NCBI GenBank assembly: GCA_027013225.1 | Contig: JALUXU010000005.1 | Location: forward strand, 35,915-99,914 | Origin: Acidihalobacter sp. | GTDB lineage: Bacteria > Pseudomonadota > Gammaproteobacteria > DSM-5130 > Acidihalobacteraceae | DNA: 64,000 nucleotides | Direction: 5' to 3' | Shown: positions 1 to 64,000 of the stretch, in pieces | Layout of the letters: every line of letters starts with the position of its first letter | How positions within the stretch are numbered: the first letter of the stretch is position 1 | Position numbers and translations under genes: made by a program | Notes under the pieces: model-generated | Databases searched by the model: none | What the model was told of the DNA's origin: nothing | The model's input: only the letters and a program-made list of their open reading frames with translations

Positions 1-1882
1 CGAGTTGAATATCGGGATCAGGCTCCTCCCCGCGTATGCCGGCTCGACGCAGGGCTTCAACGCGTACGCCCTGGGCGGAGAAATCGAAATTCCTCAACGT
101 CTTGCCGATGGCGGTGCTGTTGCCATGTAATGTGACGCTGTGCAGCGCTTCGCGCAGCTGTTCGCTTTCGCCCTGGAAACGTCCGCGCAAACTACGGTAG
201 CGGTCGGCGCGCTCACGTTCGATTAGTTCGTCGATCTCATCTTCGGCCACATCGAGCCGGCGCAACAATATACGCGCCAGCAGCAGACTGGATTCAAAAA
301 TTTCCGGGATGATATCGGTGGCGCCGGCGTGTTCCAGCCTTTCGATGTCTTTTTCTTCTAATGTACGTACCAGAATGGGAATGTCACCACGGCGTTTGCG
401 TGCTTCTTCGACAATGCGCTCAGCGGTATGAGCATCGGCGAAAGTCACCACCAGCATGCGCGCTCGCATGAGGCCCGCGGCGCGAAGAATTTCTCCATGC
501 GTGCTGTCGCCATAGAAAACGTGTTCACCGGCTTCCCAGGCATCGCGGATGATATAGGGATCAAGATCCAGCGCCACATACTCAATGCCTTCGGCACGCA
601 GGAAGCGGGCGAGATTTTGGCCAACGCGACCAAATCCGCAAAGAATGACGTGATCGCTGATTTCGCGTGCGGCCCAGCCAAGTTCACGCGTCTGGTTAAC
701 GCGGCGTTTAATATGGCTGTGCGCGAACAAGACTTTGGAAATGGGGTCGTTGTAACGTAACAGTAGTGGCGCAACAGCCATGCTCAGGATCACTGTGGCC
801 AAAATAGCTTGGCTGTTAGATGCGTCCAGTAGTCCCCGGTTCAGCGCTAGTGCGAGGAGGGCAAAGCCGAATTCGCCGCCTTGAGCCAGCACCATGCCGG
901 TGCGAAAAGCTACGCCTGACTCATAACCCGCCCAACGAGTCAGGCCCATGATCAACAGCCCTTTTCCCAGGATTAGGCCCAATAGCATGATCAGAACCCA
1001 TTGCCACATTTCCAATACGGCGCGAGGATCGAGTTGCAAGCCGATGCTGACGAAAAAAACGCCCATCAGCACGTCACGGAAAGCACGTATTTCAGTTTCG
1101 ATCTGATGGCGATACTCGGTTTCGCTGAGCATCATTCCGGCGAGGAAAGCGCCCAAGGCCAGCGATAAACCCAGCGAATAGGTCACAGAGGCCGCAGCGA
1201 GCGTCACCATAAGCACGTTGAGCGTGAATAATTCGCCTGAGTGTGAAGCAGCTACAAACTGAAACCAGGGCCGCATGATCCAACGGCCAGCAGCAAGCAT
1301 GATGCCCAGCGCAAGCAATCCCTTGGCGAGTGCGAAAGCGAGTTGCCACCAGATTCCTTCCAGCTCGCCGCTCGCGAGAATGGGAATGGCCACTAGAAAA
1401 GGCACTACCGCTAAATCCTGAAACAGCAGGATGCCCAGCGCCAAGCGACCGTGGCGGGAATGCAATTCGAGCTGTTCATCGAGTTGCTTGACTACAATAG
1501 CCGTCGATGACATGGCGAGTGCGCCGCCAGCCACGATAGCGCCCGCCCAACCAATCCCTGAAAGCCACGCTACCAGCGCGCCGATGAGGCTGGAAAACAA
1601 AACCTGAGCGCCGCCGAGGCCAACAACCACCTGGCGCATCGACCAGAATTGCCGAATGGAAAATTCCAGGCCAATGCTAAACAGCAGGAAAACAACGCCG
1701 ATTTCAGCCAGCAAATGAATGAACGCACTTTCATCTATCAGTCCCAAAGCGTGAGGACCGACGGCGAGTCCGACGGCAAGATAGCCGATGATGGAGGACA
1801 AGTGGAAGCGACGAACCAAGGCGACCGCCACCACAGAACTGGCAAGAAGGACGAGAACGCTTTGGATGATGTGCTCGTTCAA
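1..1882 (-). CDS. KefB/CPA2-type monovalent cation:proton antiporter with C-terminal TrkA-N and TrkA-C domains (3' end truncated by window edge)
   Basis: Minus-strand frame is open from a TTG at 1882 (RBS-like GAGG upstream) to position 1. Translation LNEHIIQSVLVLLASSVVAVALVRRFHLSSIIGYLAVGLAVGPHALGL..., Rossmann motif DHVILCGFGRVGQNLARFLRAEG, C-terminal VEALRRAGIRGEEPDPDIQL. Absent from the ORF track because of the TTG start and open end. Confidence 0.88.
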   Translation of the reverse strand, partial: MNEHIIQSVLVLLASSVVAVALVRRFHLSSIIGYLAVGLAVGPHALGLIDESAFIHLLAEIGVVFLLFSIGLEFSIRQFWSMRQVVVGLGGAQVLFSSLIGALVAWLSGIGWAGAIVAGGALAMSSTAIVVKQLDEQLELHSRHGRLALGILLFQDLAVVPFLVAIPILASGELEGIWWQLAFALAKGLLALGIMLAAGRWIMRPWFQFVAASHSGELFTLNVLMVTLAAASVTYSLGLSLALGAFLAGMMLSETEYRHQIETEIRAFRDVLMGVFFVSIGLQLDPRAVLEMWQWVLIMLLGLILGKGLLIMGLTRWAGYESGVAFRTGMVLAQGGEFGFALLALALNRGLLDASNSQAILATVILSMAVAPLLLRYNDPISKVLFAHSHIKRRVNQTRELGWAAREISDHVILCGFGRVGQNLARFLRAEGIEYVALDLDPYIIRDAWEAGEHVFYGDSTHGEILRAAGLMRARMLVVTFADAHTAERIVEEARKRRGDIPILVRTLEEKDIERLEHAGATDIIPEIFESSLLLARILLRRLDVAEDEIDELIERERADRYRSLRGRFQGESEQLREALHSVTLHGNSTAIGKTLRNFDFSAQGVRVEALRRAGIRGEEPDPDIQL

Positions 1883-2371
1883 GGAAAAAACCTCACAACT
1901 CCAGCAGTCGGTGTGGGTATGACCGTTCTTGGAGCTGTTTTCGGCGATTCCGGCAAACCTTGGCTCAGAAGCCTCTAAATGCGGGAATGGCGTGAATAAG
2001 CCGGGAAAGTCTGAGTCCCCAGTATCTGCTAGTGTATCAGGCTTGGATTCGCCGATATGCGAAAGCCATCTCTGACTTATTGGTAGCGTAACGCCGCCCT
2101 TTGACGACCAATAGGGGATTGCACGCAGAGTTTCTGCGATATCGAACTGGCAAGGATTGAGCGCATCGAGCAGGAGCTGATCGCTAATAATTCTTGTTTA
2201 TCGATTGACAACGAAACCCAAGCTGCCTTAAGTGGGGTACGCGCAAGCGCCGGTCTGGGCGTCCTCAAGTGAGAGTGCCTTCCTTATCGATGGTTTGCTC
2301 GATGCGGTTGGAAGTCTCTTGAGAACGCCCATCTCGGCGCGAATATCAGGTCGTAAGTATGGATCCTTGAG

Positions 2372-3235
2372 TTAGGAAACCCAGCTGTTAACGAGCTTGG
2401 GGTGCGCCTTGATCCATTTTTCAACGGCAACCTTCACCGGCGTGCCGTTCTTGACTTCGAGCATCAGCGCGGAGAGCTGCTGGCGCGGAATCTCGAAGCG
2501 GTTGAAGAACCAGAACACCTGCTCCGACTTGTGGTACAGCTCGGGGTTGACTACGTTCTGGATATAACCGCCGGTGCCGTATATGTGCTTGGGGTCTTTC
2601 AGGAACTTGATGTCGAACTTGGCCCACATCCACATCGGCGTCCATGCGGTGACGGCGATCCACTGCTTGTTCTTGATCGCCCGCTGCAGCTGCGCGGTCA
2701 TGGCGGCGGTAGAGCTGGTTTGCAGATGGAAGCTCTTCAGTCCGTAGGCCTTGATGGCTTTCTTGGTGTTCATGTTGATGCCGGCACCGGCGCCTACGCC
2801 AACGATACGGTCGTTAAATTTGGCGGCGTATTTTTCTAGCCCGGCAATGGTGTTGACCGGTACGTACTTGGGCACGGCGATGCCCAGTTTGGTGCCCATG
2901 ACGTTGGGCCCCATCAGGATCACCTTGTTCCAGACTTTCTGGTAATAGAATTTATGAGTGGTGGGGAGCCAAGCCGTGAGCATGGCATCGGTATGTCCGC
3001 TGGCCACGGCTTCCCACATGGGGCCGGCGGCGGAGGCGACCATGTCCACGGAATTGCCCAGCCGCTGTTTGATCACGGTGGCGGCCAGGGTGGTGGTGAT
3101 AACGCTGGACGGCCAGCTCTGTACATAACCGATTTTGATAGCCGGCTTGTCGCCTGCATACGCGCTCGACAACGCGCCCACGGAAAGGCCGGCGGCTGCC
3201 AGCAGAGTAATGGCGATGCGTTTAAATTTTTTCAT
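2372..3235 (-). CDS. proX: Glycine betaine/choline-type ABC transporter substrate-binding protein (OpuAC/ProX-like)
   Basis: MKKFKRIAITLLAAAGLSVGALSSAYA signal peptide; KPAIKIGYVQSWPSSVITTTLAATVIKQRLG; adjacent to matching permease and ATPase. Confidence 0.85.
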   Translation of the reverse strand: MKKFKRIAITLLAAAGLSVGALSSAYAGDKPAIKIGYVQSWPSSVITTTLAATVIKQRLGNSVDMVASAAGPMWEAVASGHTDAMLTAWLPTTHKFYYQKVWNKVILMGPNVMGTKLGIAVPKYVPVNTIAGLEKYAAKFNDRIVGVGAGAGINMNTKKAIKAYGLKSFHLQTSSTAAMTAQLQRAIKNKQWIAVTAWTPMWMWAKFDIKFLKDPKHIYGTGGYIQNVVNPELYHKSEQVFWFFNRFEIPRQQLSALMLEVKNGTPVKVAVEKWIKAHPKLVNSWVS

Positions 3236-3236
3236 T

Positions 3237-4100
3237 TCATAGGCTCCTTTTCTTTTTGCCAATTGCTTGAGTAAGGCGATCGAGAATGATCGCCAGGATA
3301 ACGACGGCTAGGCCGCCAACGAACCCCTTCCCCACGTCGAGCTGGGTGATCCCTTCGAGGACGACGTTCCCTAGGCCCCCGGCGCCGATCATGGCGGCGA
3401 TGACCACCATGGATAGGCTGAGCATGATCGACTGGTTGACGCCGGCCATGATCGAGGGCAAGGCGTTCGGCAGCTGGATCTTGATCAGCATTTGCCACCA
3501 GGTGGCGCCGAAGGCATTGCCCGCCTCCACCAGTTCGGCGGGTACCTGACGTATCCCCAGAGTGGTCAGGCGGATCAGGGGGGGAAGAGCGAAAATCACG
3601 GTGGAAATGGCACCCGGAACGAGGCCTAGACCGAAAAAAATGACGGCCGGCACCAGGTACACGAAGGCCGGCATGGTCTGCATGACATCGAGAATCGGCC
3701 GCAGGATGCGATCTGCGATCTCGCTGCGCCCGCCGAGGATGCCGAGCGGTAATCCCAGCACGATGACCATGATTTCTGAAGCCAGGACCAGCGCCAGGGT
3801 GTCGATCAAAGCGATCCAGTACCCGAGGTTGAGCACCAACAACAGGCCTAGAATGCTAAACAGGGCCAGTCCCCAGGCGCCTTTGCGGCGCCAGCCGAGC
3901 AGGGAGACGGCAAGTACCGCCACCAGGGCGATGAACAGCAGCGGGGGGATGGCGAGCAGGCCGTTGCGCAGGCTGGCGATCAAAAAATGCACGCCGGCGG
4001 TGATGGCATTGAAGGCCGAGGCATAGTTGTTGGTCAGGGCGTTGACCCCGTTGCTGACCCATTGGCCGATGGGCAAGGGGGAGCCGAGTTGATAACTCAT
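3237..4100 (-). CDS. proW: Glycine betaine/proline ABC transporter permease (ProW/OpuAB-like)
   Basis: MSYQLGSPLPIGQWVSNGVNALTNNYASAF...; permease EAA region PPLIRLTTLGIRQVPAELVEAGNAFGATWWQMLIKIQLPNALPSIMAG. Confidence 0.88.
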   Translation of the reverse strand: MSYQLGSPLPIGQWVSNGVNALTNNYASAFNAITAGVHFLIASLRNGLLAIPPLLFIALVAVLAVSLLGWRRKGAWGLALFSILGLLLVLNLGYWIALIDTLALVLASEIMVIVLGLPLGILGGRSEIADRILRPILDVMQTMPAFVYLVPAVIFFGLGLVPGAISTVIFALPPLIRLTTLGIRQVPAELVEAGNAFGATWWQMLIKIQLPNALPSIMAGVNQSIMLSLSMVVIAAMIGAGGLGNVVLEGITQLDVGKGFVGGLAVVILAIILDRLTQAIGKKKRSL

Positions 4101-4113
4101 GGCGACAGTTTCC

Positions 4114-5355
4114 TCAGGCCTGTTGTGCTTGTGGCGCCGATGGCTGGTCGGGGGCGTCTTCCTCACTCGGCATTTGCGCCAGGGCGGCGAGCAGCGTGCT
4201 TTTGTCGACGATGCCAATGACGCGCTCTTTGGCGTCCAGAATCACCACCGGCGAGCCCTGTTCGGTGACCAGGCCGATCAGTTCGCCGAGCTTGGTTTCC
4301 GGGGTCGCGGTTGGCAAGGTGTGCAAACTATCCGGATCGAGGCGTTTGCGATCGCGTTGGCTGATGACGCTGTCGAGGCCGATATAGCCATGCAGGCGGC
4401 GCGCACTGTCGACGACGACCAGTCCGCCGAAGCCGCTGCGCTCCATTTTGAGCAGCAAGGTGCACGACGCATCCTGGGGATGGGCCGTGACCGTCGGGTG
4501 CCGCATGATCTGGCTGGCGGTGAGCACCTGGGTGCGGTCCGCGCCTTCGACGAAGGCGGAAACGTAGTCGTCTGCCGGCTGGGCGATGATTTCTTCCGGC
4601 GTGCCAACCTGAATCAGCCTGCCGTTGCGCATGATCGCGATCCGGCCGCCCAGTTTCAGCGCTTCATCCAGGTCGTGGGACACGAACACGATGGTCTTTC
4701 CCAGCCGGTCCTGGATTTCCAGCAGGTCGTCCTGCAATTGGCTGCGTATCAAGGGATCGAGCGCGCTGAATGCCTCGTCCATGAGCAGGATTTCTGGGTC
4801 CACGGCCAGCGCGCGCGCCAGGCCGACCCGTTGCTGCATGCCCCCGGACAGTTCGGCCGCAAAACTGGATTCATAGCCGCCAAGGCCTACGGTGTCGATG
4901 ACTTCCTGCGCGCGCTGTTGCCGCTGTGCCTTGGGCACGCCCTGGATTTCCAGCCCGAATTCCACGTTGCCCATGACCGTGCGATGCGGCAACAGGGCGA
5001 AGTTCTGGAAGACCATCCCGAACTTGCGCCGGCGCAGTTCGCGCAAGGGCTTGGTGGGCAGGCGGGTAATGTCTTGGCCGTCAATGTAAACCTTGCCGGC
5101 ATTGGGCTGGTGCAGACGATTGATCAGGCGCAACAGGGTCGATTTGCCGCTGCCGGACAGCCCCATGATAACGAAGATCTCCCCGCTCATGATTTCCAGG
5201 GAGACATCGAACACGCCGACCGTCGCCGCGTACTGACGCTGCACCTCGGTCTTGCTCAGACCGCGGCTCAGGGCCTCCATGGCGCGCTCGGCCTGGCGGC
5301 CGAAGACTTTGCTGACATTTTCGAGGCGTATTCTGGCTCCGGGTTCTGAAGTCAC
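4114..5355 (-). CDS. proV: Glycine betaine/proline ABC transporter ATP-binding protein with C-terminal CBS domains (ProV/OpuAA-like)
   Basis: Walker A GLSGSGKST, signature LSGGMQQRVGLARAL, Walker B ILLMDEAFSALDP, C-terminal CBS-like region. Confidence 0.92.
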   Translation of the reverse strand: MTSEPGARIRLENVSKVFGRQAERAMEALSRGLSKTEVQRQYAATVGVFDVSLEIMSGEIFVIMGLSGSGKSTLLRLINRLHQPNAGKVYIDGQDITRLPTKPLRELRRRKFGMVFQNFALLPHRTVMGNVEFGLEIQGVPKAQRQQRAQEVIDTVGLGGYESSFAAELSGGMQQRVGLARALAVDPEILLMDEAFSALDPLIRSQLQDDLLEIQDRLGKTIVFVSHDLDEALKLGGRIAIMRNGRLIQVGTPEEIIAQPADDYVSAFVEGADRTQVLTASQIMRHPTVTAHPQDASCTLLLKMERSGFGGLVVVDSARRLHGYIGLDSVISQRDRKRLDPDSLHTLPTATPETKLGELIGLVTEQGSPVVILDAKERVIGIVDKSTLLAALAQMPSEEDAPDQPSAPQAQQA

Positions 5356-5447
5356 TTCGTATCCAGGGTCGATATCAGCCGTTTACCATAACGCATCGCT
5401 GGCGGCAAAGCAAAATCACGCATAGGAACAATGGATTGCAATCGCCT

Positions 5448-7622
5448 TCAAAGCGATTCCAGTTTCGCGTAGGCGAGCACCAGCCATTTGCTGCCATGGC
5501 GGGCGAAGTTCACCTCCACTCGCGCCTGCGGACCTTGGCCTTCATAATTGATGACCACGCCTTCGCCGAAGGTGGGATGGCGCACGCGCTGACCCACGCT
5601 CAATCCGCTGGGCGCGTCGTCAAGCGGTAGGGGGCGGGGTGCTTGTGGTCGTTTCCAGGACGCGTGGTTGATCTGCGGCCGCGAGCGGACTTCTTCGAGC
5701 AGCGATTCCGGGATTTCGCTCAGGAAGCGCGAGGGCGCGTTGTAGATCTGCTGCCCATGCAGACGTCGGGTTTCCGCGGCGGTGAGAATCAGGCGTCGGC
5801 GGGCGCGGGTGATGCCGACATAGCATAGCCGACGCTCCTCTTCCATGCGGCTGGGCTCCTCGCTAGACATGCGGTGCGGAAACAGGCCTTCTTCCATGCC
5901 GCACATGAACACCAGCGGGAATTCCAGACCCTTGGCCGCATGCAAGGTCATGAGCTGAACGCAGTCTTCCCAGGCGGAGCCTTCGCCTTCGCCGGCTTCC
6001 AGCGCGGCATGGGCCAGGAAGGCATCGAGCAGGGTCATGCCCGCATGCGCTTCCGGATCGAAGCGGAAGCCGCCGGCGGCATTAGCGAGCTCCTCCAAAT
6101 TTTCCAGCCGCGCTTGCCCGCGTTCGCTCTTGTCTTTGCCGAAGTGGGCCTTGAGCCCCGAATCCTTGACCGCGAGTTCAACCTGTTGCGCCAATTCGAG
6201 ACCGTGTGATTTTTCCGACAATTTGTTGATCAGGTTGATAAACCCATTGAGCGCATTGGCGGCGCGGGTAGGCAGAGTATCGTCTTCAAGGATGGATATG
6301 GCAGCGCGCCACAGAGGCGTGTTCTGCGCCTTGGCGCGATCGCGCACAATCTGGAGGGTGCGTTCGCCGATGCCGCGGGTTGGCTGGTTGACCACGCGCT
6401 CGAAGGAGGCATCGTCGTCACGATGGGTCATGAGGCGCAGATAGGCCAGGGCATCCTTGATTTCCGCGCGTTCGAAAAAGCGCTGCCCGCCATAGACGCG
6501 ATAGGGGATGCCGCGCGCCACCAGCGCTTCTTCCAGCACCCGCGACTGAGCGTTGGAGCGGTAGAGCACACCGACATCGCTGCGCCTACCGCCGCCGGCG
6601 ACCCAGTCTTCGATTTGTTCGACGACGTAACGCGCCTCATCGAGATCGTTGTAGGCCAGATAGAAGCGCACCGTCTCACCGCGCGGGCCTTGTGCCCACA
6701 GCTGCTTGCCCAGACGGCCCCGGTTGTGGGCGATGACGGCGTTCGCAGCGTCCAGGATCGCGGGCGTGGAGCGGTAGTTCTGTTCCAGGCGCACGGTGAC
6801 GGTGCCGGGGAAATCTCGGGCGAATTCCTGAATATGCTCAATACGCGCGCCGCGCCAGCCATAGATGGACTGGTCGTCGTCGCCGACCGCGAACACCGGT
6901 GTGCGCTCGCCGGCCAGCAGCCGCAGCCAAGCGTATTGCAGGGCATTGGTGTCTTGGAATTCGTCGACCAAAAGGTGCCGGAAACGCTGCTGGTAATGGC
7001 GGCGCAGGACGTCGTTGTCGCGCAGCAGCTCGAGCGCGCGCAACAGCAACTCAGCGAAATCGACCACCCCCGCCTGCCGGCAGGCGGCCTCATAGGCGCT
7101 GTAGATGCGGATGAACTGGGCGTTTGCCGGATCGCCGGTGTCATCCAGGTGCTGGGGACGCAGGCCCTCGTCCTTGCGTGCATTGATGAACCATTGCGCC
7201 TGCCGCGGTGGCCAGCGAGCTTCGTCCAGCCCCAGTCCCCGCAGCACCCGCCGCACCATGCGCAGCTGGTCATCGTTGTCGAGGATCTGGAATGCCTGCG
7301 GCAGCCCCGCTTCTTGCCAGTGCTGGCGAAGCAAGCGATGGGCGAGGCCGTGGAAGGTGCCCAGCCACAGGCCGCCCGCCGGCATTCCCAGCAGGTTTTC
7401 CACGCGGGCGCGCATTTCCTGGGCGGCCTTGTTGGTGAAGGTCACGGCCAGCAGGCTGTAGGGCGACAGGCCCTCGACCCGAATCAGCCAGGCGATGCGA
7501 TGGGTGAGCACCCGGGTTTTGCCGCTGCCGGCTCCGGCAAGCACCAGCACCGAATTCATAGGGGCAGTGACGGCTTCGCGTTGGGCGGCGTTAAGGTCGC
7601 AAAGTAGGTCGGAGACATCCAT
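5448..7622 (-). CDS. uvrD: UvrD/Rep-family ATP-dependent DNA helicase (helicase II)
   Basis: MDVSDLLCDLNAAQREAVTAPMNSVLVLAGAGSGKTRVLTHRIAWL; DEFQDTNALQY; GDDDQSIYGWRGA; VMTLHAAKGLEF-type motif. Confidence 0.93.
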   Translation of the reverse strand: MDVSDLLCDLNAAQREAVTAPMNSVLVLAGAGSGKTRVLTHRIAWLIRVEGLSPYSLLAVTFTNKAAQEMRARVENLLGMPAGGLWLGTFHGLAHRLLRQHWQEAGLPQAFQILDNDDQLRMVRRVLRGLGLDEARWPPRQAQWFINARKDEGLRPQHLDDTGDPANAQFIRIYSAYEAACRQAGVVDFAELLLRALELLRDNDVLRRHYQQRFRHLLVDEFQDTNALQYAWLRLLAGERTPVFAVGDDDQSIYGWRGARIEHIQEFARDFPGTVTVRLEQNYRSTPAILDAANAVIAHNRGRLGKQLWAQGPRGETVRFYLAYNDLDEARYVVEQIEDWVAGGGRRSDVGVLYRSNAQSRVLEEALVARGIPYRVYGGQRFFERAEIKDALAYLRLMTHRDDDASFERVVNQPTRGIGERTLQIVRDRAKAQNTPLWRAAISILEDDTLPTRAANALNGFINLINKLSEKSHGLELAQQVELAVKDSGLKAHFGKDKSERGQARLENLEELANAAGGFRFDPEAHAGMTLLDAFLAHAALEAGEGEGSAWEDCVQLMTLHAAKGLEFPLVFMCGMEEGLFPHRMSSEEPSRMEEERRLCYVGITRARRRLILTAAETRRLHGQQIYNAPSRFLSEIPESLLEEVRSRPQINHASWKRPQAPRPLPLDDAPSGLSVGQRVRHPTFGEGVVINYEGQGPQARVEVNFARHGSKWLVLAYAKLESL

Positions 7623-7887
7623 GGTCGGGATTTTAGGGAAACGTGCCACGATTGGCTATGGAACCGGGGAATGCAGGCGGCCGCCGGTTTCGATCATCTT
7701 GGGTAAGGAGAGGTGATGACGGAATGGCTCCAGAATCGAGGCCGATAGCCATTAGCCGCGCAGGATTCAGTCTGGGCGCTAGGTTTTGCGCAGTCTTTAA
7801 TTTAAAAAAAGCCCCACGCCGGCTGAAAAGTGCTATAAGAAAAGCGAAGAGCGGCAAATCGAAACCGCAAGGGCAGCAAGAGACCTC

Positions 7888-10722
7888 ATGGATGCCAAAT
7901 CAGAAAAACAGCCTCCTTCTTTGCTGGAGAGGCAATGGGCCGGTTCCGCCTTGAATGGGGCGAACGCCGCGTATCTCGAAAGCCTGTATGAAACCTACCT
8001 CGACGATCCGCAATCGATAGATTCTCGCTGGCGGGCGTATTTCGACAGTCTGCCGCGTGTCAACGGTCACGCCCGGGAAACAAGCCACGCCCAGGTTCGC
8101 GCGGCTTTCGTTCGCACGGATCCGAGCCGCTGCCCACCCCGGATCGCTGATCAGGAACACGCGGTCAAGCAGTTGCACGTTCTGCAACTAATCAACGCAT
8201 ACCGTTATCTTGGCCATTTTCGCGCCGATCTCGATCCGCTGAAACTTTATCCCCCGCCTCAGATCAAGGAACTCACTCTCGCCTATTACGATCTGGATGA
8301 GTCGGATCTCGACACGACTTTCAAGACCGGCTCACTGGACGGGATAGGAGAGCAGGCCACGCTGAGGGAGATCATTCACCGCTTGGGGCAAACTTACTGC
8401 GGCAAGGTGGGTACCGAATACATGCATATTGCTTCCATCCCTAAGAAGCGCTGGCTGCAAAGCTATGTGGAAGGGTCGCTGGCGCGCCAGCCGCTGAGCC
8501 GGGAGCAGCGATTGTGGCTATTGCAGCGGCTGACGGCTGCCGAAGGTTTGGAGCGTTATCTGCATGCCAAATATGTTGGCCAGAAGCGATTTTCTCTGGA
8601 AGGCGGCGAAAGTCTGATTCCTTTGCTGGACGCGCTGATAGAAAAAGCCGCCGAGGACGGCTTGCGGGAATTGGTCATTGGCATGGCGCACCGAGGCCGT
8701 TTGAACGTGCTCATCAACATCATGGGTAAGTCTCCAGCGGAGCTTTTCCGGGAGTTCGAGGGCGTTCATGATGAACATTTGCTGGCCGGCGATGTCAAAT
8801 ATCACTTGGGTTTTTCTTCCGACCGCCTGACTGCCGCCGGCCCGGTGCATCTGGCGCTGGCCTTCAATCCTTCTCATCTCGAGATCGTCGGGCCGGTGGT
8901 GGAAGGCTCGGTTCGGGCCCGTCAGGATAGGCGCGGTGATCGCGAGGGGCGCGAGGTCATGCCGATCGTTATCCATGGCGATGCCGCTTTCGCCGGCCAG
9001 GGCGTGGTCATGGAAACTCTGAATATGTCCCAGACGCGGGGATTCTCCACCAAAGGGGCAGTGCATATCGTGGTCAACAATCAGATTGGTTTTACCACCA
9101 GCTTGCACGCCGACTCCCGTTCCAGCCTGTATTGCACTGATGTCGCCAAAATGATTGGCGCTCCCATCCTGCATGTCAACGGTGATGATCCGGAAGCGGT
9201 TTTGTATGTTGCACGCCTGGCGCTGGACTACCGCATGCGCTATGGCGAAGATGTGGTGATAGACCTGGTTTGTTATCGCCGTTACGGCCACAATGAAGCC
9301 GACGAACCCCGCGCCACTCAGCCGGTGATGTATCAGCGCATCCGCGAAATTCCAACCACGCGTGCGCGCTACGCTGCTGTCCTCGAAGCCGATGGGGTCA
9401 TAGAGAAAGGGCAGGCGGAGCGCATGCTTGCCGCCAGCCGCGCCCAGCTCGAGGCCGGGCCACCGGTGGTCGGCATGTGGACATCACCCGAATCCATACG
9501 GCCGGCGTTTGCCGCGAACTGGGCGCCTTATCTCAATCCGAATCCAGATGCGTACAGTGACACAACGGTACCCATAGAGCGCATTCGCTCACTGGCAAAA
9601 AATCTCGATCGCTTGCCCGACGGCTTCGTGCTCAACGACCGCGTCGCCAAGATTCTGGATGAGCGCCGCAAGATGGCGGCCGGCGAGCTGCCCATGGACT
9701 GGGGTTTTGCCGAAACCATGGCTTACGCGACCCTGGTCACGGAGGGCCATCCCGTGCGCCTTTGCGGTCAGGACAGTGGTCGCGGCACTTTTTTCCACCG
9801 TCACGCCGTATTGCATAACCAACTCAGGCGCGAAGCCTATGTGCCCTTGCGCAACCTCGCGCCCGATCAGGCCGATTTCCTGGTCATCGACTCGCTGCTG
9901 TCCGAGGAGGCGGTGCTCGCTTTCGAATACGGCTATGCCACGGCTTCGCCGGAAGCGCTGGTGATCTGGGAGGCCCAGTTCGGTGATTTCGCCAATGTCG
10001 CGCAGGTCGTCATTGATCAATTCATCAGTTCCGGCGAGGAGAAATGGGGTCGCTTGTGTGGCTTGACGCTGTTTCTTCCTCATGCTTACGAGGGCCAGGG
10101 CGCGGAGCATTCCAGCGCGCGCCTTGAACGTTTCTTGCAATTGTGCGCCAATGACAACATGCAGGTCTGCTATCCGACCACGCCGGCGCAGATCTTCCAC
10201 CTCCTGCGGCGTCAGGTTCTGCGGCCGGTGCGTAAGCCGCTCGTTGTTATGTCACCCAAAAGCCTGTTGCGTCACAAGCTGGCGGTGAGTCAGCTGTCCG
10301 AACTTGCGAATGAAGGATTCAAGCCCGTCATATCGGAAATCGACCCGCTGATTGCCAAAGAGGTGCGCACCGTGGTGCTCTGCAGTGGCCACGTCTATTA
10401 TGACTTATTGGAAAGACGCCGCGCCGAGGCGTGCCACGATGTCGCGATATTGCGGATCGAATCGCTCTATCCCTTCCCCGGCAAGGCAGTGAAAAAGGCA
10501 TTGCTCGGCTACAAGCAAGTCAAGCGCTTCGTTTGGTGTCAAGAAGAACCTGTCAATCAGGGCGCGTGGCTGGCTTTGCGAGACTCTCTTCAGGATGCTG
10601 TGGGCACCAAATACTGTCTCGAATGCATCGCCCGTCCGGAATCGGCCGCGCCAGCAGTGGGTTACTACGAACTGCATCTGCGTCAGCTCAATGCACTGCT
10701 CGACCAGGTATTCGCGAAATAA
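7888..10722 (+). CDS. sucA: 2-oxoglutarate dehydrogenase E1 component
   Basis: 944 aa; IGMAHRGRLNVLINIMGK, HGDAAFAGQGVVMETLNMSQTRGFSTKGAVHIVVNNQIGFTT, SSARLERFLQLCA. Confidence 0.96.
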   Translation: MDAKSEKQPPSLLERQWAGSALNGANAAYLESLYETYLDDPQSIDSRWRAYFDSLPRVNGHARETSHAQVRAAFVRTDPSRCPPRIADQEHAVKQLHVLQLINAYRYLGHFRADLDPLKLYPPPQIKELTLAYYDLDESDLDTTFKTGSLDGIGEQATLREIIHRLGQTYCGKVGTEYMHIASIPKKRWLQSYVEGSLARQPLSREQRLWLLQRLTAAEGLERYLHAKYVGQKRFSLEGGESLIPLLDALIEKAAEDGLRELVIGMAHRGRLNVLINIMGKSPAELFREFEGVHDEHLLAGDVKYHLGFSSDRLTAAGPVHLALAFNPSHLEIVGPVVEGSVRARQDRRGDREGREVMPIVIHGDAAFAGQGVVMETLNMSQTRGFSTKGAVHIVVNNQIGFTTSLHADSRSSLYCTDVAKMIGAPILHVNGDDPEAVLYVARLALDYRMRYGEDVVIDLVCYRRYGHNEADEPRATQPVMYQRIREIPTTRARYAAVLEADGVIEKGQAERMLAASRAQLEAGPPVVGMWTSPESIRPAFAANWAPYLNPNPDAYSDTTVPIERIRSLAKNLDRLPDGFVLNDRVAKILDERRKMAAGELPMDWGFAETMAYATLVTEGHPVRLCGQDSGRGTFFHRHAVLHNQLRREAYVPLRNLAPDQADFLVIDSLLSEEAVLAFEYGYATASPEALVIWEAQFGDFANVAQVVIDQFISSGEEKWGRLCGLTLFLPHAYEGQGAEHSSARLERFLQLCANDNMQVCYPTTPAQIFHLLRRQVLRPVRKPLVVMSPKSLLRHKLAVSQLSELANEGFKPVISEIDPLIAKEVRTVVLCSGHVYYDLLERRRAEACHDVAILRIESLYPFPGKAVKKALLGYKQVKRFVWCQEEPVNQGAWLALRDSLQDAVGTKYCLECIARPESAAPAVGYYELHLRQLNALLDQVFAK

Positions 10723-10911
10723 AACTTTTAGGAGCCTGCTGAAGAATGTAATCCCTAATGAGATTAGCGGCTGATTCAAGTCCGTTTTTGAGGCCATTTA
10801 ATGGCAACAGTTGCGCTGATAATGTTTTTCGAAACTTTCCCTCGCCGCAGTCGATTCTTAATTGACTTCAATAGGCTTTGGGACATTCTTTTAGCTTAAT
10901 CCAGGAGAGAC

Positions 10912-12144
10912 TTGCCGACCATGGAGATTGAAGTCAAAGTTCCGCAGTTGCCAGAATCGATTGCCGATGCCACCGTTGCAGCATGGCATAAAAAACCGGG
11001 GGAGCGGGTGGCTGCCGATGAAAATCTGCTCGATCTGGAAACCGATAAGGTTGTGCTTGAGGTGCCGGCGCCCGCTGATGGTGTACTGCGCGAAATTTTA
11101 GCGAAGGAAGGTGAAACGGTGGTCGCAGGACAAGTGCTGGCGCGGTTGGGCGAAGACACCGGCGCGACGCAACCGCAAGCCGAGGCTTCCCAGGAATCCG
11201 TTGTGCCGCCCGCAAAAAAGCCATCGTCCTCACCAGCGGGACCCGCTGTCCGCCGACTTCTGGAGGCGCATGGCCTGGCAGCCGACGAGATACAGGGAAG
11301 CGGCAGGCATGGACGCATTCTGAAAGAAGATGTTCTCACCCACATCGACCGGCAGGAGTCTTCATCTACCTCCTCTGCGGAGCAAACCGTTGAGACAGAG
11401 GCAGAACAGGCCCAGAACGAAGAAAACCAAGCCGTGCGTACGGAGAGAGTCGAGAAACGCGTGCCCATGACCCGCTTGCGCGCCCGAATTGCCGAACGAT
11501 TGCTTCAGGCTCAGCATCAAACCGCCAGCTTGACCACTTTCAATGAGGTCGATATGCAAGCCGTGATCGATATGCGCCGGAGATACTGTGAGCGTTTCGA
11601 AGAAACTCACGGTGTGCGCCTTGGATTCATGTCCTTTTTCATCGTGGCGGCGGTGGAGGCGCTCAAGCGTTTTCCTGCAGTGAATGCCTCGATCGACGGC
11701 GACGATATCGTCTATCACGGTTACTTTGATATTGGCCTAGCAGTATCTTCGCCTCGCGGGTTGGTGGTGCCGATCCTGCGCGATGCCGATTTGATGTCGA
11801 TGGCCGAAATCGAGCGCCATATCAGCGATTACGCCGCGCGGGCGCGTGACAACAAGCTGGGTTTGGAAGACATCAGCGGCGGCACGTTCACTCTCTCCAA
11901 CGGAGGGGTATTTGGCTCGTTGTTATCCACGCCTATTCTCAATCCGCCGCAAAGCGCCATTCTGGGAATGCATAAAATACAGGAGCGACCGGTTGCCGTT
12001 GACGGTGAGATTTTGATCCGACCGATGATGTATCTGGCTCTTTCCTATGATCACCGCCTCATCGACGGGCGCGAAGCCGTACAATTTCTGGTGACTATCA
12101 AGGAGTTCATAGAGGACCCTGCGCGCTTGCTCTTGGCGTTGTAG
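10912..12144 (+). CDS. sucB: 2-oxoglutarate dehydrogenase E2 (dihydrolipoyllysine succinyltransferase)
   Basis: Lipoyl motif [16 protein letters not shown]; catalytic [16 protein letters not shown]; directly downstream of sucA. Confidence 0.96.
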
Positions 12145-12374
12145 TCAAATTGCGGAACATGTGGCAACGTCTTTTTTTCCACGGCAGACGCTTCCTGCAG
12201 CGCATATTCCATACGGTCATAGATAGCGGATGATAGTGTGCTGATTTTCAATAACATTCTTCGAATATCGGCTAGGGATGAAATGTGTTCTGGTTGATGA
12301 AGATGAAAGTGCGCCCCAAATGCGAATCATTTTGGCTAAACTCGATCCTTGGCAGCAACGGAAGTGGATGAAGC

Positions 12375-13112
12375 TCAGGCTAGATCCCCCCACAGTGCCT
12401 GTATTACGGCCAGGGCGGCGATCGCGGCTGTTTCCGTGCGTAGTACTCTGGATCCGAGGCGCAAGCCAATGAATCCCGCTTCCATCGCCTTGTGGCATTC
12501 TTCCTCGCTCAGCCCGCCTTCGGGACCGATCAGGATTTCGACCGCTGCCTGAGGGCGGGGCATATCCGACAAGTGGCGTTCCTGGTGGGGATCTAGCATC
12601 AGACGCAGGGTTTTTTCGGGGCGAGGTAGAGACAGCCATGTCTGGAGAGGGAGAGGCGCTTCGATGAGGGGGACGGTGCTGCGTCCACATTGTTCACACG
12701 CGCTGATGGCGATCTTGCGCCAGTGATCAATTTTCCGCGTCATGCGGTTTTGGGGAAGAGATACGCCGCGGACGCTGATTACTGGATGTATGCGCTTGAC
12801 GCCGAGTTCGACTGTTTTTTGAATCGCAAGATCCATGTGATCGGTTTTGCCCACAGCCTGGATCAAACAGGTCTGGAGGGGGGATTCGGTGTCATTCGGT
12901 GTGCATGCCTCTATGCGCACCATGGCTCGCCTGCGGTCTGCCGAGATCAAACGAGCGGAGTAATCTTGCCCGTCGCCATTGAAAAGAACGAGAGAGGCGC
13001 CGGGGCGCATCCGCAATACTTGGATCGCATGTCTGGCAGCCGCGTCTGGCAGTTCTGTGTCGATGCCCGGGGCGAGGCGGGTTTGACCGATGTGAAAACG
13101 CGGAATCCGCAT
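12375..13112 (-). CDS. rsmE: 16S rRNA (uracil1498-N3)-methyltransferase
   Basis: MRIPRFHIGQTRLAPG..., AVGKTDHMDLAIQKTVELGVKRIHPV, ILIGPEGGLSEEE, LGSRVLRTETAAIAAL. Confidence 0.92.
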   Translation of the reverse strand: MRIPRFHIGQTRLAPGIDTELPDAAARHAIQVLRMRPGASLVLFNGDGQDYSARLISADRRRAMVRIEACTPNDTESPLQTCLIQAVGKTDHMDLAIQKTVELGVKRIHPVISVRGVSLPQNRMTRKIDHWRKIAISACEQCGRSTVPLIEAPLPLQTWLSLPRPEKTLRLMLDPHQERHLSDMPRPQAAVEILIGPEGGLSEEECHKAMEAGFIGLRLGSRVLRTETAAIAALAVIQALWGDLA

Positions 13113-13125
13113 CGAACCTTGAGAG

Positions 13126-13989
13126 TCAAGGCGAGGTCAGGCCGAGACGTTTCCAGATCGTTTTCGTGGGTTCGGCCTGATTCATGGTGTAAAAATGCAA
13201 CCCCGGAGCACCTCCTTCCAGAAGGCGTTGACACAGAGAGGTAACTACGTCCAGCCCGAAGGCACGGATGGCGTCGCGATCATCACCCATCCCTTCCAGG
13301 CGTTTGCGCATCCACCGGGGGATTTCCGCGCCACAAGCGTCTGAGAATCGCGCAAGTTGAGTGAATTGGGTGATGGGCATGATGCCAGGGACGATTGGAA
13401 TGTCTATGCCCATGCTTTGGCAATCGTCTACGAAGCGGAAATAGGCATCTGCGTTGTAGAAGTATTGAGTCAAAGCGCTATCGGCGCCTGCTTCCACCTT
13501 GAGTTTGAAATGCTCAAGGTCATCTCGGGCGCTGCGTGCCTGGGGGTGGAATTCGGGATAGGCCGCGACATCGATATGAAATGTATCGCCGGTCTCAGAC
13601 CGGATGAACTCGACCAGTTCGTTGGCGTAGTGGAATTCACCGATATCCCGCATTCCCGACGGCAGGTCGCCTCGCAAAGCGACGATGCGGCGGATTCCGT
13701 GTTGCCGGTAAGTATCGAGAATGTCTCGAATTTGGGCGCGGCTGCTGCCTATGCACGACAGATGAGGCGCTGCGGGAATGGCGGATTCCTGCTGTATTTT
13801 CAGCACGGTTTCCAGAGTGCGATTCTGGGTGGAGCCGCCGGCACCGTAGGTGACAGAAAAGAATCTTGGTTTCAGAAGGCCAAGTTGCGCACGCACACAG
13901 TCGAGGCGCGCGGCGGCTTCAGCCGTTTTCGGCGGAAAGAATTCGCAGCTGAATTCAGGATCCGGATGATCAGAATCTGTCATGCTCAT
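13126..13989 (-). CDS. metF: Methylenetetrahydrofolate reductase
   Basis: SCEFFPPKTAEAAARL, SVTYGAGGSTQNRT, ALRGDLPSG, PGIMPITQFTQLARFSDACGAEIPRW. Confidence 0.95.
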   Translation of the reverse strand: MSMTDSDHPDPEFSCEFFPPKTAEAAARLDCVRAQLGLLKPRFFSVTYGAGGSTQNRTLETVLKIQQESAIPAAPHLSCIGSSRAQIRDILDTYRQHGIRRIVALRGDLPSGMRDIGEFHYANELVEFIRSETGDTFHIDVAAYPEFHPQARSARDDLEHFKLKVEAGADSALTQYFYNADAYFRFVDDCQSMGIDIPIVPGIMPITQFTQLARFSDACGAEIPRWMRKRLEGMGDDRDAIRAFGLDVVTSLCQRLLEGGAPGLHFYTMNQAEPTKTIWKRLGLTSP

Positions 13990-14034
13990 AAGTCCGCTCC
14001 GGGGCGTGTGGGTGCCCCGGAGATTAATGTCGAC

Positions 14035-15450
14035 TCAGTAACGGTAATGATCCGGCTTGTATGGGCCTTCTACGGGAACATCGATGTAGGCAGCCTGTTG
14101 TGGCGTCAACGTCGTCAGATGAACGCCGATCTTGCCGAGATGCAGGCGGGCGACTTCTTCGTCCAGTTTCTTCGGCAACACATACACCTTGTTGGTGTAG
14201 GTTCCGTCGTTATTGAATAGTTCGATCTGTGCCAGCACCTGATTGGTAAAGCTGTTGGACATGACGAAGCTGGGATGTCCCGTGGCGCAACCGAGATTCA
14301 CTAACCGTCCTTCGGCCAGCAGGATAATGCGTTTGCCATCAGGAAAGACGATATGGTCGACCTGCGGCTTGATGTTTTCCCAAGTGTATTGGCGTAGGCT
14401 GGCGACGTTGATTTCACTGTCGAAATGGCCAATATTGCAGACGATGGCTTCATTTTTCATCGCCTGCATATGGTCGTGATCGATGACATGATAATTGCCG
14501 GTGGCGGTCACGAAAATGTCGGCTACTGGCGCAGCCTCTTCCATGGTGACCACGCGGTAGCCTTCCATCGCCGCCTGCAGCGCGCAGATCGGGTCGATCT
14601 CGGTGACCCAGACGGTGGCACCAAGGCCACGCAGACTCTGGGCGCAGCCTTTGCCTACGTCACCATAACCAGCGACCACCGCGATCTTGCCGGCGATCAT
14701 CACGTCCGTAGCCCGCTTGATACCGTCGACCAAGGATTCGCGGCAGCCGTAGAGATTGTCGAATTTTGATTTGGTGACAGAGTCGTTGACGTTGAAAGCC
14801 GGGAACGGTAAGCGGCCTTCTTTTTCCATGTGATACAGGCGATGCACTCCGGTCGTGGTTTCCTCGGTGACGCCCTTGATGCTGTTTACAAGAGTGGTAT
14901 AAAAGCCGGGCTTGGATTTCAAATGTTCGCGTATGGTAGCGAACAACACGGTTTCTTCCTCGTTCGCAGGATTATCGAGAATGCTGGGGTCTTGTTCGGC
15001 GCGCGCGCCCAGGGTGACGGCCAGGGTGGCGTCGCCGCCGTCGTCGAGAATCATATTGGCGGGCTGGCCGTCGGGCCAGTAGAAGATGCGATGGGTGAAT
15101 TCCCAGTACTCCTCAAGAGTTTCGCCCTTGTAGGCGAAAACCGGCACGCCGCGCGCCGCGATGGCGGCCGCGGCATGATCCTGCGTCGAATAGATGTTGC
15201 AGGAAGCCCAACGGACTTCGGCACCCAGGGCGAGCAGGGTTTCTATCAGCACCGCCGTCTGTATGGTCATGTGCAGGCTGCCGGCAATACGGGCGCCCTT
15301 GAGCGGCTGGCTGGCGGCATATTTTTCGCGTAGCGCCATCAGCCCGGGCATTTCCTTTTCGGCGATGGCTATTTCCTTGCGTCCCCACTCAGCAAGGGAA
15401 AGGTCTTTGACGATGTGGTCTTCGGCAGTTTTATTCACGATAGCGTTCAT
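14035..15450 (-). CDS. ahcY: Adenosylhomocysteinase
   Basis: [62 protein letters not shown]-terminal PYKPDHYRY. Confidence 0.98.
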
Positions 15451-15472
15451 GGTCTTGGTTCTCCATGGTCGG

Positions 15473-15550
15473 TTCGCGAGCGCCGTTGCGGTAACTTGAC
15501 CGATGCGTCGGGCCTGGCAGGTGGAATACCTGTCGCAACGCTCCCCGGCG
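15473..15550 (-). promoter_or_regulatory. SAH (S-adenosylhomocysteine) riboswitch upstream of ahcY
   Basis: Minus-strand GGGGAGCGTTGCGACAGGTATTCCACCTGCCAGGCCCGACGCATCGGTCAAGTTACCGCAACGGCGCTC: contains GAGCGyUGCrrC ... CCAGGCyCG ... CAACGGCGCUC in order, with a P1-like closing pair, immediately 5' of ahcY. Confidence 0.93.
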
Positions 15551-15597
15551 ATCAGTGACTTATCGGTTCAGAAAATCAGTCCTGTTCCCTGGTTTTT

Positions 15598-16767
15598 TCA
15601 TGCCGCGGCCAGGCCGGCGGCGTCACGCAGTGCCTCGGCGCGATCTGTACGTTCCCAAGGAAGATCCAGGTCTTCGCGGCCAAAGTGGCCATAGGCGGCA
15701 GTTTGCCGGTAAATGGGTCGGATCAGGTCCAGCATGTTCAGGATGCCGTAGGGCCGCAGATCGAAATGTTCGCGCACCAGTTCGACGATCCGGCTATCCG
15801 GGATGCGCCCCGTGCCGAAGGTGTCGATGCTGATGGAAGTCGGCTCGGCGACGCCGATGGCATAAGAGACCTGGATTTCGCAGCGTTCGGCGAGGCCGGC
15901 GGCGACGAGGTTCTTGGCCACATAGCGGCCGGCATAGGCGGCCGAGCGGTCAACCTTGGAGGGATCTTTGCCCGAGAACGCTCCTCCGCCGTGGCGCGCC
16001 ATGCCGCCGTAGGTGTCGACGATGATCTTGCGCCCGGTCAGGCCACAATCGCCCACTGGTCCGCCGATGACGAACTTGCCGGTCGGATTGATGTGGTACA
16101 GGGTTGTCGGCTCCAGCCATTCCTCAGGCAGCACCTTGCGAATGATCAGCTCCATCACTGCTTCGCGCAGATCCTTCTGGGAAATCTCGGGGCCGTGCTG
16201 GGTCGAGAGCACCACCGCGTCGATGCCGACGGGCTTGCCGTCGCGATAGCGGAAAGTAATCTGGCTTTTGGCGTCGGGTCGCAGCCACGGCAGCTCGCCG
16301 CTTTTGCGGACTTCGGCCTGGCGGCGGACTAGACGATGGGCGTAGGTAATGGGAGCCGGCATGAGCACATCGGTTTCGTCGGTGGCGTAACCGAACATCA
16401 GGCCCTGATCGCCCGCGCCTTGGGCTGCGCGGGTCTCCCGGTCGACACCCAGGGCGATATCAGAAGATTGCTTGCCGATCAGGGACATCACTGCGCAGGT
16501 CGAGCCATCGAAGCCCACTTCGGAGCTGGTGTAGCCGATGTCGCGGATCACTTCGCGCACCAGTTCATCGAGATCGACCCAGGCGCGAGTGGAAATTTCG
16601 CCAGCGACGATTGCTACGCCGGTCTTGATCATGGTTTCACACGCCACGCGGGCATCAGGATCTTGGGCGAGAATGGCGTCCAGCACTGCATCAGAAATCT
16701 GATCCGCCATTTTGTCGGGATGACCCTCGGAGACGGATTCCGAGGTGAACAAGTAATCTGTGTTCAC
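15598..16767 (-). CDS. metK: S-adenosylmethionine synthetase
   Basis: [68 protein letters not shown]. Confidence 0.98.
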
Positions 16768-17243
16768 GTGTCTAGCCTTTATTAAGATGCTTTAAGGAGT
16801 TAGAGTAACGAATCCCCGATTTAAGTTGGGGCGGCTCATTACAAGGCTCGACAGTTTACCGCTTAATCAGGAAGGATGCACTATTCGGCGCGAATGTTTC
16901 ATCCGCTGGCTGGTAGGGTTCTAAAATGTGTTGTTTAGAGCATGGCATTCTTCAAATAAGGCTTATTTCCCCTTTTTCGGGCTGATGGCTTCATTTAATT
17001 CATGCCGGATTTCTATCGTAATTTTGCCTTCTGGGTTTCAGGCAAGACACGTTTTGGCGATAAGATGGCCACCCCTGAGCCATGGGGTTGTTGCTCAGAA
17101 ACCATTTCTCGGGTAACAATGCGTTTTTTAAGAGGGCTTGTAGCGCTATTCGCTCGCCCGATGCTGAATGTAGGATCGCGTCTGAGACCTTGGGCGGATC
17201 ATCGAGTGTGAATTCTTAAACCTGAAACGGGAGCAATCAAACT

Positions 17244-19226
17244 ATGCCTACGCGCAGAGAATTAGCCAACGCCATCCGGGCGCTTGCCATGGATGCCGTC
17301 CAGAAAGCCAATTCCGGTCACCCCGGTGCCCCTATGGGTATGGCCGACATCGCGGAAGTACTTTACAACGATTATATGCATCACAACCCGGGCAATCCGT
17401 CATGGCCCAATCGAGACAGGTTCGTCCTCTCAAACGGTCATGGATCGATGTTGCTCTACGCCTTGCTGCACCTGACCGGCTACGATCTGCCGATGGAAGA
17501 GATCAAGCGCTTCCGCCAGCTCCACTCCAAGACGCCGGGGCATCCCGAGTATGGCTATACTCCCGGCGTGGAGACGACCACCGGCCCCTTGGGGCAGGGC
17601 GTGACCAATGCGGTGGGCATGGCCATCGCCGAACGGGCGCTGGCGGCCCATTTCAACCGGCCGGGGCATGACATCATCGACCACTATACCTATGTCTTCC
17701 TCGGCGACGGCTGCCTGATGGAGGGCATCTCTCACGAGGCCTGCTCTTTGGCCGGCACCCTGGGGCTGGGCAAGCTGATCTGCTTCTATGACGACAACGG
17801 CATCTCCATCGACGGCGAAGTCGAAGGGTGGTTCACCGACGACACCCCGAAACGCTTCGAAGCCTATGGCTGGCACGTGATCCCCAAGGTGGATGGCCAT
17901 GATGCCGAGGCTATCAAGGCCGCGATCGAGCAGGCCCGCGCGGTGACCGACAAACCGACCCTGATCTGCTGCCGCACCATCATCGGATTCGGCTCTCCCA
18001 ACAAGCAGGGCAAGGAGGAGTCCCACGGCGCGCCGCTGGGCGAAGAAGAAGTGGCGCTGGCGCGCAAGCAGCTCGGATGGCCATATGGTCCGTTCGAGAT
18101 TCCCGCAGAAATCTATGCGGCTTGGGATGCGCGCGAGAAGGGCGCGCGCTGGGAGACCGAGTGGAATGAGAAATTCCAAGCCTATGCGGCCGCCCATCCC
18201 GAGCTGGCAGCGGAACTCAAGCGCCGGCTGGCCAACGAATTGGTATCTGATTTCGATGCCCACGCCGATGCCTTCATCAAGTCGGTGGCCGAAAAAGGCG
18301 AGAAGATCGCCACCCGCAAGGCCTCCCAGAACGCCATCAAGGCGTTCGCCAATTTCACCGATTTCATGGGCGGATCGGCGGATCTGGCCGGCTCCAACCT
18401 GACGCTGTGGCCCGAAGCGCGTCCGCTTAGCAAGGCTCAGCCGGATGGTAACTACATCCATTATGGCGTGCGCGAATTCGGCATGACCGCCATCGTCAAC
18501 GGCATCGCCCTCCACGGCGGCTTCGTCCCCTTTGGCGCGACCTTCCTCATGTTTTCCGAGTATGCGCGCAACGCCCTGCGCATGGCCGCGCTGATGAAGA
18601 TCCGCAACATCGAAGTCTTTACTCACGATTCCATTGGCCTGGGTGAAGATGGCCCGACCCACCAGCCGGTCGAGCAGATCGCGACTTTGCGCCTGATGCC
18701 CAACATGAGCGTCTGGCGCCCGTGTGACGCGGTCGAAACTGCCGTCGCCTGGAAGCTGGCGATCAAGCGCCTGCACACCCCCACCTCCCTGATTCTGTCG
18801 CGCCAGGCGCTGCCGCACCAGTCACGCAGTGACGAGCAGATTGCGGGTATCGCCCGCGGTGGATACATTCTTAGGGATTGCGATGGCGCACCGGACGCCG
18901 TGATCATCGCCACCGGTTCGGAGGTCGCCCTCGCCATGGGCGCGGCGCAGGCGCTCACGGACAAGAAGATTCGCGTGATTTCCATGCCTTCCACCGACAC
19001 CTTCGACGCTCAGGACGAAACCTACAAGGAATCGGTGCTGCCCAAATCCGTGCCGCGAGTGGCGGTGGAGGCTGGCGTCACCGCTTTTTGGCGCAAGTAT
19101 GTGGGACTGGAGGGTGCCGTGGTCGGACTGGATCGCTTCGGTGAGTCCGCTCCAGGCGATGAATTATTCAAGTATTTCGGTTTTACCGTCGATCATGTGG
19201 TCGAGGCGGTTAAGTCGGTACTCTGA
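17244..19226 (+). CDS. tkt: Transketolase
   Basis: [79 protein letters not shown]. Confidence 0.97.
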
Positions 19227-19234
19227 TTTTTTTC

Positions 19235-19259
19235 GCGGCGGGAATACCGCCGTTTTTTT
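19235..19259 (+). terminator. Intrinsic terminator/attenuator between tkt and gap
   Basis: CGGCGG-GAATA-CCGCCG stem followed by TTTTTTT. Confidence 0.8.
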
Positions 19260-19264
19260 GCTGA

Positions 19265-20290
<1,026 letters not shown>

Positions 20291-20400
20291 AGTTTGCGGC
20301 GGGCGAAGAGTGTCTTCGCCCGCCGTGATTTACGAGGCCTTTGTCAAGTGTTTGTATGAATGTTTGGCAAAGTTCTTTTATTCCTAAGGAGGCTGTAATC

Positions 20401-21579
20401 ATGTCTTTTATCAAGATGACCGATCTTAATCTTGCCGGTAAGCGCGTCTTGATACGCGCCGATTTGAACGTGCCGCTCAAGGACGGCAAAGTGGCTTCAG
20501 ATAAGCGCATACGCGCCTCGCTGCCGACGGTCGATCAGGCGCTCGGGCAAGGCGCCAAGGTCATGCTCATGTCCCATCTGGGTCGGCCGACCGAAGGTGA
20601 ATACAATCCAGAGTTTTCTCTCGCGCCCGTGGCGGAATACATCGGCCAACTGTTGGGCCGGGAAGTCCGGCTAGTCAAAGATTACCTCGATGGCGTTGAT
20701 TTGGCTGATGGTGAACTGGTAGTGCTTGAAAACGTCCGCTTCAATAAAGGTGAAAAGGCGGATGATGAGACACTGGCGAAACGCTATGCCGCCTTGTGCG
20801 ATGTGTTCGTGATGGATGCTTTCGGCACCGCCCACCGTGCTCAGGCCTCGACCCATGGTGTCGCCAAATTTGCTCCGGTTGCCTGCGCGGGACCGCTGCT
20901 TGTAGCCGAATTGGAAGCGCTTGGAAAGGCTCTTAATGATCCAAAACGCCCGATGGTCGCCATCGTCGGCGGTTCCAAGGTGTCGACCAAACTGACAGTA
21001 TTGGAGTCTCTTTCCCAGAAAGTGGATCAACTTATCGTCGGCGGAGGGATAGCGAACACTTTTATCGCCGCAGCCGGATATAACGTCGGCAAGTCTCTGT
21101 ACGAACCCGAATTGATCGATACCTGCAAGCAGCTTTCGGCGGAAGCTCATGCCCGTGGAGCCGATATTCCGGTTCCTGTTGATGTGGTCTGCGCCAAAGA
21201 GTTTTCGGAAACCGCTAAAGCCGAATTGAAGGCCGTCAGTGAAGTGACTGATGACGACATGATTTTCGATGTGGGTCCCAAGACATCCGCCGAGTTCGCT
21301 ACCTTGTTGAAGAAGGCGGGTACGATCGTGTGGAACGGCCCTGTAGGCGTGTTCGAGTTTGATCAATTCGGCGAAGGCACCAAGGCGCTGGCCTTGGCAA
21401 TCGCTGAATCTAGCGCATTTTCGATTGCCGGTGGAGGGGATACTCTCGCGGCGGTGGACAAGTATGGCGTGGGCGATAAAATTTCTTATATTTCTACCGG
21501 CGGAGGCGCATTCCTTGAGTTCCTGGAAGGGAAAACACTACCGGCGGTAGCTATCTTGGAAGAGCGTGCCAAATCTTGA
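20401..21579 (+). CDS. pgk: Phosphoglycerate kinase
   Basis: [82 protein letters not shown]. Confidence 0.97.
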
Positions 21580-21670
21580 AGGAGTATGATTTGATTTCAA
21601 GTTTCATGTCTCGTCGGCTTCTGGCTGCGGTTAAGCGGCGATTGCTTACCCAAGCTGGAGACGAAAAACA

Positions 21671-23122
21671 ATGAGGCGAACAAAAATCGTGGCGACCTTG
21701 GGCCCCGCCACTGACCGTCCTGGCGTGATCGAAGCCATCGTGCGGGCAGGTGTCGATGTCGTTCGCCTAAATTTCTCCCATGGCAGTGCGGATGATCATC
21801 GCCGTCGCGCCGAACAGATTCGATCTGAGGCTGCGCGCCAGGGACGCACGATCGGTGTGCTCGGGGATTTGCAAGGCCCAAAGATACGAATCGAGCGATT
21901 CGTTGAGAACAAGGTTTTGCTGGAAGAAGGTGCCGACTTCACTCTCGACGCGGAACTCGAACGCGATGCCGGCGATGCTACTCACGTTGGCCTGACATAC
22001 AAGTCGTTGCCGCAAGATGTCGTCGTCGGCGATACCTTGCTGTTGGACGATGGCCGTATCGTCTTGGAAGTGCAAAGTATCGAAGGGCCGCGGATCCATG
22101 CTCGGGTCGTTGTGGGCGGGGAATTGTCCAACAACAAAGGGATCAACCGGCTGGGCGGTGGATTGTCCGCCGAAGCTCTGACCGACAAGGATCGCGCCGA
22201 TATCCAAACCGCCGCGCAGATCGAGGTCGATTATCTCGCGGTGTCCTTTCCCCGTTGTGCGCAAGATATGCACCAGGCAAGGCAATTGCTCAAAGAGGCG
22301 GGATGGGATGCTGCTTTGGTGGCTAAAATCGAACGCGCAGAAGCAATCAAGCCCGGCGTGATCGATGAAATTATCCTGGCATCGGAAGTCATCATGATCG
22401 CGCGGGGAGATCTTGGAGTCGAAATCGGCGATGCCGAGCTGCCGGGAGTGCAGAAGGATCTCATCCACAAAGCAAGAAGCATGAATCGGGTGGCGATTAC
22501 CGCGACCCAGATGATGGAGTCCATGATTACCAGTCCGATACCGACCCGCGCGGAAGTACTGGATGTGGCTAACGCGGTGCTCGATGGTACGGATGCGGTC
22601 ATGCTTTCGGCGGAGACGGCCGCAGGAAAATATCCATCCAAGGCGGTGGCGGCCATGGGCCGTATCTGCGAGGCGGCTGAAAAACGGAGAGACGCTCGCG
22701 AATCTGAGCATCGCATCGATAGCCGCTTCGAATTTGTGGACGAAGCCATCGCCATGGCCGCCATGTATACCGCCAACCATCTGGATGTGCGGGCGATTGC
22801 AGCGATGACGGAATCGGGATCGACCGCCCTGTGGATGTCGCGTATCAGCTCAGGGATTCCTATTTATGCCTTGACGCGCCAGGAACGAACAGCTAGAAAA
22901 GTGGCTCTCTACAGAGGGGTCTATCCTATGATTTTCGAGACCATTCAGCCCAGTCACGCCGAAGCTAACCGTAAGGCCATGGCATTGCTACAAGAAAAAG
23001 ATGCGCTAGATGAAGGTGACCTTGTCATTTTTACTAAAGGCGACATGATGGGAATGCATGGAGGCACCAATGCCATGAAAATATTGCGCGTGGGAGATCC
23101 GCTCCCAGCCGATGGCGCATGA
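21671..23122 (+). CDS. pyk: Pyruvate kinase
   Basis: [96 protein letters not shown]. Confidence 0.97.
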
Positions 23123-23314
23123 CCCTCTAAGTTTTCAGGGACTCTCGGATTATATTGGGGGTGCGTTTATGGAGATGAAAAAAGCTTGAGTTCTCGTGCG
23201 ATTTACGCTGGTGAACAGTCTTACGTTTCACTCTGTAATCTGGAGTAACGCATCATTCATAATGAGTAAAGCTAGTTTCTTTTTCAGGTAAATTCACATC
23301 AACAGGAGATCAGA

Positions 23315-24379
23315 ATGGCTCTTATATCTTTGCGTCAACTTTTGGATCATGCGGCTGAGCATGGTTATGGCATGCCGGCGTTCAATGCCAATAACATGGA
23401 ACAGGTACACGCCATCATGCAGGCAGCGGCAGCGGTTGACAGCCCTGTTATCATTCAGGCGTCTGCCGGTGCCCGTAAATATGCTGGCGAGCCCTTTTTT
23501 CGTCATCTGATCCTGGCGGCGGTCGAACAATATCCCGATATTCCGATCGTGCTGCATCAGGACCACGGCGCCGAACCGGCGGTGTGCATCCGTTCCATCC
23601 GTTCCGGCTTCACCTCGGTAATGATGGACGGATCGCTCATGCCGGACATGAAAACGCCATCGACTTACGAATACAATGTGGACGTGACCGCCAAGGTTGT
23701 CGAAATCGCTCATGCTGTAGGCGTGTCCGTGGAAGGCGAGCTGGGTTGCTTGGGCTCGCTGGAGACGGGTATGGCGGGCGAAGAGGACGGAAGCGGCGCC
23801 GAAGGTGTGCTCGACCACAGCCAGCTGTTGACCGATCCAGAGGAAGCGGCTGATTTTGTCAAGAAGACAGGCGTGGATGCGCTCGCCATCGCTATTGGCA
23901 CCAGTCATGGAGCCTACAAATTCACCCGCCCGCCGACCGGTGACATTCTGGCCATCGAGCGGGTCAAGGAAATCCATGCGCGCATCCCGAATACGCACCT
24001 GGTGATGCATGGTTCTTCCTCGGTGCCGCAGGAATGGCTGCAGATCATCAACAACTACGGCGGCGACATGGGCCAGACTTACGGCGTCCCGGTCGAAGAG
24101 ATCGCCGAAGGGATCAAGCACGGTGTGCGCAAGGTTAATATAGACACCGACCTGCGCATGGCGAGCACTGGCGCGGTGCGCAAATTCCTGGCGGAAAACC
24201 CCAAGGATTTCGATCCGCGCAAATGGCTGAAAGCTTCGACTCAGGCTATGCAGGACATCTGTCAGGCGCGTTTCGAGGCCTTTGGTTCGGCCGGACAAGC
24301 ATCGAAGATCAAGCCTGTGTCTCTGGATGTCATGACGGAACGCTATGCCAAGGGTGAGCTGACGCCAAAGGTGAATTGA
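23315..24379 (+). CDS. fba: Fructose-bisphosphate aldolase, class II
   Basis: [69 protein letters not shown]. Confidence 0.95.
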
Positions 24380-24404
24380 ACGGTTGATTGATCACAATGG
24401 CTCA

Positions 24405-24440
24405 AAGAAGAAAGGCGGTTTTGACCGCCTTTCTTTATTA
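24405..24440 (+). terminator. Intrinsic terminator downstream of fba
   Basis: AAAGAAGAAAGGCGG-TTTTGA-CCGCCTTTCTTTA: GC stem with A/T-rich flanks. Confidence 0.85.
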
Positions 24441-24454
24441 CTCAGTTTTAGAGT

Positions 24455-24487
24455 AAAAAAATAGCCCCGTATGAACGGGGCTATTTT
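24455..24487. terminator. Bidirectional terminator between fba and groEL
   Basis: AAAAAAATAGCCCCGT-ATGA-ACGGGGCTATTTT: perfect stem with A tract 5' and T tract 3', between convergent genes. Confidence 0.88.
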
Positions 24488-24513
24488 GTGCATGGTTAAA
24501 CCTTGGGACTGAT

Positions 24514-26178
<1,665 letters not shown>

Positions 26179-26202
26179 TCAATTGTTTGCCTGGAGTAAC
26201 GA

Positions 26203-26493
26203 TCAGCCTTCGATCACTGCGACGATGTCGTCTTCGCGCATGACCAATACCTCTTCGCCATCGATCTTGATTTCGGTGCCGGCATACTTCCCGAACAGCA
26301 CCTTGTCTCCGACTTTGACATCCAGAGGGCGGACATCGCCGTTCTCGAGGATTTTTCCATTGCCCACGGCCAGCACTTCTCCGCGGATCGGTTTCTCTGC
26401 AGCGGTATCAGGAATGACGATGCCACCTGGGGTGGTGCGTTCTTCTTCCATGCGCTTGATGACCACGCGATCATGTAGTGGACGAATATTCAT
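26203..26493 (-). CDS. groES: Co-chaperonin GroES
   Basis: [46 protein letters not shown]. Confidence 0.98.
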
Positions 26494-26544
26494 GTTTGAA
26501 CTCCTCAATATATTAAGTTTCGGATGGTCGTGACTCCCGGGTTT

Positions 26545-26571
26545 TTAGCACTCCCGGGTTGCGAGTGCTAA
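26545..26571. promoter_or_regulatory. CIRCE operator (HrcA binding site) upstream of groESL
   Basis: TTAGCACTC-CCGGGTTGC-GAGTGCTAA is an exact match to TTAGCACTC-N9-GAGTGCTAA. Confidence 0.97.
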
Positions 26572-26803
26572 TCTTAGGGACAACAAACCCAAAATCAAGG
26601 CCTCAAGCAAAAAATTTTTTGATAAGAGCTTGTCGGGTCCGAATGAAATGTGCGGGCGAGGGTTTCATTGAAAGGAGCTGTTTGCTGTGCGGCATCGTAG
26701 CACAATGCATCTTTTTCCGTTCTTCAACGTCTTCAAGACTGTAACCTGAGTGTATCGATCCTTTTGGCCCAGCGGGGTAAAATAAAGTTTCGAGGTTTCA
26801 ACA

Positions 26804-28171
26804 ATGATTTACTCATGGAGAAGTTGGGCCATGCCTGTGGTCGCCAAGATGATTTTCCGTAGTCTTGTTCTTTTCCCAAGACGAGTGCTGATGGGTCTGG
26901 CGATGGCTTTGCCGATCACTGCCATGGCGGCTGCACCACACCAGCCATGGCCATTGCAGCGGGTGTTGCAAACAGTCGCCGAAAATGCCCCGGCAATTCT
27001 TGCCGCTCGAGCCGGCATCATCGAAGCGAAGGCGCATGTCGGCCAGGCGCGTTCCCACTGGTTCGGCAGCGTCGATCTTTATGCAATCGACACCCATTAC
27101 AACGTACCCATGTTGATCGAGCCGATCACTTCCTTCCCGCCGCCGAAAACATTTGGCAAAAAGTTTGCCCGCAATCAGCTCGCCTACGGCATCGAAGCCA
27201 AGCTGCCGTTGGATTTCAGTCTGCGCATCGCCGCCGAAGTCGATGCCGCCCGCGCGGCTGAGCGCGCCACTCGCTGGAATGCCCGCAATGTCGAGCTGCA
27301 GACGCTGCTGACTGCATCGGCGGTGTATCGCAACCTTCAGGCTCTGGATGGAAAGCGTGTCGCGCTGGAAGAGGAGCTCAAGGCATTGCGTCAGGCCGAG
27401 GCGACGGCGCGCGGCTCACTGCAGGCCGGTTTGTCCACCCGCCTCAAATTGCTGCGGGTGCAATCGGGGGTGGAAAAAGTGCGCGCGGCTATCGCTGGTG
27501 TCAATGGCAAGATTGCCTCACTCAAAGCCGATTTGGCCAGCCTGATGGGACTCGATGCCTGGGCAGGAAACGTCATGCCACTCACGACACCGCCTGCGAG
27601 CATGCCGGGCGGCGAGGGGGTCGCGCCCTTCGTCCAGGCCGCGGAGCAGGCCAATGCGGCTACCGGTTACAAGATGAGTGCGGCCAAGCGCGCGCTGCTG
27701 CCACAGTTCTTCATTGCCGCCCGCTTCAACCAGAATGGCCGGCATGATTTTCATGACGATTTCTACACGCGGGCCATTCAGTTTGGATTCAAGTGGAATC
27801 TGTGGTCGGGCTTCGGGCAGATGAGCGCGATCGACGCCGCGCAGGCCGCCCATATCCAGGCCAGCGAAAAAGCGCGTGGCGCGCGTCTCAAACTGACCTC
27901 CATACGTGCTTCGGCACGCGCTCGCTGGCACGCTGAATCTCTGGCATGGGAAGCCAATCGGGCCGAGGTGGCCGCCGCCAAAGAAGCAGCTGGCAGTGCC
28001 CGAGGGCAATTCAAGGCCGGATTGCTCACCGCCACCTCGTTGTTGCAGGCTGAGGCGGTGCTCGCCGGGGCCCGCGCCGCCGAAACAGCCACCTTGGCTC
28101 GCTGGTGGGAAGCCAACGACGCGCTGCGCTATGCCGAAGGCTTGCCTCCCATGACAGTGAGGACGCGTTGA
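26804..28171 (+). CDS. TolC-family outer membrane efflux protein
   Basis: Alpha-helical OMF pattern (LRQAEATARGSLQAGLSTRLKLLRVQSGVEKVRAAIAG ... AGLLTATSLLQAEAVLAGARAAE); followed by an MFP and ABC genes. Confidence 0.85.
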   Translation: MIYSWRSWAMPVVAKMIFRSLVLFPRRVLMGLAMALPITAMAAAPHQPWPLQRVLQTVAENAPAILAARAGIIEAKAHVGQARSHWFGSVDLYAIDTHYNVPMLIEPITSFPPPKTFGKKFARNQLAYGIEAKLPLDFSLRIAAEVDAARAAERATRWNARNVELQTLLTASAVYRNLQALDGKRVALEEELKALRQAEATARGSLQAGLSTRLKLLRVQSGVEKVRAAIAGVNGKIASLKADLASLMGLDAWAGNVMPLTTPPASMPGGEGVAPFVQAAEQANAATGYKMSAAKRALLPQFFIAARFNQNGRHDFHDDFYTRAIQFGFKWNLWSGFGQMSAIDAAQAAHIQASEKARGARLKLTSIRASARARWHAESLAWEANRAEVAAAKEAAGSARGQFKAGLLTATSLLQAEAVLAGARAAETATLARWWEANDALRYAEGLPPMTVRTR

Positions 28172-28266
28172 TCGATGTATGACGCCATTGGTTCACGTCT
28201 ATCACTCCTGATGGAACCTCATAATGACCGTTTACGCGGAGTTACGACGAATCGCCGGAGAAAAAT

Positions 28267-29289
28267 ATGATCAAAACAATGATCCGTTTGACGCAATTGT
28301 TGAGTGCAGGGACACTGGGACTGGCCTTGTCCACGTCGATCGCCCAGGCCGCCGATGCCCTGACGCTATATGGCAACATTGATATCCGGCAGGTCAATCT
28401 TGCGTTTCGGGACATGGGCCGTATCAATGACATCCGCGTGCATGAAGGCGACCCTGTCAAGGCGGGTGAAGTGTTGGCCGAACTCGACCAGACACGTTTC
28501 CTCGACACAGTCCGCAAGGCCGAAAATGCCGTGGCGGCACAGAAAGAAATCGTGGCCAAATTGCTGGCCGGCACCCGGCCGCAAAAAATTCAGCAGGCCC
28601 GCGAGCGGGTGGCCGCGGCCAAGGCTGGCGTGCGCCTTGCAGAAATTACGCTCAAACGCATCCGCTCCGTGGAGAAAAAAGGCTATGTGCCACCGGAAAA
28701 GCTCGATGAGGCGCAGGCCAAATACAACCAGGCGGTTGCCAATCTGGCGGCCGCTGAAGCCGGCTTCAATCTGGCTCTGGAAGGGCCGCGGCCGCAGGAT
28801 ATCGCTGCAGCCAAGTACAAGCTGGCGTCCATGGAGGCTGAGTTGGCCCTGGCCAAACGGGTGCTGCAAGACTCCAAACTGATCGCGCCGGCCAACGGCG
28901 TGGTAGAAAACCGGGTGCTCGAACCGGGCGACATTGCCAGTCCGCAGGCACCGGCATTGATTCTGGCGCTGAACAACCCTGTCTGGGCACGCGCCTATCT
29001 GCCCGAACCGGAATTGGGCAAGGTGCGTGAAGGCATGCGCGCCTGGATCGAGAGCGATTCATTTCCAGGCAAGCGTTTCGCTGGATGGGTGGGATTCATT
29101 TCACCGACTGCACAGTTCACGCCGCAGCCAGTGCAGACTCCCAGCGTACGTACCACGCTGTCCTATCGGGTGCGCATCTATGCTTGCAATCCGGAGGGCG
29201 AATTGCGTCTGGGCATGCCGGTGACGGTGCAGATCCCCTTGAATCAGCCGCAGCCGGTTCCCGCCTCTCAACAACGCTGTGCACAATAG
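28267..29289 (+). CDS. HlyD/YbhG-type periplasmic membrane fusion protein
   Basis: Signal peptide; NIDIRQVNLAFRDMGRINDIRVHEGDPVKAGEVLAELDQTRF; coiled-coil then barrel LIAPANGVVENRVLEPGDIASPQAPALILA. Confidence 0.9.
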   Translation: MIKTMIRLTQLLSAGTLGLALSTSIAQAADALTLYGNIDIRQVNLAFRDMGRINDIRVHEGDPVKAGEVLAELDQTRFLDTVRKAENAVAAQKEIVAKLLAGTRPQKIQQARERVAAAKAGVRLAEITLKRIRSVEKKGYVPPEKLDEAQAKYNQAVANLAAAEAGFNLALEGPRPQDIAAAKYKLASMEAELALAKRVLQDSKLIAPANGVVENRVLEPGDIASPQAPALILALNNPVWARAYLPEPELGKVREGMRAWIESDSFPGKRFAGWVGFISPTAQFTPQPVQTPSVRTTLSYRVRIYACNPEGELRLGMPVTVQIPLNQPQPVPASQQRCAQ

Positions 29290-30835
29290 CCCCATGAACA
29301 CCCCCGTACTGGAGCTGCAACAGGTCGGGGTCCGGGAGGGCGCTCGGCGGCGTGCCCGCTGGCCGCTGCGGAATCTCGATCTTGTAGTGGCCAAGGGTGA
29401 TGTGCTGGGCGTGGCCGGCATCGGCAAGAGTCTGTTGCTCGAACTGGCTTGCGGATGGCGCGCGCCCGACGAGGGCCGGGTGCTCATCGATGGGTATGTC
29501 AGCCTCCGCCTGCCAAGCGCGGTGTCCGCCGACGTGGTCTGGCTCGGCGAGGGCCTGCCGCGTTGGCCCCGGCTCAAGGTGCTCGAAGCGCTCAGCCTAC
29601 AATCCACCCTTCACGCCGGCACGCAGAACAAGGCTGAATTGTATGCGGCATTGGAAACGGTCGGCCTCGCCGGACGCGCTGCCACATCTTGCCGCTGTTT
29701 GACGGCCGATGAGATGAGGCGCCTGCAACTCGCCTTGCTGTGGATGTGTTCGCCCCGGCTCGTACTCATCGATGCCGCCGTGCTCAATGTGGACGACACG
29801 CTGACCGAGGCGGTGTGCCGGAGGATCCAAGCCTTGGCTCAAGCCGGTACGGCCTTTGTGTTGGCGGTGGTCGAGCCGCGCTGGGCAGAGGCTTGCAAAC
29901 GTCTGCTGTGGCTGCCGGAAGGCCGCGGCATCGATGCGGAGCAAATGCCCTCCTTGAAGACGGTAATCGCTGCTGCCGGCAGGGATCGCGCGCTTTCGCT
30001 GGCGCACGGGATCAGTGCCCGCGTCGTCTCCGGCGAACCAGGCGCGGTGAGGCTGGTGGCCGCTGCCGATGACCGCTGGCCGGAGGATGTCGAGATTGTT
30101 ACGCGGCCGCCGACGCTGGGTGATGCTTTCGTGTGGCAGGCCACTGGGCGGCTTGGCAACAAGGTCGTGCCGGAACGGTCGCAGGCTGCGAATGAATTCT
30201 TGCTGCGGCTTGCCTTGCCCGGCCTGAGAGAGATCGTGGCGGGCGTGGAGGCGCAAGACGAACTGCATCTCCGGAACGGCGAGATTGCGGCGCTGACGGG
30301 TGACGACGCGGGCGAACTGCTCGCTGCACTGGCCGAAGGGCGCCGCGTGGATGGCGTGCCGGTCGAGGTATTGGGACATAAGCGCGCTGATTTTGCTCTG
30401 CGCTCCCGGATCGGTTATCTACCGCCGCAGCCACCGGCGCAGATGGATTACCCGGCTCAAGCCTGGCTTGGGTGGCGCGCCGGCGTATTCGGGGTCTCGG
30501 TAAAACAGGCGAGCGCGCAGATTCTCGACTGGAGCCAGCGTTTCGGTCTGCAGGCGGCTTTGAGCCGTCCATGGGAAACGTTGCGCTTTGCCGAAAAGCG
30601 CCTGCTGCAGATTCTCGCCGCCTGGTTTCAGCGTCCGGCGTTGGTTTTGCTGGATCGCCCCTTTGCCGGGCTTGATCCCCGGCAGTCGGAAATACTGCGC
30701 TTCGCCTTGCTGGAATGGGCCGCTCAAGGGGCGGGGGTCGTCTATCACGCCGGGCACCGGGGCGAGACCTGGTTCGCCGATCGGGCGTATGCGCTGCAAT
30801 CGCTGCCGGCCGCGGGGCGGGAGGTCCGAGCATGA
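29279..30835 (+). CDS. Double-NBD ABC exporter ATP-binding protein with degenerate motifs
   Basis: NBD1 Walker A GVAGIGKS, Walker B-like LVLIDAAVL; NBD2 lacks a P-loop (ALTGDDAGELL) but has LVLLDRPFAGLDP; located between MFP and ABC-2 permeases. Confidence 0.85.
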   Translation: MHNSPMNTPVLELQQVGVREGARRRARWPLRNLDLVVAKGDVLGVAGIGKSLLLELACGWRAPDEGRVLIDGYVSLRLPSAVSADVVWLGEGLPRWPRLKVLEALSLQSTLHAGTQNKAELYAALETVGLAGRAATSCRCLTADEMRRLQLALLWMCSPRLVLIDAAVLNVDDTLTEAVCRRIQALAQAGTAFVLAVVEPRWAEACKRLLWLPEGRGIDAEQMPSLKTVIAAAGRDRALSLAHGISARVVSGEPGAVRLVAAADDRWPEDVEIVTRPPTLGDAFVWQATGRLGNKVVPERSQAANEFLLRLALPGLREIVAGVEAQDELHLRNGEIAALTGDDAGELLAALAEGRRVDGVPVEVLGHKRADFALRSRIGYLPPQPPAQMDYPAQAWLGWRAGVFGVSVKQASAQILDWSQRFGLQAALSRPWETLRFAEKRLLQILAAWFQRPALVLLDRPFAGLDPRQSEILRFALLEWAAQGAGVVYHAGHRGETWFADRAYALQSLPAAGREVRA

Positions 30836-31950
30836 AGGCGCTCGCCATGCAATGGCTGCTCACCAAGGAGCTGCGCGAGGCCTGGCGCGATCCCGGCATG
30901 TGGCTGGTCAATTTGGCGCTACCGGTCGCCCTGATGCTGCTCATGGGCTACGGGATGCAGATGTTCGCGCACCGCGTGCCACTGGCCGTCGTCGACGCCA
31001 AGCCCAGCGGGGCCACACAATCCTTTCTGTCGGCCCTTGGCAACACCGATTATTTCACCCTGCGCAACTATCCAGATTTCCCGGCGGCGCGCCGGGCCGT
31101 GCAGGATGGCCGCGCCTTCGGCGTGGTCTGGCTGCGCGGCGATTTTTCTCGCCGCCTGCAACTCGGGCAGCATCCCGAGATCGGCGTCTTCGTCAACGCT
31201 ACCAATGCCAATCATGCGCGCATCGCCGAAGGCTATCTCACCCTGGCCTGGCATGCCTGGGTCGAGCAGTATCTCGGTGACCATGGCCGAAAATTCCAAC
31301 CGCCCGTGGAGAGCACCACCTTGCTCTGGTACAACCCGACCCTGAGTTCGCAGCGCTATTACATTCCCGGCGCCGTGGTGCTGATCATGACTGTGGTCGG
31401 CACCCTGTCGGCGCTGCTGCTGATGGCGCGGGAATGGGAGCATGGCGGCATGAAGCTGCTGCGCGCCAGTGGCGCGAATCTGCGCCAGGTGTTCATCGCC
31501 AAGCTTATAACGGCCTTTCTCGGCACCTATGCCGGTCTGCTGGCATGCGCGGCGCTGGCTGCCTGGCTGTTCCATGCTGCGCCGCTCGGCGGCTGGCTGC
31601 CGGTGCTCGGCTTTTCGGCGCTGCTCCTGCTGGCGCTCAACGCCATGGGCCTGCTGATCTCCGCCGGCACGCGCAATCAGGAAAGCGCGTTGCAGATTTC
31701 ACTGTTGGTCACCTTTCTGCCCGCCTTCATCCTGTCCGGTTTCGTGTTCGCGATCTATTCCATGCCGGCGGCGATCCGCCCCTTCACCGATCTCATCGCC
31801 GCGCGCTTCGGCATGCATGGCCTGCTGACGCTGTTCGACGCCGGGCGCATCGGCATGGTGCTGTGGTGGAACGGCGTGGGCTTGGTGCTGCTCACACTGG
31901 TGTTCGGTCTGCCTGCCATGCGTAACGCCTTGCGCAGGAGCCGCTCATGA
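30832..31950 (+). CDS. ABC-2 type transporter permease (YhhJ/YbhS-like)
   Basis: MKALAMQWLLTKELREAWRDPGMWLVNLALPVALMLLMGYGMQ; LSSQRYYIPGAVVLIMTVVGTLSALLLMAREWEHG. Overlaps the preceding gene by 4 bp (ATGA). Confidence 0.9.
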   Translation: MKALAMQWLLTKELREAWRDPGMWLVNLALPVALMLLMGYGMQMFAHRVPLAVVDAKPSGATQSFLSALGNTDYFTLRNYPDFPAARRAVQDGRAFGVVWLRGDFSRRLQLGQHPEIGVFVNATNANHARIAEGYLTLAWHAWVEQYLGDHGRKFQPPVESTTLLWYNPTLSSQRYYIPGAVVLIMTVVGTLSALLLMAREWEHGGMKLLRASGANLRQVFIAKLITAFLGTYAGLLACAALAAWLFHAAPLGGWLPVLGFSALLLLALNAMGLLISAGTRNQESALQISLLVTFLPAFILSGFVFAIYSMPAAIRPFTDLIAARFGMHGLLTLFDAGRIGMVLWWNGVGLVLLTLVFGLPAMRNALRRSRS

Positions 31951-33080
31951 TGCGCTGGCTGGCGGTGTTGCGTCTGGAGCTGGCCCGCCTCAAGGGAATG
32001 AAGAAAACCCGCATGGTGCTGCTGGCGACGCCTTTGATTCCACTGATCGTATTCGGCTATGCGGTCAATTTCGACCTGACGCGCATTCCGTACGCAGTCT
32101 ATAACGAAGATGCCGGTTATCTGTCGCGCGATCTGGTGGCGCGTTTCGCCGCCGACCCCACCTTCCATCTGGTGGCGCGCCTGCAGAACGATCGCCAGAT
32201 CCGCCCGCTGCTGGATGATGGACGTGCGGCCTTCGTGTTGCACATAGACGCGAATTACACCCGCAATCTGCTCACGCACCGGCCCGCGCCGGTCGAAGTG
32301 CTGATCGACGCGCGCAACGCCACGGAATCGAGTACCATCGAGTCCTACGTCAATCACATCCTGCTCGCCTACAACGCCCAGTGGGTGGTGGCACATCATC
32401 ACCCCCCCGCGCCCGCGCTGCTGGTGATCCGCAACTGGTACAACGCCAATCTCGATTCGCGCTGGTTCATCCTGCCCGGTATCATCGGGGTACTGACCTT
32501 CGTACTGACCTTGATGGTGACCGTGCCGAGCATTGCCCGCGACCGCGAGCAGGGTTTGTTCGAGAGCTACCGGACGTTGCCGCTGCGCGCCTTCGATCTG
32601 CTGGTGGGCAAGGGTCTGGCGGGCATGGCGATCGGTTTTCTGGGGGCGGCCTTCATCGCCCTGATGGCGGTGATCTGGTTCGGCGTGCCGCTGCGAGGGA
32701 GCATCGCCGCACTATTCGTCGGCCTGCTGGTGTTCCTGTTCGCCGCCAGCGGCATGGGACTGTGGGTCTCCACCCTGACGCGCACCCAGATGCAGGCCGC
32801 TTTCGGACTGTTTCTGCTGTTCGTGCCGGCGGTGCTGCTGTCCGGCTTCATCTTCCCCATCAGCAAACTGTCGGCGCCGGTGCAGGCGCTGAGCCTGCTC
32901 GATCCGGTGCGTTACTTCCTTACCATCGCCCGCGGCGTGTATCTGCAGGGTGGCGGCTTTGCCGAAACCGGCACGGCCATGGCCCATCTTTCCCTGATCG
33001 GCGTTGTCGTCTGGATCGGCGCCTGGCTCACGCTGGCCTTGCAGATGCGCCCACTCGGCCCCTACAGTGGCGCTGATTGA
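31947..33080 (+). CDS. ABC-2 type transporter permease (YbhR-like)
   Basis: IVFGYAVNFDLTRIPYAVYNEDAG; SRWFILPGIIGVLTFVLTLMVTVPSIARDREQGLFESYRTLPLRAFDLLVGK; FIFPISKLSAPVQALSLLDPVRYFLTIARGVYLQG. Confidence 0.92.
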   Translation: MMRWLAVLRLELARLKGMKKTRMVLLATPLIPLIVFGYAVNFDLTRIPYAVYNEDAGYLSRDLVARFAADPTFHLVARLQNDRQIRPLLDDGRAAFVLHIDANYTRNLLTHRPAPVEVLIDARNATESSTIESYVNHILLAYNAQWVVAHHHPPAPALLVIRNWYNANLDSRWFILPGIIGVLTFVLTLMVTVPSIARDREQGLFESYRTLPLRAFDLLVGKGLAGMAIGFLGAAFIALMAVIWFGVPLRGSIAALFVGLLVFLFAASGMGLWVSTLTRTQMQAAFGLFLLFVPAVLLSGFIFPISKLSAPVQALSLLDPVRYFLTIARGVYLQGGGFAETGTAMAHLSLIGVVVWIGAWLTLALQMRPLGPYSGAD

Positions 33081-33173
33081 CGCTAATTAATTCATTGATC
33101 CATTAATTAATAATATTTATAATTAATGATGGTTCATCATTCGTCATGAGGTAACGCTTCATGACTTGCCGCC

Positions 33174-34391
33174 ATGTCAAACGCCTCCACAGCAAATCCC
33201 GATATCGATCTTGAAGAACGCGATAAGCGGCGTTGGATGCTCGCTTCGACCGGCTTCAACAGTGCGCTCGGCCTGGCCAAGTTCGCCTGGGCCTGGTGGA
33301 GCGGCAGCCTGATCGTGATGGCCGACGCCGTGCACAGCCTGTCCGACGTCATCGGCGCCTTGCTGGTGTATGCCGCCGTCCGCTTTTCCACCCACCGTTC
33401 GGCCCGCTTTCCTCTTGGGCTGCACAAACTCGAGGACATGGCCGCAGTGCTCAGTGGCCTGGCCGTGCTCGCGGCGGCTTATGAGATCCTGCGCAGTGCA
33501 TTCGGTACCGGCCATGCGCCAGCGGCCATGCCATTTTTGACCAGTGGCTTCATTGCCGTCCTCCTGCTGCTGCAAATCGGGTTCTATCTGGCCGAAAAAA
33601 AGGCGGCGGATCGCCTGGGCTCACCCGGCCTGCGCAGTGATGCGGTCAACTGGCTGGGCGATATCGGCGCGGGCGTGGTGGTCATCGTCGGCGTCATCGC
33701 GCACGGCCTGGGGATCCCGTATGCACAGCAAGTGGCGGTCGGCATCATCGTGCTGCTGATTCTGCATGGCGCCTGGGAGGTGCTTCGCGACGGCCTGCTG
33801 TCCCTGCTCGACGCGGCGGCTCTGGGTGATGAACGCGAGCAGGTCATGCAGCTATTCGAGCATCATCCCGGCATACAGACCGTGCGCGACGTGATTCTGC
33901 GCCGCGCCGGCAGCGCGCTGTTTCTGGCCGCCACGGTCGAGGTCTTGCCGACCGGCCTGAAAGCCGCCCATGAGGTGATCGACCAGCTCGAAACGGCGCT
34001 CAGAGCGAAGCTTCCGCGGCTGGAAACCATCGCCATTCATTTCGAGCCGGCCACTCAAATGCGCCACCGCCGGGTGAGCCTGTACGAAGAAGATAGACGC
34101 ACCCTGGCCAGGCGTTTTGGACAAGCTGCCTGGCTTATGCTCGAGGAAAAAACCGCCGATGGCAGCACACCACAGCAGGTATGGATCGCCAATCCATACC
34201 GGGAAGCCGCGCGCGGCAAGGGCATCAAACTGGCCGCCTGGCTGATCCGCTTGAATGCCGAACGGGTACGCTTCGCGGCTGATACGCCGCTCGACCCAGC
34301 CCTGGCCGAATTGCTGGAAAGCGCCGGGATTGCCCTGGATGTTGAAGTGAATACAGAAGATCAGCATACAGGATTGTCGAAAGGCGGCTAA
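33174..34391 (+). CDS. Cation diffusion facilitator transporter with C-terminal NifX/dinitrogenase-cofactor-like domain
   Basis: CDF core MADAVHSLSDVIGALLVYAAVRFSTHRSARFPLGLHKLEDMAAVLSGLAV; C-terminal ~95 aa YEEDRRTLARRFGQAAWLMLEE...NPYREAARGKGIKLAAWLIRLNAERVRFAADTPLDPALAELLESAGIALDV resembles NifX-type domains. Confidence 0.85.
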   Translation: MSNASTANPDIDLEERDKRRWMLASTGFNSALGLAKFAWAWWSGSLIVMADAVHSLSDVIGALLVYAAVRFSTHRSARFPLGLHKLEDMAAVLSGLAVLAAAYEILRSAFGTGHAPAAMPFLTSGFIAVLLLLQIGFYLAEKKAADRLGSPGLRSDAVNWLGDIGAGVVVIVGVIAHGLGIPYAQQVAVGIIVLLILHGAWEVLRDGLLSLLDAAALGDEREQVMQLFEHHPGIQTVRDVILRRAGSALFLAATVEVLPTGLKAAHEVIDQLETALRAKLPRLETIAIHFEPATQMRHRRVSLYEEDRRTLARRFGQAAWLMLEEKTADGSTPQQVWIANPYREAARGKGIKLAAWLIRLNAERVRFAADTPLDPALAELLESAGIALDVEVNTEDQHTGLSKGG

Positions 34392-34425
34392 ACTTCTAGC
34401 TTTGATCAATAACAGGACGACAAAC

Positions 34426-34989
34426 ATGCGTGACACGCCCATGGTGCCTTGCGCCCTGCAAGCCTGGCAGGCCAGCGAGCAGGAATTGCGAGGATATTTG
34501 CGCAAGCGCTTGCAAGCCGATCGTGATGAAGACTACAGCGAGGATCTGCTCCACGAGGTGTTCTTGCGCCTGATGCGCCAGGGCGGCAAGTTCTGCGAGG
34601 TGGACAATGCCCGCAGTTGGCTGTTCCATGTCGCCCGCAACCTGTTGATCGACCATCAGCGTCGTCGACATCCCACGGTCGAACTACCGGATGAACTGGC
34701 CTGGGATCCTCCGGATGACCTGGCCCCCGTGGATAGCCTGGTGGCCTGTCTGCCGCGAGCGCTGGATTGCCTGTCACCCGAGGACCGGGACGCGCTCATC
34801 CACTGCGATCTTGGCGGCCTCACCCAGGCTGAATACGCTGCAATGCATGGCTTGAGCTTGTCCGGCGCGAAATCCCGGGTGCAGCGTGCCCGTAGTAGAT
34901 TGCGCAGAGTATTGGTCGAAACCTGCGGTGTGCGCTTCGACGCGGATAGCGGGCAGGTGTGTTGCTACGTGCCGCCGGGTGGTGAATGA
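34426..34989 (+). CDS. ECF-type RNA polymerase sigma factor (SigZ-like)
   Basis: DYSEDLLHEVFLRLMRQ (sigma2), ARSWLFHVARNLLIDHQRRR, LSPEDRDALIHCDLGGLTQAEYAAMHGLSLSGAKSRVQRARSRLRRVL (sigma4), Cys-containing tail CGVRFDADSGQVCCYVPP. Confidence 0.88.
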   Translation: MRDTPMVPCALQAWQASEQELRGYLRKRLQADRDEDYSEDLLHEVFLRLMRQGGKFCEVDNARSWLFHVARNLLIDHQRRRHPTVELPDELAWDPPDDLAPVDSLVACLPRALDCLSPEDRDALIHCDLGGLTQAEYAAMHGLSLSGAKSRVQRARSRLRRVLVETCGVRFDADSGQVCCYVPPGGE

Positions 34990-35027
34990 CAAGTTTTGAC
35001 GCAGCGTGTAGACGAAAGCGGGCCGAA

Positions 35028-35846
35028 TCAGGAGGCGTCCGTGAGCAAGCGGGATTTGCGTTCGGTATTATTGCCTTTTTCCGTTTCCAGCGCCGGCCAG
35101 TGAAGCAGCTCCAGTTGGCCGTTCAGATGCTCCACCAGCGCAGTGCGACTTTCCACCCAGTCGCCGTCATTACAGTATAGGAAATCACCGCATCGACGTA
35201 TTTCCGCATGGTGACTGTGCCCACAAACGATCCCGTGGGCACGGGCCTGCGCACAGGTTTGTGCGATGCGATTCTCGAAGCCGCTGAGAAAATGCACAAC
35301 TTTTTTGGCCCGATGTTTCGCCTTCGCGGAAAAAGTCTTGGCATGCAAATTTTTTTTGTCCGGTGAGGTGCCGGCGGGCTTTCTGTTCAGGGCTCGCAGG
35401 CCGTCGTAGAGGATGTCTCCAATGTGCGCCAGCCAAGGGAGCTTATGGATGATTCCATCGAACTCATCACCGTGCATGATCAACAGTCGGCGTCCGTCCG
35501 CAGTGACGTGTAAGGCGCGTTGTTCCACCCTGATCTGACCGAAATTCTGCCCGGAATAACAGCGCATGGCGTGATCATGGTTGCCTGGAATATATGTGAT
35601 CTGAACGCCATCGGCCGCCCGCGCCAACAGATGGCGGACGACTTCCATATGGCTTCGCGGCCAATGGGGCCGCCGGCGCAATGCCCAGAGGTCGATGATG
35701 TCGCCGACAAGAAATATTCGTTCGGCTTCGACTTGGCGCAGAAAACGAAGAAGCTCATCTGCTTGTGCGCCACTGCTCCCCAGATGGATATCGGAAATCC
35801 AGAGAGTTTTGTATTTCAAGGGTTTTGAGTCGGCTTCTGATTGCAT
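35028..35846 (-). CDS. LpxH-like calcineurin-type metallophosphoesterase (UDP-2,3-diacylglucosamine diphosphatase family)
   Basis: WISDIHLGSSGAQADELLRFL; LVGDIIDLWALRRR; YIPGNHDHAMR; MHGDEFD; VCGHSHHAEIR. Confidence 0.85.
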   Translation of the reverse strand: MQSEADSKPLKYKTLWISDIHLGSSGAQADELLRFLRQVEAERIFLVGDIIDLWALRRRPHWPRSHMEVVRHLLARAADGVQITYIPGNHDHAMRCYSGQNFGQIRVEQRALHVTADGRRLLIMHGDEFDGIIHKLPWLAHIGDILYDGLRALNRKPAGTSPDKKNLHAKTFSAKAKHRAKKVVHFLSGFENRIAQTCAQARAHGIVCGHSHHAEIRRCGDFLYCNDGDWVESRTALVEHLNGQLELLHWPALETEKGNNTERKSRLLTDAS

Positions 35847-36173
35847 GATCGACCCCCTCTATGGGGTTGGATGAAGGCAAAAGTGGGGAGGACGGAAAGG
35901 GGTGCTCTTTTAATCAGGAACATCATCAGGCGGTTGGAATTCTTCGCAAGAATACTATTCGGGCTACGAAATCTGCTTCGAAATAGTCATTTACGCGAAA
36001 TGAGCTGCGGCGTTTGCTCCCGGATTTTTCATCCCGATTATTAAGAATAGTCCTGCCAAACTTTGTAGTTCAAGTTCCTGGCTCCGATATCGTAAAGTTG
36101 AAGCCTAAAGTCCAGCCTTCCATAACCTAGCATGGACGTCAAGCTTATTGGCTTTCCATTTGTTCATGATGTC

Positions 36174-37241
36174 GCGGATTCAACTTTCAAGTGCAACTCT
36201 GACTGATGGTTGAGGGCAAGCGGCGGTAGCATCGTAGCTTCTCCAACCGCCAAGCAAGAGGAGTACGATGAGGCACTATACGCAGCTTACCCAGGAGGAA
36301 CGATACCAGATTCACGCGCTTATGAAAGCCGACCACAGCCTTTCCGAGATTGCTCGAATCCTGGGACGATCGAAGTCCACGATCGGTCGTGAGCTTCGGC
36401 GCAACAAAGGGTTGCGTGGTTATCATCCGAAGCAGGCGCACCGATTGGCTCTGGAGCGACGCCAGGCGAAGTACGCGCCACGCATCCCGGAGGAGACCTG
36501 GCAATGGGTCGAGCGCCTTCTGCGCGAGGACTGGCGCCCTGAGCAGATCAGCCGCTGGCTGGCGCGGGAGAAGCGGCGCCGTGTCAGTCACGAGCGGATC
36601 TACCGGCACATTCTTCAGGACAAGCGTGCCGGGGCGACCTGCACTCGCCTCTGCGTTGCCAAAAGCCTCGCAGGAAGCGCTACGGGGCTTATGACCGTCG
36701 AGGCAGGATCCCGAATCAGAAATCGATCGAGGAGCGCCCGGCCATCGTGGAGCGCCGCAGCCGCATCGGAGACTGGGAACTGGATACGATCATCGGCAAG
36801 GGCCACTCGGGCGTGCTGGTCTCGGTGGTGGAGAGGAAATCCAGACTGACCCTGCTGGCGAAGGTGCCCAACTAGACGGCCCGGTCCGTGCGTCAGGCGA
36901 TCCTTGATCTGCTGGGCCCTGTGGAGGATCGTGTCCATACACTGACCGCTGACAATGGAAAGGAATTCGCGCATCACGAAGCCATTGCGCAGGCGCTTTC
37001 TGCCGGGTTCTGCTTCGCCCACCCCTATGCCTCCTGGGAACGGGGGCTGAATGAGAACACCAATGGTTTGGTACGGCTGTACTTCCCCAAGGACAGGGAC
37101 TTTTCCACCATCACCGATGAAGAAGTGCAAATGGTTATGAACAGGCTCAACAACCGACCCAGGAAATGCCTTTGCATGAAAACACCGAATCAGGTATTTT
37201 TTGGCATAAAACCACCCGTTGCACTAGCAAGTTGAATCCGC
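36174..37241 (+). mobile_element. IS30-family insertion sequence, degenerate
   Basis: Terminal repeats: left GCGGATTCAACTTTCAAGTGCAAC, right (reverse complement) GCGGATTCAACTTGCTAGTGCAAC; encloses an IS30 transposase. Confidence 0.88.
36268..37235 (+). pseudogene. IS30-family transposase, frameshifted and with an internal stop
   Basis: Frame A MRHYTQLTQEERYQIHALMKADHSLSEIARILGRSKSTIGRELRRN...RIYRHILQDKRAG; continues in another frame DLHSPLRCQKPRRKRYGAYDRRGRIPNQKSIEERPAIVERRSRIGDWELDTIIGKGHSGVLVSVVERKSRLTLLAKVPN*TARSVRQ...NENTNGLVRLYFPKDRDF. Confidence 0.92.
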
Positions 37242-37358
37242 GATCGGTTAAACGAGACTCGCCTCCGTATTATGAAAAATCTGGGATAGATACACCATAG
37301 CCATGGGTGTGTGACTACCGTAACATACCGCGCCATACAGTTTCTGGATTCCTAGTCG

Positions 37359-38225
37359 ATGAGCCGCTTTCTACTGACCGGCGTGGCCACGCTGGATATT
37401 ATTAACACAGTCGAAACCTATCCGCCGGAGGATGCGGAAGTTCGCGCCAGCGCCAGCCGCATCGCCAGCGGCGGCAATGCGGCCAATACCGCTTTGGTGC
37501 TCGCTAGTCTCGATCATGAAGCGCATCTGTGCGCCGTATTGGCGGATGACCTGTTCGCCGCAAAATTGAGAGAACGCCTCGAACAAAGAGGCGTCGACGT
37601 GCGCCATTGCCCGCAAAAGACGGGGGCGACGCCCGTTTCTTACATCACATCAAGCGCCGCCACAGGCAGCCGCACCATTGTCCATTATCGTGATCTGCCG
37701 GAATTGGAGCTGAGCGATTTCAACCATATTCCACTTGATGAATATGATTGGCTCCATTTTGAAGGCCGGCATGTTCCGGTATTCGCGCAAATGATCCGCT
37801 ATGCTCGCAGCTGTTTGCGGGATCAGCCCATTTCGGTGGAAATCGAGAAGCCGCGACGCGGCATGGAGCGCCTGTTTCCCTATGCCGACGTATTGATTTT
37901 TTCCCGCGCCTTTGCCTTGGCCTATCAATATAATACAGCGGCCGAACTGCTTGCCGCACTGCGCTCCATGGCGCCCGAGGCCACTCTCGTCTGTACCTGG
38001 GGTGAGGAAGGGGCCTGGGCTCTGGCTCCGGGCTATCGCCGTCTTAACGATTGTATTCATGTGCCGGCCTGCGATTTCGGGCCCGTGCGTGATACCGTCG
38101 GTGCGGGAGACACGTTCAATGCCGGTCTGATCAGGGCGCTCGCCGGTGGCTTATCACTGGAAAGTGCGCTTTCCCATGCCAATCGCCTGGCCGGAATCAA
38201 GGTCAGCCGTATCGGCCTTGTTTGA
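37359..38225 (+). CDS. PfkB-family carbohydrate kinase (ketohexokinase/ribokinase-like)
   Basis: SGGNAANTALVLASLDHEAHLCAVLADD; C-terminal motif RDTVGAGDTFNAGLIRAL. Confidence 0.88.
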   Translation: MSRFLLTGVATLDIINTVETYPPEDAEVRASASRIASGGNAANTALVLASLDHEAHLCAVLADDLFAAKLRERLEQRGVDVRHCPQKTGATPVSYITSSAATGSRTIVHYRDLPELELSDFNHIPLDEYDWLHFEGRHVPVFAQMIRYARSCLRDQPISVEIEKPRRGMERLFPYADVLIFSRAFALAYQYNTAAELLAALRSMAPEATLVCTWGEEGAWALAPGYRRLNDCIHVPACDFGPVRDTVGAGDTFNAGLIRALAGGLSLESALSHANRLAGIKVSRIGLV

Positions 38226-38249
38226 TGGCGTAGGCTTGCATCGGCGGAT

Positions 38250-39854
38250 GTGTCCGCCTATCGTTCAGCCGCCATACACAGTCTTGGTCGAGGTGCCGTT
38301 CTGAGCCACAAGCTGTTTCGTTCTACCGCCATTTTCAGCGCGATGACACTTATCTCGCGCGTGTTCGGTTATGCGCGCGACATGGTGATTGCTATCCACT
38401 TTGGGGCCGACGGCGCCACCGACGCTTTTTTCGTCGCTTTTCGCATTCCCAATTTTCTCCGCCGTCTGTTTGCCGAAGGCGCCTTCTCACAGGCCTTCAT
38501 ACCGGTGTTCACCGAACACAAGGAACAACGGGACTTGGCCGCCTTGAGGGAATTGCTGGCCCGCACCAGCGGCACTTTGTTCGGCATCCTCGCCCTGGTG
38601 ACGGTCGCGGGTGTGCTCGGCGCGCCGCTGCTGATCCTTGTTTTTGCGCCGGGTTTTGCCGACGATCCGCAACGCTTTGCTCTTGCAACGGACATGCTGC
38701 GGATTACTTTTCCGTACCTGTTGTTCATCTCGCTTACGGCTCTGGCCGGGGGGGTGTTGAACAGTTTCGGACGTTTTGCTGTGCCGGCCTTCACACCGGT
38801 ATTTTTGAATCTGTCTTTGATCGGCGTGACTCTGTGGCTGGCCCCGCATCTACCCGAGCCAGTCATTGCGCTGGCCATTGGTGTACTTATCGCCGGTGTG
38901 CTGCAGCTGGCATTTCAGTTGCCTTTCCTGTACCGGCTGAGATTGTTGCCATGGCCGCGGTGGGGGCATGCGCATGAAGGAGTGCGGCGGATCATGAAAC
39001 TCATGGTGCCCGCGCTGTTCGGTTCTTCGGTGGTTCAGATCAACTTTCTGTTCGATACCCTCGTCGCCTCATTTCTGGCCGCCGGCAGCATTTCCTGGCT
39101 GTATTTTTCCGAGCGTTTCATGGAAATGCCGCTGGCGCTGTTTGGCATCGCCCTGGGGACCGTCATACTGCCCAAGCTGTCTCAACATCATGCCCGTGAA
39201 GCCCAGGCGGACTTCGCCGCGACCCTTGACTGGGCGATGCGGGCCGCTACTCTGGTTGCGGTGCCTGCGGCGCTCGGTCTGGCCTTGCTGGCCGGACCCA
39301 TTCTCACGGCGCTGATCGAATACCGGGCATTCAATGCCTTCGATGTGCACATGACGGCCTTGAGCTTGATCGGATTTTCCGCCGGTCTGCCCGCTTACAT
39401 GGTACTCAAGATTCTGGCTCCCGGTTTCTATGCGCGCCAGGATACGAGTACGCCAGTTCGGGTGGGTGTCATCGCGCTACTGGTCAACATGGCTTTGACT
39501 ATCGCTATTGTCACGCCCTGGCAATTGCTCGGCATTCCCGGACCTCATACTGGCCTGGCACTTTCGACTTCGCTGGCTGCCTATCTCAATGCCTGGCTGT
39601 TATACAGGCGCCTGCGGCTGGATGGCGTTTATCCTGATCCGCAGTGGGGTGGCGTGTTGTGGCGTGCTCTGATGGCCGGTGCAGGCATGAGCGCTCTGCT
39701 TTTGTGGCTGTCTCCGCCCCTTCAGCAGTGGGCCGCCTGGGGACTGTCCGCACGCCTGTTGCATCTTGCCGAACTGATCGTTATCGGAGGGGGGGCGTAC
39801 GCTTTGATACTGATCGCGCTGGGTGTCAGGGCGCGTGATTTTATTCGCGCCTAA
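38250..39854 (+). CDS. murJ: Lipid II flippase MurJ (MviN family); true start may be slightly downstream
   Basis: LFRSTAIFSAMTLISRVFGYARDMVIAIHFGADGATDAFFVAFRIPNFLRRLFAEGAFSQAFIPVFTEHKE; SWLYFSERFMEMPLALFGIALGTVILPKLS. Confidence 0.95.
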   Translation: MSAYRSAAIHSLGRGAVLSHKLFRSTAIFSAMTLISRVFGYARDMVIAIHFGADGATDAFFVAFRIPNFLRRLFAEGAFSQAFIPVFTEHKEQRDLAALRELLARTSGTLFGILALVTVAGVLGAPLLILVFAPGFADDPQRFALATDMLRITFPYLLFISLTALAGGVLNSFGRFAVPAFTPVFLNLSLIGVTLWLAPHLPEPVIALAIGVLIAGVLQLAFQLPFLYRLRLLPWPRWGHAHEGVRRIMKLMVPALFGSSVVQINFLFDTLVASFLAAGSISWLYFSERFMEMPLALFGIALGTVILPKLSQHHAREAQADFAATLDWAMRAATLVAVPAALGLALLAGPILTALIEYRAFNAFDVHMTALSLIGFSAGLPAYMVLKILAPGFYARQDTSTPVRVGVIALLVNMALTIAIVTPWQLLGIPGPHTGLALSTSLAAYLNAWLLYRRLRLDGVYPDPQWGGVLWRALMAGAGMSALLLWLSPPLQQWAAWGLSARLLHLAELIVIGGGAYALILIALGVRARDFIRA

Positions 39855-40016
39855 AACTAGTGTCCTAACTCATTGATTAGATGGAAGACGGCATAGGGCT
39901 GAGTGGTAAGAGTCCTGGGTGCGAGTTTGCCAGAGCGCAGGCATGTCATGTCAGGGAACGGGTCGTGGTTTATCGACGATTGACGCTGTTGGTCTGTTGC
40001 GCGGAGCCAGGACCAC

Positions 40017-40160
40017 GTCATCTAACCGTGGCGGAGCGGGTGTCTGCCCGGCAAAACGCCGTGAATACATCCCTGTAGGCTCGACGGCGGCCTCCTTGCC
40101 GCCAACGTTTTCCGAGCAGACGCCCGCTCCATTTTTCAACGGCTTACGAATTTAGATGAC
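40017..40160. repeat. Large interrupted palindrome with multibranched inner hairpins
   Basis: Outer arms GTCATCTAA...TTAGATGAC; second arms GGAGCGGGTGTCTGC...GCAGACGCCCGCTCC (one mismatch); inner hairpins ACA-TCCC-TGT and GGCGGC-CTCCTT-GCCGCC. Confidence 0.8.
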
Positions 40161-40272
40161 AGGGCCCTGTGCGCGGAGCGTTTTACCTGGAAATCAATCA
40201 AAAAATGCCGTAGTATCGGCAATCTTTCCCTCGGGCGTTTTCGCGGCGCCTATCTCATGTAGTCAACCTGTC

Positions 40273-42021
40273 ATGTCAAATACACCTTTGTTTTCCGACC
40301 TAGGGCTCGCAGAGCCTATTATGCGGGCCGTTGCCGAAATCGGCTACGAGGCGCCTTCGCCGATCCAGGCGCAGAGTATTCCGCCTTTGTTGGCTGGCCG
40401 TGATGTGCTCGGCATGGCGCAGACCGGCACCGGCAAGACGGGCGCCTTCGCTCTGCCTTTGCTCAGCCGCATCGAGGCGGCGGATCGCCGCCCTCAGATC
40501 CTGGTGCTGGCGCCGACTCGGGAACTCGCTATTCAAGTGGCTGAAGCCATGCAGACCTATGCGCGCCATCTTCCCGGATTTCATGTGCTGCCGATCTATG
40601 GGGGGCAGTCGATGGAGCCTCAGTTGAGAGCGCTACGTCGCGGAGTGCAGGTGGTGGTCGGCACGCCGGGGCGGATCCAGGATCACTTGCGCCGCAAGAC
40701 TCTCAATCTGGACGCTTTGAAAGCGGTAGTACTCGATGAGGCCGATGAAATGCTGCGCATGGGATTTATCGATGATGTAGAGCAGATCCTCGGCCGCACG
40801 CCGGTAGGAAGGCAGGTTGCTCTTTTCTCGGCCACTATGCCCGATGCGATCCGGCGCATCGCTCGCAGTTATCTCAACGATCCGCTTGAAATCCGCATCA
40901 AGGCCAAAACTGCCACGGTCGCTGCTATCACGCAGCGTTATTGGATGGTCGATGGCTTGCACAAACTCGATGCTTTGACCCGTATTCTCGAGGTCGAGGA
41001 TGCTGATGCCTGGATCGTGTTTGTGCGCACAAAGACGGCGACTGCGGATCTGGCTGAAAAACTCGAGGCCAGAGGCTATGCGGCCGCCGCACTGAATGGC
41101 GACATGAATCAGAATATGCGCGAGCAAACCGTGGAGAAGCTCAGGCGTGGCGCGCTGGACATCATCGTTGCCACCGATGTTGCGGCCCGCGGCCTAGATG
41201 TCTCGCGCATCAGCCATGTGATCAATTACGACATCCCCTATGATACCGAGGCCTATGTGCATCGCATCGGCCGTACCGGCCGCGCCGGCCGGCGCGGAGA
41301 TGCTATTTTATTCGTTGCGCCGCGCGAGCGCCGCATGCTGAAGGCTATCGAGCGGGCCACAGGTCAGCAGATAGAGCGAATGCGTCTCCCAAGTCCGGCC
41401 GATATCACCGACCGCCGGACTGAACGATTCAAGCAGCGGATCACTGAAACTCTCGCCTCCAAAGACTTGAGTTTTTTCCGCGGGCTCGTAGAGGATTTCG
41501 CTGCCCAAAGTGACCATGACCCTGTCGATGTCGCCGCCGCGCTGGCCTTTTTGCTACAGGAAACGCAGCCGCTGATCCTGTCCATGCCGGAGCCCGGTGT
41601 CTCGGATCGGAAAGATTCCCGCGTCGATGCACAAAAGATGGAGGCGAAAGGCCGTAAGCGTAAAGGACGCGCGGATTCGAATGGAAAAGATGCCGACATG
41701 GAGAGGATTCGTTATCGCCTCGAAGTGGGGCGTGCTCATGGCGTGAAAGCGGACAACATTGTCGGTGCCATCGCCAATGAGGCGGGCATAGAGAGCCGTT
41801 ACATCGGCGCGATCGACATTCATGAAGAATACAGCACTGTCGATTTGCCGGATGGGATGCCAAAGGATGTTTTTCGCCACCTGCAAAAAGTCTGGGTTTG
41901 CGGGCGACAATTACGCATGACGAAGGAGGCGCCGGAGGAAGGGCGGAAAACCCTTACTCGCAATGCCAAACCTGCACGCAAGAGCAAGGAGAAACGCAAT
42001 GTGAGCAAGGCGCGTAAATGA
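40273..42021 (+). CDS. deaD: DEAD-box ATP-dependent RNA helicase (DeaD/CsdA-like, with DbpA-type RNA-binding C-terminus)
   Basis: MAQTGTGKTGAFALPLLSRI, LAPTRELAIQVAEAM, VLDEADEML, SATMP, HRIGRTGRAGRRGDAILF; C-terminal EVGRAHGVKADNIVGAIANEAGIESRYIGAIDI. Confidence 0.94.
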   Translation: MSNTPLFSDLGLAEPIMRAVAEIGYEAPSPIQAQSIPPLLAGRDVLGMAQTGTGKTGAFALPLLSRIEAADRRPQILVLAPTRELAIQVAEAMQTYARHLPGFHVLPIYGGQSMEPQLRALRRGVQVVVGTPGRIQDHLRRKTLNLDALKAVVLDEADEMLRMGFIDDVEQILGRTPVGRQVALFSATMPDAIRRIARSYLNDPLEIRIKAKTATVAAITQRYWMVDGLHKLDALTRILEVEDADAWIVFVRTKTATADLAEKLEARGYAAAALNGDMNQNMREQTVEKLRRGALDIIVATDVAARGLDVSRISHVINYDIPYDTEAYVHRIGRTGRAGRRGDAILFVAPRERRMLKAIERATGQQIERMRLPSPADITDRRTERFKQRITETLASKDLSFFRGLVEDFAAQSDHDPVDVAAALAFLLQETQPLILSMPEPGVSDRKDSRVDAQKMEAKGRKRKGRADSNGKDADMERIRYRLEVGRAHGVKADNIVGAIANEAGIESRYIGAIDIHEEYSTVDLPDGMPKDVFRHLQKVWVCGRQLRMTKEAPEEGRKTLTRNAKPARKSKEKRNVSKARK

Positions 42022-42137
42022 AGAAATATATCCCACTTGATGCTGGATGGGTCTTCCTGGCGGCCTGACCGGCCTCAAAAGAGTTTCACCCTCATCAAAA
42101 AATATAGCCGGCAGTCTCTATCGCCGCGCTAGATTTC

Positions 42138-43058
42138 CTATAGCCGACAGGCGTCCAAAGGGCAAGGATGAGCCGAATCACCGCGTTCCAGCTGTAAGGT
42201 GACATGAGTGATGCCAAAACGGCTCTTGAGTTCTTCAGCCAAATTCGTGAGTAGCGCATCATCGATTACTCCATCCGGTTTGACCAGATGGGCGGTGAGT
42301 GCTGTTTGCGTGGTGCTGGTGGCCCAGATGTGCAGATCGTGAACTTCCTCTATGCCGGGCGCGTTTCGCAACAATTCCAGCACCGCGGCGGTGTCGATGT
42401 CGGGCGGCACCGCATCGAGAATCAGGTTGAACGAGTCGCGCAGCAATCCCCAGGTGCTGTAGACGATCACGCCCACGATGAGCAGCCCGATCAGGGGATC
42501 GAGCCGATCCCAGCCCGTGAACAGGACGATGACGCCGGAGACGACCACGCCCAGGGAAACGCCGGCGTCGGCGGCCATGTGCAGAAAGGCGCCGCGGATG
42601 TTGAGGTCGTGCTGGCCGCGCATGAAAAGCAGCGCGGTGGCGGTGTTGACCGCGATCCCGATCGCCGCCACCCAGATGACCGTCGTTTCGTTTACGGGGG
42701 CGGGATGCAGCAGGCGGCCGACGGCTTCCCAGGCGATGCCGCCGCTGACGCCGATCAGCAGCAGCGCGTTGATCAGCGAGGCCAGCTGGGTACTGCGTCT
42801 GAGGCCATAGGTGCGCCGCGCGGTGGGGTGGACTTCGGTCAGGCGCATGGCGCCCCAGGCAAGTAGCAGCGCGAACACGTCGCTTAAGTTGTGGCCGGCG
42901 TCGGCCAGCAGGGCGAGTGAGCCGGCCCAGAACCCGAACAGCGCCTCAACGGCCACGAAGGCGGTGTTGAGCGCGACGCCGATGGCAAAAGCGCGTGAGA
43001 AGCTGTCCGGCGGCGGATGGACGTGACCATGGCCGTGCTCGTGATGGGCGGCGTGCAT
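42138..43058 (-). CDS. Cation diffusion facilitator transporter (CzcD/ZitB-like) with His-rich N-terminus
   Basis: MHAAHHEHGHGHVHPPPDSFSRAFAIG; LLADAGHNLSDVFALLLAWGAMRL; HMAADAGVSLGVVVSGVIVLFTGWDRLDPLIGLLI. Confidence 0.93.
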   Translation of the reverse strand: MHAAHHEHGHGHVHPPPDSFSRAFAIGVALNTAFVAVEALFGFWAGSLALLADAGHNLSDVFALLLAWGAMRLTEVHPTARRTYGLRRSTQLASLINALLLIGVSGGIAWEAVGRLLHPAPVNETTVIWVAAIGIAVNTATALLFMRGQHDLNIRGAFLHMAADAGVSLGVVVSGVIVLFTGWDRLDPLIGLLIVGVIVYSTWGLLRDSFNLILDAVPPDIDTAAVLELLRNAPGIEEVHDLHIWATSTTQTALTAHLVKPDGVIDDALLTNLAEELKSRFGITHVTLQLERGDSAHPCPLDACRL

Positions 43059-43063
43059 GGGGC

Positions 43064-44338
43064 TCAGACCTGGTCCAGGGCGATGCGCGCGGCCACTGTA
43101 GCCAGCTCGCTCAGGGTCGGGTTGGCCGGCGCGCTGTGCGCGAGGTGTTCCAGGCCGGCGCCGGCGGCGATGGCGGCGGCGACCGGGGCCAGGGCGTCGG
43201 CGGCGTGCGCACCCACCACCCAGGCGCCCCGCACGCGGCCTTGCGTGTCCCAGGCGAGGGTGAATTCGCCGGCCGGTTCCAGCAGATGCGCCTTCAGGGT
43301 GAGGTCCAGGGGGACCGCCAAGCTGCGGATGCCTTCGCCCGTCACGCGGCCGACCTGCGCCACTTCGGGCTGCGAGTAGACCGCATGCACGATGAGTTCT
43401 GGGTTCACAGGCGCGGTGGGCAGGCCCAGGGCGTGGCGCGCGGCGATGCGGGCCTGCAGCAGGGCGCGGTTGGCCAGAAACGGCTCGCCGGCGGCGTCGC
43501 CCACCACATACAGGCCCGGCATGGCCTGGCCGTAGCCGTCGAGCCGCGGTGGCGTATCCAGACCCAGCGATTCCAGGCCCTGGGCGCTCAGGTCGGGGTG
43601 GCGGCCAGTGGCGACGAACACCAGATCGGCTTCGTGGCGGCCGCCGTTTTCGTCGATCACGGTCGCGCCGTCATCGCGCCGCTCTATGTCGCAGGTATAC
43701 ACGCTATCGACCAGATGCACGCCGCGCGCGGACAGCGCCTGCCGCAGGCCGTCGGCGGCGGGGCGCGCGAATTCGGGCAGCACGCCGCTGCGCCCAGGCA
43801 GCCAGGTGACGGCGCAGCCCAGTGCATTGAACAGGTAGGCGGTTTCGGAACCGGTGGCGCCGCCGCCGATGACCACGACGCGCGCCGGCAGCCAGTCCAG
43901 CCGGGCGAGCAGGCGCGGCGCGATGACGCGCTTGCCGTCGGGCTTGAGCTCGGGCCTGAAGCTCGGCTCCGAGCCGCTGGCGAGGATGACCGCGTTGGCG
44001 TCGAGGGTCTTGGCCTGCCCCTCGACCTCGATCACGCCGGGTCCGGCCAGCCGCCCCCGCGCCTGTATGCAGGTGACGCCGGCCTGGTCCAACAGGCGGG
44101 ACTGCACGGCGATCCACGCGCGGGCCACGCCCTGCAGACGGGCCAGGATCGCGGCCGGCTCGATGCCGCGCCGCGCCTTGCTCAGCCACACCTTGCTGGG
44201 CAGCAGGCTGCCATGGGCGGCGCGTCCGCCGAGCGGGCCTTCGTGCACCACAGTGACGCGGGCGCCGGCGCGGGCGGCGGTCAGGGCGGCTTCGATGCCG
44301 GCGGGGCCGGCGCCCAGTACGATCAAGCGTTTTTCCAT
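43064..44338 (-). CDS. Dihydrolipoamide dehydrogenase-like FAD/NAD oxidoreductase lacking the redox-active cysteines
   Basis: LIVLGAGPAGIEAALTAARAGARVTVV; PLGGRAAHGSLLPSKVWL where CxxxxC is expected; VVVIGGGATGSETAYLFNALG; LYVVGDAAG; C-terminal NPTLSE where HPTxxE is expected. Confidence 0.85.
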   Translation of the reverse strand: MEKRLIVLGAGPAGIEAALTAARAGARVTVVHEGPLGGRAAHGSLLPSKVWLSKARRGIEPAAILARLQGVARAWIAVQSRLLDQAGVTCIQARGRLAGPGVIEVEGQAKTLDANAVILASGSEPSFRPELKPDGKRVIAPRLLARLDWLPARVVVIGGGATGSETAYLFNALGCAVTWLPGRSGVLPEFARPAADGLRQALSARGVHLVDSVYTCDIERRDDGATVIDENGGRHEADLVFVATGRHPDLSAQGLESLGLDTPPRLDGYGQAMPGLYVVGDAAGEPFLANRALLQARIAARHALGLPTAPVNPELIVHAVYSQPEVAQVGRVTGEGIRSLAVPLDLTLKAHLLEPAGEFTLAWDTQGRVRGAWVVGAHAADALAPVAAAIAAGAGLEHLAHSAPANPTLSELATVAARIALDQV

Positions 44339-44377
44339 GTCGGGGTTCTCCTAGGTTGGGAACGGTTTACGAGACGC

Positions 44378-45706
44378 TCAGGCGGCGTGTTCGGCGCCGG
44401 GGTTTTCCAGGCTGAGCGTTTCGCTGTCGTCATCATAGGCAAAAATCTCGGCGTAGCGGCCCCAGTTGATGACCGCGTCCAGCACGCGCTCGGCTTCGCT
44501 TTCGCTCAGATGGTCTTCGAGCTCGCTCAAGAAACGGTCGAGCGGCGCGCGGTGATTGGGGCGTTCGTCTAGCACATGGCGGATGTGCGCGGCCAGTGGC
44601 ACGTGCTTGAGCAGCTGGCGGGCGAAGATTTGCTTGCGTTCCTGGGTGTCGCCGTCCACGAAACGCTGGCCTATGGGGGTGAGGCTGATCCAGCGTTCCT
44701 CGGCACGGGCCAGGTCGAGGATTTCCAGGGCTTCGACCAGGGGGAAGATGTCGTCTATGGACAACTGCATATCGTCGGCCAGCTCCGGCAGGCTGACGTC
44801 TTCTTCTTCGTCTGTTTCTTGGCGCTGGGCGATGGCCTCGAGCAGGCCGGCCAGGCGGTTGATGGCCGCGCTGGGCACGCGCCAGGCGAAGCCGTCGGCG
44901 CGCCGCGTGGGGGGCATTTCCTGACGGCGGGTCATGATGGCGTAGATCTGGTCCACCAGGGCGCGAAACTCCGGCGCCTCGCGGTTGCGCGGCTGGGCGA
45001 GCCGCACCGGAATCTCGGCGGCCACCCGCCCGGGGTTGGAGGCGAAGATGACGATGCGGTCCGCCATCAGCACGGCTTCTTCTATGTTGTGGGACACGAG
45101 CAGCAAGCCGCGCAGCGAGGTGGAACGTTCTTCCCACAGATCGAGCAGATCGGTGCGCAGGTTTTCGGCGGTGAGCACGTCCAGTGCGGAGAAGGCTTCG
45201 TCCATCAGCAGCACGTCGGGGTCGATCACCAGCGCGCGGGCGAAACCCACGCGCTGGCGCATGCCGCCGGACAGTTCGCGCGGATAGGCCGATTCGAAGC
45301 CGTCCAGGCCGATGAGGTCGATGGCGGCCAGGGCCCGCCGCTGCCGCTCGTCCCTGGGCGCGCCTCGGGCCTCCAGTCCCAGTTCCACGTTTTCCAGCAC
45401 CGTGAGCCAGGGGAACAGGGCGAAGCTTTGGAACACCATGGCCATGCCGGGCACCGGGCCCGTCACCGGCCGTTCGCGATAGCTGACTTCGCCGGCGCTG
45501 GCTTCGATCAGGCCGGCCATGATGCGCAACAGCGTGGATTTGCCTGAACCCGAGCGCCCCAGCATGACAAGGATCTCGCCTTCGTACAGCGAAAGATCGA
45601 CGCCGTCTATGATCTTGAGCGGTTCGCCGTCGGGAGTGCGGAAGGTTTTTTGCACCCCGCGCAGGCGGATGATTTCGGTGCGGCCAAAGTCCGTGATCGT
45701 TTTCAT
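44378..45706 (-). CDS. NitT/TauT-type ABC transporter ATP-binding protein with C-terminal AAA-associated domain
   Basis: Walker A GRSGSGKSTLLRIMAGL, LSGGMRQRVGFARALVIDPDVLLMDEAFSALD; long C-terminal extension after residue ~260. Start set at MKTITDFGRTEIIRL. Confidence 0.92.
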   Translation of the reverse strand: MKTITDFGRTEIIRLRGVQKTFRTPDGEPLKIIDGVDLSLYEGEILVMLGRSGSGKSTLLRIMAGLIEASAGEVSYRERPVTGPVPGMAMVFQSFALFPWLTVLENVELGLEARGAPRDERQRRALAAIDLIGLDGFESAYPRELSGGMRQRVGFARALVIDPDVLLMDEAFSALDVLTAENLRTDLLDLWEERSTSLRGLLLVSHNIEEAVLMADRIVIFASNPGRVAAEIPVRLAQPRNREAPEFRALVDQIYAIMTRRQEMPPTRRADGFAWRVPSAAINRLAGLLEAIAQRQETDEEEDVSLPELADDMQLSIDDIFPLVEALEILDLARAEERWISLTPIGQRFVDGDTQERKQIFARQLLKHVPLAAHIRHVLDERPNHRAPLDRFLSELEDHLSESEAERVLDAVINWGRYAEIFAYDDDSETLSLENPGAEHAA

Positions 45707-45732
45707 GGGCGGGTCTCGGAGTCGAGGCGGCG

Positions 45733-47454
45733 TCAGTCCAGACGCCAGCGGGTTTCGGCGAAGCGGTACAGGCGATGCCAGAAGAAGCGGTTGATGAGGA
45801 TGACATACAGCGACATGACGCCGACGCCCAGCGCGACCTTGTGCATCTGGCCGTGGGCAGTGGCCTCGGTGATGTAGGCGCCAAGGCCGGTGGCGATGAG
45901 GGTGTGGCTGCCCCAGCTCACTACTTCGGCGACGATGCTGGCATTCCAGGCGCCGCCCGAGGCGGTGATGGCGCCGGTGACGTAGGACTGGAACACTGCG
46001 GGCAGCAGCAGCCTGCGAAACCGCAGCCAGCCGCCGAGCCCGAGATTGCGCGCCGCCTCCTTGAGTTCCGTCGGGATGGCGGCCGCACCGCCGATCACGT
46101 TGAACAGGATATACCACTGGCTGCCGAGAATCATCAGCGGGCTGGTCCACACGTTGACGTCGAGATGATAACGAACGATCAGTACCACGACCAGCGGAAA
46201 CAGCAGATTGGCGGGGAATGCGGCCAGGAACTGGGCCAGGGGCTGCACCCGCCGCGCGAGGGCGGGGCGCAGACCTATCCATATGCCCACCGGCACCCAG
46301 ATCAAACTGGCGAGCAGTACCAGCACGAACACGCGGGCGGCGGTGATCAGTCCGTACAGGAACACCTGCCCTACGTCAGCCCAGCCGAAATCGGCGGGTA
46401 CCACCCGCCAGGCGGCGAGGGCGGCGGCCACGGCTGCGAGCAGGAACAGGCCGTTGACCAGATGATCCATGGCCGTCTGCGCACCGCCGGTGGGGCGGCG
46501 CGGGCGCGGCGGGCGCGACGCGAACAGGCGCAGGCTCAGTTCCCACACGGCGGCAGGCAGGGCGGCGGCGCGGCGCAGCAGGCGGGTGCGGCGCAAAAAA
46601 TCGAGCACCCGCGATTCGGGGCCGGGCTCGGCGGCGCTGGTGGCGTATTTGAACTTGTCCGCCCAGGCGACCAAGGGGCGGAACAGCAGGCTGTCGTAGA
46701 GCCAGATCACCACCAGCATGGTGAGGATCGCCCAGCCGATGGCGGCCAAATCACGGTCCTGTATCGCCAGCGCGATATAGGAACCCACGCCGGGCACCAT
46801 CACCTGGTGACCGCCCACGGTGATCGCCTCGGCGGCCACCACGAAGAACCAGCCGCCGGAAACCGACATCATGGTGTTCCAGATCAGCCCGGGCATGGCG
46901 AACGGCAGTTCCAGGCGCCAGAAGCGCTGCCAAGCGCCGAGCTGGTAGGCGGCGGCGGCCTCGTCGAGCTCGCGCGGCACGGTCTTGAGCGATTCGTACA
47001 GGCTGAAGGTCATGTTCCATGCCTGTGAGGTGAACACGGCGAAGATCACGGCCAGCTGCACGCCGATCAGGCTGCCCGGAAACAGGGCGATGAAACCGGT
47101 GACCGTGATCGTCAAGAAGCCGAGGATGGGCACCGACTGCAGCACGTCGAGGATCGGGATCAGGACGCGTTCGGCATAACGGTTCTTGGCCGCAAGGGTG
47201 GCGTAGCCCAGGGTGAACAGGATCGATAATATCAGCGCCGCGACCATGCGCAGCACCGTGTACAGGGCGTAGGCGGGCAGCGCGGCGGGATTCAGGCTCA
47301 GGGGCAGCGATTGACCGGGGTGGTAAGGGCCGCTCATGTGCTCCCCCGCCCAGGCGACGACGAACACCAGCCCCAGCACCAGTGGAAAGGCGACCAGGTC
47401 GCGCTGGTTGGGCAAGGGGAAGGAAATCAGCGGTTTCTTCTGAGACATCGGCAT
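45733..47454 (-). CDS. ABC transporter permease with two fused BPD_transp (MetI-like) domains
   Basis: Two permease cores: EAAAAYQLGAWQRFWRLELPFAMPGLIWN and EAARNLGLGGWLRFRRLLLPAVFQSYVTGAITASGGAWNASIVAE. Confidence 0.92.
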   Translation of the reverse strand: MPMSQKKPLISFPLPNQRDLVAFPLVLGLVFVVAWAGEHMSGPYHPGQSLPLSLNPAALPAYALYTVLRMVAALILSILFTLGYATLAAKNRYAERVLIPILDVLQSVPILGFLTITVTGFIALFPGSLIGVQLAVIFAVFTSQAWNMTFSLYESLKTVPRELDEAAAAYQLGAWQRFWRLELPFAMPGLIWNTMMSVSGGWFFVVAAEAITVGGHQVMVPGVGSYIALAIQDRDLAAIGWAILTMLVVIWLYDSLLFRPLVAWADKFKYATSAAEPGPESRVLDFLRRTRLLRRAAALPAAVWELSLRLFASRPPRPRRPTGGAQTAMDHLVNGLFLLAAVAAALAAWRVVPADFGWADVGQVFLYGLITAARVFVLVLLASLIWVPVGIWIGLRPALARRVQPLAQFLAAFPANLLFPLVVVLIVRYHLDVNVWTSPLMILGSQWYILFNVIGGAAAIPTELKEAARNLGLGGWLRFRRLLLPAVFQSYVTGAITASGGAWNASIVAEVVSWGSHTLIATGLGAYITEATAHGQMHKVALGVGVMSLYVILINRFFWHRLYRFAETRWRLD

Positions 47455-47644
47455 CCAGGCATTCGGGGCTAAGGGTAGGATGGCGCGTATTATTCCAGAG
47501 AGTGGCTTCAATGGGGTAATGAATTGGGGCAGTTTGACTCGATGACTAAAATCCTTTTTTTCAGAATGCCTTAAAGGTTTTCTAGTATAGAAAAACGCCG
47601 ATCTTGATTGGCCTTTTATCAAATCCCATCAATGGCCGGATAAG

Positions 47645-48898
47645 CTATTGGCGAGAAGCGGTAAAACTCTCTTTGAGCCGGGCAATGGCTTCTATGCGGC
47701 GGCGGCGCAATGCATCCGCCAGCGCCTGGCCTGCCAGCCCTTCCGCCAGGAGAGGCTGAACGGAGACATCCCGCGAAGCTCTTAGCGCGGCCTCCAAATA
47801 ATCAGCCTGCGGATAGGGATCGTTTTCATGTCCCGGACGGCCGTGCGCATCGGCAATGCAGGCCAGCAGCACCCGCCCGAGGCGCTCTGGGCGGCGAAAG
47901 GCATCAAGCCGTTCCAGAAGCTCTAAAACCGTGACGGGACGCAATTGGCGGACGCGATGGATATTGCCATGTTCCCTTGCGACTAACACGGCGAGGTCAC
48001 GAAATTCCTTGGGTGTTTTGAGGCGCGCGCATACCTCGGCCGCCAATCGCGCGCCGCGTTGTTCGTGCCCATGATGATGGGGCCATTGCTCGGCGGGCGT
48101 AGTGCCTTTTCCGAGGTCGTGAAGCAAGGCGGCAAAACGCACTCTTGGATCGGGCGAGAGTCGGCATGCTTGATCGAGTACCCGCATGACGTGCTCACCG
48201 GTATCGACTTCGGGGTGATATTTGGGCGGCTGTGGAACCCCCCAAAGGCGATCCAGCTCGGGCAGAATACGTTTAAGGGCGCCGCATTCGCGCAAGGTTT
48301 CCACGAATGCGCGGGGAGCGGGTTCGGCCAAGGCGCGAACCATTTCCTGCCATACCCTTTCCGGCACGAGGGCATCCACTTCCCCGGCCTCGACCATCGC
48401 CCGCATCAGCTCCAGAGTCTCTTTTGCCACCCGAAACCCCAAAGGGGCGAGCTTGGCCATGAATCGGGCGACGCGCAGGATGCGCACCGGATCTTCGGCG
48501 AAAGCCGGTGAGACATGCCTTAAGAGGCGTCGCTCCAGATCTTGACGGCCGCCGAAAGGATCGATGATATGGCCGTTTTCATCTTCTGCCATGGCATTGA
48601 TGGTTATGTCCCTGCGGCGCAAGTCTTCTTCCAGGGTCACATCGGGGTCGGCATGGAAAACAAAGCCGTGATAGCCTGGGGCGGTTTTGCGTTCGGTGCG
48701 GGCAAGGGCATATTCCTCGTGAGTGACAGGATGCAAAAAAACCGGGAAGTCTTTGCCCACGGGAATGAAACCGGCAGCCCGCATGGCTTCAGGGGTGGCG
48801 CCGATCACCACCCAATCGCGTTCTTTCACGGCCAGGCCAAGCAGACTGTCGCGTACCGCACCGCCCACCAGATAGGCTTTCCCCGGTACAGAGCTCAT
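47645..48898 (-). CDS. cca: CCA tRNA nucleotidyltransferase with HD domain
   Basis: YLVGGAVRDSLLGLAVKERDWVVIGATPEAMRAAGFIPVGKDFPVFLHPVTHEEYALARTERK; RRRDITINAMA; RFAALLHDLGKGTTP. Confidence 0.96.
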   Translation of the reverse strand: MSSVPGKAYLVGGAVRDSLLGLAVKERDWVVIGATPEAMRAAGFIPVGKDFPVFLHPVTHEEYALARTERKTAPGYHGFVFHADPDVTLEEDLRRRDITINAMAEDENGHIIDPFGGRQDLERRLLRHVSPAFAEDPVRILRVARFMAKLAPLGFRVAKETLELMRAMVEAGEVDALVPERVWQEMVRALAEPAPRAFVETLRECGALKRILPELDRLWGVPQPPKYHPEVDTGEHVMRVLDQACRLSPDPRVRFAALLHDLGKGTTPAEQWPHHHGHEQRGARLAAEVCARLKTPKEFRDLAVLVAREHGNIHRVRQLRPVTVLELLERLDAFRRPERLGRVLLACIADAHGRPGHENDPYPQADYLEAALRASRDVSVQPLLAEGLAGQALADALRRRRIEAIARLKESFTASRQ

Positions 48899-49881
48899 GT
48901 TCGCCGCGCCTGTTCGCGAAGGCGTTGCAGCCTGTCTTCCCAGTCTTCGCCGCCGAGGTAGAGAGGCGCAATGGATTCCAATGCTGTCGGACATGTTGAA
49001 ACGCCTTCAGGACAAATGCTGTCCTTTTGCAAGGAACGATAATTGTCGAGGGAAAAAGGCTTGCCGGGAAAATATTCCAGTATGGAGGCCTGCAGCCGCG
49101 ACATCCAGTCGGGAAGCGGCACGATAAGCCGTTTCACACCAATGAGGCCTGCGGTGTAATGCACCAGCTCTTCCAGCGTATAAATCCGCGGCCCGCAAAG
49201 ATCCAGGCGCTCGCCGAAGGAGTTTTGGTCTTCGAGTGCGAAGTGAAAAGCATTTGCTACGTCGCCTACGTAGACCGGTTGAAAGCGGGCCTTGGCGCAT
49301 GCCAGGGGGAACACGCCTGGAACTACCCTCAGTAGCTTGGCAAAGCGGTTGAGAAAGCTGTCGCCCGGTCCGAAGATGACCGATGGACGAAAGCTGGTGA
49401 CGGCCAGGTTGTCGCCCGCCATGAGGTGCACCAGCTTCTCGCCCTCGGCCTTGGTGCGTAGATAAAAGCTCGTTTCTGGGGTATCTTCTGCGCCCAGTGC
49501 GCTCATGTGCAACAGGCGGTGCACGCCTTTGGCGTGACAGGTATCCACGATCTTGCGCGGCAGATCGACATGCACGCGGCGAAAGCCGCTTCCGTCATGC
49601 CCGCGTTCGTTGAGTATGCCCACCAGATTGATAACGGCCTGGCAATCGGCAAAGAGCGATCCCAGCGTGCGCTCTTCATGGATATCGGCTTCGATGAGTT
49701 CCAGATTGGGTAGAACTTGCAGATCGCGGTGGCGAAAAGCGTGACGCGTGGGAATGCGTAAATTATAACCTGCCCGCGCCAAACGGGGCGCCAGATGCCG
49801 ACCAACGAAGCCGGTGCCGCCGACAATACAAATCTTATGAATGCGAGTCAAAAAAACCTCCTGCGCGAATTGCAACCACAT
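48895..49881 (-). CDS. NAD-dependent epimerase/dehydratase (complex I NDUFA9-like SDR family)
   Basis: HKICIVGGTGFVGRHLAPRLARAGYNLRIPTRHAFRHRDLQVLPNLELIEADI; ATGA overlap with cca. Confidence 0.88.
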   Translation of the reverse strand: MWLQFAQEVFLTRIHKICIVGGTGFVGRHLAPRLARAGYNLRIPTRHAFRHRDLQVLPNLELIEADIHEERTLGSLFADCQAVINLVGILNERGHDGSGFRRVHVDLPRKIVDTCHAKGVHRLLHMSALGAEDTPETSFYLRTKAEGEKLVHLMAGDNLAVTSFRPSVIFGPGDSFLNRFAKLLRVVPGVFPLACAKARFQPVYVGDVANAFHFALEDQNSFGERLDLCGPRIYTLEELVHYTAGLIGVKRLIVPLPDWMSRLQASILEYFPGKPFSLDNYRSLQKDSICPEGVSTCPTALESIAPLYLGGEDWEDRLQRLREQARRT

Positions 49882-49886
49882 ATGTT

Positions 49887-51263
49887 TTGCGACGATTCTA
49901 CTCGAGCCGGTACAAAAGCGGCATGGATTTCATGACAGTGATGCCTGTCTTTGAATCGCATCGCGCACTGGCGCGCGAAAAACGCCTTTTCTTGCTGGCG
50001 GCATCGGCTTTGTTTATTTATGCCCTGATGGTTCCCATGGGGTGGGCAACCGAAACCTCTGAAAAAATCATCGCTATCCGCTTCGTCGGCAACAAGATTA
50101 CCCGCGATTCCGTGTTGCGCCAGCAGTTAACCATTCACGTCGGTCAGCCTTTCAACGCCGCCCAGGTGGCGGCTTCACGCCAGGCCATCATGAATCTGGG
50201 CTTGTTCAGTTCGGTCAGCGACAGCGTCAAACACACTCCCAAGGGAGTGATTATTACTTTCATAGTGCATGAAAAAATCTATACCTGGGGGTATCCGTTG
50301 CTCAGCCGGGACATCAATGGGAATATAAGTTACGGCGGGCAAATTCAGTCCGACAACCTGTTCGGCCTCGATCAGACGCTCAAACTCGTCATCAAACGTA
50401 ACCGGCCGACAAACGGCGGCGATCAATTACAGGAAACGCTGAGCTATCTAGCTCCACGCATCAGCGGCTCTCCCTATAACATCGATACGAACCTGACTCA
50501 GACGAGCCAGCCGCAACTCAGTTTGGGGGAGGGCGGCGATCAGGGTGATTACAGCCAGCGCACGCGCTCTCTCGGCGTGACCATAAGCCGTTGGCTGTTC
50601 CGCCAGGGGCCCAGCACTGGATGGAGCGGCTCGTTGGGCTGGTCGCTGTCCGCCACCCACTACCAGTGGCTTTCAGGGACGAAGGGATTGGCGCAAAACA
50701 GCCGCAGCAGCGGCTTTTCCGTGGGCGCCTCTTATACCGATGTTGATTTGCATGCGTATAGCTATCGAAGCGGCGAAGCCTTTGGAACGAGCTTTGGTTT
50801 TGGCGCGACCCGCCGCGTGCGCACTTATCCACAACTATCCTTAAGCGCTTACCTGCGCCGCTATCGGCGGTTGTCCACCCCGCTGACCAATCTCAACTAT
50901 CGCCTGCAGGCGGGGGTCGCCTGGCAAAGCAGCGCTTTAGGGCCGGCTTATTCCTTGGGGGGGGGAAATTCATTACGCGGCTACCAAAGCGGCTCGATAG
51001 AAGGGGATGCCTTCTTTCTAGCAAATGTCGAATATCTGCGGCCGATTTTCAACCAAACCCGCGTACGTGGCGTGGTTTTCATGGATGCGGGCAATGCCTG
51101 GCCATTGCAGGCGATTCGCCCCTGGAATCTGTATTCGGATATCGGACTTGGCCTGCGCATCGCCATCCCCTGGCTGGTTAAAGTCGATCTGCGAATGGAT
51201 TGTGCCTACGCGGTCGGGCAGCGACGCTACCGATGCTATTTCGGCACCCATAACATGTTCTGA
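49887..51263 (+). CDS. Small Omp85/BamA-TamA family outer membrane protein with one recognisable POTRA domain; start may be downstream
   Basis: POTRA-like IIAIRFVGNKITRDSVLRQQLTIHVGQPFNAAQVAASRQAIMNLGLFSSVSDSV; barrel with SLGGGNSLRGYQSG (RGF/Y motif) and VVFMDAGNAW. Confidence 0.85.
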   Translation: MRRFYSSRYKSGMDFMTVMPVFESHRALAREKRLFLLAASALFIYALMVPMGWATETSEKIIAIRFVGNKITRDSVLRQQLTIHVGQPFNAAQVAASRQAIMNLGLFSSVSDSVKHTPKGVIITFIVHEKIYTWGYPLLSRDINGNISYGGQIQSDNLFGLDQTLKLVIKRNRPTNGGDQLQETLSYLAPRISGSPYNIDTNLTQTSQPQLSLGEGGDQGDYSQRTRSLGVTISRWLFRQGPSTGWSGSLGWSLSATHYQWLSGTKGLAQNSRSSGFSVGASYTDVDLHAYSYRSGEAFGTSFGFGATRRVRTYPQLSLSAYLRRYRRLSTPLTNLNYRLQAGVAWQSSALGPAYSLGGGNSLRGYQSGSIEGDAFFLANVEYLRPIFNQTRVRGVVFMDAGNAWPLQAIRPWNLYSDIGLGLRIAIPWLVKVDLRMDCAYAVGQRRYRCYFGTHNMF

Positions 51264-51291
51264 AGCATGCTTGCAGGCTTTCCTAAGGCGC

Positions 51292-52656
51292 CTATAAGCT
51301 GAACAGAAGCAAGGTGGCGAGTCCCAAGAAACTGGCATATCCAATTACATCGGTGAAGGTGGTGAGAATCACGCTGCCGGCGATGGCCGGATCGATACGC
51401 ATGCGTTTCAGCACCAGGGGAATGGCAACGCCGACCAGAGCCGCCACGCCAAGATTGAGGACCATGGCCAGCGCGATGATGCCGGCAATGCGGTAATTGT
51501 TGAACCAGATGATGGTGATCAGGGCGACGACCACGGCCCACAGCAGTCCGTTAAGCACTCCGACGGCGATTTCCTTGCTGAATATCCAGCGAAGATTTCC
51601 GCTCGCCACTTGCTCAAGCGCGAGGCCGCGCACCACGAGGGTCAGCGTCTGGCTGCCGGCGATACCGCCCATGCTGGCGACGATGGGCATGAGCACCGCC
51701 AATTCTACCGATTTTTCGATCGTACCCTGAAACAGACCGATGACCCAGGCTGCGAGAAAGGCGGTGAGAAGATTGATCCCAAGCCAGAGAGCGCGTCGCC
51801 GGGAACTGGGCAGAACAGGGGCGAAGATGTCCTCATCCTCGCTCAATCCAGCGCGACCCATGACGGAATGATCGGCTTCTTCACGGATCACGTCGACCAC
51901 ATCGTCGATAGTGATGCGTCCGAGTAATTTGCCATTGGCATCAACCACGGGGGCGGAGACCAAATCCCGATCCTGGAACAGTTTGGCGACTTCCGCGGCA
52001 GAGGTCTCGGCGGGAATGCCCTCGATGTCGTGGCGCATGACCTCGGCCACGGTATGATCCGGATCATTGAGCACCAGCGCCGCCAGCGGCAGCAACCCAA
52101 GGTACTTGTCGTAGCGGTTGACCACGAACAGGGAGTCGGTGCCTTCGGGCAGGGCGCCGCGGCGGCGCAGATAACGCAACACCACGTCCAGCGTGACTTC
52201 GCCACGCACCGTGACCACGTCGGTGTCCATCAGGCCGCCGGCGGTGTCCTCCGGATAGGACAGCACGGCTTCCAGGCGCTGCAGGCGCTGGCGGTCCATG
52301 CTTTTGAGCACTTCTTCCAGTACCGCTTCGGGCAGTTCCTGCACCAGATCAGCCAGGTCGTCAACTTCGAGGTTTTCGGTGGCCTGGATGATTTTCTGGG
52401 CATCCATGTCGCGGATCAGGGTTTGACGCACTTCCTCGCCCAGATGAACGAGCACTTCACCCTCGTTTTCGGGCACGACGAGTTCCCAGGCCAGTTTGCG
52501 CTGCGTTGGAGGGAGCGATTCGAGCAGACGTGCGATTTCAGCTGGATGGAGGGCGTTCAGCAGGCGTTTTGCTTCCTTGATTTTCCCGCCTTGCAGGCTT
52601 TTTTCGAAAATCTCCAGCGGGGTCGAAGGTGCTTGTTGCGATGCGCTATAAGGCAT
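51292..52656 (-). CDS. mgtE: MgtE-family magnesium transporter
   Basis: N domain EIARLLESLPPTQRKLAWELV, CBS domains VAEVMRHDIEGIPAETSAAEVAKLFQDRDLVSAPVVDANGKLLGRITIDDVVDVI, membrane PIVASMGGIAGSQTLTLVVRGLAL. Confidence 0.95.
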   Translation of the reverse strand: MPYSASQQAPSTPLEIFEKSLQGGKIKEAKRLLNALHPAEIARLLESLPPTQRKLAWELVVPENEGEVLVHLGEEVRQTLIRDMDAQKIIQATENLEVDDLADLVQELPEAVLEEVLKSMDRQRLQRLEAVLSYPEDTAGGLMDTDVVTVRGEVTLDVVLRYLRRRGALPEGTDSLFVVNRYDKYLGLLPLAALVLNDPDHTVAEVMRHDIEGIPAETSAAEVAKLFQDRDLVSAPVVDANGKLLGRITIDDVVDVIREEADHSVMGRAGLSEDEDIFAPVLPSSRRRALWLGINLLTAFLAAWVIGLFQGTIEKSVELAVLMPIVASMGGIAGSQTLTLVVRGLALEQVASGNLRWIFSKEIAVGVLNGLLWAVVVALITIIWFNNYRIAGIIALAMVLNLGVAALVGVAIPLVLKRMRIDPAIAGSVILTTFTDVIGYASFLGLATLLLFSL

Positions 52657-52819
52657 GGGGTAAATCCTGGATATAAAGACAAAATTATACAAAAGCCGCC
52701 GCTACCGCCGGGCACCTTTCGGGTTTGGAATGACTGTTTCCTGCGTGGCGTGATGATCGAGCCGAGAGGGCTCAAGATCGCAGAGATCGGATGAATTCGT
52801 CGGCCTCGTTCTGGAGCTT

Positions 52820-53092
52820 TCAGCTGTCTTCGCCAAAACGTTCGGCGATCAATTCGCTCAAGGCGTCGAGGGCGGCAGCGGCATCCTTCCCCCGGGCATG
52901 GAGTGTGATTCGCTTACCTTGCGAGGCGGCCAGCATCATCAGCCCCATGATGCTTTTGCCGTTCACGCACATCCTTTCACACTCTACTTCGATGTGCGCG
53001 GAAAAACGGGATGCCAGATTGACGAATCGTGCCGCCGCGCGAGCATGCAATCCCAGACGGTTGACAATTTCTGCTTCACGCGAGAGGGTCAT
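52820..53092 (-). CDS. ptsH: HPr-family phosphocarrier protein
   Basis: EAEIVNRLGLHARAAARFVNLAS (active His) and NGKSIMGLMMLAASQG (Ser46 region). Confidence 0.94.
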   Translation of the reverse strand: MTLSREAEIVNRLGLHARAAARFVNLASRFSAHIEVECERMCVNGKSIMGLMMLAASQGKRITLHARGKDAAAALDALSELIAERFGEDS

Positions 53093-53102
53093 GGCTGTCC
53101 AA

Positions 53103-53519
53103 TCAACCGAGCTCGGATTTGAAGCCCGGGGGCTGCTGACAGTCGAAGACGCCTTCGTGGCCCGCGGACAGGGCTTTTTGGCTCAAGATGTCGAGCGGGA
53201 GCGTGGGGTAATTCAATATCCGGATCAGCATCGGCAGATTAAGGCCGGCGAGTATGCGCACATGAGGCCATTGCTTGAGACGGCAGGCGATGTTGCCCGG
53301 CGTCGAACCGAATATGTCGGTCAACACGAGTACCCCGTCTCCCTGATCGATCTGACGGCAAAGGGACGCCGCCTGATCGTAAAGGCGATCAGGATCGGCG
53401 GCGGGATAGACGGCGAGCCGGGCCACAGGAAGCGGCAAGGAGCCGAGCATTTGTTCGGCGGTATTCGCCAAGTCTTCGCCGATATTGCCGTGAGTGATGA
53501 GCAAGATGCCGACTGACAT
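53103..53519 (-). CDS. PTS EIIA component, mannose family
   Basis: MSVGILLITHGNIGEDLANTAEQMLG; GDGVLVLTDIFGSTPGNIA; adjacent to HPr. Confidence 0.92.
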   Translation of the reverse strand: MSVGILLITHGNIGEDLANTAEQMLGSLPLPVARLAVYPAADPDRLYDQAASLCRQIDQGDGVLVLTDIFGSTPGNIACRLKQWPHVRILAGLNLPMLIRILNYPTLPLDILSQKALSAGHEGVFDCQQPPGFKSELG

Positions 53520-53649
53520 GGAATGAAGAGCCTACCCCCAATCAATTGCGATAACAAGAAGGCTTTGAAAAACGGCACACGCCAACCATGCCGGCGGATT
53601 GCGCGGCAGGATTTCTAGGTATCCGAGATCGTTTTAGCGACAATCAACT

Positions 53650-54126
53650 CTACCAGCGGAACTTGTCCCACAACTCGGGATGCGCCCAGTGGCGGGCGTT
53701 GAGCCACTCGGGCGTGCGTTTGTAGTCGTAGAGATCGAAATGATAAAGCGCTGGCAGGCCGGCTTGGGGGTAATGGCCGAGGGGCCTTAGCCCAAGTGCC
53801 AGCATGCGTTCGGCCGGCCAAGTGAGCGAGTCGGCAACGCAGTAGAGGGTCTCGCAAAGCTGGTCACGAAGGCGGGCAATGAGTATTTCCATCTGGCGTG
53901 GCGGCAGCGAATCCATTGAATCTATGAGCAAAGCCAGGCGTTGGCGCGGCATGTCTTGCCAGTCGTCAAGCAGCTCGCCCGGTTTGCGATGGATCAGTTC
54001 TGTCTGTCCGGCGAGCCGTTCGTACAGGGGATGCGCCGCGGGCGCCACCAATAACGTCGAGCAAGGGGCGAGATCCAGGGCGACACGGGTCAGATCATCG
54101 AGGGGGGCGGGTTGATGAATATCCAT
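53650..54126 (-). CDS. Conserved hypothetical protein (possibly DUF6231-like)
   Basis: 158-aa ORF with coding-like composition (LALLIDSMDSLPPRQMEILIARLRDQLCETLYCVADSL). Confidence 0.65.
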   Translation of the reverse strand: MDIHQPAPLDDLTRVALDLAPCSTLLVAPAAHPLYERLAGQTELIHRKPGELLDDWQDMPRQRLALLIDSMDSLPPRQMEILIARLRDQLCETLYCVADSLTWPAERMLALGLRPLGHYPQAGLPALYHFDLYDYKRTPEWLNARHWAHPELWDKFRW

Positions 54127-54204
54127 TTTGTTAAGGGTCGATTGGTCAATCCAGTCACCTGATATACTTTAACGTGTCTTTAGGTGTGAATTGGAGCATG
54201 AGTA

Positions 54205-54696
54205 ATGCCGGAAAAAGTCGAGGATCTAGCCGCATTTCTGAATGAGCAGGGTTTATGCGCTTCATTGACGCGCAAGGAGGTCGAAACTATTCTCGAATAC
54301 ACTGAGGAGGTGTATTACGACCGCAATCAGGTCATCATGGATATTGGCGAAGTGGGCAACGCCTTGTTCATTGTCATCGAAGGCGAGGCCGCCTTGTTCC
54401 ATGAAAACGAGCAAGGCACAGAAACCGAGGTCGGTCGTTTTCATCAAGGCGAATTCATGGGCGAGATGTCCTTTTTCGATAAAAAGCCGCGTCTGGTCCG
54501 TATGAGAGCGATGCGTGATTGCACGCGCTTGTTGAAGTTGAGCCGCAATATGTATGAGAGGCTGCGGGTGGAGCATCCTTTCATTACGGTGAATCTATTG
54601 GAGTTTGCCATTGTCAGCCTGGATCATCTCATTCGTCAGATGAGCACGGAAGTCACCGTGTTGACAGATTATTATTTCGCCCCGGGAAAGAAATAA
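54205..54696 (+). CDS. Cyclic nucleotide-binding (Crp-like) domain protein without an evident HTH
   Basis: ILEYTEEVYYDRNQVIMDIGEVGNALFIVIEGEAALFHENEQGTETEVGRFHQGEFMGEMSFFDKKPR. Confidence 0.85.
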   Translation: MPEKVEDLAAFLNEQGLCASLTRKEVETILEYTEEVYYDRNQVIMDIGEVGNALFIVIEGEAALFHENEQGTETEVGRFHQGEFMGEMSFFDKKPRLVRMRAMRDCTRLLKLSRNMYERLRVEHPFITVNLLEFAIVSLDHLIRQMSTEVTVLTDYYFAPGKK

Positions 54697-54760
54697 CTGC
54701 CCTCCGGTTGATTTTCGTGGAATCTGCTTGGGTGGGGCGAAGGGCGGCGCGGACGCGGGT

Positions 54761-55921
54761 TTATTCGATTTCGATGCGTCCTTCGTGGTACCGCAAAGCC
54801 CGCTCGCCTCGGCGCAAGGCGCATAAGGTTTCGCCGGCCAATCGCTTGCGCCAGCCTCGCAAAATAGGTAGATCATTCTCACCGTATGCCAAGCGTTCTA
54901 TCTCACTACGGGTCGCCAGCATGGCGACGCCGATGTCATGCCGTTCCGCTTCGATGCGCAACGCGGCCATGAGCATATCGGCCAATGCTTCCTGATGAGG
55001 GTTCAGAACTGGACGGCGGCTGGGTTCCGGGCATTCAGCCGGTGGACGGGAACGGGCGCGTTGTACGCATTCCAGCAAGGCTTTTCCATGTCTTTCCAGG
55101 GTCTTTGACGGCAAGCCCCGGATGCGGGCGAGTTGATTCTCAGTCTCGGGCATGCGGCGGGCGATGTCGAGCAGGGGATCATCGGGCAGTATCCACTTGC
55201 GTGGTCGATCCGCTTTCGAGGCCTGAATTTCCCGCCAGGCGGCAAGTTCCTGGGCCGCGCAGAGCGATACGCCTTGTAAGCGTTGAATGCCCCGCAGGCG
55301 CTTCCATTGGGACATTGGATCGATGATATAACTGGCGGGGTCGCTGAGGCGGGCGAAATCTTCGTCCAGCCAACTCAGGCGGTCACGTGCTTTTAGCGTG
55401 TCTTTCTGGCGAAGATAGATCTCGCCGAGGTAGCGCACGTCATCTGCGGCATAGCGGATTTGTACAGGTTCCAGCGGACGTTGCGCCCAATCGGTGCGGG
55501 CATGATTTTTGTCGAGCTCAACGCCCAGCACTTCACTAACGAGGCGACCATAGCCGATTTGTTCTCCTTGACCAAGCAGCGCGGCGGCAACCTGGGTATC
55601 GAAGACCGGCGTGGGCACTTCTCCAAAAACCTGATACAAGATCTCAAGATCTTGATGTGAGGCATGCAACACTTTGTTGATGTGGGGATTCATAAACACC
55701 TCACGAAGCGGGGTGAGGTCGGAAAGCGACAGAGGATCTATGCAGCCGACCCGTTCGGGCGTTGCAATTTGGATCAAGCAAAGCCTGGCTCGGTAACTTC
55801 GTTCTCGTATGAATTCGGTATCGATCGCAATCCAGGGGGTGCCGGCCAGATGCTGTTCCACCAGATCGATTAGAGCGTTTTGCGTGTCGATATACAGGTC
55901 GTTGTCCGGAGGCAGGGGCAT
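54761..55921 (-). CDS. rnd: Ribonuclease D
   Basis: WIAIDTEFIRERSYRARLCLIQIAT; VLHASHQDLEILYQVFGEVPTPVFDTQVAAALLGQGEQIGYGRLV; YAADDVRYL; HRDC-like C-terminus. Confidence 0.94.
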   Translation of the reverse strand: MPLPPDNDLYIDTQNALIDLVEQHLAGTPWIAIDTEFIRERSYRARLCLIQIATPERVGCIDPLSLSDLTPLREVFMNPHINKVLHASHQDLEILYQVFGEVPTPVFDTQVAAALLGQGEQIGYGRLVSEVLGVELDKNHARTDWAQRPLEPVQIRYAADDVRYLGEIYLRQKDTLKARDRLSWLDEDFARLSDPASYIIDPMSQWKRLRGIQRLQGVSLCAAQELAAWREIQASKADRPRKWILPDDPLLDIARRMPETENQLARIRGLPSKTLERHGKALLECVQRARSRPPAECPEPSRRPVLNPHQEALADMLMAALRIEAERHDIGVAMLATRSEIERLAYGENDLPILRGWRKRLAGETLCALRRGERALRYHEGRIEIE

Positions 55922-56030
55922 ACCTTAGGTTTCCAGTGTTGTTATCTTGTTGTTGGGCAAAGGTGTCGAAAGCCGGCTGAAGTGAGCGGATATGGACAAA
56001 AAACCGGCCAGGAGTGATTCCATAGAGCGA

Positions 56031-56519
56031 TCACTGCGCCATTTTCAAGCCGCGGCGCAAGCCGCGCAGCAGCAGGTAGATAATCGGCCAAAACAGAAGA
56101 TCACTCATCAAAGGATACCAGTAGGCCACGGTCGCCGGTGGCTGTTCGGCGACGCCATAGATCCACAAAACGAGAAGTCGATAGATCGCCAGCAGAATGC
56201 CGATGCTCAAGGTCTGTTGCCATAGGGGTTGCAGCCGGATCTGCTGATGGAAGCGAATGCCAAGGTAAGACAACACTGCCAAGGCGAGAGCATGCTGTCC
56301 AAGCAAGGTGCCGGTCAGCGCATCCATGAGCAATCCCGAAATCCAAGCGCTGCCGGGACCAAAGCGGCGGGGGAGCGCAAGACTCCAGTAGATGCTGGCG
56401 AGTGCCACCCAGTCCGGGCGATAGTATTGCAATGTTTGCGGCAGCGCGATTACTGTAAGCCCCAGCGCCAGTATCAGGCTGATCCAGATGCCTAGATAAG
56501 TTTGCAGCCATCGATTCAT
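56031..56519 (-). CDS. mreD: Rod shape-determining protein MreD
   Basis: Hydrophobic protein after mreC; RPDWVALASIYWSLALPRRFGPGSAWISGLLMDALTGTLLGQHALALAVLSYL. Confidence 0.92.
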   Translation of the reverse strand: MNRWLQTYLGIWISLILALGLTVIALPQTLQYYRPDWVALASIYWSLALPRRFGPGSAWISGLLMDALTGTLLGQHALALAVLSYLGIRFHQQIRLQPLWQQTLSIGILLAIYRLLVLWIYGVAEQPPATVAYWYPLMSDLLFWPIIYLLLRGLRRGLKMAQ

Positions 56520-57481
56520 GAGTGTCCGGATGCTGTAGATGGTAATGTCAGTGAAGAATGATCCAACGGCGTGTTGTTCCACAGCAAAAGCACTGTCCGA
56601 TGCTTGTCGAGGAAGGCATCCGGCTTGCAGGCAATCTTGGCGAAAGGGTTTCCAGGCGTTCTTATCACGGCGATGACGGTGCATACTGGATAATCAGGAG
56701 GGAATCTTCCACCCAGGCCGGAAGTGACCATCCGGTCACCCTCCTTGATGTCAGCTGTATTGGCGGCGCTCTTCAATTCCAGCACGTTTGCCTGGCCGGT
56801 ACCGACGGCCAAGAGACGTAGGCCGCTGCGCAGATCGATGACCGGCACGGCGCTCGATGGATCCGAAATGAGTAGTACTTCGGAGCTGTAAGGACCCACT
56901 CGAACGATTTGGCCGAGCAGCCCTCTGGCATCGATCACGGCCTGTCCGACATGGGCGCCATCGATCTTGCCCTGGTTGATGACGATTCTTTGGGCGTAGG
57001 GTTCCAGGTCCACCGCCAACAAACTCGCGACCTTGACTTTTATTGGCAGGGTTTTGCTAGCTCGCAGCAAATGGCGAAGGCGAAGGTTTTCGGCCTGCAG
57101 CGCATTGAATGTCAGCAGCTTGGCTTGAAGCAAAACATTTGCGCGCCGCAAGCTTTGATTTTCCTCGATCAGTTGTTGACGGGACGCAAACTCCTTGGCC
57201 AGTCCTTGGCCAAGGAGCTCTGGTTGGGCAACGAGTTGTTGAATCGGCCAGACAAGGTAATGCAAGCCATAGCGAAGCGGCTGTATGGCAGGGAATTGCT
57301 TGTCGGCCACCATCAAAAGTATTGCGAATGCCACAAGCAACAGCGTTTTGATGGTCAGGCCAGGGTCGATGGTGAAAAGTGGCTGCTTGATATCGATCCT
57401 CCCGCCGCGAATTACCCGGCAAACGCCAGGGGCGAATAGCGGGCTTGCGCCTTGAAAGCCGAGCCGTATGAGTCGCGCCAA
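56516..57481 (-). CDS. mreC: Rod shape-determining protein MreC
   Basis: YLVWPIQQLVAQPELL; coiled-coil; GQAVIDARGLLGQIVRVGPYSSEVLLISDPSSAVPV; GDRMVTSGLGGRFPPDYPVCTV. Confidence 0.93.
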   Translation of the reverse strand: MARLIRLGFQGASPLFAPGVCRVIRGGRIDIKQPLFTIDPGLTIKTLLLVAFAILLMVADKQFPAIQPLRYGLHYLVWPIQQLVAQPELLGQGLAKEFASRQQLIEENQSLRRANVLLQAKLLTFNALQAENLRLRHLLRASKTLPIKVKVASLLAVDLEPYAQRIVINQGKIDGAHVGQAVIDARGLLGQIVRVGPYSSEVLLISDPSSAVPVIDLRSGLRLLAVGTGQANVLELKSAANTADIKEGDRMVTSGLGGRFPPDYPVCTVIAVIRTPGNPFAKIACKPDAFLDKHRTVLLLWNNTPLDHSSLTLPSTASGHS

Positions 57482-57605
57482 AGGGGAAGGCGTAGGTCAA
57501 AACCCAGTGTCAAGGGTTTAGTTTTAAAGGATTTTAGAGGCATGCTCTGGATTGACCTCACTTTAAGCAAGATCCCAAATGAAACCGGATGTTTCGCGCG
57601 AAGGT

Positions 57606-58682
<1,077 letters not shown>

Positions 58683-58771
58683 CTATCAATAGGGTGGCTT
58701 TTGGGCAAGGCGGGTTTGTGTTAATTTTCACGGTTTGAATGCCAACCTTTCCAAATCGTGAGGATTTACCC

Positions 58772-59059
58772 ATGCCCCTTGGTTCCGATGAGGTAAAGCG
58801 GATTGCGCATCTTGCCCGCCTCGCCTTGCCTCCTGATACTGTTGACGCCTATGCGCGCGATCTGTCGTCCATTCTGACTTTTGTAGAGCAACTTGAGGCT
58901 GTGGATACGCAGGGTATTCAACCCATGGCTCATCCTCAGGAATCGAAGCAGCGCCTTCGTCCGGATGTGGTGACCGAAAGCGATCAGAGTGCCCGTTTTC
59001 AATCGCTCGCACCCCGTGCCGAGATGGGTTTGTACCTGGTTCCAAAAGTCATCGAGTGA
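58772..59059 (+). CDS. gatC: Asp-tRNA(Asn)/Glu-tRNA(Gln) amidotransferase subunit C
   Basis: [54 protein letters not shown]. Confidence 0.95.
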
Positions 59060-59081
59060 TTTTTCGTCAAGCGGAAATATA

Positions 59082-60542
59082 ATGAACCTTCATGAAAAAA
59101 CATTGGCCGAATTGTCGGCAGCCTTACGCTCGGGTGAGATTACGAGCCGTTCCCTGACGACGCATTACCTGGATCGTATCCGCGCATTGGATAAGCGATT
59201 GAATGCCGTCATCACCCTCGTTGAAGAACAGGCCATGGCCGAGGCCGAGGCTGCCGATGCCCGCATCGCGGCGGGGCGAGCCGGCCCCTTGACGGGCATC
59301 CCCCTTTTGCACAAGGACCTTTTTTGTACTGATGGGGTGCGCACTTCTTGTGGTTCGCGCATGCTCGACAACTTCATCGCACCTTATGATGCGGCTGTCG
59401 TGGAAAATCTTCGTGAAGCGGGCATGATCATGCTCGGCAAAACGAACATGGATGAATTCGCCATGGGTTCATCCAATGAAACCAGCTATTATGGCCCGGT
59501 GCGCAATCCCTGGGACACCCAGCGGGTTCCTGGCGGCTCTTCCGGCGGTTCCGCTGTCGCTGTGGCGGCGCGCCTTGTACCCACAACCACGGGCACTGAT
59601 ACGGGTGGCTCTATTCGTCAGCCAGCTGCTCTTTGCGGAATCACCGGCATCAAGCCCACCTACGGCCGGGTTTCGCGATGGGGGATGGTGGCGTTCGCTT
59701 CCAGCCTGGATCAAGGCGGTGTTTTCGCGCGTACGGCTGAAGATTGCGCGCTCGTTCTGGGGGCGATGGCGGGCTTCGATGAACGCGATTCGACAAGTGT
59801 GGATCGCGAAGTTCCAGACTATGCGGCACACCTTGGCGCAAGTCTCAAGGAGTTGCGTATCGGCTTGCCGGAGGAGTATTTCAAAGAAGGCTTGGACGCG
59901 GGAGTGGCCGCGGCGGTGGATGCGGCGGTGGATGTTTTCAGGTCGTTGGGCGCGGAGGTCAAATCCATCCGCTTGCCGAACGCCCATCTCGCCGTACCTA
60001 CCTATTATGTGATTGCGCCGGCGGAATGTTCCTCTAATTTGTCACGTTTCGATGGCGTACGCTATGGCCATCGCTGTGAGAATCCGCGCGATCTCACCGA
60101 TCTTTACGAGCGTTCACGGGGCGAAGGTTTCGGCGCTGAGGTCAAACGGCGCATCATGATTGGCACATACGCCTTGTCGGCAGGGTATTACGATGCCTAC
60201 TATCTCAAGGCCCAAAAAGTACGCCGTCTGATCAGCGAGGATTTCAGAGAGGCATTTTCCCAAGTCGATCTGATTCTCGGGCCGACCAGCCCGACTACTG
60301 CCTTCCGCCTGGGCGAGAAAGCGGATGATCCGGTAAGCATGTATCTGTCTGATATTTACACGATTGCGGTCAATCTCGCTGGTTTGCCCGGTATGTCGAT
60401 ACCTGCCGGCTTCGTTGAGGGGTTGCCGGTGGGTTTGCAGATCGTTGGCAATTATTTCGACGAGGCCCGAATGCTGAATGCGGCGCATCAATATCAGCAG
60501 GCTACCGATTGGCATCTTCGCGTACCGCCGGGATTCGAGTAA
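59082..60542 (+). CDS. gatA: Asp-tRNA(Asn)/Glu-tRNA(Gln) amidotransferase subunit A
   Basis: [82 protein letters not shown]. Confidence 0.98.
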
Positions 60543-60552
60543 GGAGAGCTTT

Positions 60553-61989
60553 ATGGAATGGGAAGTCGTCATTGGTTTGGAAATCCATGCCCAGCTGGCT
60601 ACGCGTAGCAAAATATTTTCCGGTGCCTCCACGGCCTATGGTGCTGAACCCAACACTCAAGCCTGTGCAGTCGATCTCGGTCTCCCCGGCGTGTTGCCGG
60701 TGCTCAATGCCGAGGCAGTGCGCATGGCGGTGAAATTTGGGCTGGCGATCGATGCCACTGTGGCCAGCCGTTCCGTGTTTGCACGCAAAAATTATTTCTA
60801 TCCCGACCTGCCCAAGGGATATCAGATTTCTCAATATGAATTGCCGGTGGTCAGCCAAGGAGCCGTAGAGATAGAGCTCGACGACGGGAACGTTAAAACC
60901 ATCGGCGTCACGCGTGCGCATCTTGAGGAGGATGCCGGCAAATCCGTCCATGATGCTTTCCCGGATGCGACCGGCATCGATCTCAACCGCGCCGGCACGC
61001 CCTTGCTGGAGATCGTATCTGAGCCCGACATGCGCTCAGCCCGGGAAGCCGTGGCCTACATGAAGAAAATCCATTCCTTGGTGCGCTACCTGGGTATATG
61101 CGATGGCAACATGCAGGAAGGTTCCTTCCGTTGCGATGCCAATGTCTCAGTGCGCCGCAAAGGATCACATGAGTTCGGCGTGCGTACGGAGACCAAGAAT
61201 CTTAACTCTTTCCGCTTTGTGGAACGCGCCATCAATTTCGAGGTCGAGCGCCAGATCGATGTGCTCGAGAGCGGCGGGGCGGTGGTGCAGGAAACTCGCC
61301 TCTATGATGCCGCCAAGGATGAAACCCGGCCGATGCGTTCCAAGGAAGAGGCCAATGACTATCGTTATTTTCCCGATCCTGATTTGCTGCCTCTGGAAAT
61401 CGACGCCGCGTTCCTTGAGGCCGTGCAAGCGGAGTTGCCCGAGCTGCCGGACGCAAAGAAACGTCGTTTCATGGGGGAGTATGGGCTTTCCGCCTATGAT
61501 GCCGGCGTTTTGACTGCGAGTCGGGAGATGGCGGATTACTATGAAGCCGTGATCGAAGCCTGCAATGGAGAGGCGAAGCTTGCCGCCAATTGGGTGATGG
61601 GTGATTTTTCCGCCCATCTGAACAAGAGTGCGTGCGAGATTGGCGAAGCACCGGTGACGGCCTCCATGCTGGGTGGTTTGTTGATCCGCATCCTCGACAA
61701 TACCATCTCAGGCAAGATCGCCAAGGAAGTTTTCGAAGCGATGTGGGCGGGTGAAGGGAATGCGGATGCCATCATCGAGGCGCGCGGGCTCAAGCAGATC
61801 AGCGATAGCGGTGCCCTGGAGGCGATCATTGACGACATCATCGCCTCCCATCCCGCCCAAGTTGAACAATACCGAGCCGGAAAAGAAAAGCTGATCGGCT
61901 TTTTCGTTGGTCAAGCGATGAAAGCCACCCAAGGCAAGGCCAATCCGCAGCAGCTCAACGCTTTGCTTAAGCGGAAACTCAGTGGTTGA
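60553..61989 (+). CDS. gatB: Asp-tRNA(Asn)/Glu-tRNA(Gln) amidotransferase subunit B
   Basis: [52 protein letters not shown]-terminal [16 protein letters not shown]. Confidence 0.98.
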
Positions 61990-62006
61990 CCGAAGGCATC
62001 GCCCGA

Positions 62007-62918
62007 ATGATTGAGCGCGATACCCTGCATCGTTTCCTCATTGAGGGCACTCAGGTGCGCGGGGAATGGGTGCACCTGGATGCCACCTGGAACGCTTTAC
62101 TGGAACGTGTCGATTATCCACCGGCGGTGCGTCGGCTGCTTGGTGAGGCCTTGGCCGCCACCGCTCTTTTGGCGGCTACGCTCAAAATCAGCGGTTCGCT
62201 GACACTGCAAATCCGCGCCGAGGGACACGTGCCCTTGCTGGTCACGCAAGCCAGGGTTGGAGCGGCGCGTGAGGGTGAATCCGAAGGGCATGGGCGCCGG
62301 ACGCTCAGAGGACTGGCCCATTGGCGCGGCAAGGTGCCAGAAGATGAAATTTTGCTGGATTTATGCGGCCCCGGCTATCTTGCGTTGACTATCGATCCAG
62401 GGCAGGGCAAGGAGCGTTATCAAGGCATCGTGGCCTTGGCGGGACGCAATCTGGTGGAGGCTCTGCAAGATTATTTTGATCGCTCCGAGCAGCTTCCTAC
62501 GCGTCTCTGGTTGATGACCGACGAGCACGCGGCCGCGGGTCTGCTCTTGCAGGCATTGCCTGGACAGGAACGAGACCCCGATGCCTGGGAGCGAACCGTT
62601 ATGTTGGCGGACACCCTGACCGGAAATGAGCTTCTTGATTTGAATGTGGATCATTTGCTGTATCGTCTTTATCACCAGGAAGAGGTTCGTCTGTTCGAAA
62701 GGGAGCCCGTTGCTTTCCATTGCGGTTGTTCCCGTGAGCGCGTTGCCGAGATGCTTCGAGGATTAGGCAGAGAAGAGGTCGCGAGCATCCTCGACGAGCA
62801 GGGGTGCGTCGATGTCGATTGCGAGTTCTGCGGGGCTCATTACCGATTCGACGCTGTTGATGCGCATGCGGTTTTTTTAGACGAACGTATTGAAAACTAT
62901 TCTAAAAACGAGCATTGA
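62007..62918 (+). CDS. hslO: Hsp33 redox-regulated chaperone
   Basis: RGEWVHLDATWNALLERVDYPPAVRRLLGEALAATALLAATLKISGSLTLQ; C-terminal zinc motif FHCGCSRERVAEMLRGLG...VDCEFCGAHYRFD. Confidence 0.95.
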   Translation: MIERDTLHRFLIEGTQVRGEWVHLDATWNALLERVDYPPAVRRLLGEALAATALLAATLKISGSLTLQIRAEGHVPLLVTQARVGAAREGESEGHGRRTLRGLAHWRGKVPEDEILLDLCGPGYLALTIDPGQGKERYQGIVALAGRNLVEALQDYFDRSEQLPTRLWLMTDEHAAAGLLLQALPGQERDPDAWERTVMLADTLTGNELLDLNVDHLLYRLYHQEEVRLFEREPVAFHCGCSRERVAEMLRGLGREEVASILDEQGCVDVDCEFCGAHYRFDAVDAHAVFLDERIENYSKNEH

Positions 62919-63001
62919 CAAGCGCCTTATCGCTTATTCCGGCGACGGTTGCAATGCGATTTTGGATATCAATCCCTTCACCTCCCTCTTGGCGGCATGC
63001 A

Positions 63002-63954
63002 ATGAATAATGATCCCCTCGTCATAGAAGCTAAAGAAATCAGGCAGGCCGCCGAAGAGTTGCTTTTGTCTTCTCTATTTGAATACCAGGGCGAGGCGGTA
63101 GGAACAAGGGCCGCTTTGAGCGCCAGCATCGCCGCGGAAAATTACGCTGATTGTTTCATCCGGGATTCCGTGCCCTCGGCGTTGGTGTTCCTGTTGCAGG
63201 GACGATCTGAAATCGTACGAAATTTTTAGCGGATCAGCCTGCGCTTGCGGGGGTTGCAAGAAGAAATGTAGGGGCACCATCGCTTTCCACGCGTCATGCC
63301 AGCCAGTTTTCGCGTAGAGCGAAATGGATTCACGAAGAAGTATTGCGTGCCGATTTCGGTGATCGCGCCATTGGACGGGTGGCGCCCGTCGATTCGATGA
63401 GGTGGTGGGTGCGTTGATACTGCAGGCTTATATCAACGTTACCGGAGATACGAATCTTTCCGAAGCGCCGGATTTCCAGCAGGGTCTGAAATCCATTCTT
63501 TCGGTATTGCTCAACGACCGGTTTGAAGTTTTTCCAACTTTACTTGTCCCCGATGGCGCTTTCATGATTGACTGGCGTCTGGATGTTTATGGACACCCTC
63601 TAGACATGATGTTTTGACCTGCCCTCCTCAATGTGGCTCTGCTTAAGGGTGTATACCCATCCTCAACGGTAACCCACGATCGTTGAGGATGGGCAGGTCA
63701 AAACATCATGTCTAGAAATCCAGTCCCTCTTCTTCGCCGTTTTGAATGCCATGGAAGAGTTGCTCGTGCCGGATGAGGTGACTGCGCCCATGCTCGAGCT
63801 GGTGGCCAAACGCCGGGCTTATTTGACCGAATACGCTCGCCTTTCCTATTGGCTTGACGTGGCGAAGTTGAATGAAATTCATCGCTATGAGACAGAAGGG
63901 TTCGAGCAGTTAAGCAGTTACTTGCACGATATTGCGCGTTCATATACAAATTAA
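63002..63954 (+). pseudogene. GH100 neutral/alkaline invertase-like gene, decayed
   Basis: GH100-like fragments in several frames: SIAAENYADCFIRDSVPSALVFLLQGRSEIVRNF* / RISLRLRGLQEEM*GHHRFPRVMPASFRV / EEVLRADFGDRAIGRVAPVDSMRWW / ALILQAYINVTGDTNL...DRFEVFPTLLVPDGAFMIDWRLDVYGHPL [element] EIQSLFFAVLNAMEELLVPDE...YWLDVAKLNEIHRYETEGFEQL. Confidence 0.85.
63604..63711. mobile_element. 108-bp MITE-like element with CTAG target-site duplication
   Basis: Terminal inverted repeats ACATGATGTTTTGACCTGCCC / GGGCAGGTCAAAACATCATGT (21/21), flanked by CTAG at 63600-63603 and 63712-63715; removing the element plus one CTAG restores GH100 reading VYGHPLEIQSLFFAVL. Confidence 0.92.
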
Positions 63955-64000
63955 GCATGTCTAGTAAGATGGTCAGTATTCGCGAAGCCGCCGAGTTCCT

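What the first reader, a model, noticed from the sequence alone, without database searches (positions are those of the whole stretch)
43064..44338. LPD-like flavoprotein missing both redox cysteines and the catalytic His
In dihydrolipoamide dehydrogenases and related disulfide oxidoreductases, GGTCxxxxCxPSK carries the redox disulfide and HPTxxE supplies the acid/base His. Here the sequence is GGRAAHGSLLPSK (both Cys replaced by A and L) and NPTLSE (His to Asn), while FAD and NAD Rossmann motifs (GAGPAGIEAA, GGGATGSETA, GDAAG) are intact. It should not do disulfide chemistry; it may be an NAD(P)H-flavin oxidase or diaphorase, a metal or quinone reductase, or a structural or regulatory flavoprotein. 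It sits between a CDF metal exporter and an orphan ABC importer, all on the minus strand.
Basis: partly seen in the sequence, partly recalled or inferred. Interest (0 to 1): 0.62.

Follow-up and report, generated by a model that had tools for sequence, protein, structure and literature searches.

The report
Cysteine-free relative of lipoamide dehydrogenase
This bacterial gene encodes an FAD enzyme shaped like lipoamide dehydrogenase that has lost the parts needed to handle disulfides. It most likely passes electrons from NAD(P)H to another acceptor such as a quinone, as a few known enzymes already do, and the curious part is a very divergent branch found so far in only two related acid-loving bacteria.

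Summary
CDS 43064-44338 (-), 424 aa, has Pyr_redox_2 and Pyr_redox_dim domains but GGRAAHGSLLPSK (Cys to Ala/Leu) and NPTLSE (His to Asn). The FAD motif, NAD(P) motif, flavin Lys49 and Glu165 remain.

It is not decay in one genome. The only close relative found (70% identity, congener, probably Acidihalobacter ferrooxydans) has the same losses (Ser/Leu, Asn), no cysteine anywhere is shared between the two, and dN/dS is 0.33.

The ABC permease-ATPase pair precedes the gene in both genomes. The CDF exporter does not: its orthologue lies 480 kb away in the congener. The sister genus has the ABC but no flavoprotein.

Cys-less members of this superfamily are already known: soluble transhydrogenases, Rv3303c LpdA and yeast Irc15p. 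Ten of 47 retrieved gammaproteobacterial homologues also lack both cysteines. The protein fails every curated family cut-off. Its tree position is unresolved among the LpdA, STH and LPD branches (long stem); the glutathione reductase branch is rejected.

Best reading: an NAD(P)H:acceptor (quinone-type) FAD oxidoreductase in which NAD(P)H-to-FAD hydride transfer is intact and the disulfide relay is absent. It is a new, genus-restricted variant of a known kind. Acceptor and role are unknown.

The parts
43064..44338 (-). Cys-less flavoprotein, 424 aa, Pyr_redox_2 + Pyr_redox_dim
   Evidence: AlphaFold model pLDDT 84.8, TM 0.88-0.91 to LPDs and to Rv3303c LpdA
44192..44230 (-). GGRAAHGSLLPSK (residues 37-49): position of the lost redox disulfide; Lys49 kept
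43106..43123 (-). NPTLSE (residues 406-411): catalytic His replaced by Asn, Glu411 kept
44378..45742 (-). ABC ATPase with C-terminal AAA_assoc_C domain (PF09821); conserved upstream neighbour
45733..47622 (-). Fused double permease (two BPD_transp_1 stretches) of the same ABC unit; longest ORF, true start may be internal
42138..43058 (-). CDF-family cation exporter, probably co-transcribed here but not a conserved neighbour

Best explanation
It is a homodimeric FAD enzyme of the flavoprotein disulfide reductase superfamily that has lost the disulfide half of the mechanism. NAD(P)H binds the second Rossmann domain and passes a hydride to FAD (Lys49/Glu165 kept). With no CxxxxC and no His-Glu base, reduced FAD hands its electrons directly to a non-thiol acceptor, most likely a quinone or another small oxidant, with O2 as a side acceptor. 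The residue losses are shown and the fold is predicted; the FAD and NAD(P)H half-reaction and the dimer are inferred from conserved residues and domains; the acceptor is inferred by analogy.
For: Domains; AlphaFold model with LPD fold, 1xdi LpdA second in the PDB by E-value; Lys49 and Glu165 invariant among 10 homologues and the nucleotide motifs kept; no conserved Cys in the orthologue pair; purifying selection, dN/dS 0.33; best tree joins it to Rv3303c-type LpdA at 91/90 support, and the Arthrobacter member of that clade also has Ala and Val at the two Cys positions. Rv3303c LpdA and Irc15p lack the dithiol centre and reduce quinones, not disulfides (PMC6296175).
Against: It is not a member of NF005883 (202 bits against a cut-off of 479; orthologue 183). 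Stem of about 2.2 changes per column; grouping with STH or LPD is not rejected (AU p 0.53 and 0.215). No acceptor evidence. The neighbours are transporters, not respiratory genes.
Confidence: 0.55

Rival explanations
1. A soluble NAD(P)+ transhydrogenase-like enzyme: NADPH reduces FAD, NAD+ re-oxidises it.
For: STHs also lack the disulfide and the catalytic His; grouping with STH fits as well as the best tree (AU p 0.53); Arg183 after the second-Rossmann strand aligns with Arg in SthA, and the Glu typical of NAD-specific LPDs is missing.
Against: STH keeps Thr at the second Cys position and Tyr for His, here Leu and Asn; E. coli C45A loses about 10-fold transhydrogenase activity (PMC9460512); 152 bits to the STH model against a cut-off of 465.
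Confidence: 0.17
2. A non-catalytic or regulatory flavoprotein that senses NAD(P)H or redox state for the adjacent ABC transporter.
For: ABC-flavoprotein adjacency kept in both genomes of the genus; higher dN/dS than its neighbours.
Against: Sister genus and other Gammaproteobacteria run the same ABC without it; hydride-transfer residues are kept.
Confidence: 0.13
3. A decaying LPD paralogue on the way to loss.
For: Losses at several catalytic positions; dN/dS twice that of the ATPase.
Against: Open frame, Shine-Dalgarno, same positions lost in two species 30% diverged, dN/dS well below 1, cofactor motifs intact.
Confidence: 0.05
4. A metal or metalloid reductase working with the CDF exporter.
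For: The genes are 5 nt apart here; MerA model gives 153 bits.
Against: CDF orthologue is 480 kb away in the congener; no cysteine pair for metal binding; MerA cut-off of 454 not reached.
Confidence: 0.06

Closest known systems
Rv3303c LpdA-type NAD(P)H-quinone dehydrogenase (NF005883, PDB 1xdi)
   Same: Fold; loss of the dithiol centre (A/C in Rv3303c, A/V in Arthrobacter) and of the catalytic His; a PDG..R..L..L..LP stretch before the second Rossmann motif; weak tree affinity
   Different: About 32% identity to the Rhodococcus and Arthrobacter members; 202 bits against a 479 cut-off; C-terminal Glu kept here, lost there; 424 aa against 459-467 in the two members compared
Soluble transhydrogenase SthA/UdhA (NF003585)
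   Same: Cys-poor active site, His replaced, FAD and NAD(P) domains, Arg at the NADP-side position
   Different: STH has C/S/A-xxxx-T and Tyr in most members; here A/S-xxxx-L and Asn; 152 bits against a 465 cut-off
Dihydrolipoamide dehydrogenase (TIGR01350)
   Same: Fold, Lys and Glu at the flavin, HPTxxE frame with Glu
   Different: Both redox Cys and the His absent; 200 bits against a 408.8 cut-off; the genome has its own canonical LPD on another contig (L003)
Yeast Irc15p
   Same: LPD-like with both Cys lost; quinone and diaphorase activity (PMC6296175)
   Different: Irc15p keeps the His-Glu pair and is a recent LPD1 duplicate

Membership tests
Flavoprotein disulfide reductase superfamily (fold) | FAD Rossmann + NAD(P) Rossmann + dimerisation domain | tested here: met
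   Pfam; model and Foldseek
Dihydrolipoamide dehydrogenase / disulfide reductase (function) | CxxxxC redox disulfide | tested here: not met
   A40 and L45; S and L in the orthologue
Dihydrolipoamide dehydrogenase / disulfide reductase (function) | HPxxxE His-Glu pair | tested here: not met
   N406 with E411; Asn in the orthologue
NF005883 NAD(P)H-quinone dehydrogenase (Rv3303c type) | Curated score cut-off of 479 bits | tested here: not met
   202.1 bits; orthologue 182.8
NF005883 NAD(P)H-quinone dehydrogenase (Rv3303c type) | Sister position in a tree | tested here: inconclusive
   91/90 but long stem; STH and LPD placements not rejected
NF005883 NAD(P)H-quinone dehydrogenase (Rv3303c type) | NAD(P)H-dependent quinone reduction | not testable with these tools
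   needs purified protein
Soluble transhydrogenase (NF003585) | CxxxxT (or S/A-xxxx-T) motif and YxxxxE | tested here: not met
   Leu at the Thr position, Asn at the Tyr position
Soluble transhydrogenase (NF003585) | Curated score cut-off of 465 bits | tested here: not met
   152 bits
Mercuric reductase | Score cut-off of 454 bits and the active-site disulfide | tested here: not met
   153.5 bits, no disulfide

The most novel reading that the evidence does not exclude
A new genus-restricted clade of disulfide-free LPD-like flavoproteins that works as a dedicated redox partner of an ABC importer with no adjacent binding protein, either reducing the imported solute or gating transport by NAD(P)H/FAD state.
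Probability: 0.1. Interest if true: 0.5.

Novelty: new variant of a known kind. Interest (0 to 1): 0.27.

Why it matters
It adds another, apparently independent and very divergent, case in which the disulfide reductase scaffold keeps NAD(P)H-to-FAD chemistry and discards the thiol relay. If it is a quinone or other reductase, it is a small tractable enzyme from an acidophilic iron/sulfur oxidiser. It also corrects the label 'dihydrolipoamide dehydrogenase' that automatic annotation would probably give it.

Tried and rejected
Scan of 84,980 genomes with two octapeptides gave only one remote LPD. Phylum sample of 399 genomes had no hit below 1e-45 apart from the window's own genome; class sample of 369 had none near orthologue score. 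Plasmid collection gave only about 30%-identity hits. AlphaFold without an alignment failed (pLDDT 40); it worked with ten rows. The CDF link was rejected. A conserved ABC-flavoprotein operon beyond the genus was rejected. Glutathione reductase origin was rejected (AU p 0.006). Viral contigs gave only ordinary Cys-containing relatives among the full-length hits aligned. No paper found on this protein.

Full report
What is there. The reading frame 43064-44338 on the minus strand encodes 424 aa, starts at ATG with AGGAG upstream, and lies 39 nt behind an ABC ATPase and 5 nt before a CDF exporter. Pfam finds Pyr_redox_2 (149 bits) and Pyr_redox_dim (30 bits). The redox-disulfide motif reads GGRAAHGSLLPSK and the C-terminal motif NPTLSE. 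Aligned to canonical enzymes, Cys1 is Ala40, Cys2 is Leu45, the catalytic His is Asn406 and its Glu partner (Glu411) is kept. The FAD GxGxxG, NAD(P) GxGxxG, GD motif, the Lys of PSK and the Glu of the second Rossmann helix are present. The Lys and Glu are invariant in a ten-sequence alignment; in this superfamily they sit at the flavin N5 (established knowledge).

Is it real and selected? In the one other genome of the genus (handle G001) there is a 70% identical orthologue with GGRSTYGSLLPSK and NPTLGE. The two share no conserved cysteine at any position, so no alternative dithiol centre is shared by them. Pairwise dN/dS is 0.33, against 0.16-0.23 for the ABC and CDF genes: purifying selection, somewhat looser than its neighbours. 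A disabled gene is unlikely.

Whose genome? G001 is one contig of 3,448,835 bases. The sister genus has genomes of 3.4 Mb (8 contigs), 3,363,634 bases plus a second contig, and 3,566,941 bases. These match the sizes of A. ferrooxydans DSM 14175 (3.45 Mb), A. prosperus DSM 5130 (3.36), DSM 14174 (3.36 plus a 162-kb plasmid) and F5 (3.57) in PMC6396713. I infer a close relative of Acidihalobacter ferrooxydans, an acidophilic iron/sulfur oxidiser; the identification rests on sizes only.

Distribution. Only the two genomes of this genus carry it among five genomes of the order. No other genome among 399 in the phylum sample reaches 1e-45, and 369 class genomes give nothing near orthologue score. 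An octapeptide scan of 84,980 genomes found only a remote, Cys-containing LPD. These searches are samples or pattern-limited, so a wider but rare distribution is possible.

Neighbourhood. The fused permease and AAA_assoc_C ATPase (PF09821) form a unit; the ATPase domain is found in 45 of 274 Gammaproteobacteria. The flavoprotein follows it only in this genus. In the sister genus the next gene is a Kup-like potassium transporter (my reading of the sequence), and in 14 other class members the downstream genes vary. The CDF next door is not a conserved partner: its orthologue (74%) is 480 kb away in G001. I found no adjacent binding-protein gene, so the importer substrate is unknown.

Composition. 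The gene is the most GC-rich stretch of its length in the window (73.6% against a mean of 58.7%, SD 4.0), inside a GC-rich island with the ABC genes. The orthologue is also above its surroundings (71.0 against 63.1%). This fits acquisition from a high-GC source before the two species split, but Ala-rich coding could contribute.

Relationships. Curated models rank NAD(P)H-quinone dehydrogenase (202 bits) and LPD (200 bits) about equal, with all the cut-offs unmet; for the orthologue LPD leads (204 against 183). The maximum-likelihood tree joins the pair to the Rv3303c LpdA clade with 91/90 support on a stem of 2.16 changes per column. The grouping survives removal of the motif columns (SH-aLRT 90). 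AU tests do not reject STH (p 0.53) or LPD (p 0.215) as partners but do reject glutathione reductases (p 0.006). An AlphaFold model from ten sequences (pLDDT 84.8, pTM 0.82) has the LPD fold, with 1xdi (LpdA) second in the PDB by E-value and sharing the highest identity, 30%, among the leading hits. The model was built with LPD-like rows, so the closeness to LPD structures is partly expected.

How it most likely works. By analogy with three characterised enzymes, the reductive half-reaction (NAD(P)H to FAD) should be intact and the oxidative half-reaction should bypass thiols. Irc15p lacks both cysteines, is reduced by NADH at 250 per second, does not act on disulfides, and reduces menadione, DCPIP and ferricyanide; LpdA lacks one Cys and the His-Glu pair and is a quinone reductase (PMC6296175). 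SthA (CxxxxT, Tyr for His) transfers hydride between nucleotides and leaks to O2, and its C45A variant leaks much more (PMC9460512). The Leu at the Thr position argues against an efficient transhydrogenase. Of the characterised options I favour a quinone-type acceptor. The missing Glu and the Arg183 in the second Rossmann domain would allow NADPH (inference).

How unusual is it? Ten of 47 gammaproteobacterial homologues fetched here lack both cysteines (STH types and their close relatives) and three more lack one. The loss itself is therefore ordinary within the superfamily. What is unusual is the divergence, the hydrophobic Leu at the second position, and the genus-level restriction. I rate it a new variant of a known kind with modest interest.

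Noticed in passing
window 42500-47600: GC-rich island (about 62-73% against 58.6% for the window) covering CDF, flavoprotein and ABC genes; the flavoprotein gene is the peak.
   Followed up: partly
window 36268-36849 (+); L091 12697-13737 (+): Apparent IS30-type transposase remnant in the window; a longer IS30-like ORF lies about 2.5 kb downstream of the flavoprotein in the congener (judged by eye, not scanned).
   Followed up: no
L012, L039, L040: A separate, well-supported Cys-less clade beside the transhydrogenases with GGAWVNTGTIPSK and FNLPSLS/FNVPTLS in place of the His motif, in several gammaproteobacterial families; function unclear.
   Followed up: partly
L111, L113, Rv3303c (1xdi): Within the actinobacterial LpdA-type clade the redox cysteines vary: C/C in Rhodococcus, A/C in Rv3303c, A/V in Arthrobacter, while His is Tyr throughout.
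   Followed up: yes
window 2372-5355 (-): Apparent osmoprotectant (glycine betaine type) ABC cluster, fitting a halotolerant host (read from sequence, not scanned).
   Followed up: no
window 33174-34391 (+): A second, more distant CDF-family exporter (405 aa) in the same window.
   Followed up: no
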